From Rhodohalobacter sp. SW132 (GTDB lineage Bacteria > Bacteroidota > Rhodothermia > Balneolales > Balneolaceae), in contig NZ_QUOK01000011.1 of the NCBI RefSeq assembly GCF_003390325.1, positions 1 through 64,000 on the forward strand: 64,000 nucleotides of DNA, given 5' to 3'. Shown here in pieces: positions 1 through 64,000 of the stretch (position 1 is its first letter; every line of letters begins with the position of its first letter). The position numbers and the translations under genes were made by a program. A model generated the notes under the pieces. It made no database searches, had not been told where the DNA came from, and saw only the letters and a list, made by a program, of their open reading frames with translations.

Positions 1-27
1 AATATTATACTCTTATATAAGTGTTAG

Positions 28-2172
28 TTACGCTTTTTCTTCAATTATTTCTAATGCCTTAGCCTGAGGCACTTCTACATATTCCAAGAACTCCATCGAA
101 TATGAAGCACGTCCCTGGGTGAGAGACCGAAGATCTGTGGAATAACCAAACATTTCAGCAAGTGGCACACTTGCACGAACAACAGCACCGTCGCCCTGGT
201 TATCCATTTTAGAGATGATTCCTCGTCGTCCGTTAAGGTCACCAATTACATCACCCATATGTTCTTCTGGTGTGATTACCTCAACTTTCATTACCGGTTC
301 AAGCAGTTTTGGAGATGCTTTCCTTGCTGAGTTACGAAATGCAATCTTAGCACAGAGCTCGAAACTAAAAGCGTCGGAATCTACATCATGATAAGAACCA
401 TCAAAAAGTCTTACCCCTACATTCTGTACCGGATAATTTGCCTGGATACCACCCTTCATCGATTCTCTGAAACCTTTCTCTACAGAAGGGATGTATTCCC
501 GCGGAATATTTCCTCCAACGATTTCATTGACAAACTTAAATCCTTCACTAAGTGTCACTTTTTTGTCATCATCGGCATACTCCTCGAAGTGCTCAATAGG
601 ACCGATCTCAAACTCCATATCCGCAAATTTACCACGGCCACCGGTCTGTTTCTTGTATACTTCACGATGCGTTATCGGAGCGGCAATTGTTTCACGGTAG
701 GACACCTGTGGCTGTCCCACATTGGCTTCTACCTTAAACTCACGCTTCAGGCGATCTACAATAATCTCGAGGTGAAGCTCACCCATACCTGCAATTGTTG
801 TCTGACCCGTCTCTTCGTCGGTTTTAACCTGGAACGTTGGATCTTCTTCTGCAAGCTTTACAAGGCCGGTTGTAAGTTTTTCAGCATCAGCCTTTGATTT
901 TGGCTCAACAGCGAGTTTAATAACCGGCTCCGGAAATGTAATTTTTTCAAGCAAAATCGGATGCTCGAGATCGCAAAATGTGTCACCGGTATTCACTTTT
1001 TTCACTCCAACTGCTGCGGCAATATCCCCTGCCCTGACAATGTCGATATCTTTTTTGTCATTGGCATGCATTTCAAGAATTCTACCAACACGCTCTTTTT
1101 CGCCTGTAGTTGAATTCAAAATGTATGAACCTTTTTCAAGTGTACCGGAATAGACCCGGAAGAACGTCAACTTACCCACGTATGGATCAGTCATAATCTT
1201 AAATGCGAGAGCTGAAAACGGCTCATTCACATCCGGATTACGTTTCATTTTGGTCTTCTCATCAGATGGATCCACACCATTTACCGCCTCTACTTCAAGC
1301 GGACTTGGCAGGTATTCAATCACTTTATCAAGCAGAATCTGGACACCTTTGTTTTTCAGCGCAGTACCGCAAAGAACCGGCGTGATATCGCGGGCAAGAG
1401 TTGCCTTGCGAATCGCTCCGCTGATCTCTTCCTCTGAAATTTCCTCTTCCATAAGGTACTTTTCCATCAGCGCATCGTCATGATCTGCGATGTTTTCAAG
1501 CATCAACTTGCGATATTCATTCGCTTTTTCCTTCAATTCTTCAGGAATATCAACAACATCATACTTGGCACCCAGAGATTCGTCATCCCAGATAATACCT
1601 TGCATATTGATAAGGTCAACAACGCCTTTAAAATTCTCTTCGGCACCGATAGGAATCTGAACCGGAATTGGATTTGCAGAGAGCTTTTCACGCATCTGGT
1701 TAACAACATTGTAAAAATCTGCACCGGTACGGTCCATCTTATTTACAAATGCCATTCTTGGTACTTTATATTTATTTGCCTGACGCCATACGGTCTCAGA
1801 CTGCGGCTGAACTGCTCCAACTGAACAAAAAACACCGATCGCACCATCCAGAACACGAAGCGAACGTTCCACTTCAACCGTAAAGTCTACGTGACCGGGT
1901 GTATCAATAATATTAATTCTGTGATTCTTCCAGATACAGTGTGTTGCAGCAGACTGAATGGTAATACCACGTTCCTGCTCCTGTTCCATCCAGTCCATCG
2001 TGGCAGCACCGTCATGTACTTCACCCATTCGGTGACTTCTGCCCGTATAAAAGAGAATACGCTCCGTTACGGTAGTCTTACCCGCATCGATGTGCGCCAT
2101 GATCCCGATATTTCGCGTTCTGCGAATTCGGTCGATAATTTCCGGATCTGTTTTTGTCGTCGCTTCTGACAT
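28..2172 (-). CDS. fusA: Elongation factor G
   Basis: Translocation GTPase that moves tRNA and mRNA through the ribosome and, with RRF, recycles ribosomes in the cytosol. The 714-residue length is normal for EF-G. Visible motifs are the P-loop AHIDAGKT (about 26-33), the switch I ERGITI (68-73), DTPGH (90-94) and NKMD (144-147), followed by domains II-V. It is the last visible gene of an rpsL-rpsG-fusA str operon; a tuf gene, if present, would lie outside the window. No Shine-Dalgarno is visible before the ATG at 2172, which is common for highly expressed genes in Bacteroidetes-like bacteria. One canonical-looking copy; nothing odd. Confidence 0.98.
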
Positions 2173-2196
2173 TGGTATAGTGCTTTTAAAAATTTT

Positions 2197-2664
2197 TTAG
2201 AATCTAAAGTGGGCGAATGCTTTGTTTGCTTCGGCCATTCTGTGTGTTTCGTCTTTTTTACGAACTGCGCCACCTTCGTTTTTGGCGGCATCCATCAACT
2301 CTCTACCTAACCGAAGAGCCATAGACTTATCATTCCGCTGCGTTGATGCTTTAATAATCCAACGCATCCCGAGGGCGGTACCCCTGGCTTGCCTAACTTC
2401 AATTGGCACCTGGTAGGTTGCACCACCGACTCTCCGGCTTTTCACCTCAACAACTGGTGTTGCATTGGACAGAGCTGATTTAAAAACCTCAATCGGCTCT
2501 TCACCGGTTTTTTCTTCAATAACTTCAAATGCCTGATACAGAATTTTTCGCGCAACACCTTTTTTACCGTCACGCATCAGGTTGTTTACAAACCTGGTAA
2601 CCGTTTTATCCTGAAATATCGGATCCGGTTGTACTTCTCTTTTTTCTGCCGTTTTTCTTCGCAT
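2197..2664 (-). CDS. rpsG: 30S ribosomal protein S7
   Basis: Primary 16S rRNA-binding protein that nucleates the head of the 30S subunit. The 155-residue protein has the usual S7 length and the conserved block PDPIFQD near the N-terminus, followed by [12 protein letters not shown] and the basic [16 protein letters not shown] segment. It lies 24 nt upstream of fusA and 26 nt downstream of rpsL on the same strand, so it is certainly cotranscribed. The ATG at 2664 has an AT-rich leader without a Shine-Dalgarno. Confidence 0.98.
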
Positions 2665-2690
2665 AATATCAAAAAATTAAGATCTCAGAG

Positions 2691-3065
2691 TTACCCTTTC
2701 GGCTTTTTGGTACCGTAATGACTTCTTCCCTGCTTGCGATCATCCACGCCGGCAGTATCCAAAGTACCTCTAACAATATGATACCGAACACCGGGAAGGT
2801 CTTTTACCCTACCACCCCTTATCAGCACGATACTGTGCTCCTGCAGGTTATGGCCTTCTCCCGGGATGTAAGCAGACACTTCCATACCGTTTGTGAGCCT
2901 TACCCTCGCTACTTTCCGCAAAGCCGAATTCGGCTTTTTTGGTGTAGTTGTGTATACGCGAACGCATACGCCGCGTTTCTGCGGGCAGTTCTGAAGAGCA
3001 GGCGCAGTGGTTTTGCTCTTCTTACTTTTTCTTCCTTTTCGGATTAATTGGTTTATTGTAGGCAC
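2691..3065 (-). CDS. rpsL: 30S ribosomal protein S12
   Basis: Decoding-centre protein of the 30S subunit. 124 residues, typical length. The streptomycin-relevant loops [14 protein letters not shown] and KDLPGVRYH are both wild type, so no resistance substitution is apparent; the Asp of KDLPGVR is the residue methylthiolated by RimO in many bacteria. The start codon is GTG (3065-3063), the only start that gives the universal N-terminus [11 protein letters not shown]. No Shine-Dalgarno precedes it. First gene of the str operon and divergent from recG. Confidence 0.98.
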
Positions 3066-3102
3066 GTATTCACTATTTGCGTTTTCGTAAAATCAAGAGC
3101 TG

Positions 3103-3135
3103 ATAAAGATAGGATTTTTAATCTCTCATTGCCAA
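3103..3135 (-). promoter_or_regulatory. Candidate promoter of the str operon
   Basis: On the minus strand a TTGGCA element (3135-3130) precedes TATCTTTAT (3111-3103) by roughly 18 nt. This approximates the Bacteroidetes-type TTG / TAnnTTTG promoter, and it ends about 38 nt before the rpsL GTG. Identified by eye only. Confidence 0.35.
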
Positions 3136-3253
3136 CTTTTTTGCATAAATATTTCCTGAACCGGCATATTTTTCTACTTAAATTCAATCAGAGTAAATTA
3201 AGCGTGATTTTACATTCATTAAATATAGTAACTGTTATATACCTTTATATCAG

Positions 3254-5320
3254 ATGAAGCTTACCGATCTCCCTAAACTAAACACAAAACGTGAGCAGGC
3301 ACTCAACAAATCAGGCATACATACTGTTAATGATCTTCTCTACTATTTTCCGCGCCGGTATATTGATAAATCAAATATCAAACCGATCCAACTGCTTTCC
3401 CAGTCAGACGACGCAGTATCTGTAGTAGGCAAGGTGGACGCGATCCAGGTTCAGGGGTATAAACAGAAACGCAGACTTGAAATTCGCGTGACCGACGGCT
3501 CAGGATCTGTAAAAGCCGTCTGGTTTCGGGGATGGAAGTATGTGGTATCACAAATTAAAGAGGGGGATCTTGTTTCTTTGTTCGGTAAAACCAAGCGTTA
3601 TGGTCAATGGCTCAGCATGGCGCACCCCGACCTTGAGGTTCTCGAAAGTAAAAATGAGGTTGAAAAGTACAACACCCTGATTCCCATCTATCCATCAGGC
3701 AAACATTTTTCGAAAGCCTATATCACCCATAAACTGATTGCTTCCTGGGCGGATCGCGCGCTTGATCAAATGGAAATATCAGAATTTCTGCCGGACCAAC
3801 TTTTGAGTGAGCATGGTTTTAAAAAGATTAAAGAAGCCCTGCGGACAATGCACCAGTCGCAGAGCGAGCGGGAAGCGCGGGAAACTCTGGAGAGATTTAA
3901 GTATGAGGAATTTTTTCTCTTTGAGCTGGCAATGGCCAGAATCAAGTATAAACAGCGGGCCAAATCCGACGGGCCTGAACTTAAACCGGGCTCATTAACC
4001 AAATCGTTTTTTAACGACCTGCTGCCGTTTGAACTTACCGAAGGCCAGAAATCTGCACTGGGAGAAATCCGGGATGATGTAGCCACCGCAACGCAGATGA
4101 ACCGCCTGATCCAGGGCGATGTGGGTGCAGGTAAAACCGTTGTAGCCATCGGCGCCATGCTTATGGCCGTGGACAGCGGATACCAGGCAACGATGATGGC
4201 ACCTACCGAAATCCTGGCTGAACAGCATTTTCACACCCTGCAAAACTTCCTCAAACCACTCGGGCTGAACATCCGGCTGCTGGTTGGGGGACAAAAAAAA
4301 TCACTCCGCGAAGATATTCTCACCGACATAAGCGGCGGCAACTGCAATATCGCTGTGGGAACGCACGCCATCATCCAGGAACAAGTGAACTTTCACAAAC
4401 TCGGGCTTGCCGTTATCGACGAGCAGCACCGTTTTGGGGTGAAGCAGCGGACCGAGATGCTGCAAAAAGGTTCAAATCCGCATCTTCTGGTGATGTCGGC
4501 CACCCCCATTCCCCGCTCCCTTGCGATGACTGTCTACAGCGATCTCGATATCTCCGTCATCAAAGACCTTCCGGGCGGACGCAAACCGATCAAAACCGCC
4601 GTACGAACTGACCGGGAACGCGAGCAGATCCACCGCTTTCTTGAAAGCACAATTGCAGAGGGTGGCCGGGTGTATGTCGTCTACCCGCTGATTGAGGAAT
4701 CGGAAGCGCTCGATCTGAAAGATGCCACCATGGGATTTGAAAAACTAAAACGCCGCTTCCCCGATATACCGATTGGCCTGCTGCACGGCCGCATGAAAGC
4801 GGAAGAGAAGGAGTCTGTGATGAGCGCCTTCGCCGAGGGCCGCCTGAGCATGCTGGTTGCCACCACCGTTGTTGAGGTGGGCGTAGACGTACCGGAAGCG
4901 AACGTGATGATCATTGAGCATGCTGAGCGATTCGGCCTGTCACAGCTTCATCAGCTGCGGGGAAGGATCGGCCGCGGAACCCGGCAAAGTTACTGTATTT
5001 TGATGCCGGACCGGAAGCTGAGTGAATCGGGAAGATTTCGTCTGAAAAAAATGGTAGAAACAACCGATGGATTTGAAATAGCCGAAGCCGACCTGAAACT
5101 TCGGGGTCCGGGTGATTTTTTAGGTACCAAACAGAGCGGCCTTCCGGAATTTAAGTATGGAGATATTGTAGATGACCGCCTCCTTCTTGAACAGGCGAAA
5201 TCGGATGCTTGGAATATTATCAAACATGATCCTGAGTTGGAGCAAGACAAACACAGTCAGCTTAAACCGGTCTTTTTCGATTATTTCAAAAAAAGAGCGG
5301 AGTATTTTGATGTTGGATAG
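3254..5320 (+). CDS. recG: ATP-dependent DNA helicase RecG
   Basis: Branch-migration helicase that remodels stalled forks, R-loops and Holliday junctions. 688 residues, normal length. It has an N-terminal OB-fold wedge domain (about 1-200), a helicase domain with Walker A GDVGAGKT (288-295), the DEQH box (389-392) and motif III SATPIP, then the C-terminal helicase lobe with the ARFGLSQLHQLRGRIGRG-like motif VI region and the RecG C-terminal hook. It is transcribed divergently from rpsL across a 188-nt AT-rich spacer. A 12-bp inverted repeat just past the stop probably ends the transcript. Confidence 0.97.
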   Translation: MKLTDLPKLNTKREQALNKSGIHTVNDLLYYFPRRYIDKSNIKPIQLLSQSDDAVSVVGKVDAIQVQGYKQKRRLEIRVTDGSGSVKAVWFRGWKYVVSQIKEGDLVSLFGKTKRYGQWLSMAHPDLEVLESKNEVEKYNTLIPIYPSGKHFSKAYITHKLIASWADRALDQMEISEFLPDQLLSEHGFKKIKEALRTMHQSQSEREARETLERFKYEEFFLFELAMARIKYKQRAKSDGPELKPGSLTKSFFNDLLPFELTEGQKSALGEIRDDVATATQMNRLIQGDVGAGKTVVAIGAMLMAVDSGYQATMMAPTEILAEQHFHTLQNFLKPLGLNIRLLVGGQKKSLREDILTDISGGNCNIAVGTHAIIQEQVNFHKLGLAVIDEQHRFGVKQRTEMLQKGSNPHLLVMSATPIPRSLAMTVYSDLDISVIKDLPGGRKPIKTAVRTDREREQIHRFLESTIAEGGRVYVVYPLIEESEALDLKDATMGFEKLKRRFPDIPIGLLHGRMKAEEKESVMSAFAEGRLSMLVATTVVEVGVDVPEANVMIIEHAERFGLSQLHQLRGRIGRGTRQSYCILMPDRKLSESGRFRLKKMVETTDGFEIAEADLKLRGPGDFLGTKQSGLPEFKYGDIVDDRLLLEQAKSDAWNIIKHDPELEQDKHSQLKPVFFDYFKKRAEYFDVG

Positions 5321-5325
5321 GAAAG

Positions 5326-5361
5326 ATTGAGTGGTGAAATTCAGGAATATCACCACTCAAT
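5326..5361. terminator. 12-bp hairpin after recG
   Basis: ATTGAGTGGTGA (5326-5337) and its exact reverse complement TCACCACTCAAT (5350-5361) form a perfect 12-bp stem with a 12-nt loop, starting 5 nt after the recG stop. The flanks are only modestly T-rich (AATT downstream on plus, CTTT on minus). It may act as a bidirectional terminator between recG and the convergent EVE gene. Confidence 0.6.
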
Positions 5362-5394
5362 AATTACCTTATGATAATTCAATTCATACAATTC

Positions 5395-5500
5395 ACTCGC
5401 AGAGGCGCGCTGATTAACACGCTGAGTACAGCAGATGATATTCTGTTCAATTTTTAAACTCAGCGAAACTCCGCGTTATACTTTGTGCTACTCTGCGAGT
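5395..5500. repeat. Intergenic imperfect palindrome, element A
   Basis: An outer arm ACTCGCAGAG (5395-5404) pairs with CTCTGCGAGT (5491-5500). An inner arm CGCTGAGT (5420-5427) pairs with ACTCAGCG (5458-5465). The loop is AT-rich. The same two-stem design with closely similar arm sequences recurs at 17692-17771. It occupies most of the recG/EVE spacer and shows no coding potential. It may be a REP/MITE-like intergenic element. Confidence 0.55.
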
Positions 5501-5513
5501 ATAAATGTCAAAA

Positions 5514-5987
5514 TTATTTCTCCTCCGTGCCCGCCATCTCAAGGATTTTCTTGTACTCCTCTTCACGCACCGAAGTGATGGAAAGCCGGTTCCGCTTAAA
5601 AAGCTGCATTTCATCAAAAAAGCTGTCCTCTTTGAGGGAAGTTCGGGTTACCGGCTCCTCAAATTTCTGCACAAACTTTACATCCACCAGGTGCCATCGG
5701 GGATCGCTTTCACTGCTCTTTTCATCAAAATATTTACTTTCGGGATCAAACTGCAGCGGATCGGGATACGGTTCGCTGCAAACTTCCATCGTCCCGACTA
5801 TAGCCGGCGGTTTTACGTTTGAATGATAAAAAAGTGCACGATCGCCAACATTCATCTCATCGCGCATGGAGTTACGGGCCTCGTAATTGCGTACTCCGCT
5901 CCAGCGAATTTTCCCATCGCGTTTAAGGTCGTCGATACTGTAGGCGTCCGGTTCCGATTTCATCAGCCAGTATTGTCGTTTACTCAT
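5514..5987 (-). CDS. EVE domain-containing protein (PUA-like fold)
   Basis: 157-residue single-domain EVE protein, related to human THYN1 and bacterial YtcG-like proteins. EVE domains have a PUA-like fold and are proposed to bind modified bases in DNA or RNA; the substrate here is unknown. Characteristic blocks are YWLMKSEPDAYSIDDL at the N-terminus, WSGVRNYEARN, and GDRALFYHSN leading into the GTMEV strand. The length matches the family. It is a monocistronic minus-strand gene between recG and rfbB, separated from rfbB by 66 nt, so read-through from its own promoter or from the upstream region is possible. Confidence 0.9.
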   Translation of the reverse strand: MSKRQYWLMKSEPDAYSIDDLKRDGKIRWSGVRNYEARNSMRDEMNVGDRALFYHSNVKPPAIVGTMEVCSEPYPDPLQFDPESKYFDEKSSESDPRWHLVDVKFVQKFEEPVTRTSLKEDSFFDEMQLFKRNRLSITSVREEEYKKILEMAGTEEK

Positions 5988-6053
5988 AATCTGTAGATAT
6001 TTTTTGTTTTGATGTTACTCCGCGGAGGTACAAGCCCCCAAAAATGAAGTTCT

Positions 6054-7079
6054 TCAAGCCTTATACTTTTCCATGTACCAATTCACGGTTTGAGTCAGCA
6101 GCGCATCGAAATTCTGTGTGGGCGACCAGCCGAGTTCAGTCTTAAGTTTTGATGCATCTACCGAATAGCGGTAATCATGCCCGGGGCGATCGGTGACAAA
6201 GCTGATCAGGTTTTTATAATCACCATCAGGCCCGTCACCTTTTTCCCGGTTCAGGATATCGCAGATTTGTTGAACCAGTTCAAGATTCTGCCACTCATTA
6301 TCGCCGCCGATATTATACGGTTCGCCCGCCCTTCCTTTATTAAACACGGCAACAAGTGCGCGGCAGTGATCTTCCACGTGGAGCCAGTCACGCACATTTT
6401 CCCCTTTCCCGTACACCGGAATGGGTTCATGAGCCAGCGCTTTGCGTATCACGGTGGGGATCAGTTTTTCATCATGCTGATGGCGGCCGTAATTATTGGA
6501 ACAGTTCGTAATCACCGTGTTCATTCCGTAGGTGTGATGATACGACCGAACCAGCATATCACTACCTGCTTTGGTTGCAGAATAGGGAGAGTTGGGGGCA
6601 TATGCAGTAGTCTCTTTAAACGATCCGGTTTCTCCAAGCGTGCCGTACACTTCATCGGTGGATACATGCAAAAACCGGTGTTCCCCAAATGGCTCTCTTT
6701 CATCAAACCAGAGCTGCCTGCACTCTTCCAGCAGGTTAAACGTGCCGATCACATTGGACTGAACAAACGGCTCCGGTCCTTTGATGGAGTTATCCACGTG
6801 CGATTCTGCTGCCAGATGAAAAACCCCATGCGGCCTGAAATTTTGAACGATTTTACGCACCGCGCTCCGTTCCACAAGATCCATTTTTTTAAAATGATAT
6901 CTGCGCGAATGCTTCAGAGGCTCAAGATACCCGACATCCGAAGCGTAAGTCAGTTTGTCAATATTCAAAACTTCCATCTCTTCATGGAGTTCATGAATGT
7001 GCAGAATCAGGTTCGACCCTATAAATCCGGCGCCGCCTGTTACAATAATTCTCATTGGTTGATTATCCCTGTCACTCAT
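6054..7079 (-). CDS. rfbB: dTDP-glucose 4,6-dehydratase
   Basis: Second step of dTDP-L-rhamnose synthesis: dTDP-glucose to dTDP-4-keto-6-deoxyglucose, NAD-dependent and cytosolic. Extended SDR with the GGAGFIG nucleotide loop (15-21), the catalytic TDE triad segment (141-143) and YSATK (Y166, K170). 341 residues from the ATG at 7079. A second in-frame ATG at 7055 (MRIIVTGG) matches the usual RmlB N-terminus and may be the true start, giving 333 residues. Last gene of rfbA-rfbD-rfbC-rfbB, 42 nt after rfbC. Confidence 0.96.
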   Translation of the reverse strand: MSDRDNQPMRIIVTGGAGFIGSNLILHIHELHEEMEVLNIDKLTYASDVGYLEPLKHSRRYHFKKMDLVERSAVRKIVQNFRPHGVFHLAAESHVDNSIKGPEPFVQSNVIGTFNLLEECRQLWFDEREPFGEHRFLHVSTDEVYGTLGETGSFKETTAYAPNSPYSATKAGSDMLVRSYHHTYGMNTVITNCSNNYGRHQHDEKLIPTVIRKALAHEPIPVYGKGENVRDWLHVEDHCRALVAVFNKGRAGEPYNIGGDNEWQNLELVQQICDILNREKGDGPDGDYKNLISFVTDRPGHDYRYSVDASKLKTELGWSPTQNFDALLTQTVNWYMEKYKA

Positions 7080-7121
7080 TCCCGGTCATTTTGATTATCC
7101 GTTAAATATCACTCAGCAGAA

Positions 7122-7670
7122 TCAAAAAAGATCTTTCTCTGCCAGGTTTTTAAGAAGCGGAAGCTTCAGGTCTTTTTTCGACAGGATTGGATCGGATATG
7201 TTCCATGAAATATCCAGTTCCGGATCATCCCATCTCACACCGCGCTCCAGCTCCGGGTTATAGTAGTCGCTACATTTATAATAGACGGTAGCTTCATCAG
7301 ACAGTACAGCAAATCCATGTGCAAATCCGGTAGGAATGTAGAGCATATGCCGGTTTTCAGCACTCAGCACCGTACTGAAGTGCTCTCCGAACGTTGATGA
7401 ATTTGCTCTCATATCCACTGCTATATCCAGAATTTCTCCATGAGGAACCATCACCAGTTTCACCTGGGACGACGGCGGCAGCTGATAATGAAGTCCCCGA
7501 ATCGTGTTTTTCCTGGATGTTGAGATGTTGTCTTGCACATAATCCACATGTATCCCCGCTTCCCGGAACATGTGTTCACGATACATCTCTACAAATTCAC
7601 CTCTCATATCTTTGAAAGGAGTCGGTTTGATTAATTTTACAGGTTGAAGCGGGGCAGATTCAATTTTCAT
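7122..7670 (-). CDS. rfbC: dTDP-4-dehydrorhamnose 3,5-epimerase
   Basis: Cupin-fold epimerase converting dTDP-4-keto-6-deoxyglucose to dTDP-4-keto-L-rhamnose. 182 residues, family-typical. The catalytic-base motif RGLHYQ (His61), the PTGFAHGF strand and the Tyr130/131 region are all intact. Its ATG overlaps the end of rfbD by 11 nt, indicating translational coupling. Third gene of the minus-strand operon. Confidence 0.96.
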   Translation of the reverse strand: MKIESAPLQPVKLIKPTPFKDMRGEFVEMYREHMFREAGIHVDYVQDNISTSRKNTIRGLHYQLPPSSQVKLVMVPHGEILDIAVDMRANSSTFGEHFSTVLSAENRHMLYIPTGFAHGFAVLSDEATVYYKCSDYYNPELERGVRWDDPELDISWNISDPILSKKDLKLPLLKNLAEKDLF

Positions 7671-8547
7671 CGATATTCTTTTTTTTGTTCAACTGATTTA
7701 GTAACTGTTTCAAGCCTGTTTTCCAGGGAATCGGCTTCAAACCCGCTGATTTTAATTTACTGCAATTCAGCAGCGAAAACGCCGGTCTTCTGGCCACCAC
7801 CGGAAATTCATCCGACCCAACCGCTTTGAGTTTTACGAGATCCAGCCGGCCGGACTGATTCAGCAGCTCACGGGTTAACCCATACCATGTTACGGAACCT
7901 TCGGAACTGATGTGAAAATATCCTTTCTGATCCATTTCCACCAATCGCATTGTTTTGTTCACCAAATCAGTACAATACGTTGGAGACCCGGTTTGATCAT
8001 CTACAACTTTCAGTTCATCCCTTTCGCCGGAAAGTCTGAGCATCGTTTTTACAAAATTGTTTCCGAACTGCCCGCATAACCATGATACCCGGATAATCAG
8101 CCAGTTACCGCCTTCTGATTCAATTTTCAGTTCGCCGGCACGCTTTGATGCACCGTAAACGTTCTGCGGATCCGTGGGGTAAGATTCCGGGTATCCTTCC
8201 GGCATTTTTTCATGATCATGCTGCGTACCGCCAAACACATAATCGGTGCTGAAGTGTACGAGTTTGCAACGCAATTCCCTGCAAATCCGGGCTAGATTCT
8301 CAGCACCCTGGTCATTGACTGAATATGCGGTTTCAGGTTCTTCCTCTGCCTTGTCAACCGCCGTATAAGCGGCGCAGTTAATCAGCAGATCAGGCCTGAT
8401 TTCGTGCATAATTTTGCTTACAAGAGTGTGGTCGGTAATATCAAACTGATCGGATCCGAAACCGTGAACCTGGTGTTCTCCATTTTCAAGAAAATGCATC
8501 CATTCCCTGCCAAGTTGTCCTCCCGCCCCGGTTATTAAAATTTTCAT
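7660..8547 (-). CDS. rfbD: dTDP-4-dehydrorhamnose reductase
   Basis: Final step giving dTDP-L-rhamnose. NADPH-dependent extended SDR with GGQLG near the N-terminus, the STDYVF motif and a Y-x-x-x-K active site (YGASK). I chose the ATG at 8547 (MKILITGAGGQLG) because it gives the conventional N-terminus and lies 1 nt from the rfbA stop; an upstream in-frame start at 8607 would overlap rfbA by about 60 nt and add a non-homologous stretch. About 295 residues, normal. Confidence 0.95.
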   Translation of the reverse strand: MKILITGAGGQLGREWMHFLENGEHQVHGFGSDQFDITDHTLVSKIMHEIRPDLLINCAAYTAVDKAEEEPETAYSVNDQGAENLARICRELRCKLVHFSTDYVFGGTQHDHEKMPEGYPESYPTDPQNVYGASKRAGELKIESEGGNWLIIRVSWLCGQFGNNFVKTMLRLSGERDELKVVDDQTGSPTYCTDLVNKTMRLVEMDQKGYFHISSEGSVTWYGLTRELLNQSGRLDLVKLKAVGSDEFPVVARRPAFSLLNCSKLKSAGLKPIPWKTGLKQLLNQLNKKKNIDEN

Positions 8548-8548
8548 G

Positions 8549-9256
8549 CTACCGGAGTTTATGGGCAAGGCGATTCGCAATTTTATACGACTCGTGAGTG
8601 CCGGCATCCGTCCACCACCCTTCGAGGATTGAATACCGCATGCTGCCGGTTTTGATGTAGTGATTATTCACATCGGTAATTTCAAGCTCGCCGCGTTCTG
8701 ACGGCTCCAGGGTTTTGATGAGTTCAAATACTTTGGAATCGTACATATAAATTCCGGTAACAGCGTACTTTGATTTCGGTTGTTCCGGCTTCTCTTCAAT
8801 ACCCACAATTTTATCACCGCTGAGTTCGGCAACCCCAAAACGTTCGGGATCATCCACTTTCTGCAGCAGAATCTGCCCACCGCTGCCCGGATAATTTTTT
8901 AATGCACTTTCGAGCGTTGCTTCGAAAATATTATCGCCCAGGATAACTACCATGGAATCATCTCCCACAAAATTTTCGGCCAGTCCGAGTGCCTGCGCGA
9001 TTCCGCCCGCCTCATCCTGAACTTTATAGGTAAATCGGCAGCCAAAATCTTTCCCAGATCCCAGTAGGTTAACCACATCCCCCATGTGCTCCGTGCCGGT
9101 TACAATCAAAATTTCGTAAATCCCTGCACTGGTCAGTTTTTCAATCGGGTAGTAGATCATCGGCTTGTTGCCAACGGGAAGCAGGTGTTTATTTGTTACT
9201 TTTGTAAGCGGGAAAAGCCTGGATCCGGTTCCTCCGGCAAGAATAATTCCTTTCAT
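8549..9256 (-). CDS. rfbA: Glucose-1-phosphate thymidylyltransferase, short (SpsI-like) form
   Basis: First step of dTDP-rhamnose synthesis: Glc-1-P plus dTTP gives dTDP-glucose. The pyrophosphorylase signature GGTGSRLFPLT is at 8-18, with the conserved NKHLLPVGNKPMIYYP and GDNIF (Asp-metal) motifs. At 235 residues it matches the short Bacillus SpsI-type enzymes and lacks the C-terminal allosteric extension of E. coli RmlA (about 290). The ATG at 9256 is preferred over an upstream in-frame TTG at 9289. First gene of the operon, divergent from the T9SS cargo gene at 9388 across about 130 nt. Confidence 0.92.
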   Translation of the reverse strand: MKGIILAGGTGSRLFPLTKVTNKHLLPVGNKPMIYYPIEKLTSAGIYEILIVTGTEHMGDVVNLLGSGKDFGCRFTYKVQDEAGGIAQALGLAENFVGDDSMVVILGDNIFEATLESALKNYPGSGGQILLQKVDDPERFGVAELSGDKIVGIEEKPEQPKSKYAVTGIYMYDSKVFELIKTLEPSERGELEITDVNNHYIKTGSMRYSILEGWWTDAGTHESYKIANRLAHKLR

Positions 9257-9387
9257 CTTAATTCTGGCGTGTTTAAGACCTCTTAACAATAGGTGGCCGT
9301 TATATTTTTCTAATGTTCAATCTCCGGGCTGTCAAAGACTTAAAAAGCTTTATGGCAGAACCGATAAGGTAGTATTGAACCTAACAG

Positions 9388-12300
9388 ATGATTTGCTCTT
9401 TGTCTATCAAAATTGAAAAAATATTTTTCCGGCTCCTATTGCTTGCAGCCACTTTCCTGGGTGCTCTTTCACTGCAGGCTCAGCATACCACCTATTGGAA
9501 CGGTTCGGTAAGCAGTAATTGGTTTGACTCTCAAAACTGGAGCAATGATGTTCCCGGAGCAGATTCAGAAGCTGTCTTTAATTATTTCCCTCCTGAGAAC
9601 CACGACCCTATTATCAGTTCTTCCACAACCATCCGGCGCCTTTTAATTACACATTTTGGACGAGAATTTCGAGTAAAACTCGGTGACGACATTCAGATGG
9701 ATGTACAATCATACTTCGTTGCCGCCGATAGTATTCCGGGAACAATCGCTCTTGATGTCGGCAATGCTGAATTTACGGTTCAGGAATCTTCCTCACTCGA
9801 AGGTGGGATTTATCTTGATGATGGAACCATCAATTTTCTCGGAAACCTGCACATGATATCAAGCAGTTTAATTGATGTTCAGAGTGGCACTATTAATATC
9901 GGGAGTGCAGGACCACCAGTAATCAGTGCAGATTTTTTACAATCTGAAGGATCGATCTTTAATCTGAACGCAGGGACACTGAATTTATATGGACAGTCGG
10001 TGTTTGCAGGAGGCGGGGAATTCAATGGCGGCACAGGGGAGATCCATTTCAACGGGGATATCCAGTTTAACGGAGGTGCCCTTTTTAAACCGGGTTCGAG
10101 TTATGTTTCAATATCTGGTAATGCTAACATCACAACGGACAATAACCAGAGCGCGGAATTTTTTGACCTTGAAATTCGAGACGGGGCTGCGGTTACTTCA
10201 GAGGTTAATGTAACCGTACAAAATGATATGACGGTTGATCCTAATGGCAGTTATTTACAAAGCGGAAATACATCGCTTAATGTGATCGGCACGCTAACCG
10301 GAGATTCACAGATTCATTCGGTCACACCTTATGTTATCTCGGTTCAGATGTTAGGGATATCAGAAATTGAAGTTCGTTTTGACAGATCCCTGCAAGAATC
10401 CACTGCTGAAACATCCTCTAACTACACTGTGGAATCGTCTGCCGGTACTATTGCGGGATTTGTAACCGGTGCAGAACTCACGGGTTCCAATAATCACCTT
10501 GTTCGCTTAACATTCGATTTTCAAATTCAGGATGGAGTACCTTACTACCTGATCATCAACGAAGTATTTGATACAATGGGGAATTCAATTAGCGAAAACC
10601 ATAAAAAACGGTTCTTATTGGATCTCTCTGCCCCGTCACTCTTCTATAGCCGTACCAACGGCAACTTCAACACACTATCCTCCTGGTCAATTTTTTCACA
10701 TTCGGGTTCAGCTGCCGGTAGAATTCCCGGTGAAGCAGATGGGGATCGTATACAAATTGGAAACGGAAATATCATCACACTGAATTCTCCAGCGGATCTT
10801 GATTCCATCATGGAATTCGATGTTCAATTCGGCGGCACATTCCGCCTTTCAGATGGTGCAGAGTTGAGGTTTAGTTCAGTACCCATAACCGGCAACGGGG
10901 CCTTTGAACTGCTACAGGGAGCCACGCTGATCATCGAATCGGATGACGGAATTTCACAATCGGATGATTTAGGTCCGGTTCGTACCGCTGAACGAATTTT
11001 CAGTGAAGAGGCTGCGTTTTTTTATCAGGGTTTCCAAAACCAGGTTACCGGAGACGGCCTGCCGCAAAAAGTTGCTAAACTATCAATTAAAAGTTCCGCA
11101 GAAGTTTCGCTGACCCGTTCCATCTCTGTAACGGATACTCTTTATCTAATTGATGGATATCTGACTGTGGGACATGGTTTATCCTTAATTTCTAATCAGC
11201 ATATTGCAGAATTGGGTATGCTTCGGTACAATCTGGACCTTTCCGGCCAGCCTGGTTACAGAATGATTTCATCACCTCTTAATATCGATTACACCAATTT
11301 TTTCAGTGATATTATCACCCAGGGATATAATGGTTCAGAGCTGATCGGAAATTTACAGCCGAATGTGTTGTGGTATGATGAAACCGCGCCGGGGACGGAC
11401 AATCAGCGCTGGAGAGCACCTGTTCACGCGTCCGAAATCGTTCCGGCGGGCAGGGGGCACCAGGTATACATATTTGATAATGAATCCGACAACCATTTGT
11501 ATTCCCGTGCACTGCCACAAACTCTGGACCTTGTTGGGCTTCCGTATGAAGAGGACAAAGGATTGATTGATTTGAACCTTACCTACACAGAAGAAGGTGA
11601 CCAGGGATGGAACCTTGTGGGAAATCCATATGGTTCAGCAATCCGATGGAATTCCGACCAGGGCTGGACTCGCGGAAATGTCGATTCTTCAATCTATATT
11701 TGGGATCCCAACACTAATCAATATCACACCTGGAATGGTATCACCGGTGACATTGAAGATGGTTTGATAGCTCCGTTTCAAGCCTTTTGGGTAAAAGCGA
11801 ATGCACCTGGCCCTCTGCTTACCGTCAACTCTGCAGCCCAAGAATTAGGCGGTGAATTTCGGGGAAAAGCGATTGTACAGCACTCACCGCGCCTGGCCAT
11901 TCGCGCGCAATACAGCCCCAATCATTCGTCAACGTTACACCTGATGTTTACTGGAGAAGGAAGCTTTCACCTGGATAACCTCGATGCACTTCGCCTTCAT
12001 CCCCCACCCGGTGTTGATAATTACCTTGAATTCTATTCCGTAAGTGAAGAGGGTGAAAGACTGGCTATCAATAACTTGCCACGAAAATTCGGCAGGGCAA
12101 TTGAAATTCCCCTGGAGCTGAACGCCTACAAAAACGGAATTCCGCTGAATGGCGATATCATTTTGGAAACCGATCTCTTAGAAAACGTTCCGGAATCATG
12201 GGATATTTACCTGATTCACGAGAAAAGTGGTGAAATCTACTCCCTGAATACGGAAACATCTGAATATATTTTGTCTGCTCATCTTCAACCAACTGTTGAG

Positions 12301-12678
12301 TTATCAGATCAAGCTCATAAAAAATCTCCTCAAAAGATTGTTACTAAAAGTGATGGCGGACATACTTCTTTTCTGCTGAGAATAGAGCCCGGCAGAGATG
12401 CAGACGGAATTCCCGATCGGTTTTCCCTGCAACAGAATTACCCGAACCCTTTTAATCCATCAACAACATTTCGTTTTGAACTACCTATACAGAGCCAGAT
12501 CCGTTTTGAGGTTTTTGATCTGCTTGGAAGAAGGGTTTCACTACTTGCCGATGACGTCCTATCTGCGGGAGTTCATGAGATCAGATGGGATGCCTCAAAT
12601 CTTGCCAGCGGTATTTACATTTCAAGGCTTGTTACTCCCAAAGGTGTTCACACCCGCAAATTGACGCTGATGAAATAA
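9388..12678 (+). CDS. Large secreted protein with T9SS type A C-terminal sorting domain
   Basis: 1096-residue exported protein. A signal peptide (about 1-32, ending LQAQ) is followed by a WxGxxSxxWxxxxNWS block typical of repetitive bacterial surface proteins, beta-solenoid-like segments to about 300, an SbsA/CopC-like Ig segment (about 310-410), a second NxxSSWS-type block (about 430) and more beta-rich sequence. The last about 85 residues are a classic sorting domain: NYPNPFNPSTTF, FDLLGRRV, GVHEIRWDAS, LASGIYISRL. The sorting domain implies Sec export, then T9SS transport and surface anchoring or release. PorD is encoded next door on the opposite strand. No catalytic domain recognised. Confidence 0.85.
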   Translation: MICSLSIKIEKIFFRLLLLAATFLGALSLQAQHTTYWNGSVSSNWFDSQNWSNDVPGADSEAVFNYFPPENHDPIISSSTTIRRLLITHFGREFRVKLGDDIQMDVQSYFVAADSIPGTIALDVGNAEFTVQESSSLEGGIYLDDGTINFLGNLHMISSSLIDVQSGTINIGSAGPPVISADFLQSEGSIFNLNAGTLNLYGQSVFAGGGEFNGGTGEIHFNGDIQFNGGALFKPGSSYVSISGNANITTDNNQSAEFFDLEIRDGAAVTSEVNVTVQNDMTVDPNGSYLQSGNTSLNVIGTLTGDSQIHSVTPYVISVQMLGISEIEVRFDRSLQESTAETSSNYTVESSAGTIAGFVTGAELTGSNNHLVRLTFDFQIQDGVPYYLIINEVFDTMGNSISENHKKRFLLDLSAPSLFYSRTNGNFNTLSSWSIFSHSGSAAGRIPGEADGDRIQIGNGNIITLNSPADLDSIMEFDVQFGGTFRLSDGAELRFSSVPITGNGAFELLQGATLIIESDDGISQSDDLGPVRTAERIFSEEAAFFYQGFQNQVTGDGLPQKVAKLSIKSSAEVSLTRSISVTDTLYLIDGYLTVGHGLSLISNQHIAELGMLRYNLDLSGQPGYRMISSPLNIDYTNFFSDIITQGYNGSELIGNLQPNVLWYDETAPGTDNQRWRAPVHASEIVPAGRGHQVYIFDNESDNHLYSRALPQTLDLVGLPYEEDKGLIDLNLTYTEEGDQGWNLVGNPYGSAIRWNSDQGWTRGNVDSSIYIWDPNTNQYHTWNGITGDIEDGLIAPFQAFWVKANAPGPLLTVNSAAQELGGEFRGKAIVQHSPRLAIRAQYSPNHSSTLHLMFTGEGSFHLDNLDALRLHPPPGVDNYLEFYSVSEEGERLAINNLPRKFGRAIEIPLELNAYKNGIPLNGDIILETDLLENVPESWDIYLIHEKSGEIYSLNTETSEYILSAHLQPTVELSDQAHKKSPQKIVTKSDGGHTSFLLRIEPGRDADGIPDRFSLQQNYPNPFNPSTTFRFELPIQSQIRFEVFDLLGRRVSLLADDVLSAGVHEIRWDASNLASGIYISRLVTPKGVHTRKLTLMK

Positions 12679-12718
12679 ATATCGGGTCAGATTTTACGGC
12701 TGGTTAAATATCCACACA

Positions 12719-13639
12719 TCAATTTTGAAGCCTTTCATAAGCGGAGGAATGTGCCGGATCAACACTGCGCAGTAGGTTATACGCTTCGAGGCGGGTTTGT
12801 ACATCGGCCGTTTGAAGCAGGGCCACAATTTCGTTGTATTTGGTGTCGAAGAATATATCAAACAAATAGTTGTTGCTGGTTCGGCGTTTCGTCTCTTCCA
12901 GTGAGCGAATCACTTCAACTACCTCTTCGATCGACGCTCGGCTGTTCATGGTGAATTGATCGAGCCCAAACCGATGATAGCGATAATTTGCTTCTCTGAG
13001 AGGGCGGTAATTCGGATTTTGGAGGTCTGATATCAAACCATTTCGATTCCGTTGTGCCCCAATTGAACGCCCCCATCCGGGCGCGTTGCTGTTACGTCCC
13101 AGTTCGAAAATATCCTGAGCTTTGGTGAAGTACCGGTTTCCGCCGAGTCTCGCAAAACTGTCGTAATCATATCCAAGGATTACGTACATATAAAAATCGA
13201 TGAAACTGGCAAGGTCATCAAACTGCAGCTCATCAAAAATCAGGTTTTTATTCCGCGGATAGCTAAAAGCCCAGTTATTATCAGTCAGAACAACCATGGA
13301 CGACTCCTGGATGGTATTATAGATAGGCCGCCGGATACTGAAAAATGCCTCAGCTGTGTAATTAAACTGATCGTCTGCACCCGTTAACACAATCTGAATC
13401 TGGCATCGAATTCGCTCGTGCTCTTCAAAGCGGTCGTCGGTCCAGCGGTTCTCGTTTATATACGATTCCAGGTCGCCCTCAAGTTCAGTCACATACTCAT
13501 AAGCTGATCCGCTGATCTGGCGGGTATTCAGGTTAACATCGCAGTTAAACTCCTGCGCATAAACCGTTTCTGAGGCCGCCAGCAACACAATTGTAACCGA
13601 CAGAAACAGAAATTTCAATTTTTGAATTTTATTCCACAT
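12719..13639 (-). CDS. porD: T9SS protein PorD (DUF4835 family)
   Basis: 306-residue periplasmic or outer-membrane-associated protein with a signal peptide ending VYAQ. The DUF4835/PorD family is required for type IX secretion in Porphyromonas, with an unclear mechanical role. Recognisable family features are the mature start EFNCDVNLNTRQI, the NENRWTDDRFEEHERIRCQI block, the SSMVVLTDNNWAFSYP segment and the FYMYVILGYDYDSFARLGG block. Length is typical. It converges with the T9SS cargo gene and is divergent from the barrel gene at 13677, with only 37 nt between the two starts. Confidence 0.88.
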   Translation of the reverse strand: MWNKIQKLKFLFLSVTIVLLAASETVYAQEFNCDVNLNTRQISGSAYEYVTELEGDLESYINENRWTDDRFEEHERIRCQIQIVLTGADDQFNYTAEAFFSIRRPIYNTIQESSMVVLTDNNWAFSYPRNKNLIFDELQFDDLASFIDFYMYVILGYDYDSFARLGGNRYFTKAQDIFELGRNSNAPGWGRSIGAQRNRNGLISDLQNPNYRPLREANYRYHRFGLDQFTMNSRASIEEVVEVIRSLEETKRRTSNNYLFDIFFDTKYNEIVALLQTADVQTRLEAYNLLRSVDPAHSSAYERLQN

Positions 13640-13676
13640 ATTCCTTACAAATCAAAGAGAAACCAAGGGAGTTGTT

Positions 13677-14492
13677 ATGATACAAAGGATAATTATCTTT
13701 TGCGTAATAGCTATTTCAGGAGTTTTTGTTAATGCAGAAAGAGGGAACGCCCAGCACTCCATGGGTGCGCGATCTATAGCGTCCGGCCAGACCGGAGTTG
13801 CGGCACCCGGCGACAGCTGGTCACTTTTCTCAAACTCTGCGCTACTGTCAACGGATGAAAAGCGTATTTCATTTTACGGATTCCGTTATGCCGGCATAGC
13901 AGAAATTACTGATGCAGCTTTTTCCGCATCCACCCCCGTTTTTAGCGGGGCAGCCGGGGCCGCAGTTCACAGGTACGGCTTCGATCTGTTCAACGAAACC
14001 CGCTTCATTGCCGGGTATAAGCAAAACTGGCACGGCTTACATGCCGGTATCGCACTACATTACACGTACGTTCAACAAGGCGGGAATTACGGATCTGCCG
14101 GTGCGGCGGGACTCGACCTGGGCTTTGCCGCCGAAATTATTTCGGGGCTTTGGTTCGGCTCAAGAGCAACAAATATCAACCAGCCGAAATACAAGAAAAC
14201 AGATGAAGAGCTGCCGAGGGAGCTCGCTGCCGGACTTTCATTTTCGCCGGTGCATCGGTTGATGATCAGTACGGAGATCGTTAAAGATGTTCGATTTCCG
14301 GCATCGTTCAGAGCCGGGCTTGATGCAGAACTGATAACAGGCTTCCGGGCCAGAACGGGCATCACCACACAGCCGGAAACTTATTCAGCAGGATTCGGAT
14401 ACCAGACCGGCCGATGGCAGATAAACTTTGCCGTGCAGCAGCATAATCCGCTGGGACTGAGCCCCGCTATCGATTTCGGGCTGACACTCTGA
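13677..14492 (+). CDS. PorV/PorQ-like outer-membrane beta-barrel protein
   Basis: 271 residues with a signal peptide (about 1-25, ending GNAQ). The mature N-terminus MGARSIASGQTGVA followed by a W-S-L-F-S-N-S-A block resembles the start of PorV/PorQ/FadL-type barrels. The remainder is alternating aromatic/glycine strands ending in a C-terminal strand with terminal Leu. PorV and PorQ are T9SS outer-membrane partners. The position beside porD supports a secretion-linked role, but sequence alone does not settle that. It is followed 24 nt later by the HhH-barrel gene, so the two are probably cotranscribed. Confidence 0.6.
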   Translation: MIQRIIIFCVIAISGVFVNAERGNAQHSMGARSIASGQTGVAAPGDSWSLFSNSALLSTDEKRISFYGFRYAGIAEITDAAFSASTPVFSGAAGAAVHRYGFDLFNETRFIAGYKQNWHGLHAGIALHYTYVQQGGNYGSAGAAGLDLGFAAEIISGLWFGSRATNINQPKYKKTDEELPRELAAGLSFSPVHRLMISTEIVKDVRFPASFRAGLDAELITGFRARTGITTQPETYSAGFGYQTGRWQINFAVQQHNPLGLSPAIDFGLTL

Positions 14493-14516
14493 ATTCAAAA
14501 AAGAGAATAGAAACAG

Positions 14517-16610
14517 ATGATGAGCAAAACAGAGAGAAAATTCTATACCAAAAGAATGATTGGTCTTCATGTATTTTTTCTGATGATGGTTGTTCTGACG
14601 GCTGAGATTGGGTTTGCCCAACAGAGCAGCGTTGGGCGAGATCAGCTCGAGCGGATCATTGAACAGATTGTATCTGATCTCGATCCGGAAGAACACTCAC
14701 TTCAGATTCTTCAGATGGTAGAACAGTTGGAAGAGCTGGCCGCAAATCCGCTGAATATCAACCGTGCCGGAGCGGATCGCCTTGCCGAAATTCCGGGCCT
14801 TTCATTTCGTCAGGCCGACGCAATAGTACAGTATCGCTCGGATGTTCGCCCATTTGAGCAGCTGAGTGATCTGCTACTGGTTGATGGCATTGGTGAAGTT
14901 TCTTTTCAGCAGATCCGGCCTTTTCTAACAACCGGCAGCTCTTCAGAACGGGGACGAGACCTGTTGTTAAATCGGAGATACTGGACTTCAAACAGCCGAA
15001 CCGAAGCTTTATCCCGCGTTCAAACGGTGCTGGAAGAACGAGAGGGATACACACGCCCCGATTCACTCGGCGGATATACCGGCAGCCCGGTAAAATTTAA
15101 TCACCGGTACCGGTACAGGTCCCGAAGAATTTCGCTGAATCTTTCGCAGGATAAAGACCCCGGTGAACCTGTAAGCGGCCTCACCGGTTTTGATTACACC
15201 TCGTGGCATGCGTCTATCCACGATGCAGGCCCGCTTAAAAACCTGGTTGCCGGGGATTACCGGGTTTCATACGGACAGGGGCTGATATTATGGACCGGCG
15301 GAGCTTTTGGGAAAAGCAGCCAGGTTCGCGGTGCAGCTTTGCGGGGTGATACAGGGATTCGGCCATATACTTCATCGCAAGAGACGAATGCATTTCGCGG
15401 CGTGGCGGCAACCGTTGGAGAACGGCTGCAGATCAGCGGATTTTATTCAAACCGAAAACGAACCGCGAGTGAAGTGGACGAGTTCCGAGTAAACTTTCCG
15501 ACACAAACGGGATTTCACCGAACTCAGAATGAGATTGACCGTAAAAACAACCTGGGACAGACAACCTTTGGTGGACGCGTTCGATACCGTTTTGGCAGAG
15601 GGATGATCGGCATCAGCGGATATCAAAATGAATTCGACAGGCCTGTTGCAAACGGAACGCAACCCTACCAGGTTCACCGGTTTTCAGGCAGAAAACTTTC
15701 GGCCTTTAGTTCAGATTTTCGGTTCCACTCCGGACCGGCCATACTCTTCGGTGAAGCGGCATACACCGATAATGGCGGCACCGGCTGGATTGCGGGAAGT
15801 GAATATCGTCCGGCTGCAGGAACAGACATTTCTTTGGCGTACCGAAATTACAGTGCAGATTTTCAGTCAATTTTCGGCGCCGGGTTTGGCGAACAGTCCT
15901 CCACACAAAATGAAGAAGGATTCTACATCGGAATTCAGCAGCAGGCGGGTGAATACATCACGCTGCTTGGCTACATCGACCAGTTTTCAACGCATTCTGC
16001 ACGTTTTTCAAATCACCGGCCGACATCCGGATTCGACTGGCTTGCCAGGGCTGAGGTTGAACCCCGGGGAGATCTCTATTTCTACCTTCAGTTCCGCCTG
16101 AAACGCCAGGAACAGGAGTTTACCGGCATCAATACATTTGGGAGAGAAAGCCGGTTTATGGGGAGTGATATTCGATCCACGACCAGGGTACACGCCGAAT
16201 ACCGGGTTCATCCGTCCGTACGACTGCGAACACGGTTTGATGTTGTCCGGGCCCGTCCCGCCGGGGGTTCAACCTCGCACGGATTTCTCATTTACCAGGA
16301 TCTTCGGTTAACACCATCATCAGCCATCACCGCTGACTTCCGGATCACACTGTTTGATACGGAAGATTTCAACGCAAGGGTTTTCCAGTTTGAAAACGAT
16401 TTGCTCTATGTGATGTCCAACACGATGATGTTTGACCAGGGGCAGCGCATTTACGGAGTGTTGCGATACCAGCCATCGCAGGCAATTACACTGCGTATGA
16501 AAGCGGCAACTACGTTGTATGAAAACCGAACCACAATTGGCAGCGGCCTGGACGAGATTCGAGGTAACCGAAGAACAGATATTGGTTTCCAGGTCCAGAT
16601 CCAGATTTGA
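14517..16610 (+). CDS. Exported helix-hairpin-helix protein with predicted outer-membrane barrel
   Basis: 697 residues. A signal peptide (about 1-35, ending GFAQ) is followed by a helical segment (about 40-75) and two ComEA-like HhH motifs: LNINRAGADRLAEIPGLS and LLLVDGIGEVSFQQIRPF (about 78-140). About 550 residues of beta-strand-rich sequence follow that look like a large outer-membrane barrel. HhH motifs in exported proteins often bind dsDNA (ComEA), so a DNA-uptake or surface-DNA role is possible. In Bacteroidetes-type genomes the family is just called HhH domain protein. Adjacent upstream ATGs make the start ambiguous by one codon. Function unproven. Confidence 0.75.
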   Translation: MMSKTERKFYTKRMIGLHVFFLMMVVLTAEIGFAQQSSVGRDQLERIIEQIVSDLDPEEHSLQILQMVEQLEELAANPLNINRAGADRLAEIPGLSFRQADAIVQYRSDVRPFEQLSDLLLVDGIGEVSFQQIRPFLTTGSSSERGRDLLLNRRYWTSNSRTEALSRVQTVLEEREGYTRPDSLGGYTGSPVKFNHRYRYRSRRISLNLSQDKDPGEPVSGLTGFDYTSWHASIHDAGPLKNLVAGDYRVSYGQGLILWTGGAFGKSSQVRGAALRGDTGIRPYTSSQETNAFRGVAATVGERLQISGFYSNRKRTASEVDEFRVNFPTQTGFHRTQNEIDRKNNLGQTTFGGRVRYRFGRGMIGISGYQNEFDRPVANGTQPYQVHRFSGRKLSAFSSDFRFHSGPAILFGEAAYTDNGGTGWIAGSEYRPAAGTDISLAYRNYSADFQSIFGAGFGEQSSTQNEEGFYIGIQQQAGEYITLLGYIDQFSTHSARFSNHRPTSGFDWLARAEVEPRGDLYFYLQFRLKRQEQEFTGINTFGRESRFMGSDIRSTTRVHAEYRVHPSVRLRTRFDVVRARPAGGSTSHGFLIYQDLRLTPSSAITADFRITLFDTEDFNARVFQFENDLLYVMSNTMMFDQGQRIYGVLRYQPSQAITLRMKAATTLYENRTTIGSGLDEIRGNRRTDIGFQVQIQI

Positions 16611-16652
16611 TCTTGCCCTATATGGCCAACATTCCTAACCCGTACGACTCAT

Positions 16653-17321
16653 CTACCTGATATAACCAAGCTTTTTCAATTCCGATGAAATATCACCTTC
16701 AAGCCGATAGCACTGTCGATTATGCAGTAAATACCCGGTATCAGCAACGTCCGTAACGTATCGATGAAGATGATCAGTCAAAAGCACTCCCCTGTTTTTA
16801 TTTACCTCTATTTTGATCCGTGTCAACATCCGCTCCACAATTTTTGGCTCTACACCGCTGAAAGGTTCATCAAGCAGAATAAAATCCCGATCCAGGCTAA
16901 ACAACAAAGATACTTCCAGGTAGCGCCTCTCCCCTCCCGACAGTTCCAACACTTTCTGCCGAAGAAGCCTCTTGAAAAAGGGATCGTCCATTAAAAATCC
17001 TGCTGATGGAAATGATCGAATCAGGCGTTTCACCTTCATATCTCTCGGAAGCATAGAATCCTGGGGCAGGTATGCGATAGAACAGAAACGCTTCTTCAGT
17101 GATTTACTATATAACCTCTCCCCATTTATTATTGAAATGCCGCTTGAAGCCTTCAGCTGCCCTGATACGATCTTCATCAAAGTAGATTTTCCTGAACCGT
17201 TGAGCCCGATCAGCGCCGTAATTTTCCCCGGTTGAACCTCAAGATAAGCCCCATCCAGAATTTTCAGCTCAGGAACGCGGTAAAAAATACTATCAAGAAT
17301 CAACGGTTTAGGAATATTCAA
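16653..17321 (-). CDS. ABC transporter ATP-binding protein (stand-alone)
   Basis: 222-residue ATPase with all core motifs: Walker A GLNGSGKS, Q-loop YLPQDS, signature LSGGERR, Walker B FILLDEP and the H-loop histidine in LTDHLHR. No permease of normal size is nearby. The only partner is the 92-residue membrane protein directly upstream, whose stop overlaps this start by 4 nt (17318-17321). It is probably the energising subunit of a small exporter or an envelope-lipid system, but the substrate cannot be told from the sequence. Confidence 0.88.
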   Translation of the reverse strand: MNIPKPLILDSIFYRVPELKILDGAYLEVQPGKITALIGLNGSGKSTLMKIVSGQLKASSGISIINGERLYSKSLKKRFCSIAYLPQDSMLPRDMKVKRLIRSFPSAGFLMDDPFFKRLLRQKVLELSGGERRYLEVSLLFSLDRDFILLDEPFSGVEPKIVERMLTRIKIEVNKNRGVLLTDHLHRYVTDVADTGYLLHNRQCYRLEGDISSELKKLGYIR

Positions 17322-17596
17322 AGCAGCAGATTTACGATGATTGGAATCAGCTGAAGCGAAAGGAACATCCCGGTCAACAGAAGAAATTTAGGATAGCGAA
17401 GGTTGTCGAAGAGCGCCCAGAGTGAACGTTTTCTAAAGTCGTGCCATGTATATAGCACCGCTGCAACTCCGCTCAGAAACACGGCACGGGGAAATAGGTA
17501 TGCAAAATCTCCAAAGCTAAAGTATGGCAGAATGATAAATCCGATGAAAAAAATCATCGAATGGGTGTAGAATTTACTCGCAAGGTATAAAACCAT
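17318..17596 (-). CDS. Small integral membrane protein paired with ABC ATPase
   Basis: 92 residues with three hydrophobic segments (about 13-36, 38-55, 69-92) separated by a basic, aromatic loop (YTWHDFRKRSLW). No family recognised. The 4-nt ATGA overlap with the ABC ATPase gene indicates translational coupling and a probable physical partnership. It is far too small to be a conventional ABC permease. Confidence 0.7.
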   Translation of the reverse strand: MVLYLASKFYTHSMIFFIGFIILPYFSFGDFAYLFPRAVFLSGVAAVLYTWHDFRKRSLWALFDNLRYPKFLLLTGMFLSLQLIPIIVNLLL

Positions 17597-17691
17597 GGAT
17601 TGACTTTGTTAAGAATGTGAATCACAACTGTCCAAAACGATAAATGAATTTGAAAGAAGATTGAAACCCTGAATGCGATCTGTTCTACCTT

Positions 17692-17771
17692 TCGCAGATT
17701 ATCGCTGAGTATACCGCAGATATGCGCAGAAAATCTTCGGAATCAGCGAATTCATTTTCGTAACTCTGCGA
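17692..17771. repeat. Intergenic imperfect palindrome, element B
   Basis: TCGCAGA (17692-17698) pairs with the end of CTCTGCGA (17764-17771). CGCTGAGT (17703-17710) faces ATCAGCGA internally. The arm sequences and two-stem arrangement match element A at 5395-5500, including the CGCAGA and CGCTGAGT blocks. Confidence 0.5.
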
Positions 17772-17772
17772 T

Positions 17773-17800
17773 AAAAAAATAGGGGATCGATTTTTCGATC
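17773..17800 (-). terminator. Possible intrinsic terminator
   Basis: On the minus strand GATCGA-AAAA-TCGATC (17800-17785) forms a 6-bp stem with a tetraloop. It is followed by CCCCTA and a run of seven T (17779-17773). It lies about 280 nt past the stop of the 18084 gene, so it would give a long 3' UTR. Confidence 0.4.
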
Positions 17801-18083
17801 TATAAAAATATCTATTCCGAATTAACAGAATCGAAGATATTTCATGAATTTTATGAATGTTTTAGACAGTACTGAATGTGAATGTATCCCGTGTCCAATA
17901 TGGAATACCGATCCGATACATACAATCCCAAAACAGCAGCAAATCCGATTATGTAGTTGAAAGTAAAAAACAGTGAATCCACATCCCTGGATCACCTGTA
18001 TGCCTCCATTTAAATCGACATCGGATGAAATTGCAGCTGAAATATCTCTCTATCAAAACAATAGGAATACAATAGAACCGGAC

Positions 18084-18746
18084 TCAAAAATCAATTCTCA
18101 ATCCGGCACTGAAACCTAACCCTGACCCGTAAAAAGAATGGTCGGTTTTTAAACGGGTATTTTGTTCGGTATGATTATCGGTTGACGAGACATCCCCTGC
18201 GGAGACTTCTCTGTGCACGCTGCTCAAGAATGTTCTGTACCCGCTTTTAAGATAGATGGCTAATGGATTTGCCACTCTGATTTCAGCTTTCATAAACGGC
18301 ATGAACGATGCGTGAACATCATCTAAACAATGATCATCCGTATTGAAAACGTTTCGAAAGAAACTTCTGACGAACGATTTGCACTCCCGGTCACTCATTT
18401 TAAATCCATCGATTCCAAGACCCGGTTTTAACGTTACTGAGCCGGACAAGGGAAGCACATAGGCTGCCGAAAACCCGTATGTATAAGAGATATCCGGATT
18501 ATATCCCCGTGTGTGATTGAGGCTGTATTCCAGTCTTGTATAATCAAAATCATAAAATGAGAGCTCAATACTCAGCGTAGAGGCACCGGTGTACCGATGT
18601 TCATGAACCAGAAGTTCACTAAAATAATCGGTTCCCACACTGATTCCGAATGTAGAATATTCTTGTGCGTGAGCGGATAGCGGAGCCATCCAGAAGAGGA
18701 TCAAGCCAATGAAGAAGGCTTCTATATTTTTTGTGAAAGAACTCAT
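18084..18746 (-). CDS. Predicted outer-membrane beta-barrel protein
   Basis: 220 residues. A signal peptide (about 1-27, ending AHAQ) is followed by alternating amphipathic strands rich in Tyr, Ser and Gly, ending in GLGFSAGLRIDF, a typical C-terminal barrel strand with terminal Phe. Two Cys (about 137 and 153) might form an extracellular-loop disulfide. No close family recognised; it resembles generic 8-stranded OmpA/OmpX-like porins of Bacteroidetes. It is isolated, with long non-coding flanks on both sides. Confidence 0.65.
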   Translation of the reverse strand: MSSFTKNIEAFFIGLILFWMAPLSAHAQEYSTFGISVGTDYFSELLVHEHRYTGASTLSIELSFYDFDYTRLEYSLNHTRGYNPDISYTYGFSAAYVLPLSGSVTLKPGLGIDGFKMSDRECKSFVRSFFRNVFNTDDHCLDDVHASFMPFMKAEIRVANPLAIYLKSGYRTFLSSVHREVSAGDVSSTDNHTEQNTRLKTDHSFYGSGLGFSAGLRIDF

Positions 18747-19209
18747 CTATAGTTTAAAAAATTTCCGGGCTTAATCCATCTTAATAAAAAATGATGAACG
18801 GCACCATCTTGTAATATTGGGCGTACCCGACTTGAGATTGAGAATCTAAACGCTTAGCACTTTATCCGAATATGAATAGAATGTCTTTCAGTAAATATAA
18901 TACTAAGAAGCATTGCAAAAGTTAAAATACGCTGGTAACTGTCCCCTTGTCCTGGTATGGTCAAGGTATTTGTTGTGGGTTACTTAAGAAATGAGAAAAC
19001 AGCGTCGAAAACATAAGTCCTCTCAAAACGCTCACATACCCGGAATAGGAGTCTTCGGAAGTAGTTTTAAATGCGGAAAGGGAATTATCAGATTTATAAT
19101 CATTAGAATTTTCTAACAAAATATTTTTTATTCTTATTTTTCATAGGAAATCTAAAAAACTGCTCATAGGTAAACCACATTACGATAGATAAAGCTTTAG
19201 CCAAAGAAA
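18747..19209. other. Intergenic region, 463 nt, divergent promoters
   Basis: Separates the barrel gene (minus) from the hybrid kinase gene (plus), so it must hold two divergent promoters. AT-rich; an A/T tract at about 19117-19142 precedes the kinase gene. I found no convincing operator, small ORF or RNA. A weak CCTTG...CAAGG inverted repeat near 18946-18967 is probably chance. Confidence 0.5.
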
Positions 19210-20979
19210 ATGATGGGAGAAAAAAGACGAATACTGGTAGTGGATGATAATGAAGCGATTCACAAAGATATTGAATCAATTCTGAAAAGCACTGCATCTT
19301 CAAGTGATAGTGAGCTTGAGAATTTTGAAGATGAATTGTTTGGGGAAGAATATTCAGCTGAAAAATCTGATGCAGTACTGGTAGATTACGATATAGATCA
19401 TGCGTACCAGGGTGAAGAAGCTGTGGAGATGGTGGAGAGAGCGAACAAGAGTAATGATCCCTACTCATTAATATTCATGGATGTTCGGATGCCTCCCGGT
19501 ATTGATGGTATACAGGCCATTCAGAAAACCTGGAAAAATAATCCAAATGTTGAGGTGGTTATCTGTACAGCATACTCCGACTATTCATGGGAACATATCC
19601 TTGAAAATCTTGGCACGTCTGATAAACTCCTGTTTATGCGAAAGCCATTTGATACCACTGCATTAAAACAAACGGCACTTACACTTACTACGAAGTGGAA
19701 ACTCCAGCAAGAAACAATCTATTACACTGAGAATCTTGAGAAAGAGGTGGAAAACAGAACAAAAGAACTGAAAGAGCTTCTGTCTTCCTATAAAAAGATG
19801 AAGGAGAAAGCTGAAAAAGCTACAGCTGCAAAAAGTGAGTTTCTGGCAAAAATGAGCCATGAAATCCGCACCCCCATGAACGGAATCATCGCTATGAATG
19901 AATTCCTTCTGGATACAGAACTTTCAGAGGAACAGGAAGAGTATTGCAAACTGGTTGAACAGTGTGCTCAAACTCTTCTGCAAAGCATTAATGACATCCT
20001 GGACTTTTCAAAGATTGAAGCCAAGATGATGGATTTTGAAGAGATCCCGCTGGATTTATCAAATTTGGTTAAAGGATCCGTTAAAATGATCTCTGCATCT
20101 GCCAGGGAAAAACCAATTGAGATCAGTTACAGATTGTCTGAAAAAATCCCTGGTGATCTTTTTGGGGATCCAACAAGAATCCAGCAGATTTTACTTAATT
20201 ATGGCAATAATGCGGTTAAGTTCACGGAAAAAGGGAGTGTACGCTTTGACGTAGAATTGATTGAGGAGAACGCAACGGAAGTACTCCTCAAGTTTTCAGT
20301 CACAGATACCGGAAAGGGAATTGCAGAAGATATAATTCATACCCTTTTTAAACCATTTTCTCAGGGTGATAATTCAACGACCCGGAAATATGGCGGCACT
20401 GGTTTAGGACTCGTAATCTGCAAACAACTTGCTGAACTGATGAACGGTGAAGTAGGTGTGCATAGCACAGAAGGAAAAGGATCTGAGTTCTGGTTTACAC
20501 TTACTTTGAAAAAGAAGCCTCAGGAGAGTGAAACCAATCAAAAAACAACACCAGCCAGTACAAAAACAGATCAAACAGAAACAATTAGCAGAAAGATTCT
20601 GGTGGCTGAAGATAATCCGGTGAACCAGGTGGTTACCAGACGGATGCTCGAATCTGAAGGCTATACCGTACATCTTGTGGAAAATGGGGATGAGGTTCTT
20701 GATGCACTTAAAGAGAACCAATTTGATCTCATTTTGATGGATTTACAGATGCCCGGTATGGACGGCCTTGAAGCCACAAAAATCATTCGTAAACAAGAGA
20801 GTCAGACAGGAAAACAGATCCCAATTATCGCATTAACTGCAAGTACTTTAAAGGAAGACAAAAATAAATGCCTCCAGGTTGGCATGGACGATTTTCTCAT
20901 AAAACCCATAAAAAAAGAGAAACTAAAAACGATTCTTGAACGGTGGTTTAAAAAACTTACCGCTCACGAAATCAACTGA
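19210..20979 (+). CDS. Hybrid histidine kinase, REC-HisKA-HATPase-REC
   Basis: 589 residues, soluble (no TM segment or signal peptide). N-terminal receiver with Asp91 in LIFMDVRMP and an acidic insertion between its first two strands; coiled coil (about 165-205); HisKA with His217 in [12 protein letters not shown]; HATPase_c with N box ([11 protein letters not shown]), DTGKG and GGTGLGL; then a C-terminal receiver with Asp511 in [10 protein letters not shown]. It has no DNA-binding output, so it probably works in a phosphorelay with other proteins. The propeller kinase starts 27 nt downstream and is the obvious partner. Confidence 0.92.
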
Positions 20980-21006
20980 CCGCAATAAACCGTTTACACA
21001 AATCTA

Positions 21007-24000
21007 ATGAGATCAACTTTCTGCCTGTTTCTCTTTTTAAACATTTGGGCACTGAGCGGTTTTTCTCAGTCACCCGGCCAGCTGAAATTAGACCATCTGA
21101 CAATCGAAGATGGGCTCTCCCAAAGCTCAGGACTGGCAATTCTGCAGGACAGATACGGTTATATGTGGTTTGGTACTCTGAACGGCCTGAATAAATTTAA
21201 TGGATACGATTTCACCATTTATGAGTACGATGCTGCTGACTCAACATCACTCACCAGCAGTCATATCAGTTATCTCTTTGAAGACTCCAGAGGCAATCTT
21301 TGGATCGGGACAACCGGAGCCGGAATTAATCTTTATAACAGGAAAAAAGATAATTTTTCTAATTACAGGACAGATTATGTAGATCATCATTTAAGTATAT
21401 CTGATAATTCCGTTTCGTCAATCATTGAAGGGCCTGGTGATAAGTTCTGGATTGGTACCAACTCCGGCCTGAATCTTTTCGACAGAGATACAGAAGAGTT
21501 CATTCACTTTTATGCAGTGGATGATCAGCCAAAAACGCTCAGCAGCAGTAATATTACGAGCCTTTTCCTGGATAGCTCCGAAACACTCTGGATCGGGACA
21601 ACGAAAGGTTTGAATTACTGGGATGATATGACCGGTACATTTGGTCATTACAAAAACGATCCATCAGACCCTTACAGCATCAGTCATAATGTTGTTTCTG
21701 CGATCTATGAAGATACATCCGGAAACTTATGGGTTGGAACAAATGAAGGAGGGCTTCACATGTTCGATCCTTCAGAAGAAAAGTTTTATAACTACAGGTA
21801 TGATGAGGATGATCCGTACAGCATCAGCGGAAATTCCATCCTCACCATTCTTGAAGACAGCAGGGACGTTCTGTGGATCGGAACAGAGAACCAGGGGTTG
21901 AATGTATTCGATCGCGAAGAGCAGATCTTTCACCGGTATAAAAGTAATGTGAGCAACCCGGCCAGCCTGAAGCACAATTCGGTATATTCTCTTTACGAAA
22001 ACAGCGATAATATTCTCTGGATTGGTACTTATTCGGGTGGTATCTCATCTATGAACCGGAAATTTTCAAAATTTGAACACTATAAACACGATCCGTTTGA
22101 TCCCAAACCCCTGAGCAACAATAATGTAACTTCCTTTCTTGAAACCAGCGGTGGGATCTTTCTGGTTGGCACCGACGGGGGCGGACTAAACCTGTTCGAC
22201 AGGGAAAGTCATGAGTTTACGCTCTACACCCACGAGCCGGATAACCCTTCCACTCTTTCAAGTGATGTAATCCTTGCGCTGCATCAGGACAGAAATGGAA
22301 AAATTTGGATTGGATATTACAATGGAGGGGTCTCTGTGTTTGATCCATCAGACGGCAGCTTTGAACATTACCGCCATGACCCTGAGGATTCTGATGGCCT
22401 TCGAAACGACCACGTCTTTGTGATACACGAAGGAAATGACGGGGAGTTATGGTTTGGCACAAATGGTGGTGGTGTTCATCAGCTTGATCCGGAAACTGGT
22501 AATTTTACCCTTATCGCAACTGAAACGGACGGATCAACTGTGATAAGAGATCTTCTTGAAGATTCCTATGGTTATCTTTGGATTGGAAGCTATGGCGGCG
22601 GATTGATACAGGTTGATAAAAATACCGGCTCAATTATTAATCAATATATTGAAAGAACGAATGGCTTAACAAGTAATGTGATTCTTACAATTCATGAAGA
22701 CCAAGAGCGAAACCTGTGGATTGGATCCCATGAAGGAGGACTTCACCTGTTTCACAGGGAAAGCGAAACCTTTACGACTTATTCTGTTAATGAAGGTCTG
22801 CCCAGCGCCGTGGTGCGGGGAATTCTGGAGGATGAAAATGGTAATTTATGGTTAAGTACAGGGGGCGGGCTGTCTATGTTTAATCCATCTACAAAAACGT
22901 TCTCTAATTATAATATTGAACATGGAACTCAAAGCAACGAATTTAACCCTCTTTCATATTATAAAGACCGTGACGGATTTATGTACTTTGGGGGGATTAA
23001 CGGTTTTAATCGCTTTCATCCTAAGCGAGTCGCTATTGAAGAAGCCGTTCCGCCTGTAGTGCTTACCGATTTTAAAGTATTTAACCAGTCTTTACGGATT
23101 GATGAGGATTCTCCACTAAAAAATCATATCAGTCAGACAGAAGAAATTGAGCTCCCATATACGGCAAGTGTACTAACTATTGACTATGTAGCACTCAATT
23201 TCAACAAGAACAAGGGGGATGAATTCGCTTATATCCTTGAAGGTTTCGACAATGACTGGAACTATGTTGGAACACGAAGATCTGCTACATATACCAACCT
23301 GAATCCGGGTACATATACATTCCGGGTTAAAGCAGCAAATAGTTATGGGGTCTGGTCCGACTCTGAAACATTTCTGACCATGACTATAACTCCCCCTTTT
23401 TGGAAAACGGCCTGGTTTTACTTGCTTCTGGTATTCTTCATTACCGGAGTTATCGCATCCGCCCTTCAATGGCGTTTAGCCAGTATCACAAAACAAAATC
23501 AACGTCTTGAGAGAGAAGTCAAAAAGCAAACAGCCGATCTGTGTGATAAAAATAAAGAGCTGGAGAAAACTCTGACCGAACTTAAAGCCGCCCGCAGTGA
23601 GCTGGTTGACAGAGCACATAAGGCCGGTATGGCAGATCTGGCTACAAATGTGCTTCATAATGTTGGGAATATTCTTAACAGTGTAAATGTATCGGTTTCA
23701 TTGATTGAAGAAATCATTAAAAGATCAAAACTCAAAGGGTTTAACCAGGCAAATAAACTTTTAAAGGAAAACCTGGACGATCTTGAAAATTTCATCTTAA
23801 ATGATCCAAAGGGGAAAAAGTTACTACACTACATAAGTAAACTGGAAGAACCACTGAACAGAGAACAAGAGGAGCTTGCTGAACAAACAGATCGCTTAAA
23901 CCAGAACATGCAGCTGATGATTGATGTAGTTAATGCACAGCAATCATTTTCACACGCTGCAAAGGTTACAGAAGTGATACAAGTTGAAAAGCTTATTGAA

Positions 24001-24483
24001 GACACCCTTCTGCTTCAAACAGCCACTATTGAACGTCATGGTCTTGATCTTGTAACCGACTACCAGGCAGTTTCTGAGATTGAAATAGAAAAATCAAAAG
24101 TCGTTCATATACTGGTAAATTTGTTTAAAAATGCGAAAGAAGCAATGTCTGGTCTTGGGCCGAATGAGAAAAAGCTTTCTCTAAAAACGTTCCAGGATGA
24201 TAACTATGTATATCTCTCTGTTATTGATAACGGATGTGGAATTTCAAAAGAGAATTTGAAAAAAATCTTTAACCACGGTTTTACGACCAAAAGTTACGGA
24301 CATGGATTTGGCCTCCATAGTTGTGCCAACTATATGAAGGAGCTGAAAGGTGAGATCAGAGTTGAAAGTGATGGTCCCGGTAAGGGTACAGCTGTTACGC
24401 TTTGCTTTCCACGTAAACACCCAAAAAATGAATTTTCAACGTTCTCCCGAACGCAAAATGCAGCTAAAATAGCAGAGCCCTAA
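21007..24483 (+). CDS. Two-component regulator propeller sensor histidine kinase
   Basis: 1158 residues. A signal peptide (about 1-20, ending GFSQ) is followed by about 14 Reg_prop repeats (LWIGT/LWVGT motifs every 40-45 residues) forming two periplasmic beta-propellers (about 25-680). Then come a Y_Y_Y domain (about 720-795), one TM helix (about 798-822), a coiled coil and a divergent HisKA with His884 in NVLHNVGNILNSV, ending in HATPase_c with DNGCGIS and HGFGLHS. Unlike Bacteroides hybrid systems it lacks REC and AraC output domains. It probably senses an extracellular glycan or fragment and signals through the preceding REC-HK-REC protein. Confidence 0.92.
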   Translation: MRSTFCLFLFLNIWALSGFSQSPGQLKLDHLTIEDGLSQSSGLAILQDRYGYMWFGTLNGLNKFNGYDFTIYEYDAADSTSLTSSHISYLFEDSRGNLWIGTTGAGINLYNRKKDNFSNYRTDYVDHHLSISDNSVSSIIEGPGDKFWIGTNSGLNLFDRDTEEFIHFYAVDDQPKTLSSSNITSLFLDSSETLWIGTTKGLNYWDDMTGTFGHYKNDPSDPYSISHNVVSAIYEDTSGNLWVGTNEGGLHMFDPSEEKFYNYRYDEDDPYSISGNSILTILEDSRDVLWIGTENQGLNVFDREEQIFHRYKSNVSNPASLKHNSVYSLYENSDNILWIGTYSGGISSMNRKFSKFEHYKHDPFDPKPLSNNNVTSFLETSGGIFLVGTDGGGLNLFDRESHEFTLYTHEPDNPSTLSSDVILALHQDRNGKIWIGYYNGGVSVFDPSDGSFEHYRHDPEDSDGLRNDHVFVIHEGNDGELWFGTNGGGVHQLDPETGNFTLIATETDGSTVIRDLLEDSYGYLWIGSYGGGLIQVDKNTGSIINQYIERTNGLTSNVILTIHEDQERNLWIGSHEGGLHLFHRESETFTTYSVNEGLPSAVVRGILEDENGNLWLSTGGGLSMFNPSTKTFSNYNIEHGTQSNEFNPLSYYKDRDGFMYFGGINGFNRFHPKRVAIEEAVPPVVLTDFKVFNQSLRIDEDSPLKNHISQTEEIELPYTASVLTIDYVALNFNKNKGDEFAYILEGFDNDWNYVGTRRSATYTNLNPGTYTFRVKAANSYGVWSDSETFLTMTITPPFWKTAWFYLLLVFFITGVIASALQWRLASITKQNQRLEREVKKQTADLCDKNKELEKTLTELKAARSELVDRAHKAGMADLATNVLHNVGNILNSVNVSVSLIEEIIKRSKLKGFNQANKLLKENLDDLENFILNDPKGKKLLHYISKLEEPLNREQEELAEQTDRLNQNMQLMIDVVNAQQSFSHAAKVTEVIQVEKLIEDTLLLQTATIERHGLDLVTDYQAVSEIEIEKSKVVHILVNLFKNAKEAMSGLGPNEKKLSLKTFQDDNYVYLSVIDNGCGISKENLKKIFNHGFTTKSYGHGFGLHSCANYMKELKGEIRVESDGPGKGTAVTLCFPRKHPKNEFSTFSRTQNAAKIAEP

Positions 24484-24499
24484 AATGAATAGCTGTATT

Positions 24500-24631
24500 T
24501 CTCCACAAACTGCTTCATTTCACTGAACGCTTCAGATACGTGATGTAAACGCTCTCTCTTTTGATTTCTATCAGGCTCGCAAATTCAGCATTTAAGATTC
24601 CACCCGTATTAATTCAGGTAAAATACCTCTA
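24500..24631 (-). pseudogene. Decayed copy of an ECF sigma factor 3' end
   Basis: This stretch aligns over about 130 nt with the last codons of the intact sigma-factor gene (25779-25907), at roughly 80-85% identity by eye. The block CGCTTCAGATACGTGAT is identical in both. The copy carries single-base indels (for example GTGATGTAA against GTGATTGTA) that destroy the frame, and it has no upstream part. It encoded sigma region 4. It is either a partial duplication of 25775-26350 or the remnant of a close paralogue. It sits immediately past the propeller kinase stop. Confidence 0.75.
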
Positions 24632-24731
24632 AAATCTGAGTTTGATTAATAATCTTTTGAATTAGCCATGAAGAAGTCTCCCCTAACGAGGGGCCTTGAA
24701 GTAGTTTGTTTATAATACTTCAGTTTAACTT

Positions 24732-25648
24732 CTAATCTGCTGGTTTCAGGCGATGCACTCTGAAATCTGAATAACGGTGATGGGTGTTCACCAATCGAAA
24801 CCCAAACCAGCCTTCACTGTATGAAGGAAACAGATCTTCCGTATATTCTGCAGTTTTTTCACCGCCATCCGAAGTTGATAGTGTAATTGTATCGCCTTCA
24901 CGTATTTCATAAAATATCCGCCCATCTACAATATACTGGATCACGTCCTGGTAGACGACAAGCTGAACCGTATGCGTTTTGTCAGGCTGAATCAAAAAGT
25001 CTTCGAGGCCATCCCGTTCCGACAGTGAAATATGTTCTATGGGTTCGCCTTCGGTAGATGTTCGCGGATATCTGCGAAACCGGGTGGTGGTATTATCCCG
25101 GCCTCCCATACTGGCATAATACCCTTGCTGTTTATGATAGGAATCGAATGCGCCTGTATAGTCATTCTCGTCAAAGATACCATCTGGGATTTCCGGATCT
25201 GATGCGTGCCAGAAAGTGTTGATATCCCGTACAACGACGCCGCCCGGTTGAACATTCTCCGATAGAGCTTTTACTTTAAATGTAATTGCCACGGGCCCGC
25301 TAAATTTATTTTGGTTCCAGATTGTTGCACCTCGCGCCGGCATGAATACGTCCATTGCTCCACCGTCAAAATTTACAGCCGGATCCACTTCAACATCAGA
25401 ATCCTGGATTTGTATAATCCAGTCATCTTCGTTTTCAAATGTATTGCTATAGATTTCTTCACCAATCTCAAAAAGCCCTCACCATACCCGGTGATGACCG
25501 GATCTGAATTTTCTTCAGCCATTTCGGAATCATTATCTGAGTTTATTACAATCTCTGATCCGCTTATTCCGGCACAAACTATAAAGAAACCGCTCAGGAT
25601 CCATTTATTGAAAATAGCTTTCATAATAGTTATAACTGATATTTTCAT
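24732..25648 (-). pseudogene. Frameshifted exported DUF6250-domain protein
   Basis: Two overlapping frames together make one protein. The 5' part (25648-25470; the true start may be the ATG at 25624) encodes a signal sequence and a short acidic linker ending GYGEGF. The 3' part encodes about 245 residues with DUF6250 features: GGVVVRDINTFW, GGRDNTTTRFRRY, IQYIVDGRIFY and GWFGFRLVNTHHRYSDFRV. The frames join if one base is added to the A5 tract at 25470-25474 (T5 in the coding strand), restoring FFEIGEEIYSN. DUF6250 proteins are beta-sandwich domains seen near glycan-degradation genes. It is either an assembly or sequencing indel or a genuine recent mutation. Confidence 0.75.
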
Positions 25649-25701
25649 ATCATAATCACCCTTATCTTTTGAGATTACTGCTTAAAAAAATCACGTTTAG
25701 T

Positions 25702-25730
25702 TTGGAAAGGCTTTGCGAAACCGAAGATTT
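25702..25730. repeat. Short dispersed intergenic motif, copy 1
   Basis: TTGGAAAGGCTTTGCGAAACC plus GAAGATTT closely resembles 54647-54676 (TTAGAAAGGTCTTTGC, AAAACCAGAAATTT). Both copies lie in non-coding DNA beside minus-strand starts or stops. The core is near-palindromic. Confidence 0.35.
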
Positions 25731-25774
25731 ACAATCAATCTAAGTTCGAGTCTGAAATTGAGTAAAAAAAGGCA

Positions 25775-26350
25775 TTATTCCACAAACTGCTGCATTTCGC
25801 TGAGCGCTTCAGATACGTGATTGTATACGCTCTGTCTTTTAATATCCATCAGGGTCGCAATTTCAGCATTCGACATTCCATCGTAATATTTCAGGTAAAT
25901 GACCTCTCGTCCTCTTTTGCTAAGTGAATTGATCGCTACTTCAAGCTTTTGTTTAAATTCATTTTGATATTCCGATTCAATCAAAAAATCTTCCACAGTA
26001 AGACTGCTCTGCTCTCTCTCTTTTGCATATTTAAGGTTCCGGTTCTGCTGATTTCTATATTTCCGTAGATTTTTAAAAATGGTTCTCCTCATGGAGATAT
26101 ACAGGTAAGCTTTCACAGATTTGGCCTCGCTGATTGAATAATGCTTTTCCCATATAGTCAGAAAAAGCTCCTGTATGCAATCTTCCACAAAATCTTCCCG
26201 TGCGACGATTCTGTATCCGTAATTAAACAATCTGTTGTGATATGTGTGATATAGTGAAGAAAGCGCTTCTTTATCTCCTTCTAAAACATTTGACCACAGT
26301 GTGGTATCATCCATTTGCTTTACAGTATCATTACTTTTCATAAAGATCAT
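25775..26350 (-). CDS. ECF-type RNA polymerase sigma factor (FecI-like)
   Basis: 191 residues. Region 2 (about 25-95: ALSSLYHTYHNRLFNYGYRI, EDCIQELFLTIWE) and region 4 (about 132-185: LSKRGREVIYLKYYDGMSNAEIATLMDIKRQSVYNHVSEAL) are intact. It belongs to the Bacteroidetes-expanded ECF group that usually pairs with a FecR anti-sigma and a SusC/TonB receptor, but neither is present here. The only downstream neighbours are the broken DUF6250 gene and the decayed sigma fragment, so its regulon is unclear. Alternative starts lie at residue 4 and residue 13. Confidence 0.9.
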   Translation of the reverse strand: MIFMKSNDTVKQMDDTTLWSNVLEGDKEALSSLYHTYHNRLFNYGYRIVAREDFVEDCIQELFLTIWEKHYSISEAKSVKAYLYISMRRTIFKNLRKYRNQQNRNLKYAKEREQSSLTVEDFLIESEYQNEFKQKLEVAINSLSKRGREVIYLKYYDGMSNAEIATLMDIKRQSVYNHVSEALSEMQQFVE

Positions 26351-26697
26351 TTGGTTTTATGGTTTCACGGCAATTTTTCATAAAAAGCGCTTTTTTAAAA
26401 TTTACAAACTCAAATCCCTGGAAATATATTTGAATGTTTATCACTGACCTGAGAGGTTATTGAACATTTGTTCAGTAATGAACAATTTCTTCTACGAGTT
26501 TAATTAACCGTAATCAGAATGTCAAAAAATATTACAGACTAATGCTATTTCTTCAGTAGATTCAAAATGGAGTGGACTCTTTAAAATCAGCTTCAGTTAA
26601 AGATTCGGCTTCCGTTTCATAAACCTGAGTCATTTTGAAACTATGTAGCACCAATACCCGTTTACACACCATTATTTAATAAATAAACCTATTTTTC
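26351..26697. other. Intergenic region, 347 nt, divergent promoters
   Basis: Lies between the sigma factor (minus) and the SorC-type regulator (plus). It contains the TGAACA palindrome described separately, AT-rich stretches and no ORF. Both promoters should lie here. Confidence 0.6.
26459..26486. promoter_or_regulatory. Candidate SorC/DeoR-type operator
   Basis: A perfect inverted repeat TGAACA-TT-TGTTCA (26461-26474) is followed by a third half-site TGAACA (26479-26484). With its flanks the first half reads ATTGAACA. A palindrome plus an extra direct half-site is the arrangement reported for Bacillus subtilis DeoR, a SorC-family regulator with ATTGAACA-like half-sites. It lies 111 nt from the sigma start and about 225 nt before the regulator start, so it may serve autoregulation or repress either gene. 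Confidence 0.45.
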
Positions 26698-27672
26698 ATG
26701 GCAAGGCCTGTTGACGCTCCAAATTCACGACTACTCAGTAAGGTGAGTACTCTTTATTATGAACAGGAATTCACCCAGCAACAAATTGCGAATCGTCTCG
26801 AGCTTTCACGCCCAAAAGTTTCACGCCTTCTAAAACAGGCAAAGGACAGCGGCATTGTTCAAATCACTGTTTCCCATCCGGAGGGAGATCACGTAGGAAT
26901 GGAATCAAAACTGGAACAACTTTTCAGTCTCAATGAGGCCATTGTAGTTGATTCGGTTGGCGGCAACGGCGAGTCTTCAGATACACTTTTAAAAACTCTT
27001 TTGGGTGGAGCTGCAGCAAATCATCTGTCCCGCTCACTTTCAGACGGAGATATAATTGGTGTAACCTGGGGCACAACACTACAGGCTATGGTGGAAAAAG
27101 TTACTCCGACCGATAGTAAGGATCTTCACATTGTACAAATGCTTGGAGGATTTGGCCCCCCGGAAGCTAAGGCTCATACAATGGATATCTCACGGAGTCT
27201 CTCCCGGATATTAAATGCTGGTTTAACACTACTGCAATCGCCGGGAGTGGTTGACAGTCCTGAAATCCGGGAGGTTTTGTTAACTGACCGCAGGGTGAAA
27301 AATGCGCTGAGTCTCTTCTCAAAGGTTAATAAAGCTTATGTGGGCATCGGCGCGATCAGCACAAATCGCGTTTTAAAGAAAGAGAACAATGAGGTGTCGC
27401 ACGACATCCAGCAGGAAATCATCCATTCGGATGCCGTTGGAGACATTGGGCTTAACTTCTTTAACCGCAATGGAGAAACGGTTAACTCCGGCTTCAGTGA
27501 CCGGTTCATCGGTATGACACTCGAACAGTTAAAACAGGTTAAAACTGTGGTCGGCATTGCAGGCGGCACTGAAAAATACGACGCTATTCGCGGTGCCCTT
27601 GCCGGAGGATACATTAATGTGCTTATTACCGACCGGCATACAGCCCTCCTGCTGATTGAAGAAGCAAAGTAA
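26698..27672 (+). CDS. SorC/DeoR-type sugar-responsive transcriptional regulator
   Basis: 324 residues. N-terminal HTH (about 18-50: YYEQEFTQQQIANRLELSRPKVSRLLKQA), then the SorC sugar-phosphate-binding domain with conserved GVTWGTT, VQMLGG, the SPG block, YVGIGAI, GDIG and VVGIAGG motifs. The family binds phosphorylated sugars as effectors. It sits 367 nt upstream of the rhamnose operon on the same strand, so it is the best candidate local regulator, probably sensing rhamnulose-1-phosphate or a related intermediate (inference). A palindromic operator lies in its own upstream region. Confidence 0.92.
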   Translation: MARPVDAPNSRLLSKVSTLYYEQEFTQQQIANRLELSRPKVSRLLKQAKDSGIVQITVSHPEGDHVGMESKLEQLFSLNEAIVVDSVGGNGESSDTLLKTLLGGAAANHLSRSLSDGDIIGVTWGTTLQAMVEKVTPTDSKDLHIVQMLGGFGPPEAKAHTMDISRSLSRILNAGLTLLQSPGVVDSPEIREVLLTDRRVKNALSLFSKVNKAYVGIGAISTNRVLKKENNEVSHDIQQEIIHSDAVGDIGLNFFNRNGETVNSGFSDRFIGMTLEQLKQVKTVVGIAGGTEKYDAIRGALAGGYINVLITDRHTALLLIEEAK

Positions 27673-28039
27673 ACGAAGCTTTTTTATATACAATCCACTC
27701 TTCTAAAAAAAAGTCTATTCAAACAGTAGAACATCTAAACAGCCTACTCTTATTTGGCGAATACCCCAGGTGATTTCAAACTACCGTAATCTCGGGTAGT
27801 TGTCGGTTTAGTTTTCTATAAATCAGACTGACAAATGCTCAGGATTTCATATTATTAATGATTCATCCGATTACTTGATAATCATTATTTATATTAGACA
27901 TAGCGTTAGTTACATTACGGGGTTACAAATACATCTTTATAATTTTTTACCACTACTTTTTCATCGAACGGATCGATTTACCATTTCGCTGGAATACAGC
28001 ATTTTTTGACAGACCTTACAGATACTTCTCTGATAACAT
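27673..28039. other. Intergenic region upstream of the rhamnose operon, 367 nt
   Basis: AT-rich and non-coding. A hairpin AACTACC...GGTAGTT (27779-27801) followed by a short T-rich stretch could end the regulator transcript. The promoter of the catabolic operon must lie in the remaining about 230 nt. I did not find a second copy of the TGAACA palindrome here. Confidence 0.55.
27779..27801 (+). terminator. Hairpin after the SorC-type regulator gene
   Basis: AACTACC (27779-27785) pairs with GGTAGTT (27795-27801) across a 9-nt loop. It is followed by GTCGGTTTAGTTTTCT, a broken T tract. It lies 107 nt past the regulator stop. It could instead be an operator for the downstream operon. Confidence 0.35.
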
Positions 28040-29458
28040 ATGGAAACAGAAAAACTAAACTGGTTAGAAAAAAGACTTCAGACACTTGATGAGTATGAGC
28101 GCGAACCGGTTCCTGAAAAAAAGCTTAAGGGCTGGCGTGGCTTTCTGGGTATGTACGCCGGTGAACATACCGCGGGAACAGAATTTGTGATCGGCGCGCT
28201 TTTCGTTGCGCACGGTGTTTCTTTTATGGATCTCGTTATCGGGCTTATCATTGGAAACCTGCTGGCCGTATTCAGCTGGGCTTTTTTATGTGCCCCGGTT
28301 GCGGTGAAAACCAAACTTACACTCTACTGGCAATTGAAAAAGATCTGCGGAGATCATCTGGCCAGCCTCTACAATGTTGTGAATGCCATTATGTTTTGTT
28401 TCCTGGCCGGTGCGATGATCGCTGTGGCCGCAACTGCAGTTGGTCTGCCTTTTCAAATCCCGATGCCGGGACTGGATGATCTCTTCCCAACCAGTATTGG
28501 CTGGATCCTCACCGTCTTTTTTGTTGGCACCATCATCACCATCATTGCCATCGCCGGTTATGAATATGTGGCGCGCTTCGCAAATATCAGTTTTCCATGG
28601 ATGTTTCTTGTTTTTGTAGCTGCTGCTATTGCCGTTCTCCCTTCGCTTGGCGTAGAATCGGTTTCCGGATTCACCACGGCGGCAAATGAACAGATCTGGA
28701 CCGGTGTCGCTGCGGAAGGCCTCACACAGTTTACCGTCTGGCACGTTATCTTTTTCGCCTGGTTCGCAAACATGGCCATGCACATTGGGATGAGCGATAT
28801 GTCGATCCTCCGGTATGCAAAAAAATGGCAGTACGGGTTTGCATCTGCGGCCGGTATGTTTTTTGGGCACTTCATCGCCTGGATGGCCTCCGGTGTTCTT
28901 ATGGCAGCAGCTGCAGGTGCCGTTGCTCCCGGGCTGATCGCTTATAATAGTGCAGGAATTGCCGGAGCAATCTGCGTTGTCATCGCAGGCTGGACCACAG
29001 CAAACCCAACGATCTACCGGGCCGGGCTTGCATTTCAGTCTGTCACGCCCAACTGGAAACGGTGGAAAGTTACGCTCTTTACCGGCTTTTTCACCACAGT
29101 AATTGCCTGCTTTCCCGCTCTCGTAATGAATCTGCTCGATTTTGTGGCCCTCTATGGCTTGGTGCTGATGCCTATGGGTGCTGTTGTGCTGCTGGACGTA
29201 CTCTTTTTCAAAAAGTTTAACCTGATACCCAATTACGCCGAACAGGTTGGAATCAAATTCAACTGGGCCGCAGCCATCACGTGGTTTTTTACCCTCGGAT
29301 TTTGCCTCTTCCTGAATCTATACGCAGGAATTGAAATCTTCTTCCTCGGGCTGCCCGGATGGTTTGTAGCTGTTGGCGTCTACATCGGCATGAGTTACCT
29401 GATTCACACAAAGAGCATCAAAAAAACTGAAAAAATTGAACACACAGAACAATCTTAA
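28040..29458 (+). CDS. NCS1/cytosine-permease-like transporter, candidate L-rhamnose permease
   Basis: 472 residues with about 12 hydrophobic helices. The N-terminal block GWRGFLGMYAGEHTAGTEFVIG, the ANMAMHIGMSD motif and the GWTTANPTIYRAGL motif are the NCS1 (purine-cytosine permease) hallmarks. NCS1 members normally carry nucleobases and vitamins. Here the gene lies 5 nt upstream of the rhamnose aldolase gene and leads the operon, so L-rhamnose or a related deoxysugar is the likely substrate (inference from context). No typical RhaT or SusCD is present. Confidence 0.78.
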   Translation: METEKLNWLEKRLQTLDEYEREPVPEKKLKGWRGFLGMYAGEHTAGTEFVIGALFVAHGVSFMDLVIGLIIGNLLAVFSWAFLCAPVAVKTKLTLYWQLKKICGDHLASLYNVVNAIMFCFLAGAMIAVAATAVGLPFQIPMPGLDDLFPTSIGWILTVFFVGTIITIIAIAGYEYVARFANISFPWMFLVFVAAAIAVLPSLGVESVSGFTTAANEQIWTGVAAEGLTQFTVWHVIFFAWFANMAMHIGMSDMSILRYAKKWQYGFASAAGMFFGHFIAWMASGVLMAAAAGAVAPGLIAYNSAGIAGAICVVIAGWTTANPTIYRAGLAFQSVTPNWKRWKVTLFTGFFTTVIACFPALVMNLLDFVALYGLVLMPMGAVVLLDVLFFKKFNLIPNYAEQVGIKFNWAAAITWFFTLGFCLFLNLYAGIEIFFLGLPGWFVAVGVYIGMSYLIHTKSIKKTEKIEHTEQS

Positions 29459-29463
29459 CTGTA

Positions 29464-31692
29464 ATGAGTGAAAATACAATGACTACAAAGAAGACGAGAA
29501 AAAGTACGACAGAACACTATTTCAGAACTGTGGAAAGTGAGTGGGATGATTCTCATGCCGATAAGCTCGATCCTGTCGGACGGCTGGTCTACCGCTCTAA
29601 TCTTTTGGGCAGCGATGCCTATGTAAACAATACAGGCGGCGGCAACACGTCCAGCAAGCTGACGGAACAAGATCCCATTTCCGGCGAAGAGGTATCCGTG
29701 TTATGGGTGAAAGGATCCGGCGGCGATCTCCGAACCGCAAAACGCCCGAACTTTGCATCTCTCTACCAGGATAAGCTCCTAAACCTGCAGGATATCTATC
29801 ACAATAAAGAGAATACCGGGCTAAAAACTCCCGCAGAGGATTCTATGGTACAGATGTATCCTCACTGCACCTTCAATCTGAATCCGCGTGCACCGTCGAT
29901 CGACACGCCCCTGCACAGTTTCATCCCGTTTGATTTTGTAGACCATACCCATCCTGTGCCGATTATCTCTATCGCCACAGCGGATAACGGAAAAGAAATC
30001 ATGAAAGAGATTTATGGGGATGAAGTCGCCTGGGTAGATTGGATGCGTCCCGGATTTGAACTGGGTCTCGCACTTCAGAATACGATCAAAGAAAATCCCG
30101 GCATTAAGGGAATTATCCTGGGCGGACACGGACTGATTAACTGGGATAATGACGATAAAGCGTGTTATGAACTTAGTCTCGATCTGATTAACCGCGCGGC
30201 TGAATATCTTGCAGAAAACGAAAAGGGAGCGGATACTTTCGGTGGAAACCAGTACACGTCCCTGCCGGAAGAGGAACGGCACGATCTGATCGCTGATGTT
30301 TCTCCTTATATCCGCGGGCTGCTTGCTGAAGACGACCGCTTTATCGGAACCTACCAGGATGATGAAGTTACCCTGCAGTTTATCAATTCTGCAGATGCCG
30401 GACGGCTGGCTGAACTGGGAACCTCGTGCCCCGACCATTTTCTGCGTACAAAAATCAAACCGCTCTACATTGACTGGAATCCGGATGCAGAGAATTCAGA
30501 CGATCTGAAATCGAAAATTGAAAGCGGGCTCGAACAGTATCGGAAAGATTACGCCGTATATTACAACCAGTGCAAAGATGATGAGTCGCCCGATATGAGA
30601 GGCGGAAATCCCACTGTACTATTGATTCCCGGCCTTGGCATGATTACCTGGGGGAAATCAAAAAGTGAATCCCGGGTGACGGCAGAGTTTTACACAGCCG
30701 CAATCGGTGTGATGAGAGGAGCAGAATCAATCGGATCATACACCGCCCTGCCGCGTCAGGAAGCGTTCGATATTGAATACTGGGCTCTTGAAGAGGCAAA
30801 ACTCCAGCGAATGCCGCCCGAAAGCGAGCTTTCAAGAAAAGTGGTACTGGTTATCGGATCTGGAAGCGGCATTGGCAAGGCGCTTGTTCCGAAACTGATC
30901 GATGAAGGCGGAACGGTTGCCTGCCTCGACCTGGATGAAAACAACGCTAAAAATACTGCTGATGAAATTCTTGGTAAGATCGGTATGGGAATTGGTGTTG
31001 CCGGATCAGGCATCAGCCGCAGCGGTGATGTGATCGGGCTGGGATGCGATATAACCGATCGAAATTCAGTTAAGGAAGCAATCAGGCAGACGATTCTCGC
31101 CTATGGCGGCGTGGATATGGTAGCCGTTACCGCCGGTCTGTTTCCCACCCCTGATGAAAATGGAAATCTGCCGGATACCGCATGGGATAAATCGTTTGCT
31201 GTAAATGTAAAAGGTAACTTTATTGTAGCAGATGAAATGTCAGCCACATGGAAGAAGCAGGGAATGGAAGGCAGCATGGTGATTACAACCAGTGCAAATG
31301 CCGTGGTTGCAAAAATCGGAAGTATGGCGTACGATACAAGTAAATCCGCTGCAAACCATTTGGTTAGAGAGCTCGCAATCGAGCTTTCACCGGAAATCAG
31401 GGTTAACGGCGTTGCGCCGGCAACCGTAGTGGATGGAAGCAGCATGTTTCCCAGAAATCGTGTGATGGCCTCGCTAACCAAATACAACATCGATTTTGAT
31501 GAAAGTGAGGAGACTGAAGAGCTCCGCGAAAGGCTGGCAGATTTTTATGCTCAGCGAACGCTTACACAGCGATCGATCTCCCTCGAACAACAGACTGAAG
31601 CGATCTATTCGCTGCTGAGCTCCCGGTTTGAAAATACAACCGGCCACATCATCCCCGTGGATGGCGGCCTTAAAGATGCGTTTATGAGATAG
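29464..31692 (+). CDS. rhaEW: Bifunctional rhamnulose-1-phosphate aldolase / L-lactaldehyde dehydrogenase
   Basis: 742-residue fusion. The N-terminal class II aldolase/adducin domain (about 20-430) has the TGGGNTSSK phosphate site, the metal-binding DHTHP motif and GGHG. The C-terminal SDR domain (about 455-740) has the GSGSGIG loop and YDTSK active site. The family (RhaEW, YuxG-like) splits L-rhamnulose-1-P into DHAP and L-lactaldehyde and oxidises the aldehyde to L-lactate in one polypeptide. Start ATG at 29464; a second ATG at residue 7 is possible. It fits with LutABC downstream, which consumes the lactate. Confidence 0.93.
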   Translation: MSENTMTTKKTRKSTTEHYFRTVESEWDDSHADKLDPVGRLVYRSNLLGSDAYVNNTGGGNTSSKLTEQDPISGEEVSVLWVKGSGGDLRTAKRPNFASLYQDKLLNLQDIYHNKENTGLKTPAEDSMVQMYPHCTFNLNPRAPSIDTPLHSFIPFDFVDHTHPVPIISIATADNGKEIMKEIYGDEVAWVDWMRPGFELGLALQNTIKENPGIKGIILGGHGLINWDNDDKACYELSLDLINRAAEYLAENEKGADTFGGNQYTSLPEEERHDLIADVSPYIRGLLAEDDRFIGTYQDDEVTLQFINSADAGRLAELGTSCPDHFLRTKIKPLYIDWNPDAENSDDLKSKIESGLEQYRKDYAVYYNQCKDDESPDMRGGNPTVLLIPGLGMITWGKSKSESRVTAEFYTAAIGVMRGAESIGSYTALPRQEAFDIEYWALEEAKLQRMPPESELSRKVVLVIGSGSGIGKALVPKLIDEGGTVACLDLDENNAKNTADEILGKIGMGIGVAGSGISRSGDVIGLGCDITDRNSVKEAIRQTILAYGGVDMVAVTAGLFPTPDENGNLPDTAWDKSFAVNVKGNFIVADEMSATWKKQGMEGSMVITTSANAVVAKIGSMAYDTSKSAANHLVRELAIELSPEIRVNGVAPATVVDGSSMFPRNRVMASLTKYNIDFDESEETEELRERLADFYAQRTLTQRSISLEQQTEAIYSLLSSRFENTTGHIIPVDGGLKDAFMR

Positions 31693-31799
31693 CAGCTGCT
31701 GTAACGCTTTACCCCTGATATGGGTGAAAAATCCACTCTGCAGCCTCCGGGTTTGCAGGGTGGATCATTAACTTGATTTTCGAAAAAACCCAACTTGAT

Positions 31800-31973
31800 A
31801 TGAACAGTATTCTTAAAATTGTTTCATTCAGCGGACTGCTGCTTACCATTGTGCCGTCATTTCTCGTCTTTAACGGTACCATCAGTTTTCAACTGCACAC
31901 TACCCTGATGCTTGTCGGCATGATTTTGTGGTTTGCCTCTTCTCCGTTCTGGATGAAGGAGAAAAAACTATGA
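31800..31973 (+). CDS. Two-helix small membrane protein in the rhamnose operon
   Basis: 57 residues with two hydrophobic helices (about 5-25 and 33-50) and a basic C-terminus KEKKL. The ATG at 31800 is preferred to an upstream in-frame start at 31773. Its TGA overlaps the ATG of the isomerase gene (31970-31973), so the pair is translationally coupled. Of unknown function; it might be a transporter accessory subunit or assist a membrane-bound step. Similar tiny two-TM ORFs sit beside sugar-isomerase genes in related bacteria, as far as I recall. Confidence 0.7.
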   Translation: MNSILKIVSFSGLLLTIVPSFLVFNGTISFQLHTTLMLVGMILWFASSPFWMKEKKL

Positions 31974-33256
31974 AAATCAATAAAAATCAGATTGACGAAC
32001 ACAATCGAAAAAGCGCTGACGGCCATCAGGATGCCCTGCGTCTGCTTGAAGATCAACTTTCCAAAAACGGGATCAGCCCGGACGATTTGGTTCAAAAACT
32101 TTCAGATTTCCAGGTTGCTATTCCAAGCTGGGCACTGGGTGCCGGAGGAACGCGTTTCGGGCGGTTTAAGATGGGAGGTGAGCCGCGTACACTGGAAGAG
32201 AAAATCGAGGATGTAGGCATCATTCACGCACTCAATGGATCCAGCGGTGCCATATCACTCCACATCCCCTGGGATATACCGGACGATACGGAAGCGATCA
32301 GGCAGAAAGCAGATGCACTTGATCTGTTATTCGATGCCGTAAATTCCAACACGTTCCAGGATCAGCCGGATCAGAAATTTTCATATAAGTTCGGTTCACT
32401 CAGCCATACCGATTCGCGCGTACGAGAGCAGGCCGTGGCTCATAATAAAGAGGTGATAAAAATCGGGAAGGAACTGGGATCTAAGGCACTTACGGTCTGG
32501 CTCGCCGACGGATCCAATTTTCCCGGCCAGCAAAACCTGCGGAAAGCCCTCGATCGCACCCGGCAGTCTCTTGAAGATGTTTATTCCGACCTTCCATCCG
32601 ACTGGACGATGCTGATTGAGTACAAACCGTTTGAACCCAATTTCTATTCCATGGTTATCCCCGATTGGGGAACATCCTTTCTGCTCGCTTCCAAATTGGG
32701 AGATCGTGCAAAAACGCTGGTCGACCTGGGGCATCATCTGCCAAACACCAATATTGAGCAGATTGTTGCCACTCTGATGATGGAGAACAAACTTGGCGGG
32801 TTTCATTTTAACGATTCAAAATATGCGGATGATGACCTCACCACCGGCTCCATCAAACCGTACCAGCTTTTTCTGATTTTTTGTGAACTGACAGACCAAG
32901 TGGACAACCCCGATGACACCACGTTTTCCGATCTCGCATGGATGATTGATGCCAGTCATAACGTAAAAGATCCGCTTGAAGATCTGCTGCAATCCGTTGA
33001 AGCGATACAGATCGCCTATGCCCGTGCGCAAATCCTCGACAGAAAAGAGCTTGAAAGCGCACGCCGGGATAATGATGTGGCCCGGGCCCAGGATATTTTA
33101 CAAGAAGCATTCCGGACCGATGTGCGCCCCCTGTTGCGTGAAAGCAGGCTAAAAAACGGCGCTGCAATTCAGCCGGAGATACTGTTCAGGGAACTGAACG
33201 TGCGGGATCAATTGGTCCGCGTCAGAGGCAGCGATTCTACCGCTACCGGGTTGTAA
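31970..33256 (+). CDS. rhaI: L-rhamnose isomerase (Pseudomonas stutzeri/Streptomyces type)
   Basis: TIM-barrel isomerase converting L-rhamnose to L-rhamnulose. 428 residues from ATG 31970. Family blocks are VAIPSWALGAGGTRFGRF near the N-terminus, LHIPWDIPDD, the metal-site segments ALTVWLADGSNFPGQ, EYKPFEPNFYS, DLGHHLP, FHFNDSKYADDDLTTG and MIDASHN. It differs from E. coli RhaA. The start is chosen by the 4-nt overlap with the small ORF upstream, plus an AAGGAG-like sequence (31957-31962). Followed by the kinase gene after 54 nt. Confidence 0.93.
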   Translation: MKINKNQIDEHNRKSADGHQDALRLLEDQLSKNGISPDDLVQKLSDFQVAIPSWALGAGGTRFGRFKMGGEPRTLEEKIEDVGIIHALNGSSGAISLHIPWDIPDDTEAIRQKADALDLLFDAVNSNTFQDQPDQKFSYKFGSLSHTDSRVREQAVAHNKEVIKIGKELGSKALTVWLADGSNFPGQQNLRKALDRTRQSLEDVYSDLPSDWTMLIEYKPFEPNFYSMVIPDWGTSFLLASKLGDRAKTLVDLGHHLPNTNIEQIVATLMMENKLGGFHFNDSKYADDDLTTGSIKPYQLFLIFCELTDQVDNPDDTTFSDLAWMIDASHNVKDPLEDLLQSVEAIQIAYARAQILDRKELESARRDNDVARAQDILQEAFRTDVRPLLRESRLKNGAAIQPEILFRELNVRDQLVRVRGSDSTATGL

Positions 33257-33310
33257 CCCCGAATCTGCATCAGCTGGGCAATCAACCTTTAATCAGCAAA
33301 AAAGGCCACT

Positions 33311-34756
33311 ATGTCATCATCCATACCTGTTACAGCCATTTTTGACATCGGGAAAACCAATAAAAAATTCCTGCTGTTCGACGACCGTTTTAACATCGTC
33401 TATAGCAGAAAAAATAATCTTGATGAGACGACTGACAACGACGGCTTCCCATGTGAAGATATTGAACAGTTAAACAAGTGGATTCAAGAGGTCACCAAAG
33501 AAGTGGCCCATCAAAACAAATATGTAATTCGTCAGCTGAATGTGTCGGCTTACGGCGCCACTCTTGTTCACCTTGACAAAAACGGGGACCCGACTGCACC
33601 GATGGAAAACTATCTGAAGCCATATCCTGAAGAGCTGAAAGAACAATTCTATGATACGTATGGCGGCAGGAATCAATTTTCTACAGAAACCGCATCCCCC
33701 CCAATGGGAATGCTCAATTCGGGCTTGCAGCTCTACCGGATCAAACATGAAAACCCGGAATTACTAAAATCGATCAACGCTACGCTTCATCTTCCCCAGT
33801 ATATCAGCTATCTTTTTACCGGCAGAAAAACCGCTGATCTTACAAGTATTGGCTGCCATACCGGAATGTGGAACTACCGGAAAAACACCTATCATCCCTG
33901 GTTGAAAAAGGAAAAATTACAGCATTTACTGCCCGACCCTGAACTTCCAAAAAAAACCACCAATGGCCATTTTGAAAGTCATCATTTTGAAACCGGCATT
34001 GGAATTCACGACAGTTCAGCCGCGCTCGTTCCGTATCTTATCGGGCTTGATGAACCCTTTATTCAGCTCTCAACCGGCACATGGAGTATTGCCATGAACC
34101 CGTTCACTCAAACAGAGCTGACTTATGATGATCTTGAAAGGGATTGCCTTCAGTATCTGAATATATACGGTGAACCGGTGAAGGCGTCCCGGCTGCTGCT
34201 TGGTGCGGAATATTCACATCAGCTTGAAAAAATCTCGGCTTACTTTAATAAAAACAGGAAAACTCCGGGAAATCATGCCGATCCAACTCTACTGAAAAAA
34301 CTAATCAACAATCCTGATCCCGACCGGAAACTTATCCTCGAAAAAGCGGGCGAAACCGGCCCGCATCCACACACCGGCAGGGGAACGTGGAATCTTGACG
34401 TTTTTAACACGTTCAGGGAAGCGTGCCATCAACTTATGCTCGACCTGGTATCTATACAGACAGACGCCATACGGCTTGCCGAGGGAGAAACCACAGCCAA
34501 ACAAATTATTGTTACCGGAGGTTTTGCAAATAACTCTTTTTTCTGCAGATTACTGGCAACTCATTTCCCGGATAAAAAAATATATACTGCATCCACATCC
34601 TATGCATCGGCGCTGGGAGCGGCCCTGGTGATGAATATCGATACCTTAAAGCCCGGGTGGGTAAAAGATCTGCTCGGCCTGAATCTTGTGGATCCGATAG
34701 ACGGAGTGCCGGTTGGGGATTATGCCTGGAATGAGTCTCACAATCAAACCTTATAA
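33311..34756 (+). CDS. FGGY-family carbohydrate kinase (rhamnulokinase-like)
   Basis: 481 residues. The N-terminal ASKHA phosphate-1 motif is FDIGKTNKKFLLFD; a second conserved nucleotide region lies at LSTGTWSIAMNP, and GGFANNSFF marks the adenosine loop near the C-terminus. In this operon it should phosphorylate L-rhamnulose at O1 before aldol cleavage. It is distant from E. coli RhaB, so L-fuculose or another ketose cannot be excluded. Position between rhaI and lutA supports the rhamnose assignment. Confidence 0.85.
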   Translation: MSSSIPVTAIFDIGKTNKKFLLFDDRFNIVYSRKNNLDETTDNDGFPCEDIEQLNKWIQEVTKEVAHQNKYVIRQLNVSAYGATLVHLDKNGDPTAPMENYLKPYPEELKEQFYDTYGGRNQFSTETASPPMGMLNSGLQLYRIKHENPELLKSINATLHLPQYISYLFTGRKTADLTSIGCHTGMWNYRKNTYHPWLKKEKLQHLLPDPELPKKTTNGHFESHHFETGIGIHDSSAALVPYLIGLDEPFIQLSTGTWSIAMNPFTQTELTYDDLERDCLQYLNIYGEPVKASRLLLGAEYSHQLEKISAYFNKNRKTPGNHADPTLLKKLINNPDPDRKLILEKAGETGPHPHTGRGTWNLDVFNTFREACHQLMLDLVSIQTDAIRLAEGETTAKQIIVTGGFANNSFFCRLLATHFPDKKIYTASTSYASALGAALVMNIDTLKPGWVKDLLGLNLVDPIDGVPVGDYAWNESHNQTL

Positions 34757-34767
34757 AAACAGCATCT

Positions 34768-35517
34768 ATGAATGTCTCGCTCTTTCTTACCTGTGTGAAT
34801 GATACGCTTTTTCCGGGTACCGGCAAGGCTGTGGTTCATCTGCTTGAGAGACTTGGCCATACGATAGATTTCAACCCGGAACAGACATGCTGCGGCCAGA
34901 TGCATTACAACACCGGCTATCGTGATGAAACTGTACCGCTGGTTCGGCGTTTTGTTGAACTGTATGAAGATGCCGAAGCGGTGGTGGTGCCGTCGGCTTC
35001 CTGCGCCGGAATGATTCATGAATATTATCCCAAAATTGCGGAAACCACCGGTGATTCAGCGCTTGAAAAAAGTGTGTCAGAATTACTGCCAAGAGTATTT
35101 GAACTGTCCGGTTTTTTGGTAGACAAACTCAAAATTGAAGATGTGGGAGCCTATTTCCCGCACCGCGTTACCTATCACCCGACCTGCCACTCCCTGCGTG
35201 TGCTTCACGTGGGGGATGCCCCGCTGAAACTGCTGAAAAATGTACGGGGACTGGAGTTTGCTGAGCTGCCGAATGCCCTGGAGTGCTGCGGCTTCGGCGG
35301 AACTTTCGCAATCAAAAACAGCGATACATCAGCAGCCATGGTGGGAGACAAAATTCATCACATCAAACAGACCGGTGCTGAAATCTGCGTTGCGGCAGAT
35401 AATTCCTGCCTGATGCATATCGGCGGAGCGATGAGCCGGCAGCGAAGCGGCATCCGAACGGTTCATCTTGCTGAAGTTTTGGCCTCAACCGAAGAGAAGC
35501 CGGGAGGAAAACAGTGA
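34768..35517 (+). CDS. lutA: Lactate utilization protein A, (Fe-S)-binding oxidoreductase
   Basis: 249 residues, family-typical length. Two CCG domains carry the Fe-S ligands: TCCGQM (about 46) and ECCGFGG (about 170-176), with further Cys in PSASCAGM and PTCHSL. With LutB and LutC it oxidises L-lactate to pyruvate at the cytoplasmic membrane. The gene overlaps lutB by a GTGA junction (35514-35517). Its linkage to rhaEW indicates that lactate from rhamnose is fed into central metabolism in the same operon. Confidence 0.94.
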   Translation: MNVSLFLTCVNDTLFPGTGKAVVHLLERLGHTIDFNPEQTCCGQMHYNTGYRDETVPLVRRFVELYEDAEAVVVPSASCAGMIHEYYPKIAETTGDSALEKSVSELLPRVFELSGFLVDKLKIEDVGAYFPHRVTYHPTCHSLRVLHVGDAPLKLLKNVRGLEFAELPNALECCGFGGTFAIKNSDTSAAMVGDKIHHIKQTGAEICVAADNSCLMHIGGAMSRQRSGIRTVHLAEVLASTEEKPGGKQ

Positions 35518-36950
35518 AAAAGGAAAATCGATCCTCCCTTCCGACATTCGAACAGAGTGCCGGTCATTATCTGGCCGATACGCAGCTGCGAAAAAATATT
35601 GGTCATGCCACCCAAACGATTCGAAAAAAAAGGGATGACGTCACCGGGGAGCTGCCCGATTGGGAAGAGCTCCGTGAGTCGGGCCGGCAGATCAAGCAGC
35701 AGGTGATGAACAACCTGGATGATTACCTGCTTGAACTCGAAGAATCGGTAACAGCGGCGGGCGGAGTGGTTCACTGGGCCGCGGATGCCGATGAGGCAAA
35801 CCAGATTGTTACGCAACTGATCCGTGAAAAACAGGAGACGGAAGTTGTGAAGGTGAAATCGATGACAACCGATGAGATCCGGCTGAATGAAGCACTGCAA
35901 AACGCCGGGATTACGGCTCTGGAAACCGATCTTGCCGAGCTTATTGTGCAGCTTGCCGGCGATGAATCATCGCATATCCTGGTGCCTGCCATTCATAAAA
36001 ACCGGTCAGAGATCCGGGATCTTTTCAAAGAAAAACTGAATATTGAACATCTGAGTGATGAGCCGGCCGACCTTGCAGAAGCGGCACGCCTCTACCTGAG
36101 AAAGAATTTTTTAAAGGCAAAAATTGGCATCAGCGGCGGGAATTTTGCCGTTGCCGAAACCGGGACTGTGGCTGTTGTAGAATCAGAAGGAAACGGACGG
36201 ATGTGCACCACCCTGCCGGACACGCTGATTACCGTTTTGGGGATAGAAAAAATCATCCCAAAATGGTGTGATCTTGAAGTATTTATGCAGCTTCTGCCCC
36301 GCTCCTCCACAGCGGAACGGATGAATCCCTACAACACATTCTGGACCGGCACAACCGATGGGGACAGTCCGCAGGAATTCCACCTGGTTTTGCTTGATAA
36401 CGGCCGTACAAAAGTTTTGGCTGATGAAACCGGGCGGCAAACACTGCACTGTATCCGCTGCAGCGCCTGCCTGAATATTTGTCCCGTTTATGAACGAACC
36501 GGAGGCCATGCCTATCACAGCATTTATCCGGGTCCGATCGGCGCCATTCTCACTCCGCAGCTGCGCGGATTAGATGATTCATCTGCCGCCTCCCTCCCCT
36601 ACGCCTCTTCGCTCTGCGGTGCCTGTTATGAGGTTTGCCCCGTGAAAATCAATATCCCTGAGGTACTGACACATCTTCGGGGCAACATTGTGGAGCACAA
36701 TAAAAAAAATGGCGGCATCCGGTTCAAGATGGATTCAACTCACGTGGGTATGCGTTTGATGGCGCGGGCTTTCCGGAGCAGAAAACGATATGAACGGCTC
36801 CAAAAAATCGGGCAAACGGGTCAGAAACTATTTGAAAAAGATGGCATGATTTCAAAACTGCCGGGCGAACTTTCAAAATGGACAGACTTCCGGGATCTGA
36901 AACCGATCCCGAAACAGACGTTTCGTGAGTGGTGGAGGGATCGTTCATGA
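35514..36950 (+). CDS. lutB: Lactate utilization protein B, 4Fe-4S iron-sulfur protein
   Basis: 478 residues. The N-terminal LUD-type domain (about 60-290) has GGNFAVAETGTV and NEGNGR-like loops. The C-terminal 2x[4Fe-4S] ferredoxin domain has CIRCSACLNICPVY (about 313-326) and CGACYEVCPVKI (about 365-376). The start codon is GTG at 35514, supported by the Shine-Dalgarno GGGAGG (35502-35507). It overlaps lutA by 4 nt and lutC by 4 nt, a tightly coupled trio. Confidence 0.95.
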   Translation: MKKENRSSLPTFEQSAGHYLADTQLRKNIGHATQTIRKKRDDVTGELPDWEELRESGRQIKQQVMNNLDDYLLELEESVTAAGGVVHWAADADEANQIVTQLIREKQETEVVKVKSMTTDEIRLNEALQNAGITALETDLAELIVQLAGDESSHILVPAIHKNRSEIRDLFKEKLNIEHLSDEPADLAEAARLYLRKNFLKAKIGISGGNFAVAETGTVAVVESEGNGRMCTTLPDTLITVLGIEKIIPKWCDLEVFMQLLPRSSTAERMNPYNTFWTGTTDGDSPQEFHLVLLDNGRTKVLADETGRQTLHCIRCSACLNICPVYERTGGHAYHSIYPGPIGAILTPQLRGLDDSSAASLPYASSLCGACYEVCPVKINIPEVLTHLRGNIVEHNKKNGGIRFKMDSTHVGMRLMARAFRSRKRYERLQKIGQTGQKLFEKDGMISKLPGELSKWTDFRDLKPIPKQTFREWWRDRS

Positions 36951-37597
36951 GCGGCTCCAAAAAAGAGATTTTGCAAAGAATTCGAACATCTCTCGGTGAG
37001 AAAGAATCCCGAGCGGAACTGCCGGCGATCCAAAGAGACTATAACCGGAAAGGCACCAGCGACCTTAAAAGTATTACCAATCAGTTTGCATTACGGGTGA
37101 GCGATTACAAAGCCGTGGTTGAATATGTTGACAAGCCATCCATTTGCAGAAAGGTTGATGAGATCTGTTCCGAATCCGGAATTAAAAAACTGGTTATTCC
37201 GCCCGGACTGAATCCAGATTGGCTTGATTCTCTTTCCCCTGGTATAGAACTCCTTCACGACGATCCGCCACTTTCAAAACAGGATTTAAATAACAGTCAC
37301 GGCGTTTTAACCGGCTGCCGGGTTGCGGTTGCACAGACGGGAACCATCATCCTTGATAGCGGTGCCGGGCAGGGACGCAGAGCACTTACCCTGCTTCCAG
37401 ATTACCATATTTGTGTGGTGGAGAGCGAACAGATCACCGATATTTTTCCGGAGGCAATTGCAAAGCTAACGGATACCGTGCGATCCACCGGAAGGCCTGT
37501 TACCATGATATCAGGGCCATCCGCCACATCGGACATCGAACTGGACCGCGTTGAAGGAGTTCACGGCCCAAGAAACCTTCACGTACTTATTGTTTGA
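36947..37597 (+). CDS. lutC: Lactate utilization protein C
   Basis: 216 residues, LUD domain. Conserved blocks are RVAVAQTGTIILDSGAGQGRRALTLLPD, HICVVESEQI and SGPSATSDIE near the C-terminus. It completes LutABC. I chose ATG 36947 because it overlaps the lutB TGA (36947-36950); an in-frame start at 36929 is less likely. Last gene of the compact rhamnose block; 161 nt of non-coding sequence follow. Confidence 0.93.
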   Translation: MSGSKKEILQRIRTSLGEKESRAELPAIQRDYNRKGTSDLKSITNQFALRVSDYKAVVEYVDKPSICRKVDEICSESGIKKLVIPPGLNPDWLDSLSPGIELLHDDPPLSKQDLNNSHGVLTGCRVAVAQTGTIILDSGAGQGRRALTLLPDYHICVVESEQITDIFPEAIAKLTDTVRSTGRPVTMISGPSATSDIELDRVEGVHGPRNLHVLIV

Positions 37598-37758
37598 TCG
37601 TGAAATCCCGGGTGCAAATTCAGGTTTCCGTTCAACAGAAAATATAGTGACTGAAATCAATTTATTGCAGTATATAAAGAAACCGGTTCTCTCTTAAATA
37701 TGTGAGCTGAACCTGAAATCAACATACCATCTAACCGAATAAAAACAGATCACACATC

Positions 37759-38205
37759 ATGAAAATTGCTGATTTAAATAAAATCGAAGGACGCAGATTT
37801 CCCGCAAAACGCCTGACACGTAATATTGTTGGCGGCCCGTCACCTATCCAGGCCGAGGCTTTCTCCATGGGTATGGTGACACTTGATCCTGAAGGCGGCC
37901 AGGTTCCGTGGCATAATCATGAACAGGAAGAGGTTTATCTTATCCTTGAAGGGGAAGGCGAAATGTGCCTCGGAGAAGAGCGGTTCGCACTCAAAGCCGG
38001 CCAGACAATCTACATCCCGCCAAATGAATTTCATCAGCTGACCAACCGCCAAAAGAAACCACTGAAGATGATCTACTGTTATGGTCCGGCCGGAGATGTA
38101 GCCCACTGGCGCCAGGAGCTTGATGGAACGCTGCCCAAAGAGGGTGTGGATGTTCCTTCCCTCCCCGATGGGGCATGGCCACAGTGTACCGACGCTCCAG
38201 AATGA
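37759..38205 (+). CDS. Cupin domain protein
   Basis: 148 residues, single cupin. Metal motif 1 is seen as VPWHNHEQEEVYLILEGEGE (His, His, Glu) and motif 2 as PPNEFHQLTNRQ (His). Small cupins in sugar clusters act as isomerases, epimerases or sensors; no specific reaction can be assigned. It begins a second plus-strand block with its own probable promoter in 37598-37758. Confidence 0.85.
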   Translation: MKIADLNKIEGRRFPAKRLTRNIVGGPSPIQAEAFSMGMVTLDPEGGQVPWHNHEQEEVYLILEGEGEMCLGEERFALKAGQTIYIPPNEFHQLTNRQKKPLKMIYCYGPAGDVAHWRQELDGTLPKEGVDVPSLPDGAWPQCTDAPE

Positions 38206-38284
38206 GCTTTCTGGTAATTTGAACGGTTTCGTTCCGGTATCCTATCAATCAAAAAAAATTAACGTTTTAAAGGAGTATTTAACC

Positions 38285-39445
38285 ATGAGTGAAAATCTCA
38301 AAACACATAAAATTGGCATCATCATGAACGGTGTGACCGGCCGTATGGGTAAAAATCAGCATTTGATGCGGTCGATCCTTCCTATCATTGAACAGGGTGG
38401 GGTAAAAATCAGCCAGTCGGAAACCATCCTCCCCGATCCCGTTCTGGTTGGACGGAATGCAAAAAAACTGGAAAAGCTGGCTGAAGAATCTGGCATCGAA
38501 AACTGGACAACCGACCTGGATTCGGTTCTGAATGATGACCACTACCAAATCTATTTTGATGCCCAGCGAACCGACCTCCGCGTGGAGAGTGTAAAAAAAG
38601 CTGTTGCGGCAGGAAAACATATTTACTGCGAAAAACCATCGGCCGTAACGACCAAAGATGCTGTTAAACTTTATGAAGTCGCCCACAAGGCAGGTGTAAA
38701 ACACGGTGTGGTGCAGGATAAACTCTGGTTGCCAGGTCTTGTAAAACTGCGTCAGCTTCGCGAACAGGGATTTTTTGGTGAGATTTTGAGCGTTAAAGGC
38801 GATTTCGGATACTGGGTATTCGAAGGAGATACCGTACCGGCACAACGTCCATCCTGGAACTATCGAAAGGAAGATGGCGGTGGGATGATCCTGGATATGT
38901 TCTGCCACTGGCGGTATGTCATCGATAATCTTTTTGGGGATGTAGAGGCGGTCTCCTGCCTGAGCGCCACACACGTGAAAGAACGGTTTGATGAAGATGG
39001 CGAGCCGTATAAAGCCACCGCTGATGATGCAGCCTATGCAATTTTCAAGCTTAAGAACGGCGTCATTGCCCAGTTTAATTCCTCATGGACAACCCGCGTA
39101 CGCCGCGATGATCTGCTGACTGTTCAGGTCGACGGAACCAAAGGTTCTGCTGTTGCCGGTCTCCGTGATGCCTGGATTCAACCCTATGGCGCCACACCCA
39201 AACCGGTATGGAATCCCGATGTTGATCATGATCACGATTTCCGAAAGGACTGGATTAAATTACCTCATCAGCAGGAATTTGATAACGCATTTAAAATTCA
39301 GTGGGAGCTGTTTCTGCGCCATGTGGTTAAAGATGAACCTTTCCGCTGGAACCTGCTGGAAGCTGCTAAAGGGAATCAGCTCGCCGATATCGGGTATGAA
39401 GCTGCGGAAAAACGGCAGTGGATGGACGTGCCTGATTTGGTGTGA
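38285..39445 (+). CDS. Gfo/Idh/MocA family NAD(P)-dependent oxidoreductase
   Basis: 386 residues with an N-terminal Rossmann fold (GVTGRMG loop; EKPSA motif at about 119-123, CEKPS being the family signature) and a C-terminal alpha/beta domain. It oxidises or epimerises a sugar or cyclitol; substrate unknown. A strong Shine-Dalgarno AAGGAG (38269-38274) fixes the ATG at 38285; an upstream in-frame start at 38120 would overlap the cupin gene. Lies between the cupin and the GH88-like gene in the rhamnose/uronate block. Confidence 0.9.
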   Translation: MSENLKTHKIGIIMNGVTGRMGKNQHLMRSILPIIEQGGVKISQSETILPDPVLVGRNAKKLEKLAEESGIENWTTDLDSVLNDDHYQIYFDAQRTDLRVESVKKAVAAGKHIYCEKPSAVTTKDAVKLYEVAHKAGVKHGVVQDKLWLPGLVKLRQLREQGFFGEILSVKGDFGYWVFEGDTVPAQRPSWNYRKEDGGGMILDMFCHWRYVIDNLFGDVEAVSCLSATHVKERFDEDGEPYKATADDAAYAIFKLKNGVIAQFNSSWTTRVRRDDLLTVQVDGTKGSAVAGLRDAWIQPYGATPKPVWNPDVDHDHDFRKDWIKLPHQQEFDNAFKIQWELFLRHVVKDEPFRWNLLEAAKGNQLADIGYEAAEKRQWMDVPDLV

Positions 39446-39452
39446 AGATTTA

Positions 39453-39513
39453 AGCAGGTAGCAGGTAGCAGGTAGCAGGTAGCAGGTAGCAGGTAGCAGG
39501 TAGCAGGTAGCAG
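39453..39513 (+). repeat. Heptanucleotide tandem repeat (AGCAGGT)8.7
   Basis: Eight perfect tandem copies of AGCAGGT (39453-39508) and a partial ninth (AGCAG), followed by AAGGTAG. It starts 8 nt after the Gfo/Idh/MocA stop and ends 64 nt before the GH88-like start. No spacers, so not a CRISPR. Perfect copies suggest recent slippage; copy number may vary between strains and could change the 5' leader of the downstream gene. Confidence 0.95.
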
Positions 39514-39577
39514 AAGGTAGTTATTGAAATATTATAGGGCCTAATTAAAATTAAATTACAGAAGAAATTTTTATAGA

Positions 39578-40960
39578 ATGAAGATCAATCAAAATCTATC
39601 TCCCCAAACCCTCAAGAATGATTTAGATAATGTGTGGGAGCATTCCGCACGTAAAATTCACCTGATCCGAAAAGAGTACGATACGGATAAGGGTTCCCCG
39701 GTTTTTACGGAAGCTGGAAAATATACCACCCGCGGCTGGACCGAGTGGACGCAGGGATTTCAGTTTGGCGGGGAGATTCTTCAGTTTGATGCAACCGGCG
39801 ATACCGGGTTTCTAAAACTCGGCCGCCAGGCTACCCTCGATCTGATGGCGCCTCATATTACCCACATCGGGGTTCATGATCACGGTTTTAATAATGTGAG
39901 CACATATGGCTCCCTACTCAGGCTGCTAAACGAAGGTAAGTTTGAAGCGGGCGACTGGGAAAAGAACTTTTATGAGCTCGCTCTGAAATCAACAGGCGCG
40001 GTTCAGGCTGCACGATGGACAAAGACAGCCGACGGAATTGGGTTTATTCACTCCTTTAACGGACCTCATTCTCTTTTTGTAGATACAGTTCGCACACTCC
40101 GGGCTCTTTCTCTCAGTCATACGCTGGGCCATGCACTCTTTGCAGAACACGATGAAAAAATCTCTCTGCTCGGCAGATTGATTGAACACGCCACTATGAC
40201 GGCACGGTACAGCGTCTATTACGGCGAAGGCCGTGATGCCTATGATCTTTGGGGACGAACCACGCACGAAGCCATTTTTAATGTTACGGACGGCCAGTTC
40301 CGATGCCCCAATTCACAACAGGGCTACTCCCCGTTTTCTACCTGGACACGCGGTTTATCCTGGGCTATGTGCGGATTTCCGGAACAGCTCGAATTTCTGA
40401 ACACAGTTTCGGATGAAGAACTTGAACCCTTTGGAGGAAGGGATGAGGTCGAAACAATGATGCTGAAAGCGGCCAAAGCAACCTGCGACTTCTACATTGA
40501 TAACAGCTCCGCAGATGGCATTCCGTACTGGGACACCGGCGCTCCGAACCTCCATAAGCTCGGTGACTACACCGCTTCAGACGCCGATCCATACAACGAA
40601 CATGAACCTGTGGATTCTTCCGCAGCAGCAATTGGTGCTCAGGGTCTGCTCCGTCTGGGTAGTTACCTGAAGAACGCAGGAAAAACAGAAGAGGGTGACC
40701 GCTACTACCAGGCCGGGCTGACCGTAGCATCAACCCTCTTCAAGGAACCGTATTTAAGTACGGATGATGCTCACCAGGGACTCCTGCTGCACTCCGTATA
40801 CCATCGTCCAAACGGATGGGACTACATTCCCGACGGGCAATCAGTTCCGTGCGGTGAATCGAGCATGTGGGGAGATTATCATATGAGGGAACTGGCGCTA
40901 TGCCTCACCCGAATGGCGAATGATGAACCTTATTACACATTTTTCAACGAGATCGGGTAA
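39578..40960 (+). CDS. Unsaturated glucuronyl hydrolase (GH88/GH105-like)
   Basis: 460 residues, (alpha/alpha)6-barrel. Family landmarks: HDHGFNN (Asp101), FVDTVRTL (Asp169, catalytic pair equivalent to D88/D149 of Bacillus UGL), STWTRGLSWAMCGF, PYWDTGAPN, PVDSSAAAIGAQGLL and SSMWGDYHMREL. These enzymes hydrate the 4,5-unsaturated uronic acid left by polysaccharide lyases and release it from the reducing partner, often rhamnose in ulvan or rhamnogalacturonan. No signal peptide, so cytoplasmic action on imported oligosaccharides is likely. A tandem repeat lies in its leader. Confidence 0.9.
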   Translation: MKINQNLSPQTLKNDLDNVWEHSARKIHLIRKEYDTDKGSPVFTEAGKYTTRGWTEWTQGFQFGGEILQFDATGDTGFLKLGRQATLDLMAPHITHIGVHDHGFNNVSTYGSLLRLLNEGKFEAGDWEKNFYELALKSTGAVQAARWTKTADGIGFIHSFNGPHSLFVDTVRTLRALSLSHTLGHALFAEHDEKISLLGRLIEHATMTARYSVYYGEGRDAYDLWGRTTHEAIFNVTDGQFRCPNSQQGYSPFSTWTRGLSWAMCGFPEQLEFLNTVSDEELEPFGGRDEVETMMLKAAKATCDFYIDNSSADGIPYWDTGAPNLHKLGDYTASDADPYNEHEPVDSSAAAIGAQGLLRLGSYLKNAGKTEEGDRYYQAGLTVASTLFKEPYLSTDDAHQGLLLHSVYHRPNGWDYIPDGQSVPCGESSMWGDYHMRELALCLTRMANDEPYYTFFNEIG

Positions 40961-41015
40961 TTAACCCGGTGTCTTTCGATAACACCAGAATTTTATAAAA
41001 CAAACAGATTGAAAT

Positions 41016-41786
41016 ATGAATCCAGCAGCATTAGTAACCGGTGGCTCACGGGGTATCGGCCTTTCTATTGCGCATCAGCTTTGTGAAAACGGGTATGATG
41101 TAGCCATCAATGGCGTACGGGAAGAATCGCGCGTTACAGAAACTTTGGAAAAACTCCGGTCACACGGAACAGAAGTCATCTACTGCCGCGGAGATATCGG
41201 GGCGGATGAAGACCGGCTTGGGATTGTAAACAAATTAAAATCCGAATTCGGGCGGCTGAATGTATTGGTTAATAACGCCGGTGTGGCTCCAAATGAACGG
41301 CTCGATCCGCTGAATGCAACTACGGAAAGTTTCGACCGCCTTATGCGGATCAACCTGAAAGGCCCCTATTTTCTTACTCAGGCGATTGCCAACTGGATGG
41401 TGGAGCAGAAAGGCGGGGATAAAAATTACAGTGGTGCCATCATTACAATCGGTTCAATATCAGCAACAGTCGTTTCTGAAAACCGGGGAGATTACTGCAT
41501 GTCAAAAGCCGCCCTTGCCATGCACAGCCGGGTCTGGGCTGTTCGGATGGCCGAATATGGCATACCGGCATATGAAGTACGGCCCGGAGTTACACGAACC
41601 GACATGACCTCTGCCGTTACCGATAAATATGACAAACTTATAGCGGATGGACTCACCATCCAGCCCCGCTGGGGCACTCCGGAAGATGTTGGAAAAGCTG
41701 TTTTGGCTCTTGCCAGCGGTGATTTTCCGTATTCCTCAGGAGAAGTTTTCATGGTTGACGGCGGGTTAACGGTACCACGATTATAG
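41016..41786 (+). CDS. Short-chain dehydrogenase/reductase
   Basis: 256 residues, classical SDR: TGGSRGIG (8-15), NNAG (86-89), Ser149, YCMSK (Tyr160, Lys164). C-terminal MVDGG. It resembles 3-ketoacyl-ACP reductases, but in this cluster it may reduce a keto-sugar such as the 4-deoxy-5-hexoseulose uronate released by the adjacent GH88-like enzyme, as SDR-type DEH reductases do in alginate catabolism. That role is inference; lipid metabolism cannot be excluded by sequence alone. Confidence 0.9.
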   Translation: MNPAALVTGGSRGIGLSIAHQLCENGYDVAINGVREESRVTETLEKLRSHGTEVIYCRGDIGADEDRLGIVNKLKSEFGRLNVLVNNAGVAPNERLDPLNATTESFDRLMRINLKGPYFLTQAIANWMVEQKGGDKNYSGAIITIGSISATVVSENRGDYCMSKAALAMHSRVWAVRMAEYGIPAYEVRPGVTRTDMTSAVTDKYDKLIADGLTIQPRWGTPEDVGKAVLALASGDFPYSSGEVFMVDGGLTVPRL

Positions 41787-41837
41787 CACAACATTTTTTT
41801 AACGGCTCGATGCCGGTTACACTACATTTTGGATGGA

Positions 41838-43406
41838 ATGCAAAAAACGGATAAGGAAAAAGGGACAAAAGAGACTCCGGAAGATGGCACAACGGAAGGT
41901 TTTGCGCTGGCAGAATCTGCTAATGGCCCGATAAGTCCACTTAAGTGGATCGGATTTATTGGCGGGTTGTTTGTTTTTGTACTGATGATTCTTGCCAGTC
42001 CGCCCGAAGGATTAAGCCTTGCAGGCTGGCGAACCGCTGCTGTTGCCACACTGATGGCCACCTGGTGGGTAACTGAAGTTATCCCCATATCGGCTACAGC
42101 CATGCTGCCGCTGGTTCTTTTCCCCATACTGGGTGTCGGAGATATCGCAGCCGCTGCAACTCCATATGCTCACCCGATGATTTTTCTCTTCCTGGGCGGA
42201 TTTATCATTGCAATTGCCATGCAGCGCTGGGACCTTCACCGCAGGATTGCGCTCAATATCATCGCGCTTATTGGCTCTAAACCCAGAAGTATTATTGCCG
42301 GATTTATGGTTTCTGCAGCCTTTATGAGTATGTGGGTAAGCAACACCGCATCTACCATGATGATGCTGCCAATTGCCATGTCGGTGATAATGCTCACCCG
42401 CTCGCCAGACCACTCCATTGAAGATCAAAAACAGTATACAAACTTTGGATTAACCCTGATGCTGGCTATCGCTTTTTCAGCCAGCGTAGGCGGGTTGGGA
42501 ACGGTTATCGGAACACCAACAAATGCATTGATGATCGCTTTTGTGGATGATGCTTATGGCATACAAATCAATTTTGCAGAGTGGATGCTTATCGGTCTGC
42601 CGGTTGTAATCCTCGGACTTCCGGTAATTTTTTATACCCTCGCCAACCTGGTCTACCCGGTAAAAATCAAATCACTGCCGGGCGGACGTAAGTTTATACT
42701 AGATGAATTGAAAAGTCTCGGCAAGATTACGCGGCCCGAAGTATTGGTTGCCGTTATCTTTACACTTGTTGGCGTGTTGTGGATGACACGTCCACTCATT
42801 GAAAGAACTATGCCCGAAATCTCGGATGCGGGAATCGCCATTTTTGGTGCACTACTTCTATTTCTGATCCCGGTAGACCTGAAAAATGCTACTTTCCTGA
42901 TGCGATGGAAAGATGCCGAAAAGCTTCCCTGGGGTGTATTGATTCTTTTTGGCGGTGGCCTCTCCCTTGCCGGTGCCATTCAGCGCACCGGACTGGCCGA
43001 ATGGGTTGGAGGATTTTTTGCAATCCTCAGCGGATGGCACGTTATCCTGATTCTGTTTATCGTGGCCATTGTGATTATCACCTTTACCGAGCTGGCAAGT
43101 AATTCAGCAACTGCTGCCGCATTCCTGCCGGTCATCGGTTCGGTTGCAATTAGCGTGGGACAGGACCCGCTTCTTTTTGCCGTCCCCGTGGCATTGGTTG
43201 CAAGCTGTGCATTTATGCTGCCGGTAGCAACCCCGCCAAATGCCATTGTGTACGGCAGCGGTGTGATGACTATTCCGCAAATGGCAAAAGCCGGATTTAC
43301 ATTAAACATCTTTTTTGCCATACTTGTTACATTACTCACATATTTTCTCTTTTCCGTCATGCTGGGAATTGAAATTGGACACATCCCCGCATCCATCACA
43401 CAATGA
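41838..43406 (+). CDS. DASS (SLC13-type) sodium-coupled anion symporter
   Basis: 522 residues from ATG 41838 (an in-frame TTG at 41829 is possible), with about 12 hydrophobic segments. The twin SNT-type motifs VSNTASTMM (first half) and ASNSATAAAFLP (second half), plus TPTNAL and TPPNAI, are the DASS signatures that bind Na+ and the carboxylate. It could import or export a carboxylated sugar, dicarboxylate or sulfate. The position next to a uronyl hydrolase suggests a sugar acid, which is a guess. Acidic and lysine-rich N-terminus. Confidence 0.9.
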   Translation: MQKTDKEKGTKETPEDGTTEGFALAESANGPISPLKWIGFIGGLFVFVLMILASPPEGLSLAGWRTAAVATLMATWWVTEVIPISATAMLPLVLFPILGVGDIAAAATPYAHPMIFLFLGGFIIAIAMQRWDLHRRIALNIIALIGSKPRSIIAGFMVSAAFMSMWVSNTASTMMMLPIAMSVIMLTRSPDHSIEDQKQYTNFGLTLMLAIAFSASVGGLGTVIGTPTNALMIAFVDDAYGIQINFAEWMLIGLPVVILGLPVIFYTLANLVYPVKIKSLPGGRKFILDELKSLGKITRPEVLVAVIFTLVGVLWMTRPLIERTMPEISDAGIAIFGALLLFLIPVDLKNATFLMRWKDAEKLPWGVLILFGGGLSLAGAIQRTGLAEWVGGFFAILSGWHVILILFIVAIVIITFTELASNSATAAAFLPVIGSVAISVGQDPLLFAVPVALVASCAFMLPVATPPNAIVYGSGVMTIPQMAKAGFTLNIFFAILVTLLTYFLFSVMLGIEIGHIPASITQ

Positions 43407-43419
43407 TTCTTAAGTATTT

Positions 43420-44652
43420 ATGATACAGATCAAAAAAACCACACTACTTCTTTTTATATCCGCTGCACTGATTTTCCAGTTATTTCACGCTGATATCAGC
43501 GCGCAATCCTATTCGATAACCGTATCCGCAGGTGAGCTGGATCGCATGGAATCTCCGGTTTCGTTCTACTTTCCCGAAGCGGTGGAACCGGGAGTATATC
43601 GCATTCAGAGTTCCGACGGAGATTCACACACACTTCAGGTGGATGATCAAAACCGGGGATGGTTTCTGCTGAGCGAACTATCAGCAGGAGAATCCAGAAC
43701 CTATCAGTTTTCAGGTGAACAAGCTGATGAGTCCTCCTCGGTTTCCAAAAATATCGACAGCAATACCATCACCTTTCAGGCCGGCGGAAGTGATGTAATC
43801 AGCTATTTCCACGGCATGAATGAACCTCCTGAAGTTTTAGATGAGCGATATCAGCGGGGCGGATATATTCACCCGGTTCTCTCCCCCGGCGGCACCGTTT
43901 TATCAAACCACCTGAACCCAGACGGGCATCCGCATCACTCCGGAATATGGTCGGCGTGGCCACATACGGAATTTGAGGGCCGCACTCCCGATTTCTGGAA
44001 CGTGCACCAAAATAGCGGACGGGTGGATCAGCAGGATTCGCTGGATGTGGCCTGGGATGGACCGGTACATGCCGGTTTCCGTGCAAAACACTACTTTGTG
44101 GATCTTTCCACATCCAACCCGGTCATTGCACTGAATGAAGAGTGGGAAGTTCGGGTCTACCCATCTGCGAGAGGTGAAAATGTGCATATGTTTGATCTAA
44201 GAGTGATTCAAACTGCCAATACGGATCAACCGTTACACCTTCCCGAATATCGCTACGGCGGGGTCGGCTTCAGGGGCCATGTGGACTGGGATGATCCCGA
44301 TAACGCAACGTTTCTCACATCCGACGGCCTTGGACGGGACGGTCATGCCACCCGTGTTCGATGGACGCATATCGGCGGGCATAGTGAAGGCGAGTTGGCC
44401 GGAATATCAATTATGAGTCATCCCGAAAACGTTCGCCATCCCCAGCCGGTACGAATTCATCCGAATGAACCGTTTTTTAATTATGCTCCCGTTCAGATGG
44501 GAGATATGATTATTGAAGCAGGATCTCCCTACACGGCCAAATATCGCTTTATCACCTACGATGGCGAACCCGATACCGACCTGATCGAAGCGGTCTGGAA
44601 TGATTACGCTTATCCGCCCGGCGTTACAGTTACAAAAAATAACGACGAATAA
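43420..44652 (+). CDS. Secreted PmoA / DUF6807 family protein
   Basis: 410 residues with a signal peptide (about 1-29, ending ISAQ). The family signature QRGGYIHPVLSPGGTVLSNHL and GHPHHSGIW is present. Annotated in databases as PmoA-like, although not related in function to methane monooxygenase; it is a periplasmic domain common in marine glycan-use clusters with DUF6797/cytochrome proteins, whose activity is unknown. It precedes the cytochrome protein by 11 nt. Confidence 0.88.
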   Translation: MIQIKKTTLLLFISAALIFQLFHADISAQSYSITVSAGELDRMESPVSFYFPEAVEPGVYRIQSSDGDSHTLQVDDQNRGWFLLSELSAGESRTYQFSGEQADESSSVSKNIDSNTITFQAGGSDVISYFHGMNEPPEVLDERYQRGGYIHPVLSPGGTVLSNHLNPDGHPHHSGIWSAWPHTEFEGRTPDFWNVHQNSGRVDQQDSLDVAWDGPVHAGFRAKHYFVDLSTSNPVIALNEEWEVRVYPSARGENVHMFDLRVIQTANTDQPLHLPEYRYGGVGFRGHVDWDDPDNATFLTSDGLGRDGHATRVRWTHIGGHSEGELAGISIMSHPENVRHPQPVRIHPNEPFFNYAPVQMGDMIIEAGSPYTAKYRFITYDGEPDTDLIEAVWNDYAYPPGVTVTKNNDE

Positions 44653-44663
44653 AAGGCTCTCTG

Positions 44664-47435
44664 ATGACGAATGCAAAACATGTTTTTACCAAATCCGGAC
44701 TTCTTCTCCTGAGTATAATTCTGCTATTTCAGGCGTGTGGTGAAGAGCCGGAACATATCACTGAAGTGGATTTCGATAACGTTGAATTTGCCCACTTTGT
44801 AGAGCGTGAGTTTCCCTTCATCACCACCTCCATGATGATGCGCCATGAAGAGGAGTGGTTCATTGAAAATAATATCGCAGCCCGATGTATTGCGCTGATT
44901 CTCGGCGAAGAGTCCTACGCCTGTTTTGATACCGATATGCTTCGCTGGGCGGCCGCCTGGACCGGAGATTTTGTGCCGATGGAAGGCGTTTCACACCGGT
45001 CCTATCCCGATTATCTCGGACGAAATGATGTGATGGTGGAACTGCCGGGAACTCCGAAACTTGTCACCGGTCAGTATCCCGGATGGAATGCAGGTGAACC
45101 TCTGTTTGATGATCCGCGTCAGCCCGCACCTCATCCGGATGAACCTTCCTGGGGAGCCATGCCGCAGGAAATGGGCCGCTGGAACGGAATCTACGTCACC
45201 GATGAGGGGCCCGTTCTCTCCTACTCCATCGGGCAGACCGAAATCCTGGAGTATCCCGGAAGTATAGAATCCGACGGTGAAACCGTATTCACACGAACGT
45301 TCCGAATCGAAGCCCCTCAGGAACCGCTCTCACTCAAGTCAGGTGAATTTTCTGATATCACGGAAGTTGAATCCATTGAAAATCGGCTGACCATCACGCA
45401 TCAAAACGAAAACGATCAAACCGTTTTTGCTCTGACCGGCACGACTGAGAACGCAGAACTGAACCTTATTGACGAGAGATATGCTGTCGTGCAGATTCCG
45501 GCGTCCGGCGAAACAGTTGAATTTACGCTGCTCACAAGTCGCGGCAACAACGGTACGGCTGACCGGGTGAATCAGGCCGGGGAATCTGATTTCACCCTGC
45601 CGAATTACAATGAAGGGGGATCAAATCTCTGGCCTGATGATGTCTATACCCGGGGCAAAACCGCACCGGACACCTCAGCTTACGTGGTGGATGAATTCAC
45701 GCTGCCAATTCCCAATCCCTGGAACCGAAATGTGCGTGTTGTAGATATTGACTTTTTTGATGACGGCCGTGCGGCGATTGTTACATTTGAAGGAGATGTC
45801 TGGATTGTGGATGGCATCAGCCGCGATCTTCAAAGCGTAAAATGGAACCGGTTTGCTTCCGGCCTCTACGAAACGCAGAGCATTGAGATTGTGGATGGCG
45901 AAATCTACACCTACGGAAAAGATGGCATTGTACGTTTGCATGATCTGAATGGAAATGGCTCAGCCGATTATTACGAAAATTTCTCAAACCTGATGGCGCA
46001 ATCGATCGAAACCCGCGAATGGGCCAGTGACTTTGTAGCAAAACCCGGCGGCGGATTTTATGTTGCCAAAGGTGCCGCACTCGATATGGGCCCAAGAGCA
46101 TTAACGGCTCCTGTGGAACGTGGCATTCGCGCCGGATCGCAGCATAGCGGCGTAATTCTTGAGATATCGGAAGATGGGCGCAATGCGAATGTGATTGCCA
46201 GCGGTTTTCGCGGCCCATACCTGGGCATTCACCCTGAAACCGGATTTTTAACTGCATCCGACCAGGAAGGTCATCACGTACCCTCCACACCGATTCTCAC
46301 TATAAATGAGACTGACTTTTTCGGAGTAAACGCCACTGCTCATCGTGATGAAATTCCGGAAATCACACCGCCGCTTCTTTGGATTCCTCATAACGTGGAT
46401 CGATCCGGTATCAGCCAGACCTGGATTACAAGTGACCAGATGGGACCACTAAGCGGAGATTTGGTTCACATGTCCTACGGACGACCCGGTCTCTTCCGCG
46501 TGTTGATCGACAGCACAGATTCCGGTGCTCAGGGCGGTGTTACGGTAATTCCCGGCCACTATCCTGTTCCCACCATGAAAGGCAGGGTTCACCCGTCTGA
46601 TGGCCAGCTTTATGTTGGCGGATTTACTCTGTGGGGAACGAACTCCGACGGAATGACCGGCCTTCTGAGATTGCGATATACCGGCCAGCCATCCTATATT
46701 CCGGAAAGTTTTAGTGTTCGTGAAGAGGGAATTTTCCTTCGATTTGACCAGGAACTGGACGAGGAGGCTGTTGCCGATATCTCAGGTTATCGTGCAGAGC
46801 GCTGGAACTATCTGCGAACCGAACAATACGGATCGGGGCACTACCAGCTTGACGGATCTCCGGGACAGGAACTGCTTCCGGTTTTTTCCGCTCACCTGTC
46901 GGATGATCGAAAAGGAATTTTTCTCGCGATCCCTACCATCGAAGTCGCCGAACAGATGCAGCTAACCTACCGGTTGAAAGCATCTGACGGCCACGAATTT
47001 GAAGATGATTTCTGGTTTTCGGTTCATCATGTAGAGCCGGCTGATTTTGAATCGAAAGGATTCAGCGGGATAGAGAAAGATGAGCTTTTTACCGATGCAT
47101 CCGCATGGGAAGCGCTCGACGATTCCGGTGAGCCGGTCACCGCAGAACGCGGGAAAGTTCTCTTCGAACGATCCGGCTGCATGGGATGCCATACGGTTGA
47201 CGGCAGCACAGGCACCGGTGTCGGGCCCACAATGAAAGGACTGATCGGCAAAGAGCGCGAATTTCAGGACGGAACTTCAACGGTGGCAGATGTGGAATAT
47301 ATCCGCCAAACAATTCTCCATCCAAACGAACAAATACTTGAAGGGTATGATGAGGGCATGCCATCCTTTCTCGGAATTCTGTCGGATGATGAGATCGATT
47401 CAATTGTGCTCTATATTCAATCGCTTGATGAGTAG
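44664..47435 (+). CDS. DUF6797 lipoprotein with C-terminal cytochrome c domain
   Basis: 923 residues. Lipoprotein signal (LFQAC). The N-terminal DUF6797-like domain (about 35-330) is followed by a sorbosone/glucose-dehydrogenase-like beta-propeller (about 350-680), a linker domain and a monohaem cytochrome c (C839-M-G-C842-H843; Met ligand near 896). The layout suggests a periplasmic sugar dehydrogenase that hands electrons to its own haem. Tightly coupled to the PmoA/DUF6807 gene. Substrate unknown; there is no clear PQQ motif visible to me. Confidence 0.85.
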   Translation: MTNAKHVFTKSGLLLLSIILLFQACGEEPEHITEVDFDNVEFAHFVEREFPFITTSMMMRHEEEWFIENNIAARCIALILGEESYACFDTDMLRWAAAWTGDFVPMEGVSHRSYPDYLGRNDVMVELPGTPKLVTGQYPGWNAGEPLFDDPRQPAPHPDEPSWGAMPQEMGRWNGIYVTDEGPVLSYSIGQTEILEYPGSIESDGETVFTRTFRIEAPQEPLSLKSGEFSDITEVESIENRLTITHQNENDQTVFALTGTTENAELNLIDERYAVVQIPASGETVEFTLLTSRGNNGTADRVNQAGESDFTLPNYNEGGSNLWPDDVYTRGKTAPDTSAYVVDEFTLPIPNPWNRNVRVVDIDFFDDGRAAIVTFEGDVWIVDGISRDLQSVKWNRFASGLYETQSIEIVDGEIYTYGKDGIVRLHDLNGNGSADYYENFSNLMAQSIETREWASDFVAKPGGGFYVAKGAALDMGPRALTAPVERGIRAGSQHSGVILEISEDGRNANVIASGFRGPYLGIHPETGFLTASDQEGHHVPSTPILTINETDFFGVNATAHRDEIPEITPPLLWIPHNVDRSGISQTWITSDQMGPLSGDLVHMSYGRPGLFRVLIDSTDSGAQGGVTVIPGHYPVPTMKGRVHPSDGQLYVGGFTLWGTNSDGMTGLLRLRYTGQPSYIPESFSVREEGIFLRFDQELDEEAVADISGYRAERWNYLRTEQYGSGHYQLDGSPGQELLPVFSAHLSDDRKGIFLAIPTIEVAEQMQLTYRLKASDGHEFEDDFWFSVHHVEPADFESKGFSGIEKDELFTDASAWEALDDSGEPVTAERGKVLFERSGCMGCHTVDGSTGTGVGPTMKGLIGKEREFQDGTSTVADVEYIRQTILHPNEQILEGYDEGMPSFLGILSDDEIDSIVLYIQSLDE

Positions 47436-47666
47436 TCCAGATTCAGTTTTTAATCCATTACTCCCCCACCGGGGAAAACATAGATTCGGTCTTTGTTCTT
47501 CTTTTTATCTTTTTTTGACAGGCAAGCTTCCCCCTCATCAATCACCCGGCAGATTTGATTGACCGGGTGGATAAAAGGGCTAAGACTGATTTCGTATTGA
47601 ACTCAGGTTATTAAGTTGTATCGCGCTCCTTACTAAATTTCAACCAGCGGTTAACCGATTTGACCA

Positions 47667-50600
47667 TTACTTTTGATCATTCCTGTCGTGGTTTACCGTT
47701 GTAGGAGGCGGGCCAACATATGAAGGCTTCATTCCTCCAAAGTCAATCATAATTTTCTCAACACTTACAGATGGATCTGTTCCCCACAGCTTGAAACGAT
47801 AGGTGCCAGGTCCAAGATCCAGCTGCCCGGTTCCAATCAGACGGTTATCCAGTACATTATCCGTCCATGACTGCTCCATATCGAAGGTAATCCATTGAGG
47901 ATTCTCATCACCAATACTTATAGCGCATCGCAGTTCCTGGGAACCATTCAGGGGATAGGCCGGGACAGCCTCCACAATGACCTCGGCAGATCCACCCTCG
48001 GTTACAACAATTTCATAGTCGAGTACAGGAGATTCCTGACGCACTTGTGACAAGTCTTCGACATACCACCTGCTCATCGGTTCCAGAAGCATGGCGGAAC
48101 CACTTCGTCCTAATCCGGTTAGAGAGCTCCATGAAGCCGCACGCCCACCTTTTTTTTGATTGTACTCACTTGCCGGCATAGAAATCACACCATTAGACTC
48201 TACGAAGGCGTTTGACGGGACATTTAATTTTTGATTAAACACAGAAACGGCTACACGGTAGCGCTGTTCCCCGTTGGTAATTTCTATATGGCCATCTATC
48301 TCTTTACCTGCAGGTGCTTCATCATATCGAATCGTAACCCAGATCCGCTCGGATCCACCATTCAATGATCCCTCCTGTTCGCTCAGTTCAATCCAGGGGT
48401 CGCTGGTTGTTGCCGACCATGCTTCCGATTCTTGTCCCCGGTTAAAAATATCGATAAAATGGCGCTGTTGAGTGTAGCGACTAAATGTGGGGAGACGATT
48501 TGTGTCTGTAAACCGGGGGGAGAGCTGCCGTGATTCCTGCACGAAATCGACACCGTACAGTTTCGCTCCATCTTTATGCGGATGAATCGTCAATGTGTTC
48601 CGGCCGGGATTCAAAACAAAATCATTCACCCTAAGCTGCTGTATCCTCCCAACGGCACCATCCGTCCTGACCGGTTCATGGTCATTGAGGGTAACCCACC
48701 AGGTATCGCTGTTTTCATCCGGGTGATCGACCGATAAATTCAGTGTATGAGTTCCACCGGGCTTGTCATCGACATAAAATTCAAACACCGCTTTTGTGGG
48801 ACTGTCCACCTCGTAGGGAATGACATCATATGAGTTGGGGCCGGGTATTGTTAGATTTGTTTCCGCTTTCGGCCATCCCAAAAATGTCCCGGCCGAATCT
48901 TCCCCGGTCGTAAGCTCTCCAAAAATGTCGGCTTCCGAAGCGCTCATTACGATTTTCGATTCCCGTGTTGTAATATCCGGCAGAGTGCCATCCAGCGGTT
49001 GCAGCGGATCAGACTCTCCTTCAATAGCCACACCCAACCCACGAACATTTCCCGTTTCAATACGCGTAGTAATCGGTTCAAAAAATACTGAAGAGCCTTT
49101 TTGATATCCGGGACTGTAATCAACGATATGCTCCCATTTTCCATCGGCAATCTCATGGTTAAAATGGTATGTTAACTGCTGTATTTCCTCAAAAGCTGCA
49201 AACGCCAAATCGCTCATCTGGTTTGCTGATGCCCGGCCCTGTTTGGCGTATTCTCTGCTTTTATAAGCATACAGCCATTTTTCATTCATGGCAGCGGCGC
49301 CGGCAATGGGATAATAGACCAGCTGAAAGTAGGTATCCGAGACTTCTTCGGGAATCTCTTCAGAGAGTTTTTTTGCCCGATCATGCAGATTCTGGTAGCT
49401 GATAATCCGCCGCTCCACTTCATCATTGTAATGCCATAAGCTGTACAGCGGATCCTGAACAGGCGGCCAACCGGCCCATTGCGATTCATTGAACCCCATA
49501 AATTCCGGCTTCCGTTCGGTGGCAAGCCGGTAATACTCCAACATCAGCTCAGCTATCTCTTCCCCATGCTGTTGCGAAATATCGCGCGAGGCAACAGTAT
49601 CAAAAAAGGCACTTATGTTTTCGATAGTCCATGAATCGATATCCCAGGCCAGGTCCATGAAGAATTCGGTCTCCCATTCACGTCGTTTCAAATCCCCGAC
49701 ATTGGCAATCCATATTTCATTCATATTGTTTAGCCAGGCGCGGGTCATTTCACGCCAAACCAGAGAGGGTGATGTGGGGGATAACCACAGATAGGGATGG
49801 GGCGCGCCAAGATATGACAGATGATAATAGACTCCTGCACCCCCAGAACGCTGCTGTTCGGCCTGGTTAGAAAAACGCCTGATATATCCATGGTTATCAT
49901 TGGGCCATATAATGGTAATATCTTCCGGGATATCTAATCCATTTTCATAAATCTCGAGCACCTCTTTATATGGGGTAAACGATTGCGGAACTTCGGACAC
50001 ATCTTCATTTATAAACTGACTCAGAAGCCCCCTCTGATCCGAAATTATCTTTTCGAGCGCGTCTACTGCCTCTTCCATGGATCCTACACCTTCCATCCCG
50101 GTATCATGAACACCGCGCATACCTACCGTGTAGATGGCGCCCATCCCCTCGCTCTGCTTCACCCGCTCCTTCCAATACTCGTTCAGGGTAGCTGCATTGG
50201 TTTGATAATTGTAACTCCCCATCACCTCACGATCCCATTCGCCCACATTATTTCGGAGCAACGGCTCGGCGTGGGAGGTTCCTATCACAATTTCCCATTT
50301 TTGTGCAGCCTCCGGATTACCGGGGACCTGGAAAAAGGGGATGGTATTCGGGTGCATTGCCGGCCATATCATGTTGGCTTTGAGACGGAGCACCAGTTCA
50401 AATATTTTCTCATACGTTTTGGGGCCGATATTACCAACCGACGGGTCAAACGTTTTGGATGCCCAGGGTTCAAGGCCCCATCCTTCGTCATTCAGGAAGA
50501 TACCCCGGTACTTAACTGAAGGTGATGTGGAGTAGGTATCTTGAGTACTGACCGATAAAGGGTTCTTCTGTTCAACCGGCACATCCGCCCACCAGTACCA

Positions 50601-51074
50601 GGGCGACACGCCGATCTGTTTAGACAATTCGAAGACTCCATAAGCCATACCTCTTGGGTCGCTGCCGGCAATAAACATCGCCTGGCTGATACCTTCGACA
50701 GGTTCAGATTTAAATACCCACCCATACGTCTCCCACTGTCCCGAAAGGCGCGTAGTATCGATATGGCGGCTAATCAGACCGGAACTGATATCGCCAATTA
50801 TAATTGCATTCCCCTCTACTCCATCCAGGCCTGAATAAATCGACGGTCGATGGCCGGTTACGGCTTCAATATCCTGAGCCAGCAGATGGGCAGCAATGGA
50901 ATCCAGTGATGAATGCTCAATATCATACACAATCGATATCGCGCCATCCTGGTCTGCAATAGTGAATTGGGCTTCAGCATCCTGGCAACACCAACCCAGC
51001 ATTCCTAAAAGTAACAACAACCCTATTTTATGATAACTGGCAGGCGGATTAAGTAGTTTGCTATGTTTCATCAT
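47667..51074 (-). CDS. Secreted GH115-family alpha-glucuronidase
   Basis: 1135 residues with a hydrophobic leader (about 15-36) and a short Cys pair (WCCQ) that could be a lipobox, although SPI cleavage after AEA is more likely. Recognisable GH115 blocks: FLNDEGWGLEPWASKTF, LRLKANMIWPAMHPN, GTSHAEPLLRNN, GMRGVHDTGMEG, IWPNDNHGYIRRF, NEIWIANVGDLKRREWETEFFMDLAWD. GH115 enzymes remove alpha-1,2-linked (4-O-methyl)glucuronic acid from glucuronoxylan-type chains. It follows rhaM after 419 nt on the same strand. Its C-terminus has further beta-sandwich domains (about 700-1120). Confidence 0.93.
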   Translation of the reverse strand: MMKHSKLLNPPASYHKIGLLLLLGMLGWCCQDAEAQFTIADQDGAISIVYDIEHSSLDSIAAHLLAQDIEAVTGHRPSIYSGLDGVEGNAIIIGDISSGLISRHIDTTRLSGQWETYGWVFKSEPVEGISQAMFIAGSDPRGMAYGVFELSKQIGVSPWYWWADVPVEQKNPLSVSTQDTYSTSPSVKYRGIFLNDEGWGLEPWASKTFDPSVGNIGPKTYEKIFELVLRLKANMIWPAMHPNTIPFFQVPGNPEAAQKWEIVIGTSHAEPLLRNNVGEWDREVMGSYNYQTNAATLNEYWKERVKQSEGMGAIYTVGMRGVHDTGMEGVGSMEEAVDALEKIISDQRGLLSQFINEDVSEVPQSFTPYKEVLEIYENGLDIPEDITIIWPNDNHGYIRRFSNQAEQQRSGGAGVYYHLSYLGAPHPYLWLSPTSPSLVWREMTRAWLNNMNEIWIANVGDLKRREWETEFFMDLAWDIDSWTIENISAFFDTVASRDISQQHGEEIAELMLEYYRLATERKPEFMGFNESQWAGWPPVQDPLYSLWHYNDEVERRIISYQNLHDRAKKLSEEIPEEVSDTYFQLVYYPIAGAAAMNEKWLYAYKSREYAKQGRASANQMSDLAFAAFEEIQQLTYHFNHEIADGKWEHIVDYSPGYQKGSSVFFEPITTRIETGNVRGLGVAIEGESDPLQPLDGTLPDITTRESKIVMSASEADIFGELTTGEDSAGTFLGWPKAETNLTIPGPNSYDVIPYEVDSPTKAVFEFYVDDKPGGTHTLNLSVDHPDENSDTWWVTLNDHEPVRTDGAVGRIQQLRVNDFVLNPGRNTLTIHPHKDGAKLYGVDFVQESRQLSPRFTDTNRLPTFSRYTQQRHFIDIFNRGQESEAWSATTSDPWIELSEQEGSLNGGSERIWVTIRYDEAPAGKEIDGHIEITNGEQRYRVAVSVFNQKLNVPSNAFVESNGVISMPASEYNQKKGGRAASWSSLTGLGRSGSAMLLEPMSRWYVEDLSQVRQESPVLDYEIVVTEGGSAEVIVEAVPAYPLNGSQELRCAISIGDENPQWITFDMEQSWTDNVLDNRLIGTGQLDLGPGTYRFKLWGTDPSVSVEKIMIDFGGMKPSYVGPPPTTVNHDRNDQK

Positions 51075-51493
51075 ATCATCTTTATGATCGAAATAAGTTT
51101 TTGACTGTAAATTCAGGTCAAATTATTTGTATAGGATCAGTATATATTTTTTTCTGTCGTTTATATTTGGAAAACGTTTTAACCTGAGTTCAATTGATAA
51201 AACCTGAACAACCGGGTCGTGTCGTGAGTAAAGAATAGATTGAGTAATATAGAAGAAAAATATCGGGACAGAAGATCTGTCTGCCCCAACTGCATAGTCA
51301 TACTTCAGTTCAGCTTGATTACAGTGAAACAAATAGTTTTAACTTAAAACCTGCTCTTTAAAGGTTTCTTTCTGCCAATTCGAGATTTATTAAACTTGAA
51401 TCTACTCTTTTAAATTAACTCCGAATTAAGCAGTGAAATAAGAAAATCACATCCTTATTAAATGGAATAGAAGTTGTTGTTAAAAAAAACTGT
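51075..51493. other. Intergenic region between rhaM and the GH115 gene, 419 nt
   Basis: AT-rich, non-coding. It holds a perfect AAAACGTTTT palindrome (51171-51180) 97 nt upstream of the GH115 start and a 9-bp inverted repeat next to the rhaM stop (51462-51502). The GH115 promoter must lie here; an apparent 69-codon minus ORF inside has no signature and I do not call it. Confidence 0.55.
51168..51183. promoter_or_regulatory. Candidate LacI-type operator upstream of the GH115 gene
   Basis: AAAACGTTTT (51171-51180) is a perfect 10-bp palindrome with a central CG, the symmetry typical of LacI-family operators. It lies 97 nt upstream of the GH115 ATG. No LacI-family gene is in the window, so the regulator would be encoded elsewhere. 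Confidence 0.3.
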
Positions 51494-51502
51494 CTATTCC
51501 AT
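51462..51502 (-). terminator. Inverted repeat at the end of rhaM
   Basis: CTATTCCAT (51494-51502), which includes the rhaM stop on the minus strand, is the exact complement of ATGGAATAG (51462-51470), separated by 23 nt with a run of eight T (minus strand). The long loop makes it an atypical terminator. Confidence 0.3.
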
Positions 51503-51808
51503 ATAAAAAACTTCTGCTAACGGAACTGTAACCGGGGAGTTATCCGAATTGACCTCCATAATATCACTCATATAATCCCACCATTTCTTCATGATTGGAA
51601 GTTCGGGAAGCTGATCAGCACTGTGCTCTTCTTCCAGTTTATGAACGGCAAAAAGAGTGTGTGTGTCTTCATCCAGAAATATCGCGTAGTCGTAAATTCC
51701 GGCCTCTTCCAAAGCCTTTTGCAACTCCGGCCAGATTTCATCGTGCCGTTTTTTGTACTCCTCTTCGAAACCGGGCTTCAGTTTCATTTTAAACGCTTTT
51801 TGTATCAT
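51494..51808 (-). CDS. rhaM: L-rhamnose mutarotase
   Basis: 104 residues, the exact family size (DUF718, YiiL fold). It interconverts the anomers of L-rhamnose so the isomerase can use its preferred form. Conserved features: KLKPGFEEEYKKRHDEIWPEL, the IYDYAIFLDEDTHTLFA strand, and PIMKKWWDYMSDIME with the catalytic WW pair. It is about 18 kb from rhaI, on the opposite strand, in front of the GH115 gene. This ties the minus-strand block to rhamnose catabolism. Confidence 0.95.
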   Translation of the reverse strand: MIQKAFKMKLKPGFEEEYKKRHDEIWPELQKALEEAGIYDYAIFLDEDTHTLFAVHKLEEEHSADQLPELPIMKKWWDYMSDIMEVNSDNSPVTVPLAEVFYME

Positions 51809-52183
51809 CTGTTCGGTAGGTATTTTTGTTTATTTGCTTTGGTTCTAACTTATTTGGGCTTAGCCATCCCTTATGAGGCTTGTGATTGAGCAAGTAGTGA
51901 GAAAAACTTTTTTTAGAGCTTCAGAACTGGAAGAACTTTTCAGCCATAAAAAGCTCACTTTTTATTACCACGAGGACACGAGAACACGAAGGGATCACGA
52001 AGTGTATTCATTTTATTTACAAACCATCGTGATCCTTTGTGCCATCGTGGTTTCGCACCAATTTTTTTTTAAGCTTAATTATTTGTTCGATCCAAAATTT
52101 TCCACTTTTTGAAAGTGATAGTTGAATTCTGTTGAGGTCATAGTTAGATATCCCGGTTACAAACAAGCATTCTGTTAAAACTG
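51809..52183. other. Intergenic region, 375 nt
   Basis: Lies between the PD40-propeller gene (ending at 52184, minus) and rhaM (minus). It contains palindromic element C (51967-52051), a T9 run (52062-52070), and AT-rich sequence with the rhaM promoter in 51809-51950. No gene seen. Confidence 0.5.
51967..52051. repeat. Intergenic imperfect palindrome, element C
   Basis: ACCACGA (51967-51973) pairs with TCGTGGT (52045-52051). The inner CACGAAGGGATCACGA (51985-52000) faces TCGTGATCCTTTGTG (52027-52041), almost fully complementary. The left arm consists of loosely repeated ACACGA units. The design recalls elements A and B but the sequence is different. A T9 run follows at 52062. Confidence 0.5.
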
Positions 52184-53458
52184 TTAATTGTAAGATCCAT
52201 TCTCTTCATCTTCCGGATGCAGCCGCATGATCATGATATCATTTCCTGTATAATAGCTTGAGTTGAACAGGAGCCATTTTCCGTCCGGACTAATGGAGTG
52301 GTGGGAATGTGCATCACCCGTAAATGGTCCATTTCCGCTGGGCCGGTGTCCGGTCGTAAGAAGTGTGTTTTCGCCGGTCTCCAGATTTAACCGATAGATA
52401 TCGCCATCAAAGTTATCTCCCACGGCCCATTTTAAATCGGGGGTGCCGTAGGCATGCCAGTATCCGGAGCCGCCAATCTGACCTTTATTTTCATATTCAC
52501 CCGTTCGGATGTTTTTCACGTATATCCCGGTTGAACTACTCTCGCGCAGCCGGTCAAGATGTCCCATCATATTGAAAATAACATGATCCGGCCCCATAAA
52601 TACTTCATGTGTAACCCATTCGTAATCATCCTCTTCATACACCGGCCGTGTTTCGGCTTCACCGTTTTCATCAACAGTCAGCATCCAGATACGCTGCGGA
52701 GAATCACCCCGTGTCTCCCAGCTATAAACCATCTCTCCGGAAACCCAACGGTTTGCCTGCAGATGATTGGCCCAGAACGGCACCTCCAGAAGTTTCTGCA
52801 GATCTCCTGATTCAAGGTCAACCATATAGAATGTGGAGAGGTCCTGATTATGTCGCGATATAAAGAAGAGCCGATCCTCGTCAGCATCCAGCGCAAAATC
52901 GCCGCTCGGGTTCAGATCTTCCGGTAAATCGGTAACAACCCGGTCGTAGGTTGACGGATCACCCACGCTGCCATTTTCACTATCGGCCAGAAGCGTGCCC
53001 AGATCCAGTTCAATTAACTGGTTTCCGCGAAAATGATACGCCACATTGGTTTCCCATCCCAGGTGAAGATTATTGCCGTCATCACCGCCGGTAACCTGCA
53101 CAATTTCAAAATCTTCCAGTGACACCGCGTAGGCATGACCGCTTCCCAGCCGATTGGAGCGAAAAACGATATACCGTTCATCGGGCGTCCAGCTCGGGTG
53201 TGTCTGGTAAAATGTGGAGTTGGAGTAGCGCGCCGTGGTGAGAGAAGTAACCTCAAAACCGGTCACCTTATCCTCGTGGGTCAGATGCTCTGATGCAAAA
53301 CGCTGTCCAACCTCGTCGGTTTGGGTGAGATCAAATGTCTCATTGAGATGGCTGCGATCGGAGTAGTCCACGCCATGGATCACCTGGGCGCCGGCCGATT
53401 GACATAGAAAAAATATCATGAGTAGAAATGGTGTAAAAAACAGGCGATAAGATTGCAT
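52184..53458 (-). CDS. Secreted PD40/TolB-like beta-propeller, candidate polysaccharide lyase (PL22/24-like)
   Basis: 424 residues with a signal peptide (about 1-24, ending AGAQ). Propeller repeats are seen as HPSWTPDERYIVFRSNR and HHSISPDGKWLLFNSS. The central His/Trp-rich block (FWANHLQANRW, WETRGDSPQRIWML, YEWVTHEVFMGPDHVIFNMMGH) resembles oligogalacturonate lyases (PL22) and the seven-bladed ulvan lyases (PL24/25), which use His and Tyr in the same fold. A lyase role would supply the unsaturated substrate for the GH88-like enzyme. It could equally be a non-catalytic TolB-like binding propeller. Confidence 0.7.
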   Translation of the reverse strand: MQSYRLFFTPFLLMIFFLCQSAGAQVIHGVDYSDRSHLNETFDLTQTDEVGQRFASEHLTHEDKVTGFEVTSLTTARYSNSTFYQTHPSWTPDERYIVFRSNRLGSGHAYAVSLEDFEIVQVTGGDDGNNLHLGWETNVAYHFRGNQLIELDLGTLLADSENGSVGDPSTYDRVVTDLPEDLNPSGDFALDADEDRLFFISRHNQDLSTFYMVDLESGDLQKLLEVPFWANHLQANRWVSGEMVYSWETRGDSPQRIWMLTVDENGEAETRPVYEEDDYEWVTHEVFMGPDHVIFNMMGHLDRLRESSSTGIYVKNIRTGEYENKGQIGGSGYWHAYGTPDLKWAVGDNFDGDIYRLNLETGENTLLTTGHRPSGNGPFTGDAHSHHSISPDGKWLLFNSSYYTGNDIMIMRLHPEDEENGSYN

Positions 53459-53577
53459 GGAGTCAGGTTTTCTATTAAAGTTTGGTTGATCCGGTTAATT
53501 GAGGACCGTAACTCAATAGAGCCGTTCCGATTGGATTTCTACTGTAAAAACAAAGCGTACAGAAAGGTACCTGAGGG

Positions 53578-54513
53578 TCAGGAACCTTTGAACGATTTGA
53601 TATTGCTGATGATCCCATCCACAAGCTCTGTCCGTGCTTCCACACTTGCCCATGTGATGTGAGGAGTCATGATGATTTTTTCCCTGTTTTTTACTCTCAG
53701 CAGAGGATTATCGGGATTGATCGGTTCCTGTTCGAAAACATCCAGTCCTGCTCCGGCAATTTGGTCATCGTCCAGTGCTTGCGCCAGGTCGGACTCGTTT
53801 ACAATTCCTCCCCGCCCGGTATTGATCAGCAGCGCGGATGGTTTCATCTGTTTCAGCTCCTCGTAACGGATTAGATTTTCGGTGTTTTCATTCAGCGGCG
53901 CATGAATTGATAGGATATCAGACGTTTCCAGAAGTTCCTCCAGATCAAGCCGAAGATAGGGCTGATCTGTGTTTTTTCCGGATGTTGAATAGTATGCCAC
54001 TTCCGCCCCAAACGCTTCTGCGATGCCCGCAACTCTCTGACCAATATTTCCAAGCCCGATGATGCCAAACCGTTTGTTTTTCAGTTCCGTATAGCTGAAT
54101 TCAAGATTCGTAAAAATATCGCTCTTTGAGTAGCCCCCGCTTTTGATGTATTGATCGTAACCGCGCAGATTATACTGAAGGTGAAGAATCATGGCGAATG
54201 TTCCCTGCGCTACGCTGTCTGATGCATAGCCGGCCACATTTTTTACCTGAACACCGCTATTCTCAGCCGCTTCCCGGTCGATGTTATTCATGCCAGTTGC
54301 CGCTACACAGATTAATTTGAGATGATTCGCATTCCAGATGATTTCTTCATCCAGCACAACTTTGTTGGTGATTACAACATCTGCATCCTGAATTCTTTCC
54401 GCAGTTTCTTCGGGCTTCGTAACCTCAAATGATTTGAACTCCCCCAGTTTTTTCAGGTCATCCAGGTTCGGTACATCGCCAATGGTTTTGATGTCCAGAA
54501 ATACGATTTTCAT
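53578..54513 (-). CDS. D-2-hydroxyacid dehydrogenase, NAD-binding
   Basis: 311 residues from ATG 54513 (MKIVFLDIKTIGD); an upstream in-frame start at 54555 is unlikely. Rossmann GLGNIGQRVAGIAEAFG motif; catalytic triad Arg (NTGRGGI), Glu (DVFEQEP) and His (TPHITWAS). It reduces 2-keto acids or oxidises D-2-hydroxyacids (glycerate, hydroxypyruvate, lactate type). The context suggests a role with uronate-derived keto-acids, but the substrate cannot be fixed from sequence. Confidence 0.92.
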   Translation of the reverse strand: MKIVFLDIKTIGDVPNLDDLKKLGEFKSFEVTKPEETAERIQDADVVITNKVVLDEEIIWNANHLKLICVAATGMNNIDREAAENSGVQVKNVAGYASDSVAQGTFAMILHLQYNLRGYDQYIKSGGYSKSDIFTNLEFSYTELKNKRFGIIGLGNIGQRVAGIAEAFGAEVAYYSTSGKNTDQPYLRLDLEELLETSDILSIHAPLNENTENLIRYEELKQMKPSALLINTGRGGIVNESDLAQALDDDQIAGAGLDVFEQEPINPDNPLLRVKNREKIIMTPHITWASVEARTELVDGIISNIKSFKGS

Positions 54514-54646
54514 CTTTGCTTGATTTGTAGCGTTTAGAGAAATTTTAATTCTCAATATAATAAAAGCAACTTAGTGATGATATATCACAACTTTTTCAGG
54601 TCGGAAGTTTGGGTTTCTATCCGCTGTTTAATTATGATTGACTGGC

Positions 54647-54676
54647 TTAGAAAGGTCTTTGCAAAACCAGAAATTT
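54647..54676. repeat. Short dispersed intergenic motif, copy 2
   Basis: TTAGAAAGGTCTTTGC followed by AAAACCAGAAATTT is about 85% similar by eye to 25702-25730. The core GGTCTTTGCAAAACC is nearly palindromic around TTTGCAAA. Both copies lie in non-coding DNA; genome-wide abundance is unknown to me. Confidence 0.35.
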
Positions 54677-54790
54677 TGTTCTGCGTTAAGTTAAATAGAG
54701 GTCGAAACTTGCAGTCCAGCCCAAACGGGATAAAATTTTCAACTAAACGATAATGAAGCCATTGCATAAAAGACCGGCCCTGTTAATCCT

Positions 54791-57040
54791 CTAAAACCGA
54801 TGTGTGTAAGAAAGTTTCACTGTTCCGCTTCTTTGAAGTGTATTAAAACGGGAATCATCTTCGAGCCAGTTGTGATTGTACACCAGGAAAAGGTCAGATC
54901 CCGGCGTGATAATCCACCGGAGGCGATTATTGGTAGCAAGCAGCTGGCTGAGGTTGTCGTATTGGACGGTGGTTGTTATAAACAGCGACGTTGTAAAATC
55001 GAGGTTGGCAGTGAAACGAAACAGGTCGGCTGAGAAATTCCCTTCATCCAGTCTCACATCGGTTCGAATATATTCAGGATTAAACTCAATCCCGGTGATC
55101 GGCCTTATTGAAAGCTCCGCCCCATACTGGGATCGTGTACCCGACCAAAATCCTCCCGTTTCATATTCAAGCTCCAGGGCCACCGCTCTGTATGAAGCCG
55201 TTTCAAACTCAGCGTTGATATACCAGTTTACGTACTCATCGGGCGGGATGATAATAGATCCATCCCGGCGGATATCAAACGGTTCAACCAGCCATTCAAA
55301 ATTTCTGGTTACTTCAAAAGAAAGCTGGTCATCGCTCATGAAATCAATTTCAAAAAGCGTCAGCCTCAGGTCTTGTGTAAGTAAGTTAAAATCGAGATCC
55401 ATCAGGTGCTCGTACCATATACCCCATTCTACCTGCCTGATCAGATCACTCCCGGAAAATTGGGGCGAATAGCTGATTTGCGGGTTTAACCTGCGAAATG
55501 CATTTCTTTGGGTGAACCCGACTGCCGGATCAAATGCATTGCCAAATTCCCTGTAGGAAACAAGTCCCGACCAGGGCTGATTGGGAAAGTTGAGCCGGAT
55601 ACCTCTTGTTGAACGATCCCACATATCTGTCTGATCATCACCTGCAAGCGGAGAATTATGATAGACAAAGAAGGCTTGAAACTGGAGGTTTTTATTACCC
55701 ATAAATTCAGATGTACCCAGCTCAAGATCTGCTCCAAAAGTATGCCGGCTCTGGAAATCCGCAGTGAGATTTTCACCTGAAATAGCTGATCGCCGGGTAT
55801 AAATCACCCCTACCGTACTTTCACGACCAAGGTTTCTTTTTATTCTTGCCACAGAGAAATTTTCTGAGTCCAGATCATCAGTTCCGCCGGTGTTAACGTG
55901 GAGCAGTGCCAGGTTATAATCTCCGGTATTGCCTAGCAAACGGGTACCAAAATTGATAGGTACAGGCTGCCCGCCTTCGAGTCCAATTCTACGGCTGAAA
56001 AACGGAAAAACACGGCTTGCAGGTGCAAATTCGTAGATATTGGATCCCTCCAGAAAGAAGTCCCGCCGTTCCGGGAACATCAGCGGAAACCTTGTCAGAT
56101 TTACCTGGCGCTGGTCTACCTCTGCCTCGGCAAAGTCGGTATTAACCGTAACGGAAGCACGCAACCTGGGCGTTATGCTGTAATTTACATCAAATCCCCC
56201 GTCAATATTGGTTGCTCTGTTTGTTTCGCCGGTGAATCTTTCTTCATTTCCGTTAAAGACTCCAAACGGCACAACTTCAAGCCCCAATCCTTGCGACATA
56301 CCGGATAGACCCGTGAGTACTCCCGCATTTTGGGGTCTGTCAATCCCCTGGCTGCGCAAATGTCCGGACCAAAGGGATGTTTCACTTTTCCGCCGCACTA
56401 CCCGCATAAAATTGATGCCCCATCGGTCGCTGTCTGGATTAAAATTAAATGTCCGAAAAGGGATGCGAATCTCGGCCGACCATCCAAAATCACCGATAAC
56501 AGCCCGGGCATCCCAAATACCGTCCCAGTTTAAATTAATCGAGCTTCCCTGGCCTGTTGTGATGAGACCATCGGTTCGGAGTCCGTTCGGGTTTATTTCC
56601 ATAAAGTAAGCACTCCGCTGGTCATCAAATGTGTCGATAATCCACGTAAATCGTTCATCGGCAACCAGGCGGGAATCCCTGCGCCTTTGCGTGGCTTTAA
56701 TCCCGGCGGGATCACTATCAAACAGTATTACAGCGATGTAGAGATATTCACTATCGTAGGCAATTCTGACTTCGGTATTCTCTGTAGCCGGTGCACCCTC
56801 GCTGGGTTCTTGCTGTAGAAAATCGGTAGCAGGTTCAATCTGGTTCCAAAATTCTTCGTCGACTCTGCCATCAAACCGAAAATGGTCAGAGGATTCAAGC
56901 TGATACGCCCTGATTTCTTTTCTCTCCTGGTTGTTTTGTGCATCGGCTTTCGTTAAATCGAGAGCACCAAAAATGATAATGGCTAAAACTTGTGATAGAA
57001 TTATTTTAGACGACCACAATACCATAATCATTTTATTCAT
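54791..57040 (-). CDS. CBM9-like domain plus DUF5916 outer-membrane barrel protein
   Basis: 749 residues from ATG 57040, with a signal peptide ending TKADAQ. A carbohydrate-binding family 9-like domain (about 40-210; FRFDGRVDEEFWNQI, LYIAVILFDSDP) is followed by the DUF5916 region (FPLMFPERRDFFLEGSNIYEF at about 315-335), which ends in a barrel strand KLSYTHRF with terminal Phe. DUF5916 proteins are outer-membrane proteins of unknown transport or binding function in Bacteroidetes. Family length is about 700-850. An alternative start at 57100 gives a longer leader. Confidence 0.85.
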   Translation of the reverse strand: MNKMIMVLWSSKIILSQVLAIIIFGALDLTKADAQNNQERKEIRAYQLESSDHFRFDGRVDEEFWNQIEPATDFLQQEPSEGAPATENTEVRIAYDSEYLYIAVILFDSDPAGIKATQRRRDSRLVADERFTWIIDTFDDQRSAYFMEINPNGLRTDGLITTGQGSSINLNWDGIWDARAVIGDFGWSAEIRIPFRTFNFNPDSDRWGINFMRVVRRKSETSLWSGHLRSQGIDRPQNAGVLTGLSGMSQGLGLEVVPFGVFNGNEERFTGETNRATNIDGGFDVNYSITPRLRASVTVNTDFAEAEVDQRQVNLTRFPLMFPERRDFFLEGSNIYEFAPASRVFPFFSRRIGLEGGQPVPINFGTRLLGNTGDYNLALLHVNTGGTDDLDSENFSVARIKRNLGRESTVGVIYTRRSAISGENLTADFQSRHTFGADLELGTSEFMGNKNLQFQAFFVYHNSPLAGDDQTDMWDRSTRGIRLNFPNQPWSGLVSYREFGNAFDPAVGFTQRNAFRRLNPQISYSPQFSGSDLIRQVEWGIWYEHLMDLDFNLLTQDLRLTLFEIDFMSDDQLSFEVTRNFEWLVEPFDIRRDGSIIIPPDEYVNWYINAEFETASYRAVALELEYETGGFWSGTRSQYGAELSIRPITGIEFNPEYIRTDVRLDEGNFSADLFRFTANLDFTTSLFITTTVQYDNLSQLLATNNRLRWIITPGSDLFLVYNHNWLEDDSRFNTLQRSGTVKLSYTHRF

Positions 57041-57655
57041 TCTCAATCCCCATACAGATAAATAAATTTTTTTCGATGTATTCTTTAATATAGGTGCCAC
57101 TATTTTACTGAGCTACACACTTACAATACAGGACATATACCCGTTTTCAGAGTTATCAAAATGGCAAGCGATTGATGGTGTATATTCAATTTTAAATAAT
57201 GTCTATATACATTAATCAATCAATTGAAAAAAATAAAATAAATCACAAAATATATACCTACGTGCAATTAATTTTTGTGCTATTTTGCTTCAGTCATTTT
57301 ATCTGAGTTCGATTCCTAAATTATAACCTTACAAATTTCCACTCTGAAAAGTGTTCTACTTTAGGGAACACGAAGACGTTTGTAATAACGGCAGAAAAGA
57401 ATAGTTCTGGCAATCACTTTATACAACCAGTTACGCTTAACGTTAAAGAGCTGAATCGTTCTTGAAAAAACACAATGTTGTGATGAATGGTGCGGGAATA
57501 CACCTATAAATGTGACCTTAATCTGAATTAAGAATGGGCTTGCCAACCAGATCAATCACCACCCTTTCTAACTCATTATTTTATACCATAGATAGAGTAG
57601 GTTATCCGACAATATTATGCGTTATAGTGTAGCTGATTGCAATAAAACCCTACCC
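57041..57655. other. Intergenic region, 615 nt
   Basis: AT-rich and apparently non-coding, between two minus-strand genes. The promoter of the DUF5916 gene should be in about 57041-57200. A 64-codon minus ORF (57361-57555) rich in Arg, Phe and Trp is possible, but I see no family signature and no ribosome-binding site, so I leave it uncalled; it could be remnant coding sequence. Confidence 0.5.
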
Positions 57656-58669
57656 TCAGGAAGATTTTATTTTTGGCAAAATTGTCTTTACCCCTATGGA
57701 TGCCATTCGATCTCTCAGTTTTTCAAGCATCTTTTCATTTTGATAGGTTCCAACAATTGCGCCTCCGGACCCTGCAAACTTTGCGCTTACCCCGCAGGCT
57801 CTCGCTACCTGAATCATCTCAACCTGCCAATTGGGCAATTTTGAAATACTTTGTCGCAGATCAAAATTCTCATTGATCAGATCCGATAGCAGGTCGAAAT
57901 CTATTGTCACAAGCGCTTCTCTTCCCTCCTCCGCTATCTCTGCAAAGCGATTCATCGCATCAACTACAATTTGTTCACCTCTCAAAACCCGTCCACGTAT
58001 ATCATTATGATAAACTTCAGTAGGTTCACTCAGTCCATCATGATAAGCTACATAGATATTTGGTAACTGATCAGGGTTCAGGTGTTCGTATTTGTACGTT
58101 TTAAATCCGTCTGATAGATTCTCAGCAGATTGATTGAAGTCCATGTATACGAGGCCTTCATAAACCTGTATCACCCGGTCCTGTAGTCCGGCAGAAATAC
58201 CAAGTTCTTCCTGTTCAACTGTTAAAACAAATGTGGGTTGTGCCTGAAGAGGAATCTTCACATCATAAAATTCCATCAGGCACCTCAGGGTAGCAACAAT
58301 TATGGAACTTGATCCTGCCAAGCCTACCTGGCGCGGTATATCAGAAGAATAACGGATAGAAAAATTCTGGTCATGAAGCTCAATATCACGTTCCCGGCAA
58401 TATTCAACAAATCTCTTTATAGTCGCCTTTACAAGCCGGATGCCGCCGTAATAACCGTGTAGTTTTACATCGTTGGCGAGATCCCTGACCGATCTGAACC
58501 GTGCGCGATCTTGTTCTGCCAGTACGATTTCAACGCTATCCCATTCATATAGAACAACTTCAGCCGAAAAGTTTTGCACGATAAACGATATCGTCTTTCC
58601 GTGATATCCATCAGAAGGATTACCTAAAAAACCTGCTCTGGCGTACGCTTTGTTACGAAGGATCTTCAT
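57656..58669 (-). CDS. GHMP-family sugar kinase, close to plant glucuronokinase
   Basis: 337 residues. GHMP motif 1 is LRNKAYARAGFLGNPSDGYHGKTIS-like at 4-28; motif 2 PRQVGLAGSSS is at 112-122; motif 3 is AKFAGSGGAIVG near 295-306. The blocks GYYGGIRL, IPRQVGLAGSSSI and AGLQDRVIQVYEGLVYMDF look very like plant glucuronokinase (from memory), which phosphorylates D-glucuronate at C1. Its start overlaps the end of the GalU-like gene by 17 nt (58653-58669), so the pair is coupled. The product GlcA-1-P would be a uridylyltransferase substrate. Galacturonate or another hexuronate is a possible alternative. Confidence 0.82.
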   Translation of the reverse strand: MKILRNKAYARAGFLGNPSDGYHGKTISFIVQNFSAEVVLYEWDSVEIVLAEQDRARFRSVRDLANDVKLHGYYGGIRLVKATIKRFVEYCRERDIELHDQNFSIRYSSDIPRQVGLAGSSSIIVATLRCLMEFYDVKIPLQAQPTFVLTVEQEELGISAGLQDRVIQVYEGLVYMDFNQSAENLSDGFKTYKYEHLNPDQLPNIYVAYHDGLSEPTEVYHNDIRGRVLRGEQIVVDAMNRFAEIAEEGREALVTIDFDLLSDLINENFDLRQSISKLPNWQVEMIQVARACGVSAKFAGSGGAIVGTYQNEKMLEKLRDRMASIGVKTILPKIKSS

Positions 58670-59552
58670 TGATTATTTGTTGTAAATATTCCCGTAGTTC
58701 CGGACCAAAATTTTTGTCGGCAAGTGCAAATTCTGTAAAAGCGCGAAAATAGGATCCAAAATTGCCAATATCGTACCGTTTTTCACTCTTTTTTAAGCGC
58801 ACACCATAAACCGTACCGCCGTTTTGAATGAGTAAACGGATGGCATCAGTGAGCTGAATCTCATTACCGGCACCTGGTTTCGTATTTTTTAACGCATCAA
58901 AAATGGATGGAGATAATACATAGCGCGCTGCAACCGCCAGGTTACTGGGTGCCTCGTCAACGGGTGGTTTTTCAATAAGGTCATCTATTTCAAAAACGAC
59001 CCCATTTGAATTTTTTTTCGGTTTAGCAATTCCATATTGAAATACTTCATCTTCAGGCACCTCTTCAAAAGCAATCACGGCATCCGCTTTTTTCTCCCTG
59101 AAACAATCTTTCATGGTTTCCACGATTTTACTTTCGGCATGCATTCCAATGATAGAATCACCAAGTGCAACAATGAATGGATTATTTCCTACAAATGGTT
59201 CGGCACATAGCACAGCATGACCAAGGCCCAAAAGCTGTCTTTGCCGGGTGTAAAAGTATTGAAGATTTGCGCGCTCGTAAGATAATTCAGACAAGAGATC
59301 TTCTTTACCATCTTCCCGAAGTGACTGAGTTAATTCCAGGTTCAGATCGAAATGATTTTCGATGGAAGTTTTTCCGCTGCCGGTAATAAATAACAACCGT
59401 TCGACTCCAACTCTGTTCAGTTCTTCAACCACATATTGTACGACGGGCTTTCTGCCTACCGGCAGCATCTCTTTAGGTTGCGATTTGGTTGCCGGCAACA
59501 ACCGGGTTCCCATGCCAGCAACCGGAACAACCGCTATGTTAATATCACTCAA
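58653..59552 (-). CDS. galU: UTP-glucose-1-phosphate uridylyltransferase family protein (GalU-like)
   Basis: 299 residues. GalU signature GMGTRLLPATKSQPKEMLPVG (about 13-33, nucleotide binding), VVQYVVEE and ALGDSI (metal aspartate), DLIEKPP. It normally makes UDP-glucose from Glc-1-P and UTP. It directly precedes and overlaps the glucuronokinase-like gene, raising the possibility that it also or instead makes UDP-glucuronate from GlcA-1-P. Sequence does not reveal the sugar specificity. A housekeeping GalU role cannot be excluded. Confidence 0.92.
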   Translation of the reverse strand: MSDINIAVVPVAGMGTRLLPATKSQPKEMLPVGRKPVVQYVVEELNRVGVERLLFITGSGKTSIENHFDLNLELTQSLREDGKEDLLSELSYERANLQYFYTRQRQLLGLGHAVLCAEPFVGNNPFIVALGDSIIGMHAESKIVETMKDCFREKKADAVIAFEEVPEDEVFQYGIAKPKKNSNGVVFEIDDLIEKPPVDEAPSNLAVAARYVLSPSIFDALKNTKPGAGNEIQLTDAIRLLIQNGGTVYGVRLKKSEKRYDIGNFGSYFRAFTEFALADKNFGPELREYLQQIINEDPS

Positions 59553-59826
59553 TGATTCGATTTTTTATTATAATTTCAGTATAAGAATGCGTCTAAAATA
59601 CCATTTGGAGTCATTGGTTCAAAACCTGAATCCGTGAGGAAATATTTTACTTATTCTTCTTTACCCATATATATCGAAGTTGAGTGAGCCTTGCTTCCAA
59701 TTTCTGCAGGAAATTCAACTTTTGGGAAAAGAGAGAAAATCGATAAATAACTGAATTTAATGAGCTTAAATATCGAAAAAATAAATAAGCCCATCGTTTA
59801 AAAATGCCACATTATCCCTAAAGGAA

Positions 59827-61191
59827 TTACGGCATTCCTATATAGTGCGTGTAATTATGCAACCGGGGATTGGGCAGGCTTCTGTCGGGCTCTTCGTAGC
59901 TGCCGGCATACTCTTCGCCATTGCCGTAGACGTAGATCCATCGGGCGTTCCAGATCAGCACTTCCGATCTCGGATCTCCCAGGATATCGGCATGCTGTGC
60001 ACGCTGTGCACGGTTGGGCAGCGAAAGGTCTGGAAACGGAAATTGTGCAACCGTTCCGCCATACCCGTCACGGAGCTCAGGTTTTCTGTCGGCTCCCCTT
60101 CTGTATGCCAGGATCAGGTCGCGGTCTTCCTGGTCCCAGTTGCTCATCCTGGAAATGATGGAGAGCCAGCGTTCCGGGCCTTCATCGGTCCGTTCCTCAC
60201 GCCAAAGTTCTTCACCGTCGTGCGAATATACAATGATCCGGTCCTGCCCTTCAAGGCTTCGGTCTGTTCCGCGGTCGAGTCCGACCACCTCCTTTGTTTC
60301 GGTATCCGGACGGAAATTTCCAACAATCATATGCTGTGCATGACGTGTCGGTTCGGTCCACAAAATATCTCCTTCTACATTCAGCACGTTAAATGTTGCG
60401 CCTCCGCACGTTGCCACAGCGATCTCCAGGTTACCATCTCCGTTCAGATCTAAAATACCCACTCCATCAGCGTGTCCCGGCAGATCTGCCTCCCAAAGCA
60501 CCTTGCCATCATGTGCAATCAGAGCATGCCCGATCACTAATTCGTCATATCCGTTTTGCCTCACATCGTGCGGCCACGGATAATGGCCTACTGTTCCTTC
60601 ATAGGTCCACATCACGCTAAAATCTTCCGGATCGAGTGCCCAGACCTGCGTATACCGCGTTTTCACGACAATATTACCGCGATGACCGTCACCGTTAAAA
60701 TCGGCAAATGACATCCCGTCACGTGCATCTGAATCCGGAAGCGGGCCGGTTCGGATCAGCTCGCCTGTTCTTCCGTTTAGAATATGAATTTCTTCACCAT
60801 CGATGTAAACCACCTCCGGATTACCGTCGTTGTTCAGATCGTGCACCTGGATCGGCATATCGTGATAGATCGCTTCGTGCTCCTCGTTCGGCTCACCCAG
60901 CGTCCAAAGTATATTTCCCTCGATATCCATGGCGTAAATTGTGCCAACATTCTGCATCTCGCCCGGACGCTGAGCCGCCACAACCATATCCAGTTGGTTA
61001 TCGCCGGTTAGATCCGCCAGGCGAACTTCGTTCCACCACTCAGAACCGGTTATCTCTTTGAGATCTAATTTTGAGATCAATTCTGCTTCTGATTCAGCTT
61101 TGGAATCTGAAGCAGAAAGGTTGGCGGTGCTGATTAGAAAAAGGGTTGTTGAGATAAGGCTAAATAATATAAGCCGGAATCGAACAGTCAT
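59827..61191 (-). CDS. Secreted FG-GAP/VCBS-type beta-propeller protein
   Basis: 454 residues from ATG 61191, with a signal peptide (about 1-27). Calcium-loop repeats are seen as DLTGDNQLDMV, DLNNDGNPEVV, DFNGDGHRGNIV and DLNGDGNLEIAV, each with a D-x-D/N-G pattern. The fold resembles the propeller of PL11 rhamnogalacturonan lyases and other exported glycan-binding proteins. Catalytic function not evident. Next to the SMP-30-like gene (173 nt apart), it is probably part of the same secreted set. An upstream in-frame start at 61263 is less likely. Confidence 0.78.
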   Translation of the reverse strand: MTVRFRLILFSLISTTLFLISTANLSASDSKAESEAELISKLDLKEITGSEWWNEVRLADLTGDNQLDMVVAAQRPGEMQNVGTIYAMDIEGNILWTLGEPNEEHEAIYHDMPIQVHDLNNDGNPEVVYIDGEEIHILNGRTGELIRTGPLPDSDARDGMSFADFNGDGHRGNIVVKTRYTQVWALDPEDFSVMWTYEGTVGHYPWPHDVRQNGYDELVIGHALIAHDGKVLWEADLPGHADGVGILDLNGDGNLEIAVATCGGATFNVLNVEGDILWTEPTRHAQHMIVGNFRPDTETKEVVGLDRGTDRSLEGQDRIIVYSHDGEELWREERTDEGPERWLSIISRMSNWDQEDRDLILAYRRGADRKPELRDGYGGTVAQFPFPDLSLPNRAQRAQHADILGDPRSEVLIWNARWIYVYGNGEEYAGSYEEPDRSLPNPRLHNYTHYIGMP

Positions 61192-61364
61192 AAGTTTGCT
61201 CCTTGGGTTGATGGAATTGAATCGGAAGATAAATACCGCCGGCTGAACCATTTTCACTATCAATATTGGCCAGCGGGTTCGCTTTCATAATCTCTTAGAG
61301 AAGGCACAACCGCTGATCTACTCTGTTTATTTAGCCTAATTACCTACAAACCAAATCATTTACT

Positions 61365-62381
61365 TTATAACTGCAGCCGGAGTAAGTAGGAGTCTGCCGT
61401 CATATAAAATACCGATTCATCCCCGTTGAAAGCTCCGTTTGATATAAATTCACCGGTTTGAACCTGGCCAAGCGGCGTACCTTCGGGTGAAAATATCCAG
61501 AGCCCGCCGGGTCCGGTCGCAAAGATGGTTCCGTTGCTGTGCACTTTCATCCCATCTGGCAGGCCAGGGGCATCGCCTACCCGGTCGGTTGCATCATAAA
61601 ACACGCGGCCATTTTCAATTCCTCCATCGTCCCGCACATCATAAACCATCCACAGAGCCCGGCTTCCGTCGGAATTGGCTACGTACAGTAAACTTTCATC
61701 CGGCGAAAACGCCAGACCGTTCGGGCGGGTGAGCTCGTCGGTCAGCAGTTCAACTTCTCCATCCGGAGCGATGCGAAACACTCCATGAAAATCGAGCTCG
61801 CGCGACGGATCGTCCACATAGCCTTCCAGCCCATACGGCGGATCGGTAAAGTAGATACTGCCATCACTGTGCTGAATCACGTCATTCGGGCTGTGAAACC
61901 GGTTCCCGTCATAGCGGTCCGCTTTGGTGATAAATTCAGATTCCGGCTGATCGAGCGGGGCATCCATTTCGGCAATTCGGCGATCTCCGTGCTGACATAA
62001 GATCAAACGTCCATCGTTACTGATGATCAAACCGTTTGAACCGATTTCACCGCCCCGGCCACTTGTTCCGGTGTATCCTGAGGGTTCCAGATATTCGGTT
62101 ACACCCTCCTCTTCGGTCCATTTATAAATTGTGTTTTCGGGCACATCAGAAAAGAGGAGAAAACCATGTTCTTCCACCCAAACCGGACCTTCCGACCATG
62201 AAAACCCTTCCCCGATAATTTCCGGACGGGCATCTGCATTAAGAATTTCATTCAGCCTCTCGTCCATCACCTCGATTGTTCCCATTGTTTCATAAGAAGA
62301 TGGTTCTTCTGATGATGGCTCGTCATTACATCCAAAAAGTATTAACATTGCAGGCAGCATCCAGATCATTTTTAGATTCAT
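61365..62381 (-). CDS. SMP-30/gluconolactonase-like lipoprotein
   Basis: 338 residues. Lipoprotein signal (LFGC, Cys at 18). SMP-30 six-bladed propeller: EGFSWSEGPVWVEEHGFLLFSDVPENTIYKW, FHSPNDVIQHSDGSIYFTDPPYGL, LTRPNGLAFSPDESLLYVANS and PDGMKVHSNGTIFATGPGG carry the Glu, Asn and Asp metal-binding positions. It hydrolyses sugar lactones produced by periplasmic sugar dehydrogenases, which fits the DUF6797-cytochrome protein, although the true substrate is unknown. Confidence 0.92.
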   Translation of the reverse strand: MNLKMIWMLPAMLILFGCNDEPSSEEPSSYETMGTIEVMDERLNEILNADARPEIIGEGFSWSEGPVWVEEHGFLLFSDVPENTIYKWTEEEGVTEYLEPSGYTGTSGRGGEIGSNGLIISNDGRLILCQHGDRRIAEMDAPLDQPESEFITKADRYDGNRFHSPNDVIQHSDGSIYFTDPPYGLEGYVDDPSRELDFHGVFRIAPDGEVELLTDELTRPNGLAFSPDESLLYVANSDGSRALWMVYDVRDDGGIENGRVFYDATDRVGDAPGLPDGMKVHSNGTIFATGPGGLWIFSPEGTPLGQVQTGEFISNGAFNGDESVFYMTADSYLLRLQL

Positions 62382-62508
62382 ATTTGTCTTTATTTTTGAT
62401 GAGCATTAGAAACACGGGTTTGATGTGTCTCTGTTAACCCGCTGTACCTCAGGAATATATTCCGTGAAGATGAATTCTGAAAACCGGATCAGAATTTATT
62501 TTTGACAC

Positions 62509-63663
62509 TTAAGCCGGGTTGTAACTGGATTTCAGGCGAGGCACAACTTCTATGTCGATCTGGCGAAACAGTTCGCGGCGATAGTTCCGGGTAGAAAGTC
62601 CTGATTCGTTTTGGGTGGTGACGGTTATGACGGCTTCAATCGCCGGTAAAATCATAATGTACTGGCCGCCATTTCCAAACGCATACACCATATCGAGATC
62701 ATCCGAATAGCGCCGAAACCATAAATAACCGTAATTTTCATACCCGGATGTCCTGCCGGTTACCGGTTCAACGGAGTCCATGATCCATTGAGGTGATATA
62801 AGTTGCTCACCGTTGTAAACGCCCATATCCATCATAAGCTGACCAATTTTCACCATATCCCGCCCTCTCATCGCCATGTTGTTTCCGCCAAAATAATATC
62901 CCTGCGGATCGCGATCCCAGCCCGCAATGTTAATATTCATCGGGTGAAACAGGTACTTATTGCCAAATTGGAGCGTGCTCATGCCGGTTGCACGGGTGAG
63001 AATAACGGAGAGCAGATGCGTGTTGCCGGTACTGTAGGTTCTGTCAACGCCCGCAACTCCCGTAACCCGTCGATTCAGTGCGTATTCGATCCAGTTCGAG
63101 CTGGTGACCCATCGCCCATAATGTGCACGGCTGGTTGAGGCGAGGCCGCTCCGCATCGTCAAAAGATCTTCGATTGTGATCGCCTCTTTCACAGAATCCG
63201 GATTGGCTTGAAAGTATTCAGGGAAAAATTCACCAATCGGCTGGTGCACACTTTCCAGGTATCCCTTCTCAATCGCAATTCCTACAAGTAGCGAAAGAAC
63301 GCTTTTGGAGGCTGATTTAATGTTATTTGCCCGGGTTGTACTCATCCTTCGAAAGTATTGCTCTGCAACAAGTTCACCATGCTGGCTAACCAGTATGCTA
63401 TTGATAGGGCCCAAATCATGAAACCTTGCAACAACTTCCGAAACAGGAGCATCAAATGAAAGAACTGGTTCTGACTCCTTTTCAAATGCAGGGAATTTTT
63501 CAAGTACCGAGATATTGTCTTCCTCTGTTTCCGAGACAATCTCAGCCATTTCATCTTCGATCACATCCACATTCGCTGTTATAAATAACGTTGGGATGAA
63601 AGCCAGAATCGCAGCAGCAAAAAGTGCCACAAAGATGCTTGTAATAACTTTATTTCTACTCAA
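62509..63663 (-). CDS. Exported serine hydrolase, beta-lactamase class C / esterase type
   Basis: 384 residues with an N-terminal membrane anchor or uncleaved signal (about 7-28). SxxK motif S117-A-S-K120; Tyr210-S-T replaces the YxN motif; GNGGQY near 330 fills the role of the HxG motif. Catalytic serine intact. Members act as esterases, D-amino peptidases or acyl-ester hydrolases; a deacetylase role on sugars is plausible but unsupported. An acidic linker (about 33-68) follows the anchor. Confidence 0.88.
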   Translation of the reverse strand: MSRNKVITSIFVALFAAAILAFIPTLFITANVDVIEDEMAEIVSETEEDNISVLEKFPAFEKESEPVLSFDAPVSEVVARFHDLGPINSILVSQHGELVAEQYFRRMSTTRANNIKSASKSVLSLLVGIAIEKGYLESVHQPIGEFFPEYFQANPDSVKEAITIEDLLTMRSGLASTSRAHYGRWVTSSNWIEYALNRRVTGVAGVDRTYSTGNTHLLSVILTRATGMSTLQFGNKYLFHPMNINIAGWDRDPQGYYFGGNNMAMRGRDMVKIGQLMMDMGVYNGEQLISPQWIMDSVEPVTGRTSGYENYGYLWFRRYSDDLDMVYAFGNGGQYIMILPAIEAVITVTTQNESGLSTRNYRRELFRQIDIEVVPRLKSSYNPA

Positions 63664-63816
63664 AATTTGGTTGTTTTATCTAAAACAGTCTTTTAGGTAC
63701 AGATTAAAGCGAATCAGCCACATACTCCTGTAAAAAAATAGAGTATATAACCCCGTATGATAACAAATATTATGTATCCGGCTATTCACTCCAAATCAAC
63801 AATTATCAGTAAAATA

Positions 63817-64000
63817 TTACCAGTTCATTGTCGAAAACGAAGCTTCACCGCCAACTACCGGCAGCGTTAATGTTGTTTGGTCCAGGTCGATGGTCAGTTC
63901 GGTTCCCGGTTCCGGCCAGAGCGTATATTCACGGTCGCTTGAAAAAATCATCAGACCGATCTGCTGACCCGCCGGGATGACCTGATCATTCGGCTGAAGA
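63817..64000 (-). CDS. C-terminal fragment of an Xaa-Pro dipeptidyl-peptidase-type hydrolase (PepX_C)
   Basis: Partial; the window cuts off the N-terminal part. The visible 60 residues end in GGEASFSTMNW and include PAGQQIGLMIFSSDREYTLWPEPGTELTIDL, matching the end of the X-Pro dipeptidyl-peptidase C-terminal galactose-binding-like domain of CocE/NonD and PepX family hydrolases. Stop TAA at 63819-63817. The catalytic part lies beyond 64000. It shares strand with the serine hydrolase gene at 62509. Confidence 0.72.
   Translation of the reverse strand, partial: LQPNDQVIPAGQQIGLMIFSSDREYTLWPEPGTELTIDLDQTTLTLPVVGGEASFSTMNW

Follow-up and report, generated by a model that had tools for sequence, protein, structure and literature searches.

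The window, by which we mean the whole stretch of 64,000 nucleotides analysed here, corresponds to contig C11 in a draft genome of 5.08 Mb whose nearest named relatives are Balneolales/Balneolaceae MAGs. Two overlapping reading frames on one strand encode a GalU-like uridylyltransferase and a kinase of the GHMP family (Table 1). Their coordinates, common strand and overlap agree exactly with the original prediction, and the kinase motifs quoted there (IPRQVGLAGSSSIIV, AGLQDRV and GYYGGIRL) are all found in the translated ORF. The TTG start of the GalU-like gene is kept in close relatives. According to the ORF list, 274 nt separate the pair from its upstream and 555 nt from its downstream neighbour, so that no third gene abuts and the two genes constitute a two-gene unit; judged from the overlap, they are likely to be translationally coupled. 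Scans for promoters and terminators remained at chance level.

Table 1. Position in the window of the two genes, their overlap and the codon of the putative specificity residue.
Feature	Position	Strand	Remarks
GalU-like uridylyltransferase, proposed GlcA-1-phosphate uridylyltransferase	58653..59552	(-)	ORF, 299 aa, TTG start; upstream gene of the pair
GHMP-family sugar-1-kinase, proposed glucuronokinase (GlcA + ATP -> GlcA-1-P)	57656..58669	(-)	ORF, 337 aa, ATG start; Pfam, model, Foldseek
Overlap of GalU 3' end and kinase 5' end	58653..58669	(-)	17 nt, different frames
Ser133 codon of the GalU-like gene	59154..59156	(-)	Computed from ORF start 59552; site at which ordinary GalU has its glucose-contacting Asp

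The kinase matches both GHMP domains of Pfam (GHMP_kinases_N, 4.9e-12; GHMP_kinases_C, 1.9e-5), and its AlphaFold2 model (pLDDT 87.1, pTM 0.88) retrieved GHMP kinases in Foldseek, with TM values of about 0.67-0.78 for the leading matches; it thus possesses the fold and the N- and C-terminal domains to be expected of a glucuronokinase. A solved glucuronokinase structure was found in the PDB neither by sequence nor by fold search. Against the NCBIfam equivalogs, the kinase stays far under every cut-off, with HddA as the best match (56 bits, cut-off 600) and lower scores for mevalonate kinase (46 bits, cut-off 163) and galactokinase (23 bits, cut-off 443); its relatives likewise fall below these cut-offs. 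By such scores, the kinase is to be placed outside every curated bacterial GHMP family, in keeping with the original prediction, which had set it apart from the heptose, fucose and mevalonate kinases; it is not a galactokinase either. As comparison sequence for the plant glucuronokinases served an unverified sequence that we take to be Arabidopsis At3g01640 (GlcAK1). With a profile built from the bacterial kinases, this sequence reaches 377 bits, compared to 18 bits reached by E. coli GalK and 2 by ThrB; it shares 43.5% identity with the kinase of the window (and somewhat more with some of the other loci), and matches 47 of 52 near-invariant kinase columns, of which E. coli GalK matches 21. 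As this comparison sequence is a provisional one, orthology with the eukaryotic glucuronokinases is putative, and we treat the likeness as a lead.

The link between kinase and GalU that had been proposed for the window extends to other genomes. Kinase loci were drawn from genome contigs, one plasmid, relatives, 394 genomes of the phylum (10 of them kinase-positive) and 396 genomes of Acidobacteriota (25 kinase-positive). In 35 of 43 distinct loci, distributed over Balneolota, Acidobacteriota, Chloroflexota and Bacteroidota, a GalU gene directly adjoins the kinase, an arrangement that, given its recurrence in several phyla, is not due to chance; the remaining eight kinases lack an adjacent GalU. 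Both gene orders occur: among the rows of the kinase tree, 28 are GalU-first (group support 97/88), nearly all with a short overlap of 1-21 nt, and seven, all from Bacteroidota or its GTDB phylum, are kinase-first. No fusion of the two genes was seen among the 43 loci; an apparent extension of the kinase domain (L084) turned out to be a mere open reading frame and was discarded as a fusion candidate.

The two genes also occur in the same genomes. Among 39 relatives, kinase and GalU are both confined to exactly the same three (G000, G015 and G024), a weak kinase match in a further genome (G011, 23%) being disregarded. In a set of 99 genomes from the phylum, matches to TIGR01099 at E<=1e-75 are seen in G000 and G099 only, which are the two kinase-bearing genomes of this set. 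The odds of such co-occurrence by chance are about 1 in 9,000 for the relatives and about 1 in 5,000 for the 99 genomes, figures that ignore kinship and both include G000. In the trees of both proteins, the closest branches mix Balneolota, Acidobacteriota and Chloroflexota, which suggests that kinase and GalU were transferred together.

Several individual loci deserve mention. One pair (L021) resides on a 235 kb plasmid of Rufibacter tibetensis, NZ_CP012644.1, which is predicted to be mobilizable. An acidobacterial locus (L070, genome G572) has an intact GalU next to a kinase that is broken by in-frame stops, either a pseudogene or an assembly error. A contig of the IMG/VR viral collection harbours a kinase-family member of 37% identity without adjacent GalU (L144:3755-4741), with a glycosyltransferase-like ORF on one side and further ORFs on the other; phage records yielded no match.

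The GalU-like protein contains an NTP_transferase domain (PF00483, 2.9e-28); its Pfam matches are solely of this type, the UDPGP domain (PF01704) being absent. It scores 302.6 bits against TIGR01099, below the equivalog cut-off of 326.8. The residues binding nucleotide, magnesium and phosphate (GxGTR, the Lys-Glu motif, Gln104, Asp132, Glu194 and Lys195) are invariant in our alignment and line up with those of YngB. Position 133, by contrast, separates paired from unpaired enzymes: each of the 29 paired GalUs of type I carries Ser and each of the seven of type II carries Thr, compared to Asp in 30 of the 31 unpaired enzymes, with Val in E. coli. The equivalent Asp134 of YngB, the residue following the magnesium ligand, is a predicted glucose contact (PMC7961091), and D131 of the Pseudomonas aeruginosa UGP coordinates glucose, its D131A variant being almost inactive (reported in PMC11796359). 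However, the Klebsiella and E. coli enzymes have Val at this site and use Glc-1-P (PMC11796359), so that Ser or Thr at position 133 is a marker and not a proof of uronate use. In the GalU tree, the type I sequences group together with 100/100 support on a long stem, and all paired GalUs can be united in one group (88/61); as the tree permits this single group, a convergent origin of Ser and Thr was dropped. Judged by these features, the paired GalU looks specialised. Of the specialisation for GlcA-1-P that had been predicted, the signature replacing the glucose-contacting Asp is observed, while GlcA-1-P itself would be the presumable substrate.

It is also conceivable that the paired GalU is just the plain UDP-glucose pyrophosphorylase of the organism, which would share a transcript with the kinase but make no use of the sugar-1-phosphate formed by it. 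TIGR01099 is, after all, its best-matching family, and the type II enzymes of Bacteroidota mostly score above the cut-off. In addition, neither a second GalU-type gene nor a gene of the UDPGP family (PF01704) was found in this genome. The original prediction had named a missing independent second GalU, combined with strict Glc-1-P preference, as evidence against itself, and the second GalU is indeed missing; as the sole gene of its type, the paired GalU may also supply UDP-glucose. Yet 36 of the 39 related genomes have no GalU of the TIGR01099 type, which can hence not be a housekeeping enzyme there, and GalU follows the patchy distribution of the kinase instead. Moreover, an acidobacterial genome (G040) possesses an ordinary GalU besides the paired one. 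Together with the different residue at the substrate-contact position and the separate type I clade, this makes a plain GalU quite improbable. A UDPGP-family pyrophosphorylase was rejected as the housekeeping enzyme of the lineage, since none scored over the cut-off in the 39 relatives; a 331-aa RmlA-long-like gene, seen at L005, is a candidate for the UDP-glucose pyrophosphorylase of this lineage.

Which sugar is handled by the pair may be gleaned from its surroundings, first of all in other genomes. At an acidobacterial locus (L110), the pair adjoins uxaC (595 bits against a cut-off of 387), together with a GntR/FCD regulator and an MFS transporter of the ACS type; at a second locus (L097), the gene directly after a related kinase without GalU encodes an ACS transporter that shares 53% identity with the one at L110, and at a third (L098), a related kinase is followed by a TRAP transporter. 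The ACS transporters score below the TIGR00893 cut-off, and from the uxaC neighbour and from what is known of the family we infer that they carry hexuronates. Although few, these three contexts point to a hexuronate as the substrate. The two-gene unit of the window itself contains no uronate genes.

Elsewhere in the window, inspection of the ORF list by eye revealed an apparent rhamnose utilisation cluster (28040-37597), in the order transporter, bifunctional rhamnulose-1-P aldolase/lactaldehyde dehydrogenase-like protein, isomerase and rhamnulokinase, followed by three LldEFG-like genes for lactate oxidation. A PD40 repeat protein (52184-53458) resembles oligogalacturonate lyases, and beside the pair, an FG-GAP protein (59827-61263) gives a weak match to the rhamnogalacturonan lyase RGL11. 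These two genes, on either side of the region of the pair, are likely to act on pectin-type substrates.

Such a setting is compatible with a hexuronate or hexose 1-kinase whose main substrate is not glucuronate but galacturonate or a sugar from rhamnogalacturonan or ulvan, the pair then yielding another UDP-sugar, such as UDP-GalA. The GHMP fold accepts many sugars, the window abounds in genes for rhamnose and pectin-type sugars, among them the rhamnulose-1-P aldolase-like, rhamnulokinase-like and RGL11-like ORFs, and UxaC and ACS transporters serve GlcA and GalA alike. However, the only biochemically known relatives of the kinase, AtGlcAK and DrGK, act on GlcA; DrGK is inactive on galacturonate and galactose, and the plant galacturonokinase is reported to be very different in sequence (PMC3938481). 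We regard a different main substrate as unlikely, though not negligible.

A source of glucuronate within the window had been seen in a GH115 alpha-glucuronidase. The protein is clearly identifiable (PF15979, 6e-126; 47667-51074) and encoded on the same strand as the pair, but a functional tie is not borne out: the gene lies outside the two-gene unit, about 6.6 kb away with three other genes in between, and when the neighbouring proteins in the window were compared by BLAST with the surroundings of the other loci examined, no GH115 was found there. Given this distance and lack of conservation, the link is unsupported. A catabolic or detoxifying role in xylan breakdown, in which GH115 would free (4-O-methyl-)glucuronate for disposal by the pair, has in its favour the common strand and a distance of less than 7 kb. 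Apart from the missing conservation, however, the genome contains UxaC (glucuronate isomerase), the usual degradative enzyme, and the synthesis of a UDP-sugar consumes ATP and UTP and is no degradative step. Such a role is therefore highly improbable.

In textbook bacteria, UDP-GlcA is made by oxidation of UDP-glucose, and free GlcA is burnt via UxaC. The original prediction had set salvage against the UxaC route; a replacement of that route is not supported, since the genome has UxaC. The genome also has Ugd-type dehydrogenases, one of which best matches TuaD, if below the TuaD cut-off, and is thus likely to possess a UDP-glucose dehydrogenase. With both enzymes at hand, salvage would be an additional, redundant route. 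Myo-inositol oxygenase (PF05153), the source of GlcA in plants, had no match in eight genomes or records, an uninformative result, as the control genomes were equally blank.

Taken together, we consider it reasonably probable (roughly two in three) that the two genes form an operon for the salvage of UDP-glucuronate, corresponding in bacteria to the route known from plants and zebrafish. In this operon, the kinase would use ATP to phosphorylate C1 of free D-glucuronate, and perhaps of a related hexuronate as well, and the GalU-like enzyme would transfer UMP from UTP onto the uronate-1-phosphate, yielding UDP-GlcA and pyrophosphate. As the magnesium- and diphosphate-binding residues are kept and the acidic glucose contact is lost, the C6 carboxylate of the uronate should be repelled less. 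The resulting UDP-GlcA would enter polysaccharide synthesis, in parallel to the UDP-glucose dehydrogenase route. Gene content, overlap, linkage, co-occurrence, the Ser/Thr signature and the distinctness of the kinase from other GHMP families are directly observed, while the substrate specificity of both enzymes and the direction of flux are what we infer.

We are evenly divided on a more far-reaching proposal, namely that at least four phyla (Balneolota, Bacteroidota, Acidobacteriota and Chloroflexota) share a transferable module for UDP-uronate salvage, in which a GalU subfamily is dedicated to GlcA-1-phosphate. Such a module would provide a route to UDP-GlcA around UDP-glucose dehydrogenase, and the glucuronokinases of plants and animals might have come from it. 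In the literature searched, we found no characterised bacterial glucuronokinase, and recycling of GlcA to UDP-GlcA is biochemically demonstrated in plants and fish, not in bacteria. A bacterial community study lists 'glucuronokinase' as a predicted function (PMC8571626), so that bacterial homologues have probably been annotated automatically. If our reading is true, bacteria would have in the salvage operon a second source of a precursor for acidic exopolysaccharides, and a specificity switch of GalU at a single residue would suggest itself. The pair would also offer a bacterial kinase and pyrophosphorylase for making hyaluronan and glucuronides enzymatically, a synthesis that currently depends on Arabidopsis enzymes (PMC6888640, PMC11868170).

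Among known systems, the heptose kinase HddA/WcbL (D-glycero-D-manno-heptose 7-phosphate kinase) and mevalonate kinase share the GHMP fold and provide the best structural and sequence matches to the kinase in the PDB, but identity is low (about 16-20% in the fold comparison), the scores are far below the family cut-offs, and the N-terminal motif (GNPSDGYHGKT) differs. The GalU-like protein has the fold, the family and the magnesium- and diphosphate-binding residues in common with E. coli GalU and B. subtilis GtaB and YngB, from which it is set apart by Ser133 at the site of the glucose-contacting Asp, a score below the TIGR01099 cut-off and a clade of its own. In plants, GlcA is phosphorylated by GlcAK and then processed by USP (PMC3938481). 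Arabidopsis GlcAK1 and USP follow the same two-step logic, and the provisional GlcAK1 sequence resembles the bacterial kinase over its whole length; the plant partner, however, is an unlinked USP of broad specificity, while here it is GalU-like and encoded in the same operon. In zebrafish DrGKUP, a GlcA-specific glucuronokinase is fused to a putative pyrophosphorylase of extremely low activity, whose prokaryotic relatives have been described solely as stand-alone proteins (PMC3938481). Linkage to a sugar-1-phosphate nucleotidyltransferase, as found in the 35 paired loci, is typical of the animal enzyme without being a defining feature, since plants lack it. The zebrafish kinase is thus physically tied to a nucleotidyltransferase of bacterial type, comparable to the pair described here, with the difference that the animal protein is a fusion and the bacterial counterpart consists of two overlapping genes.
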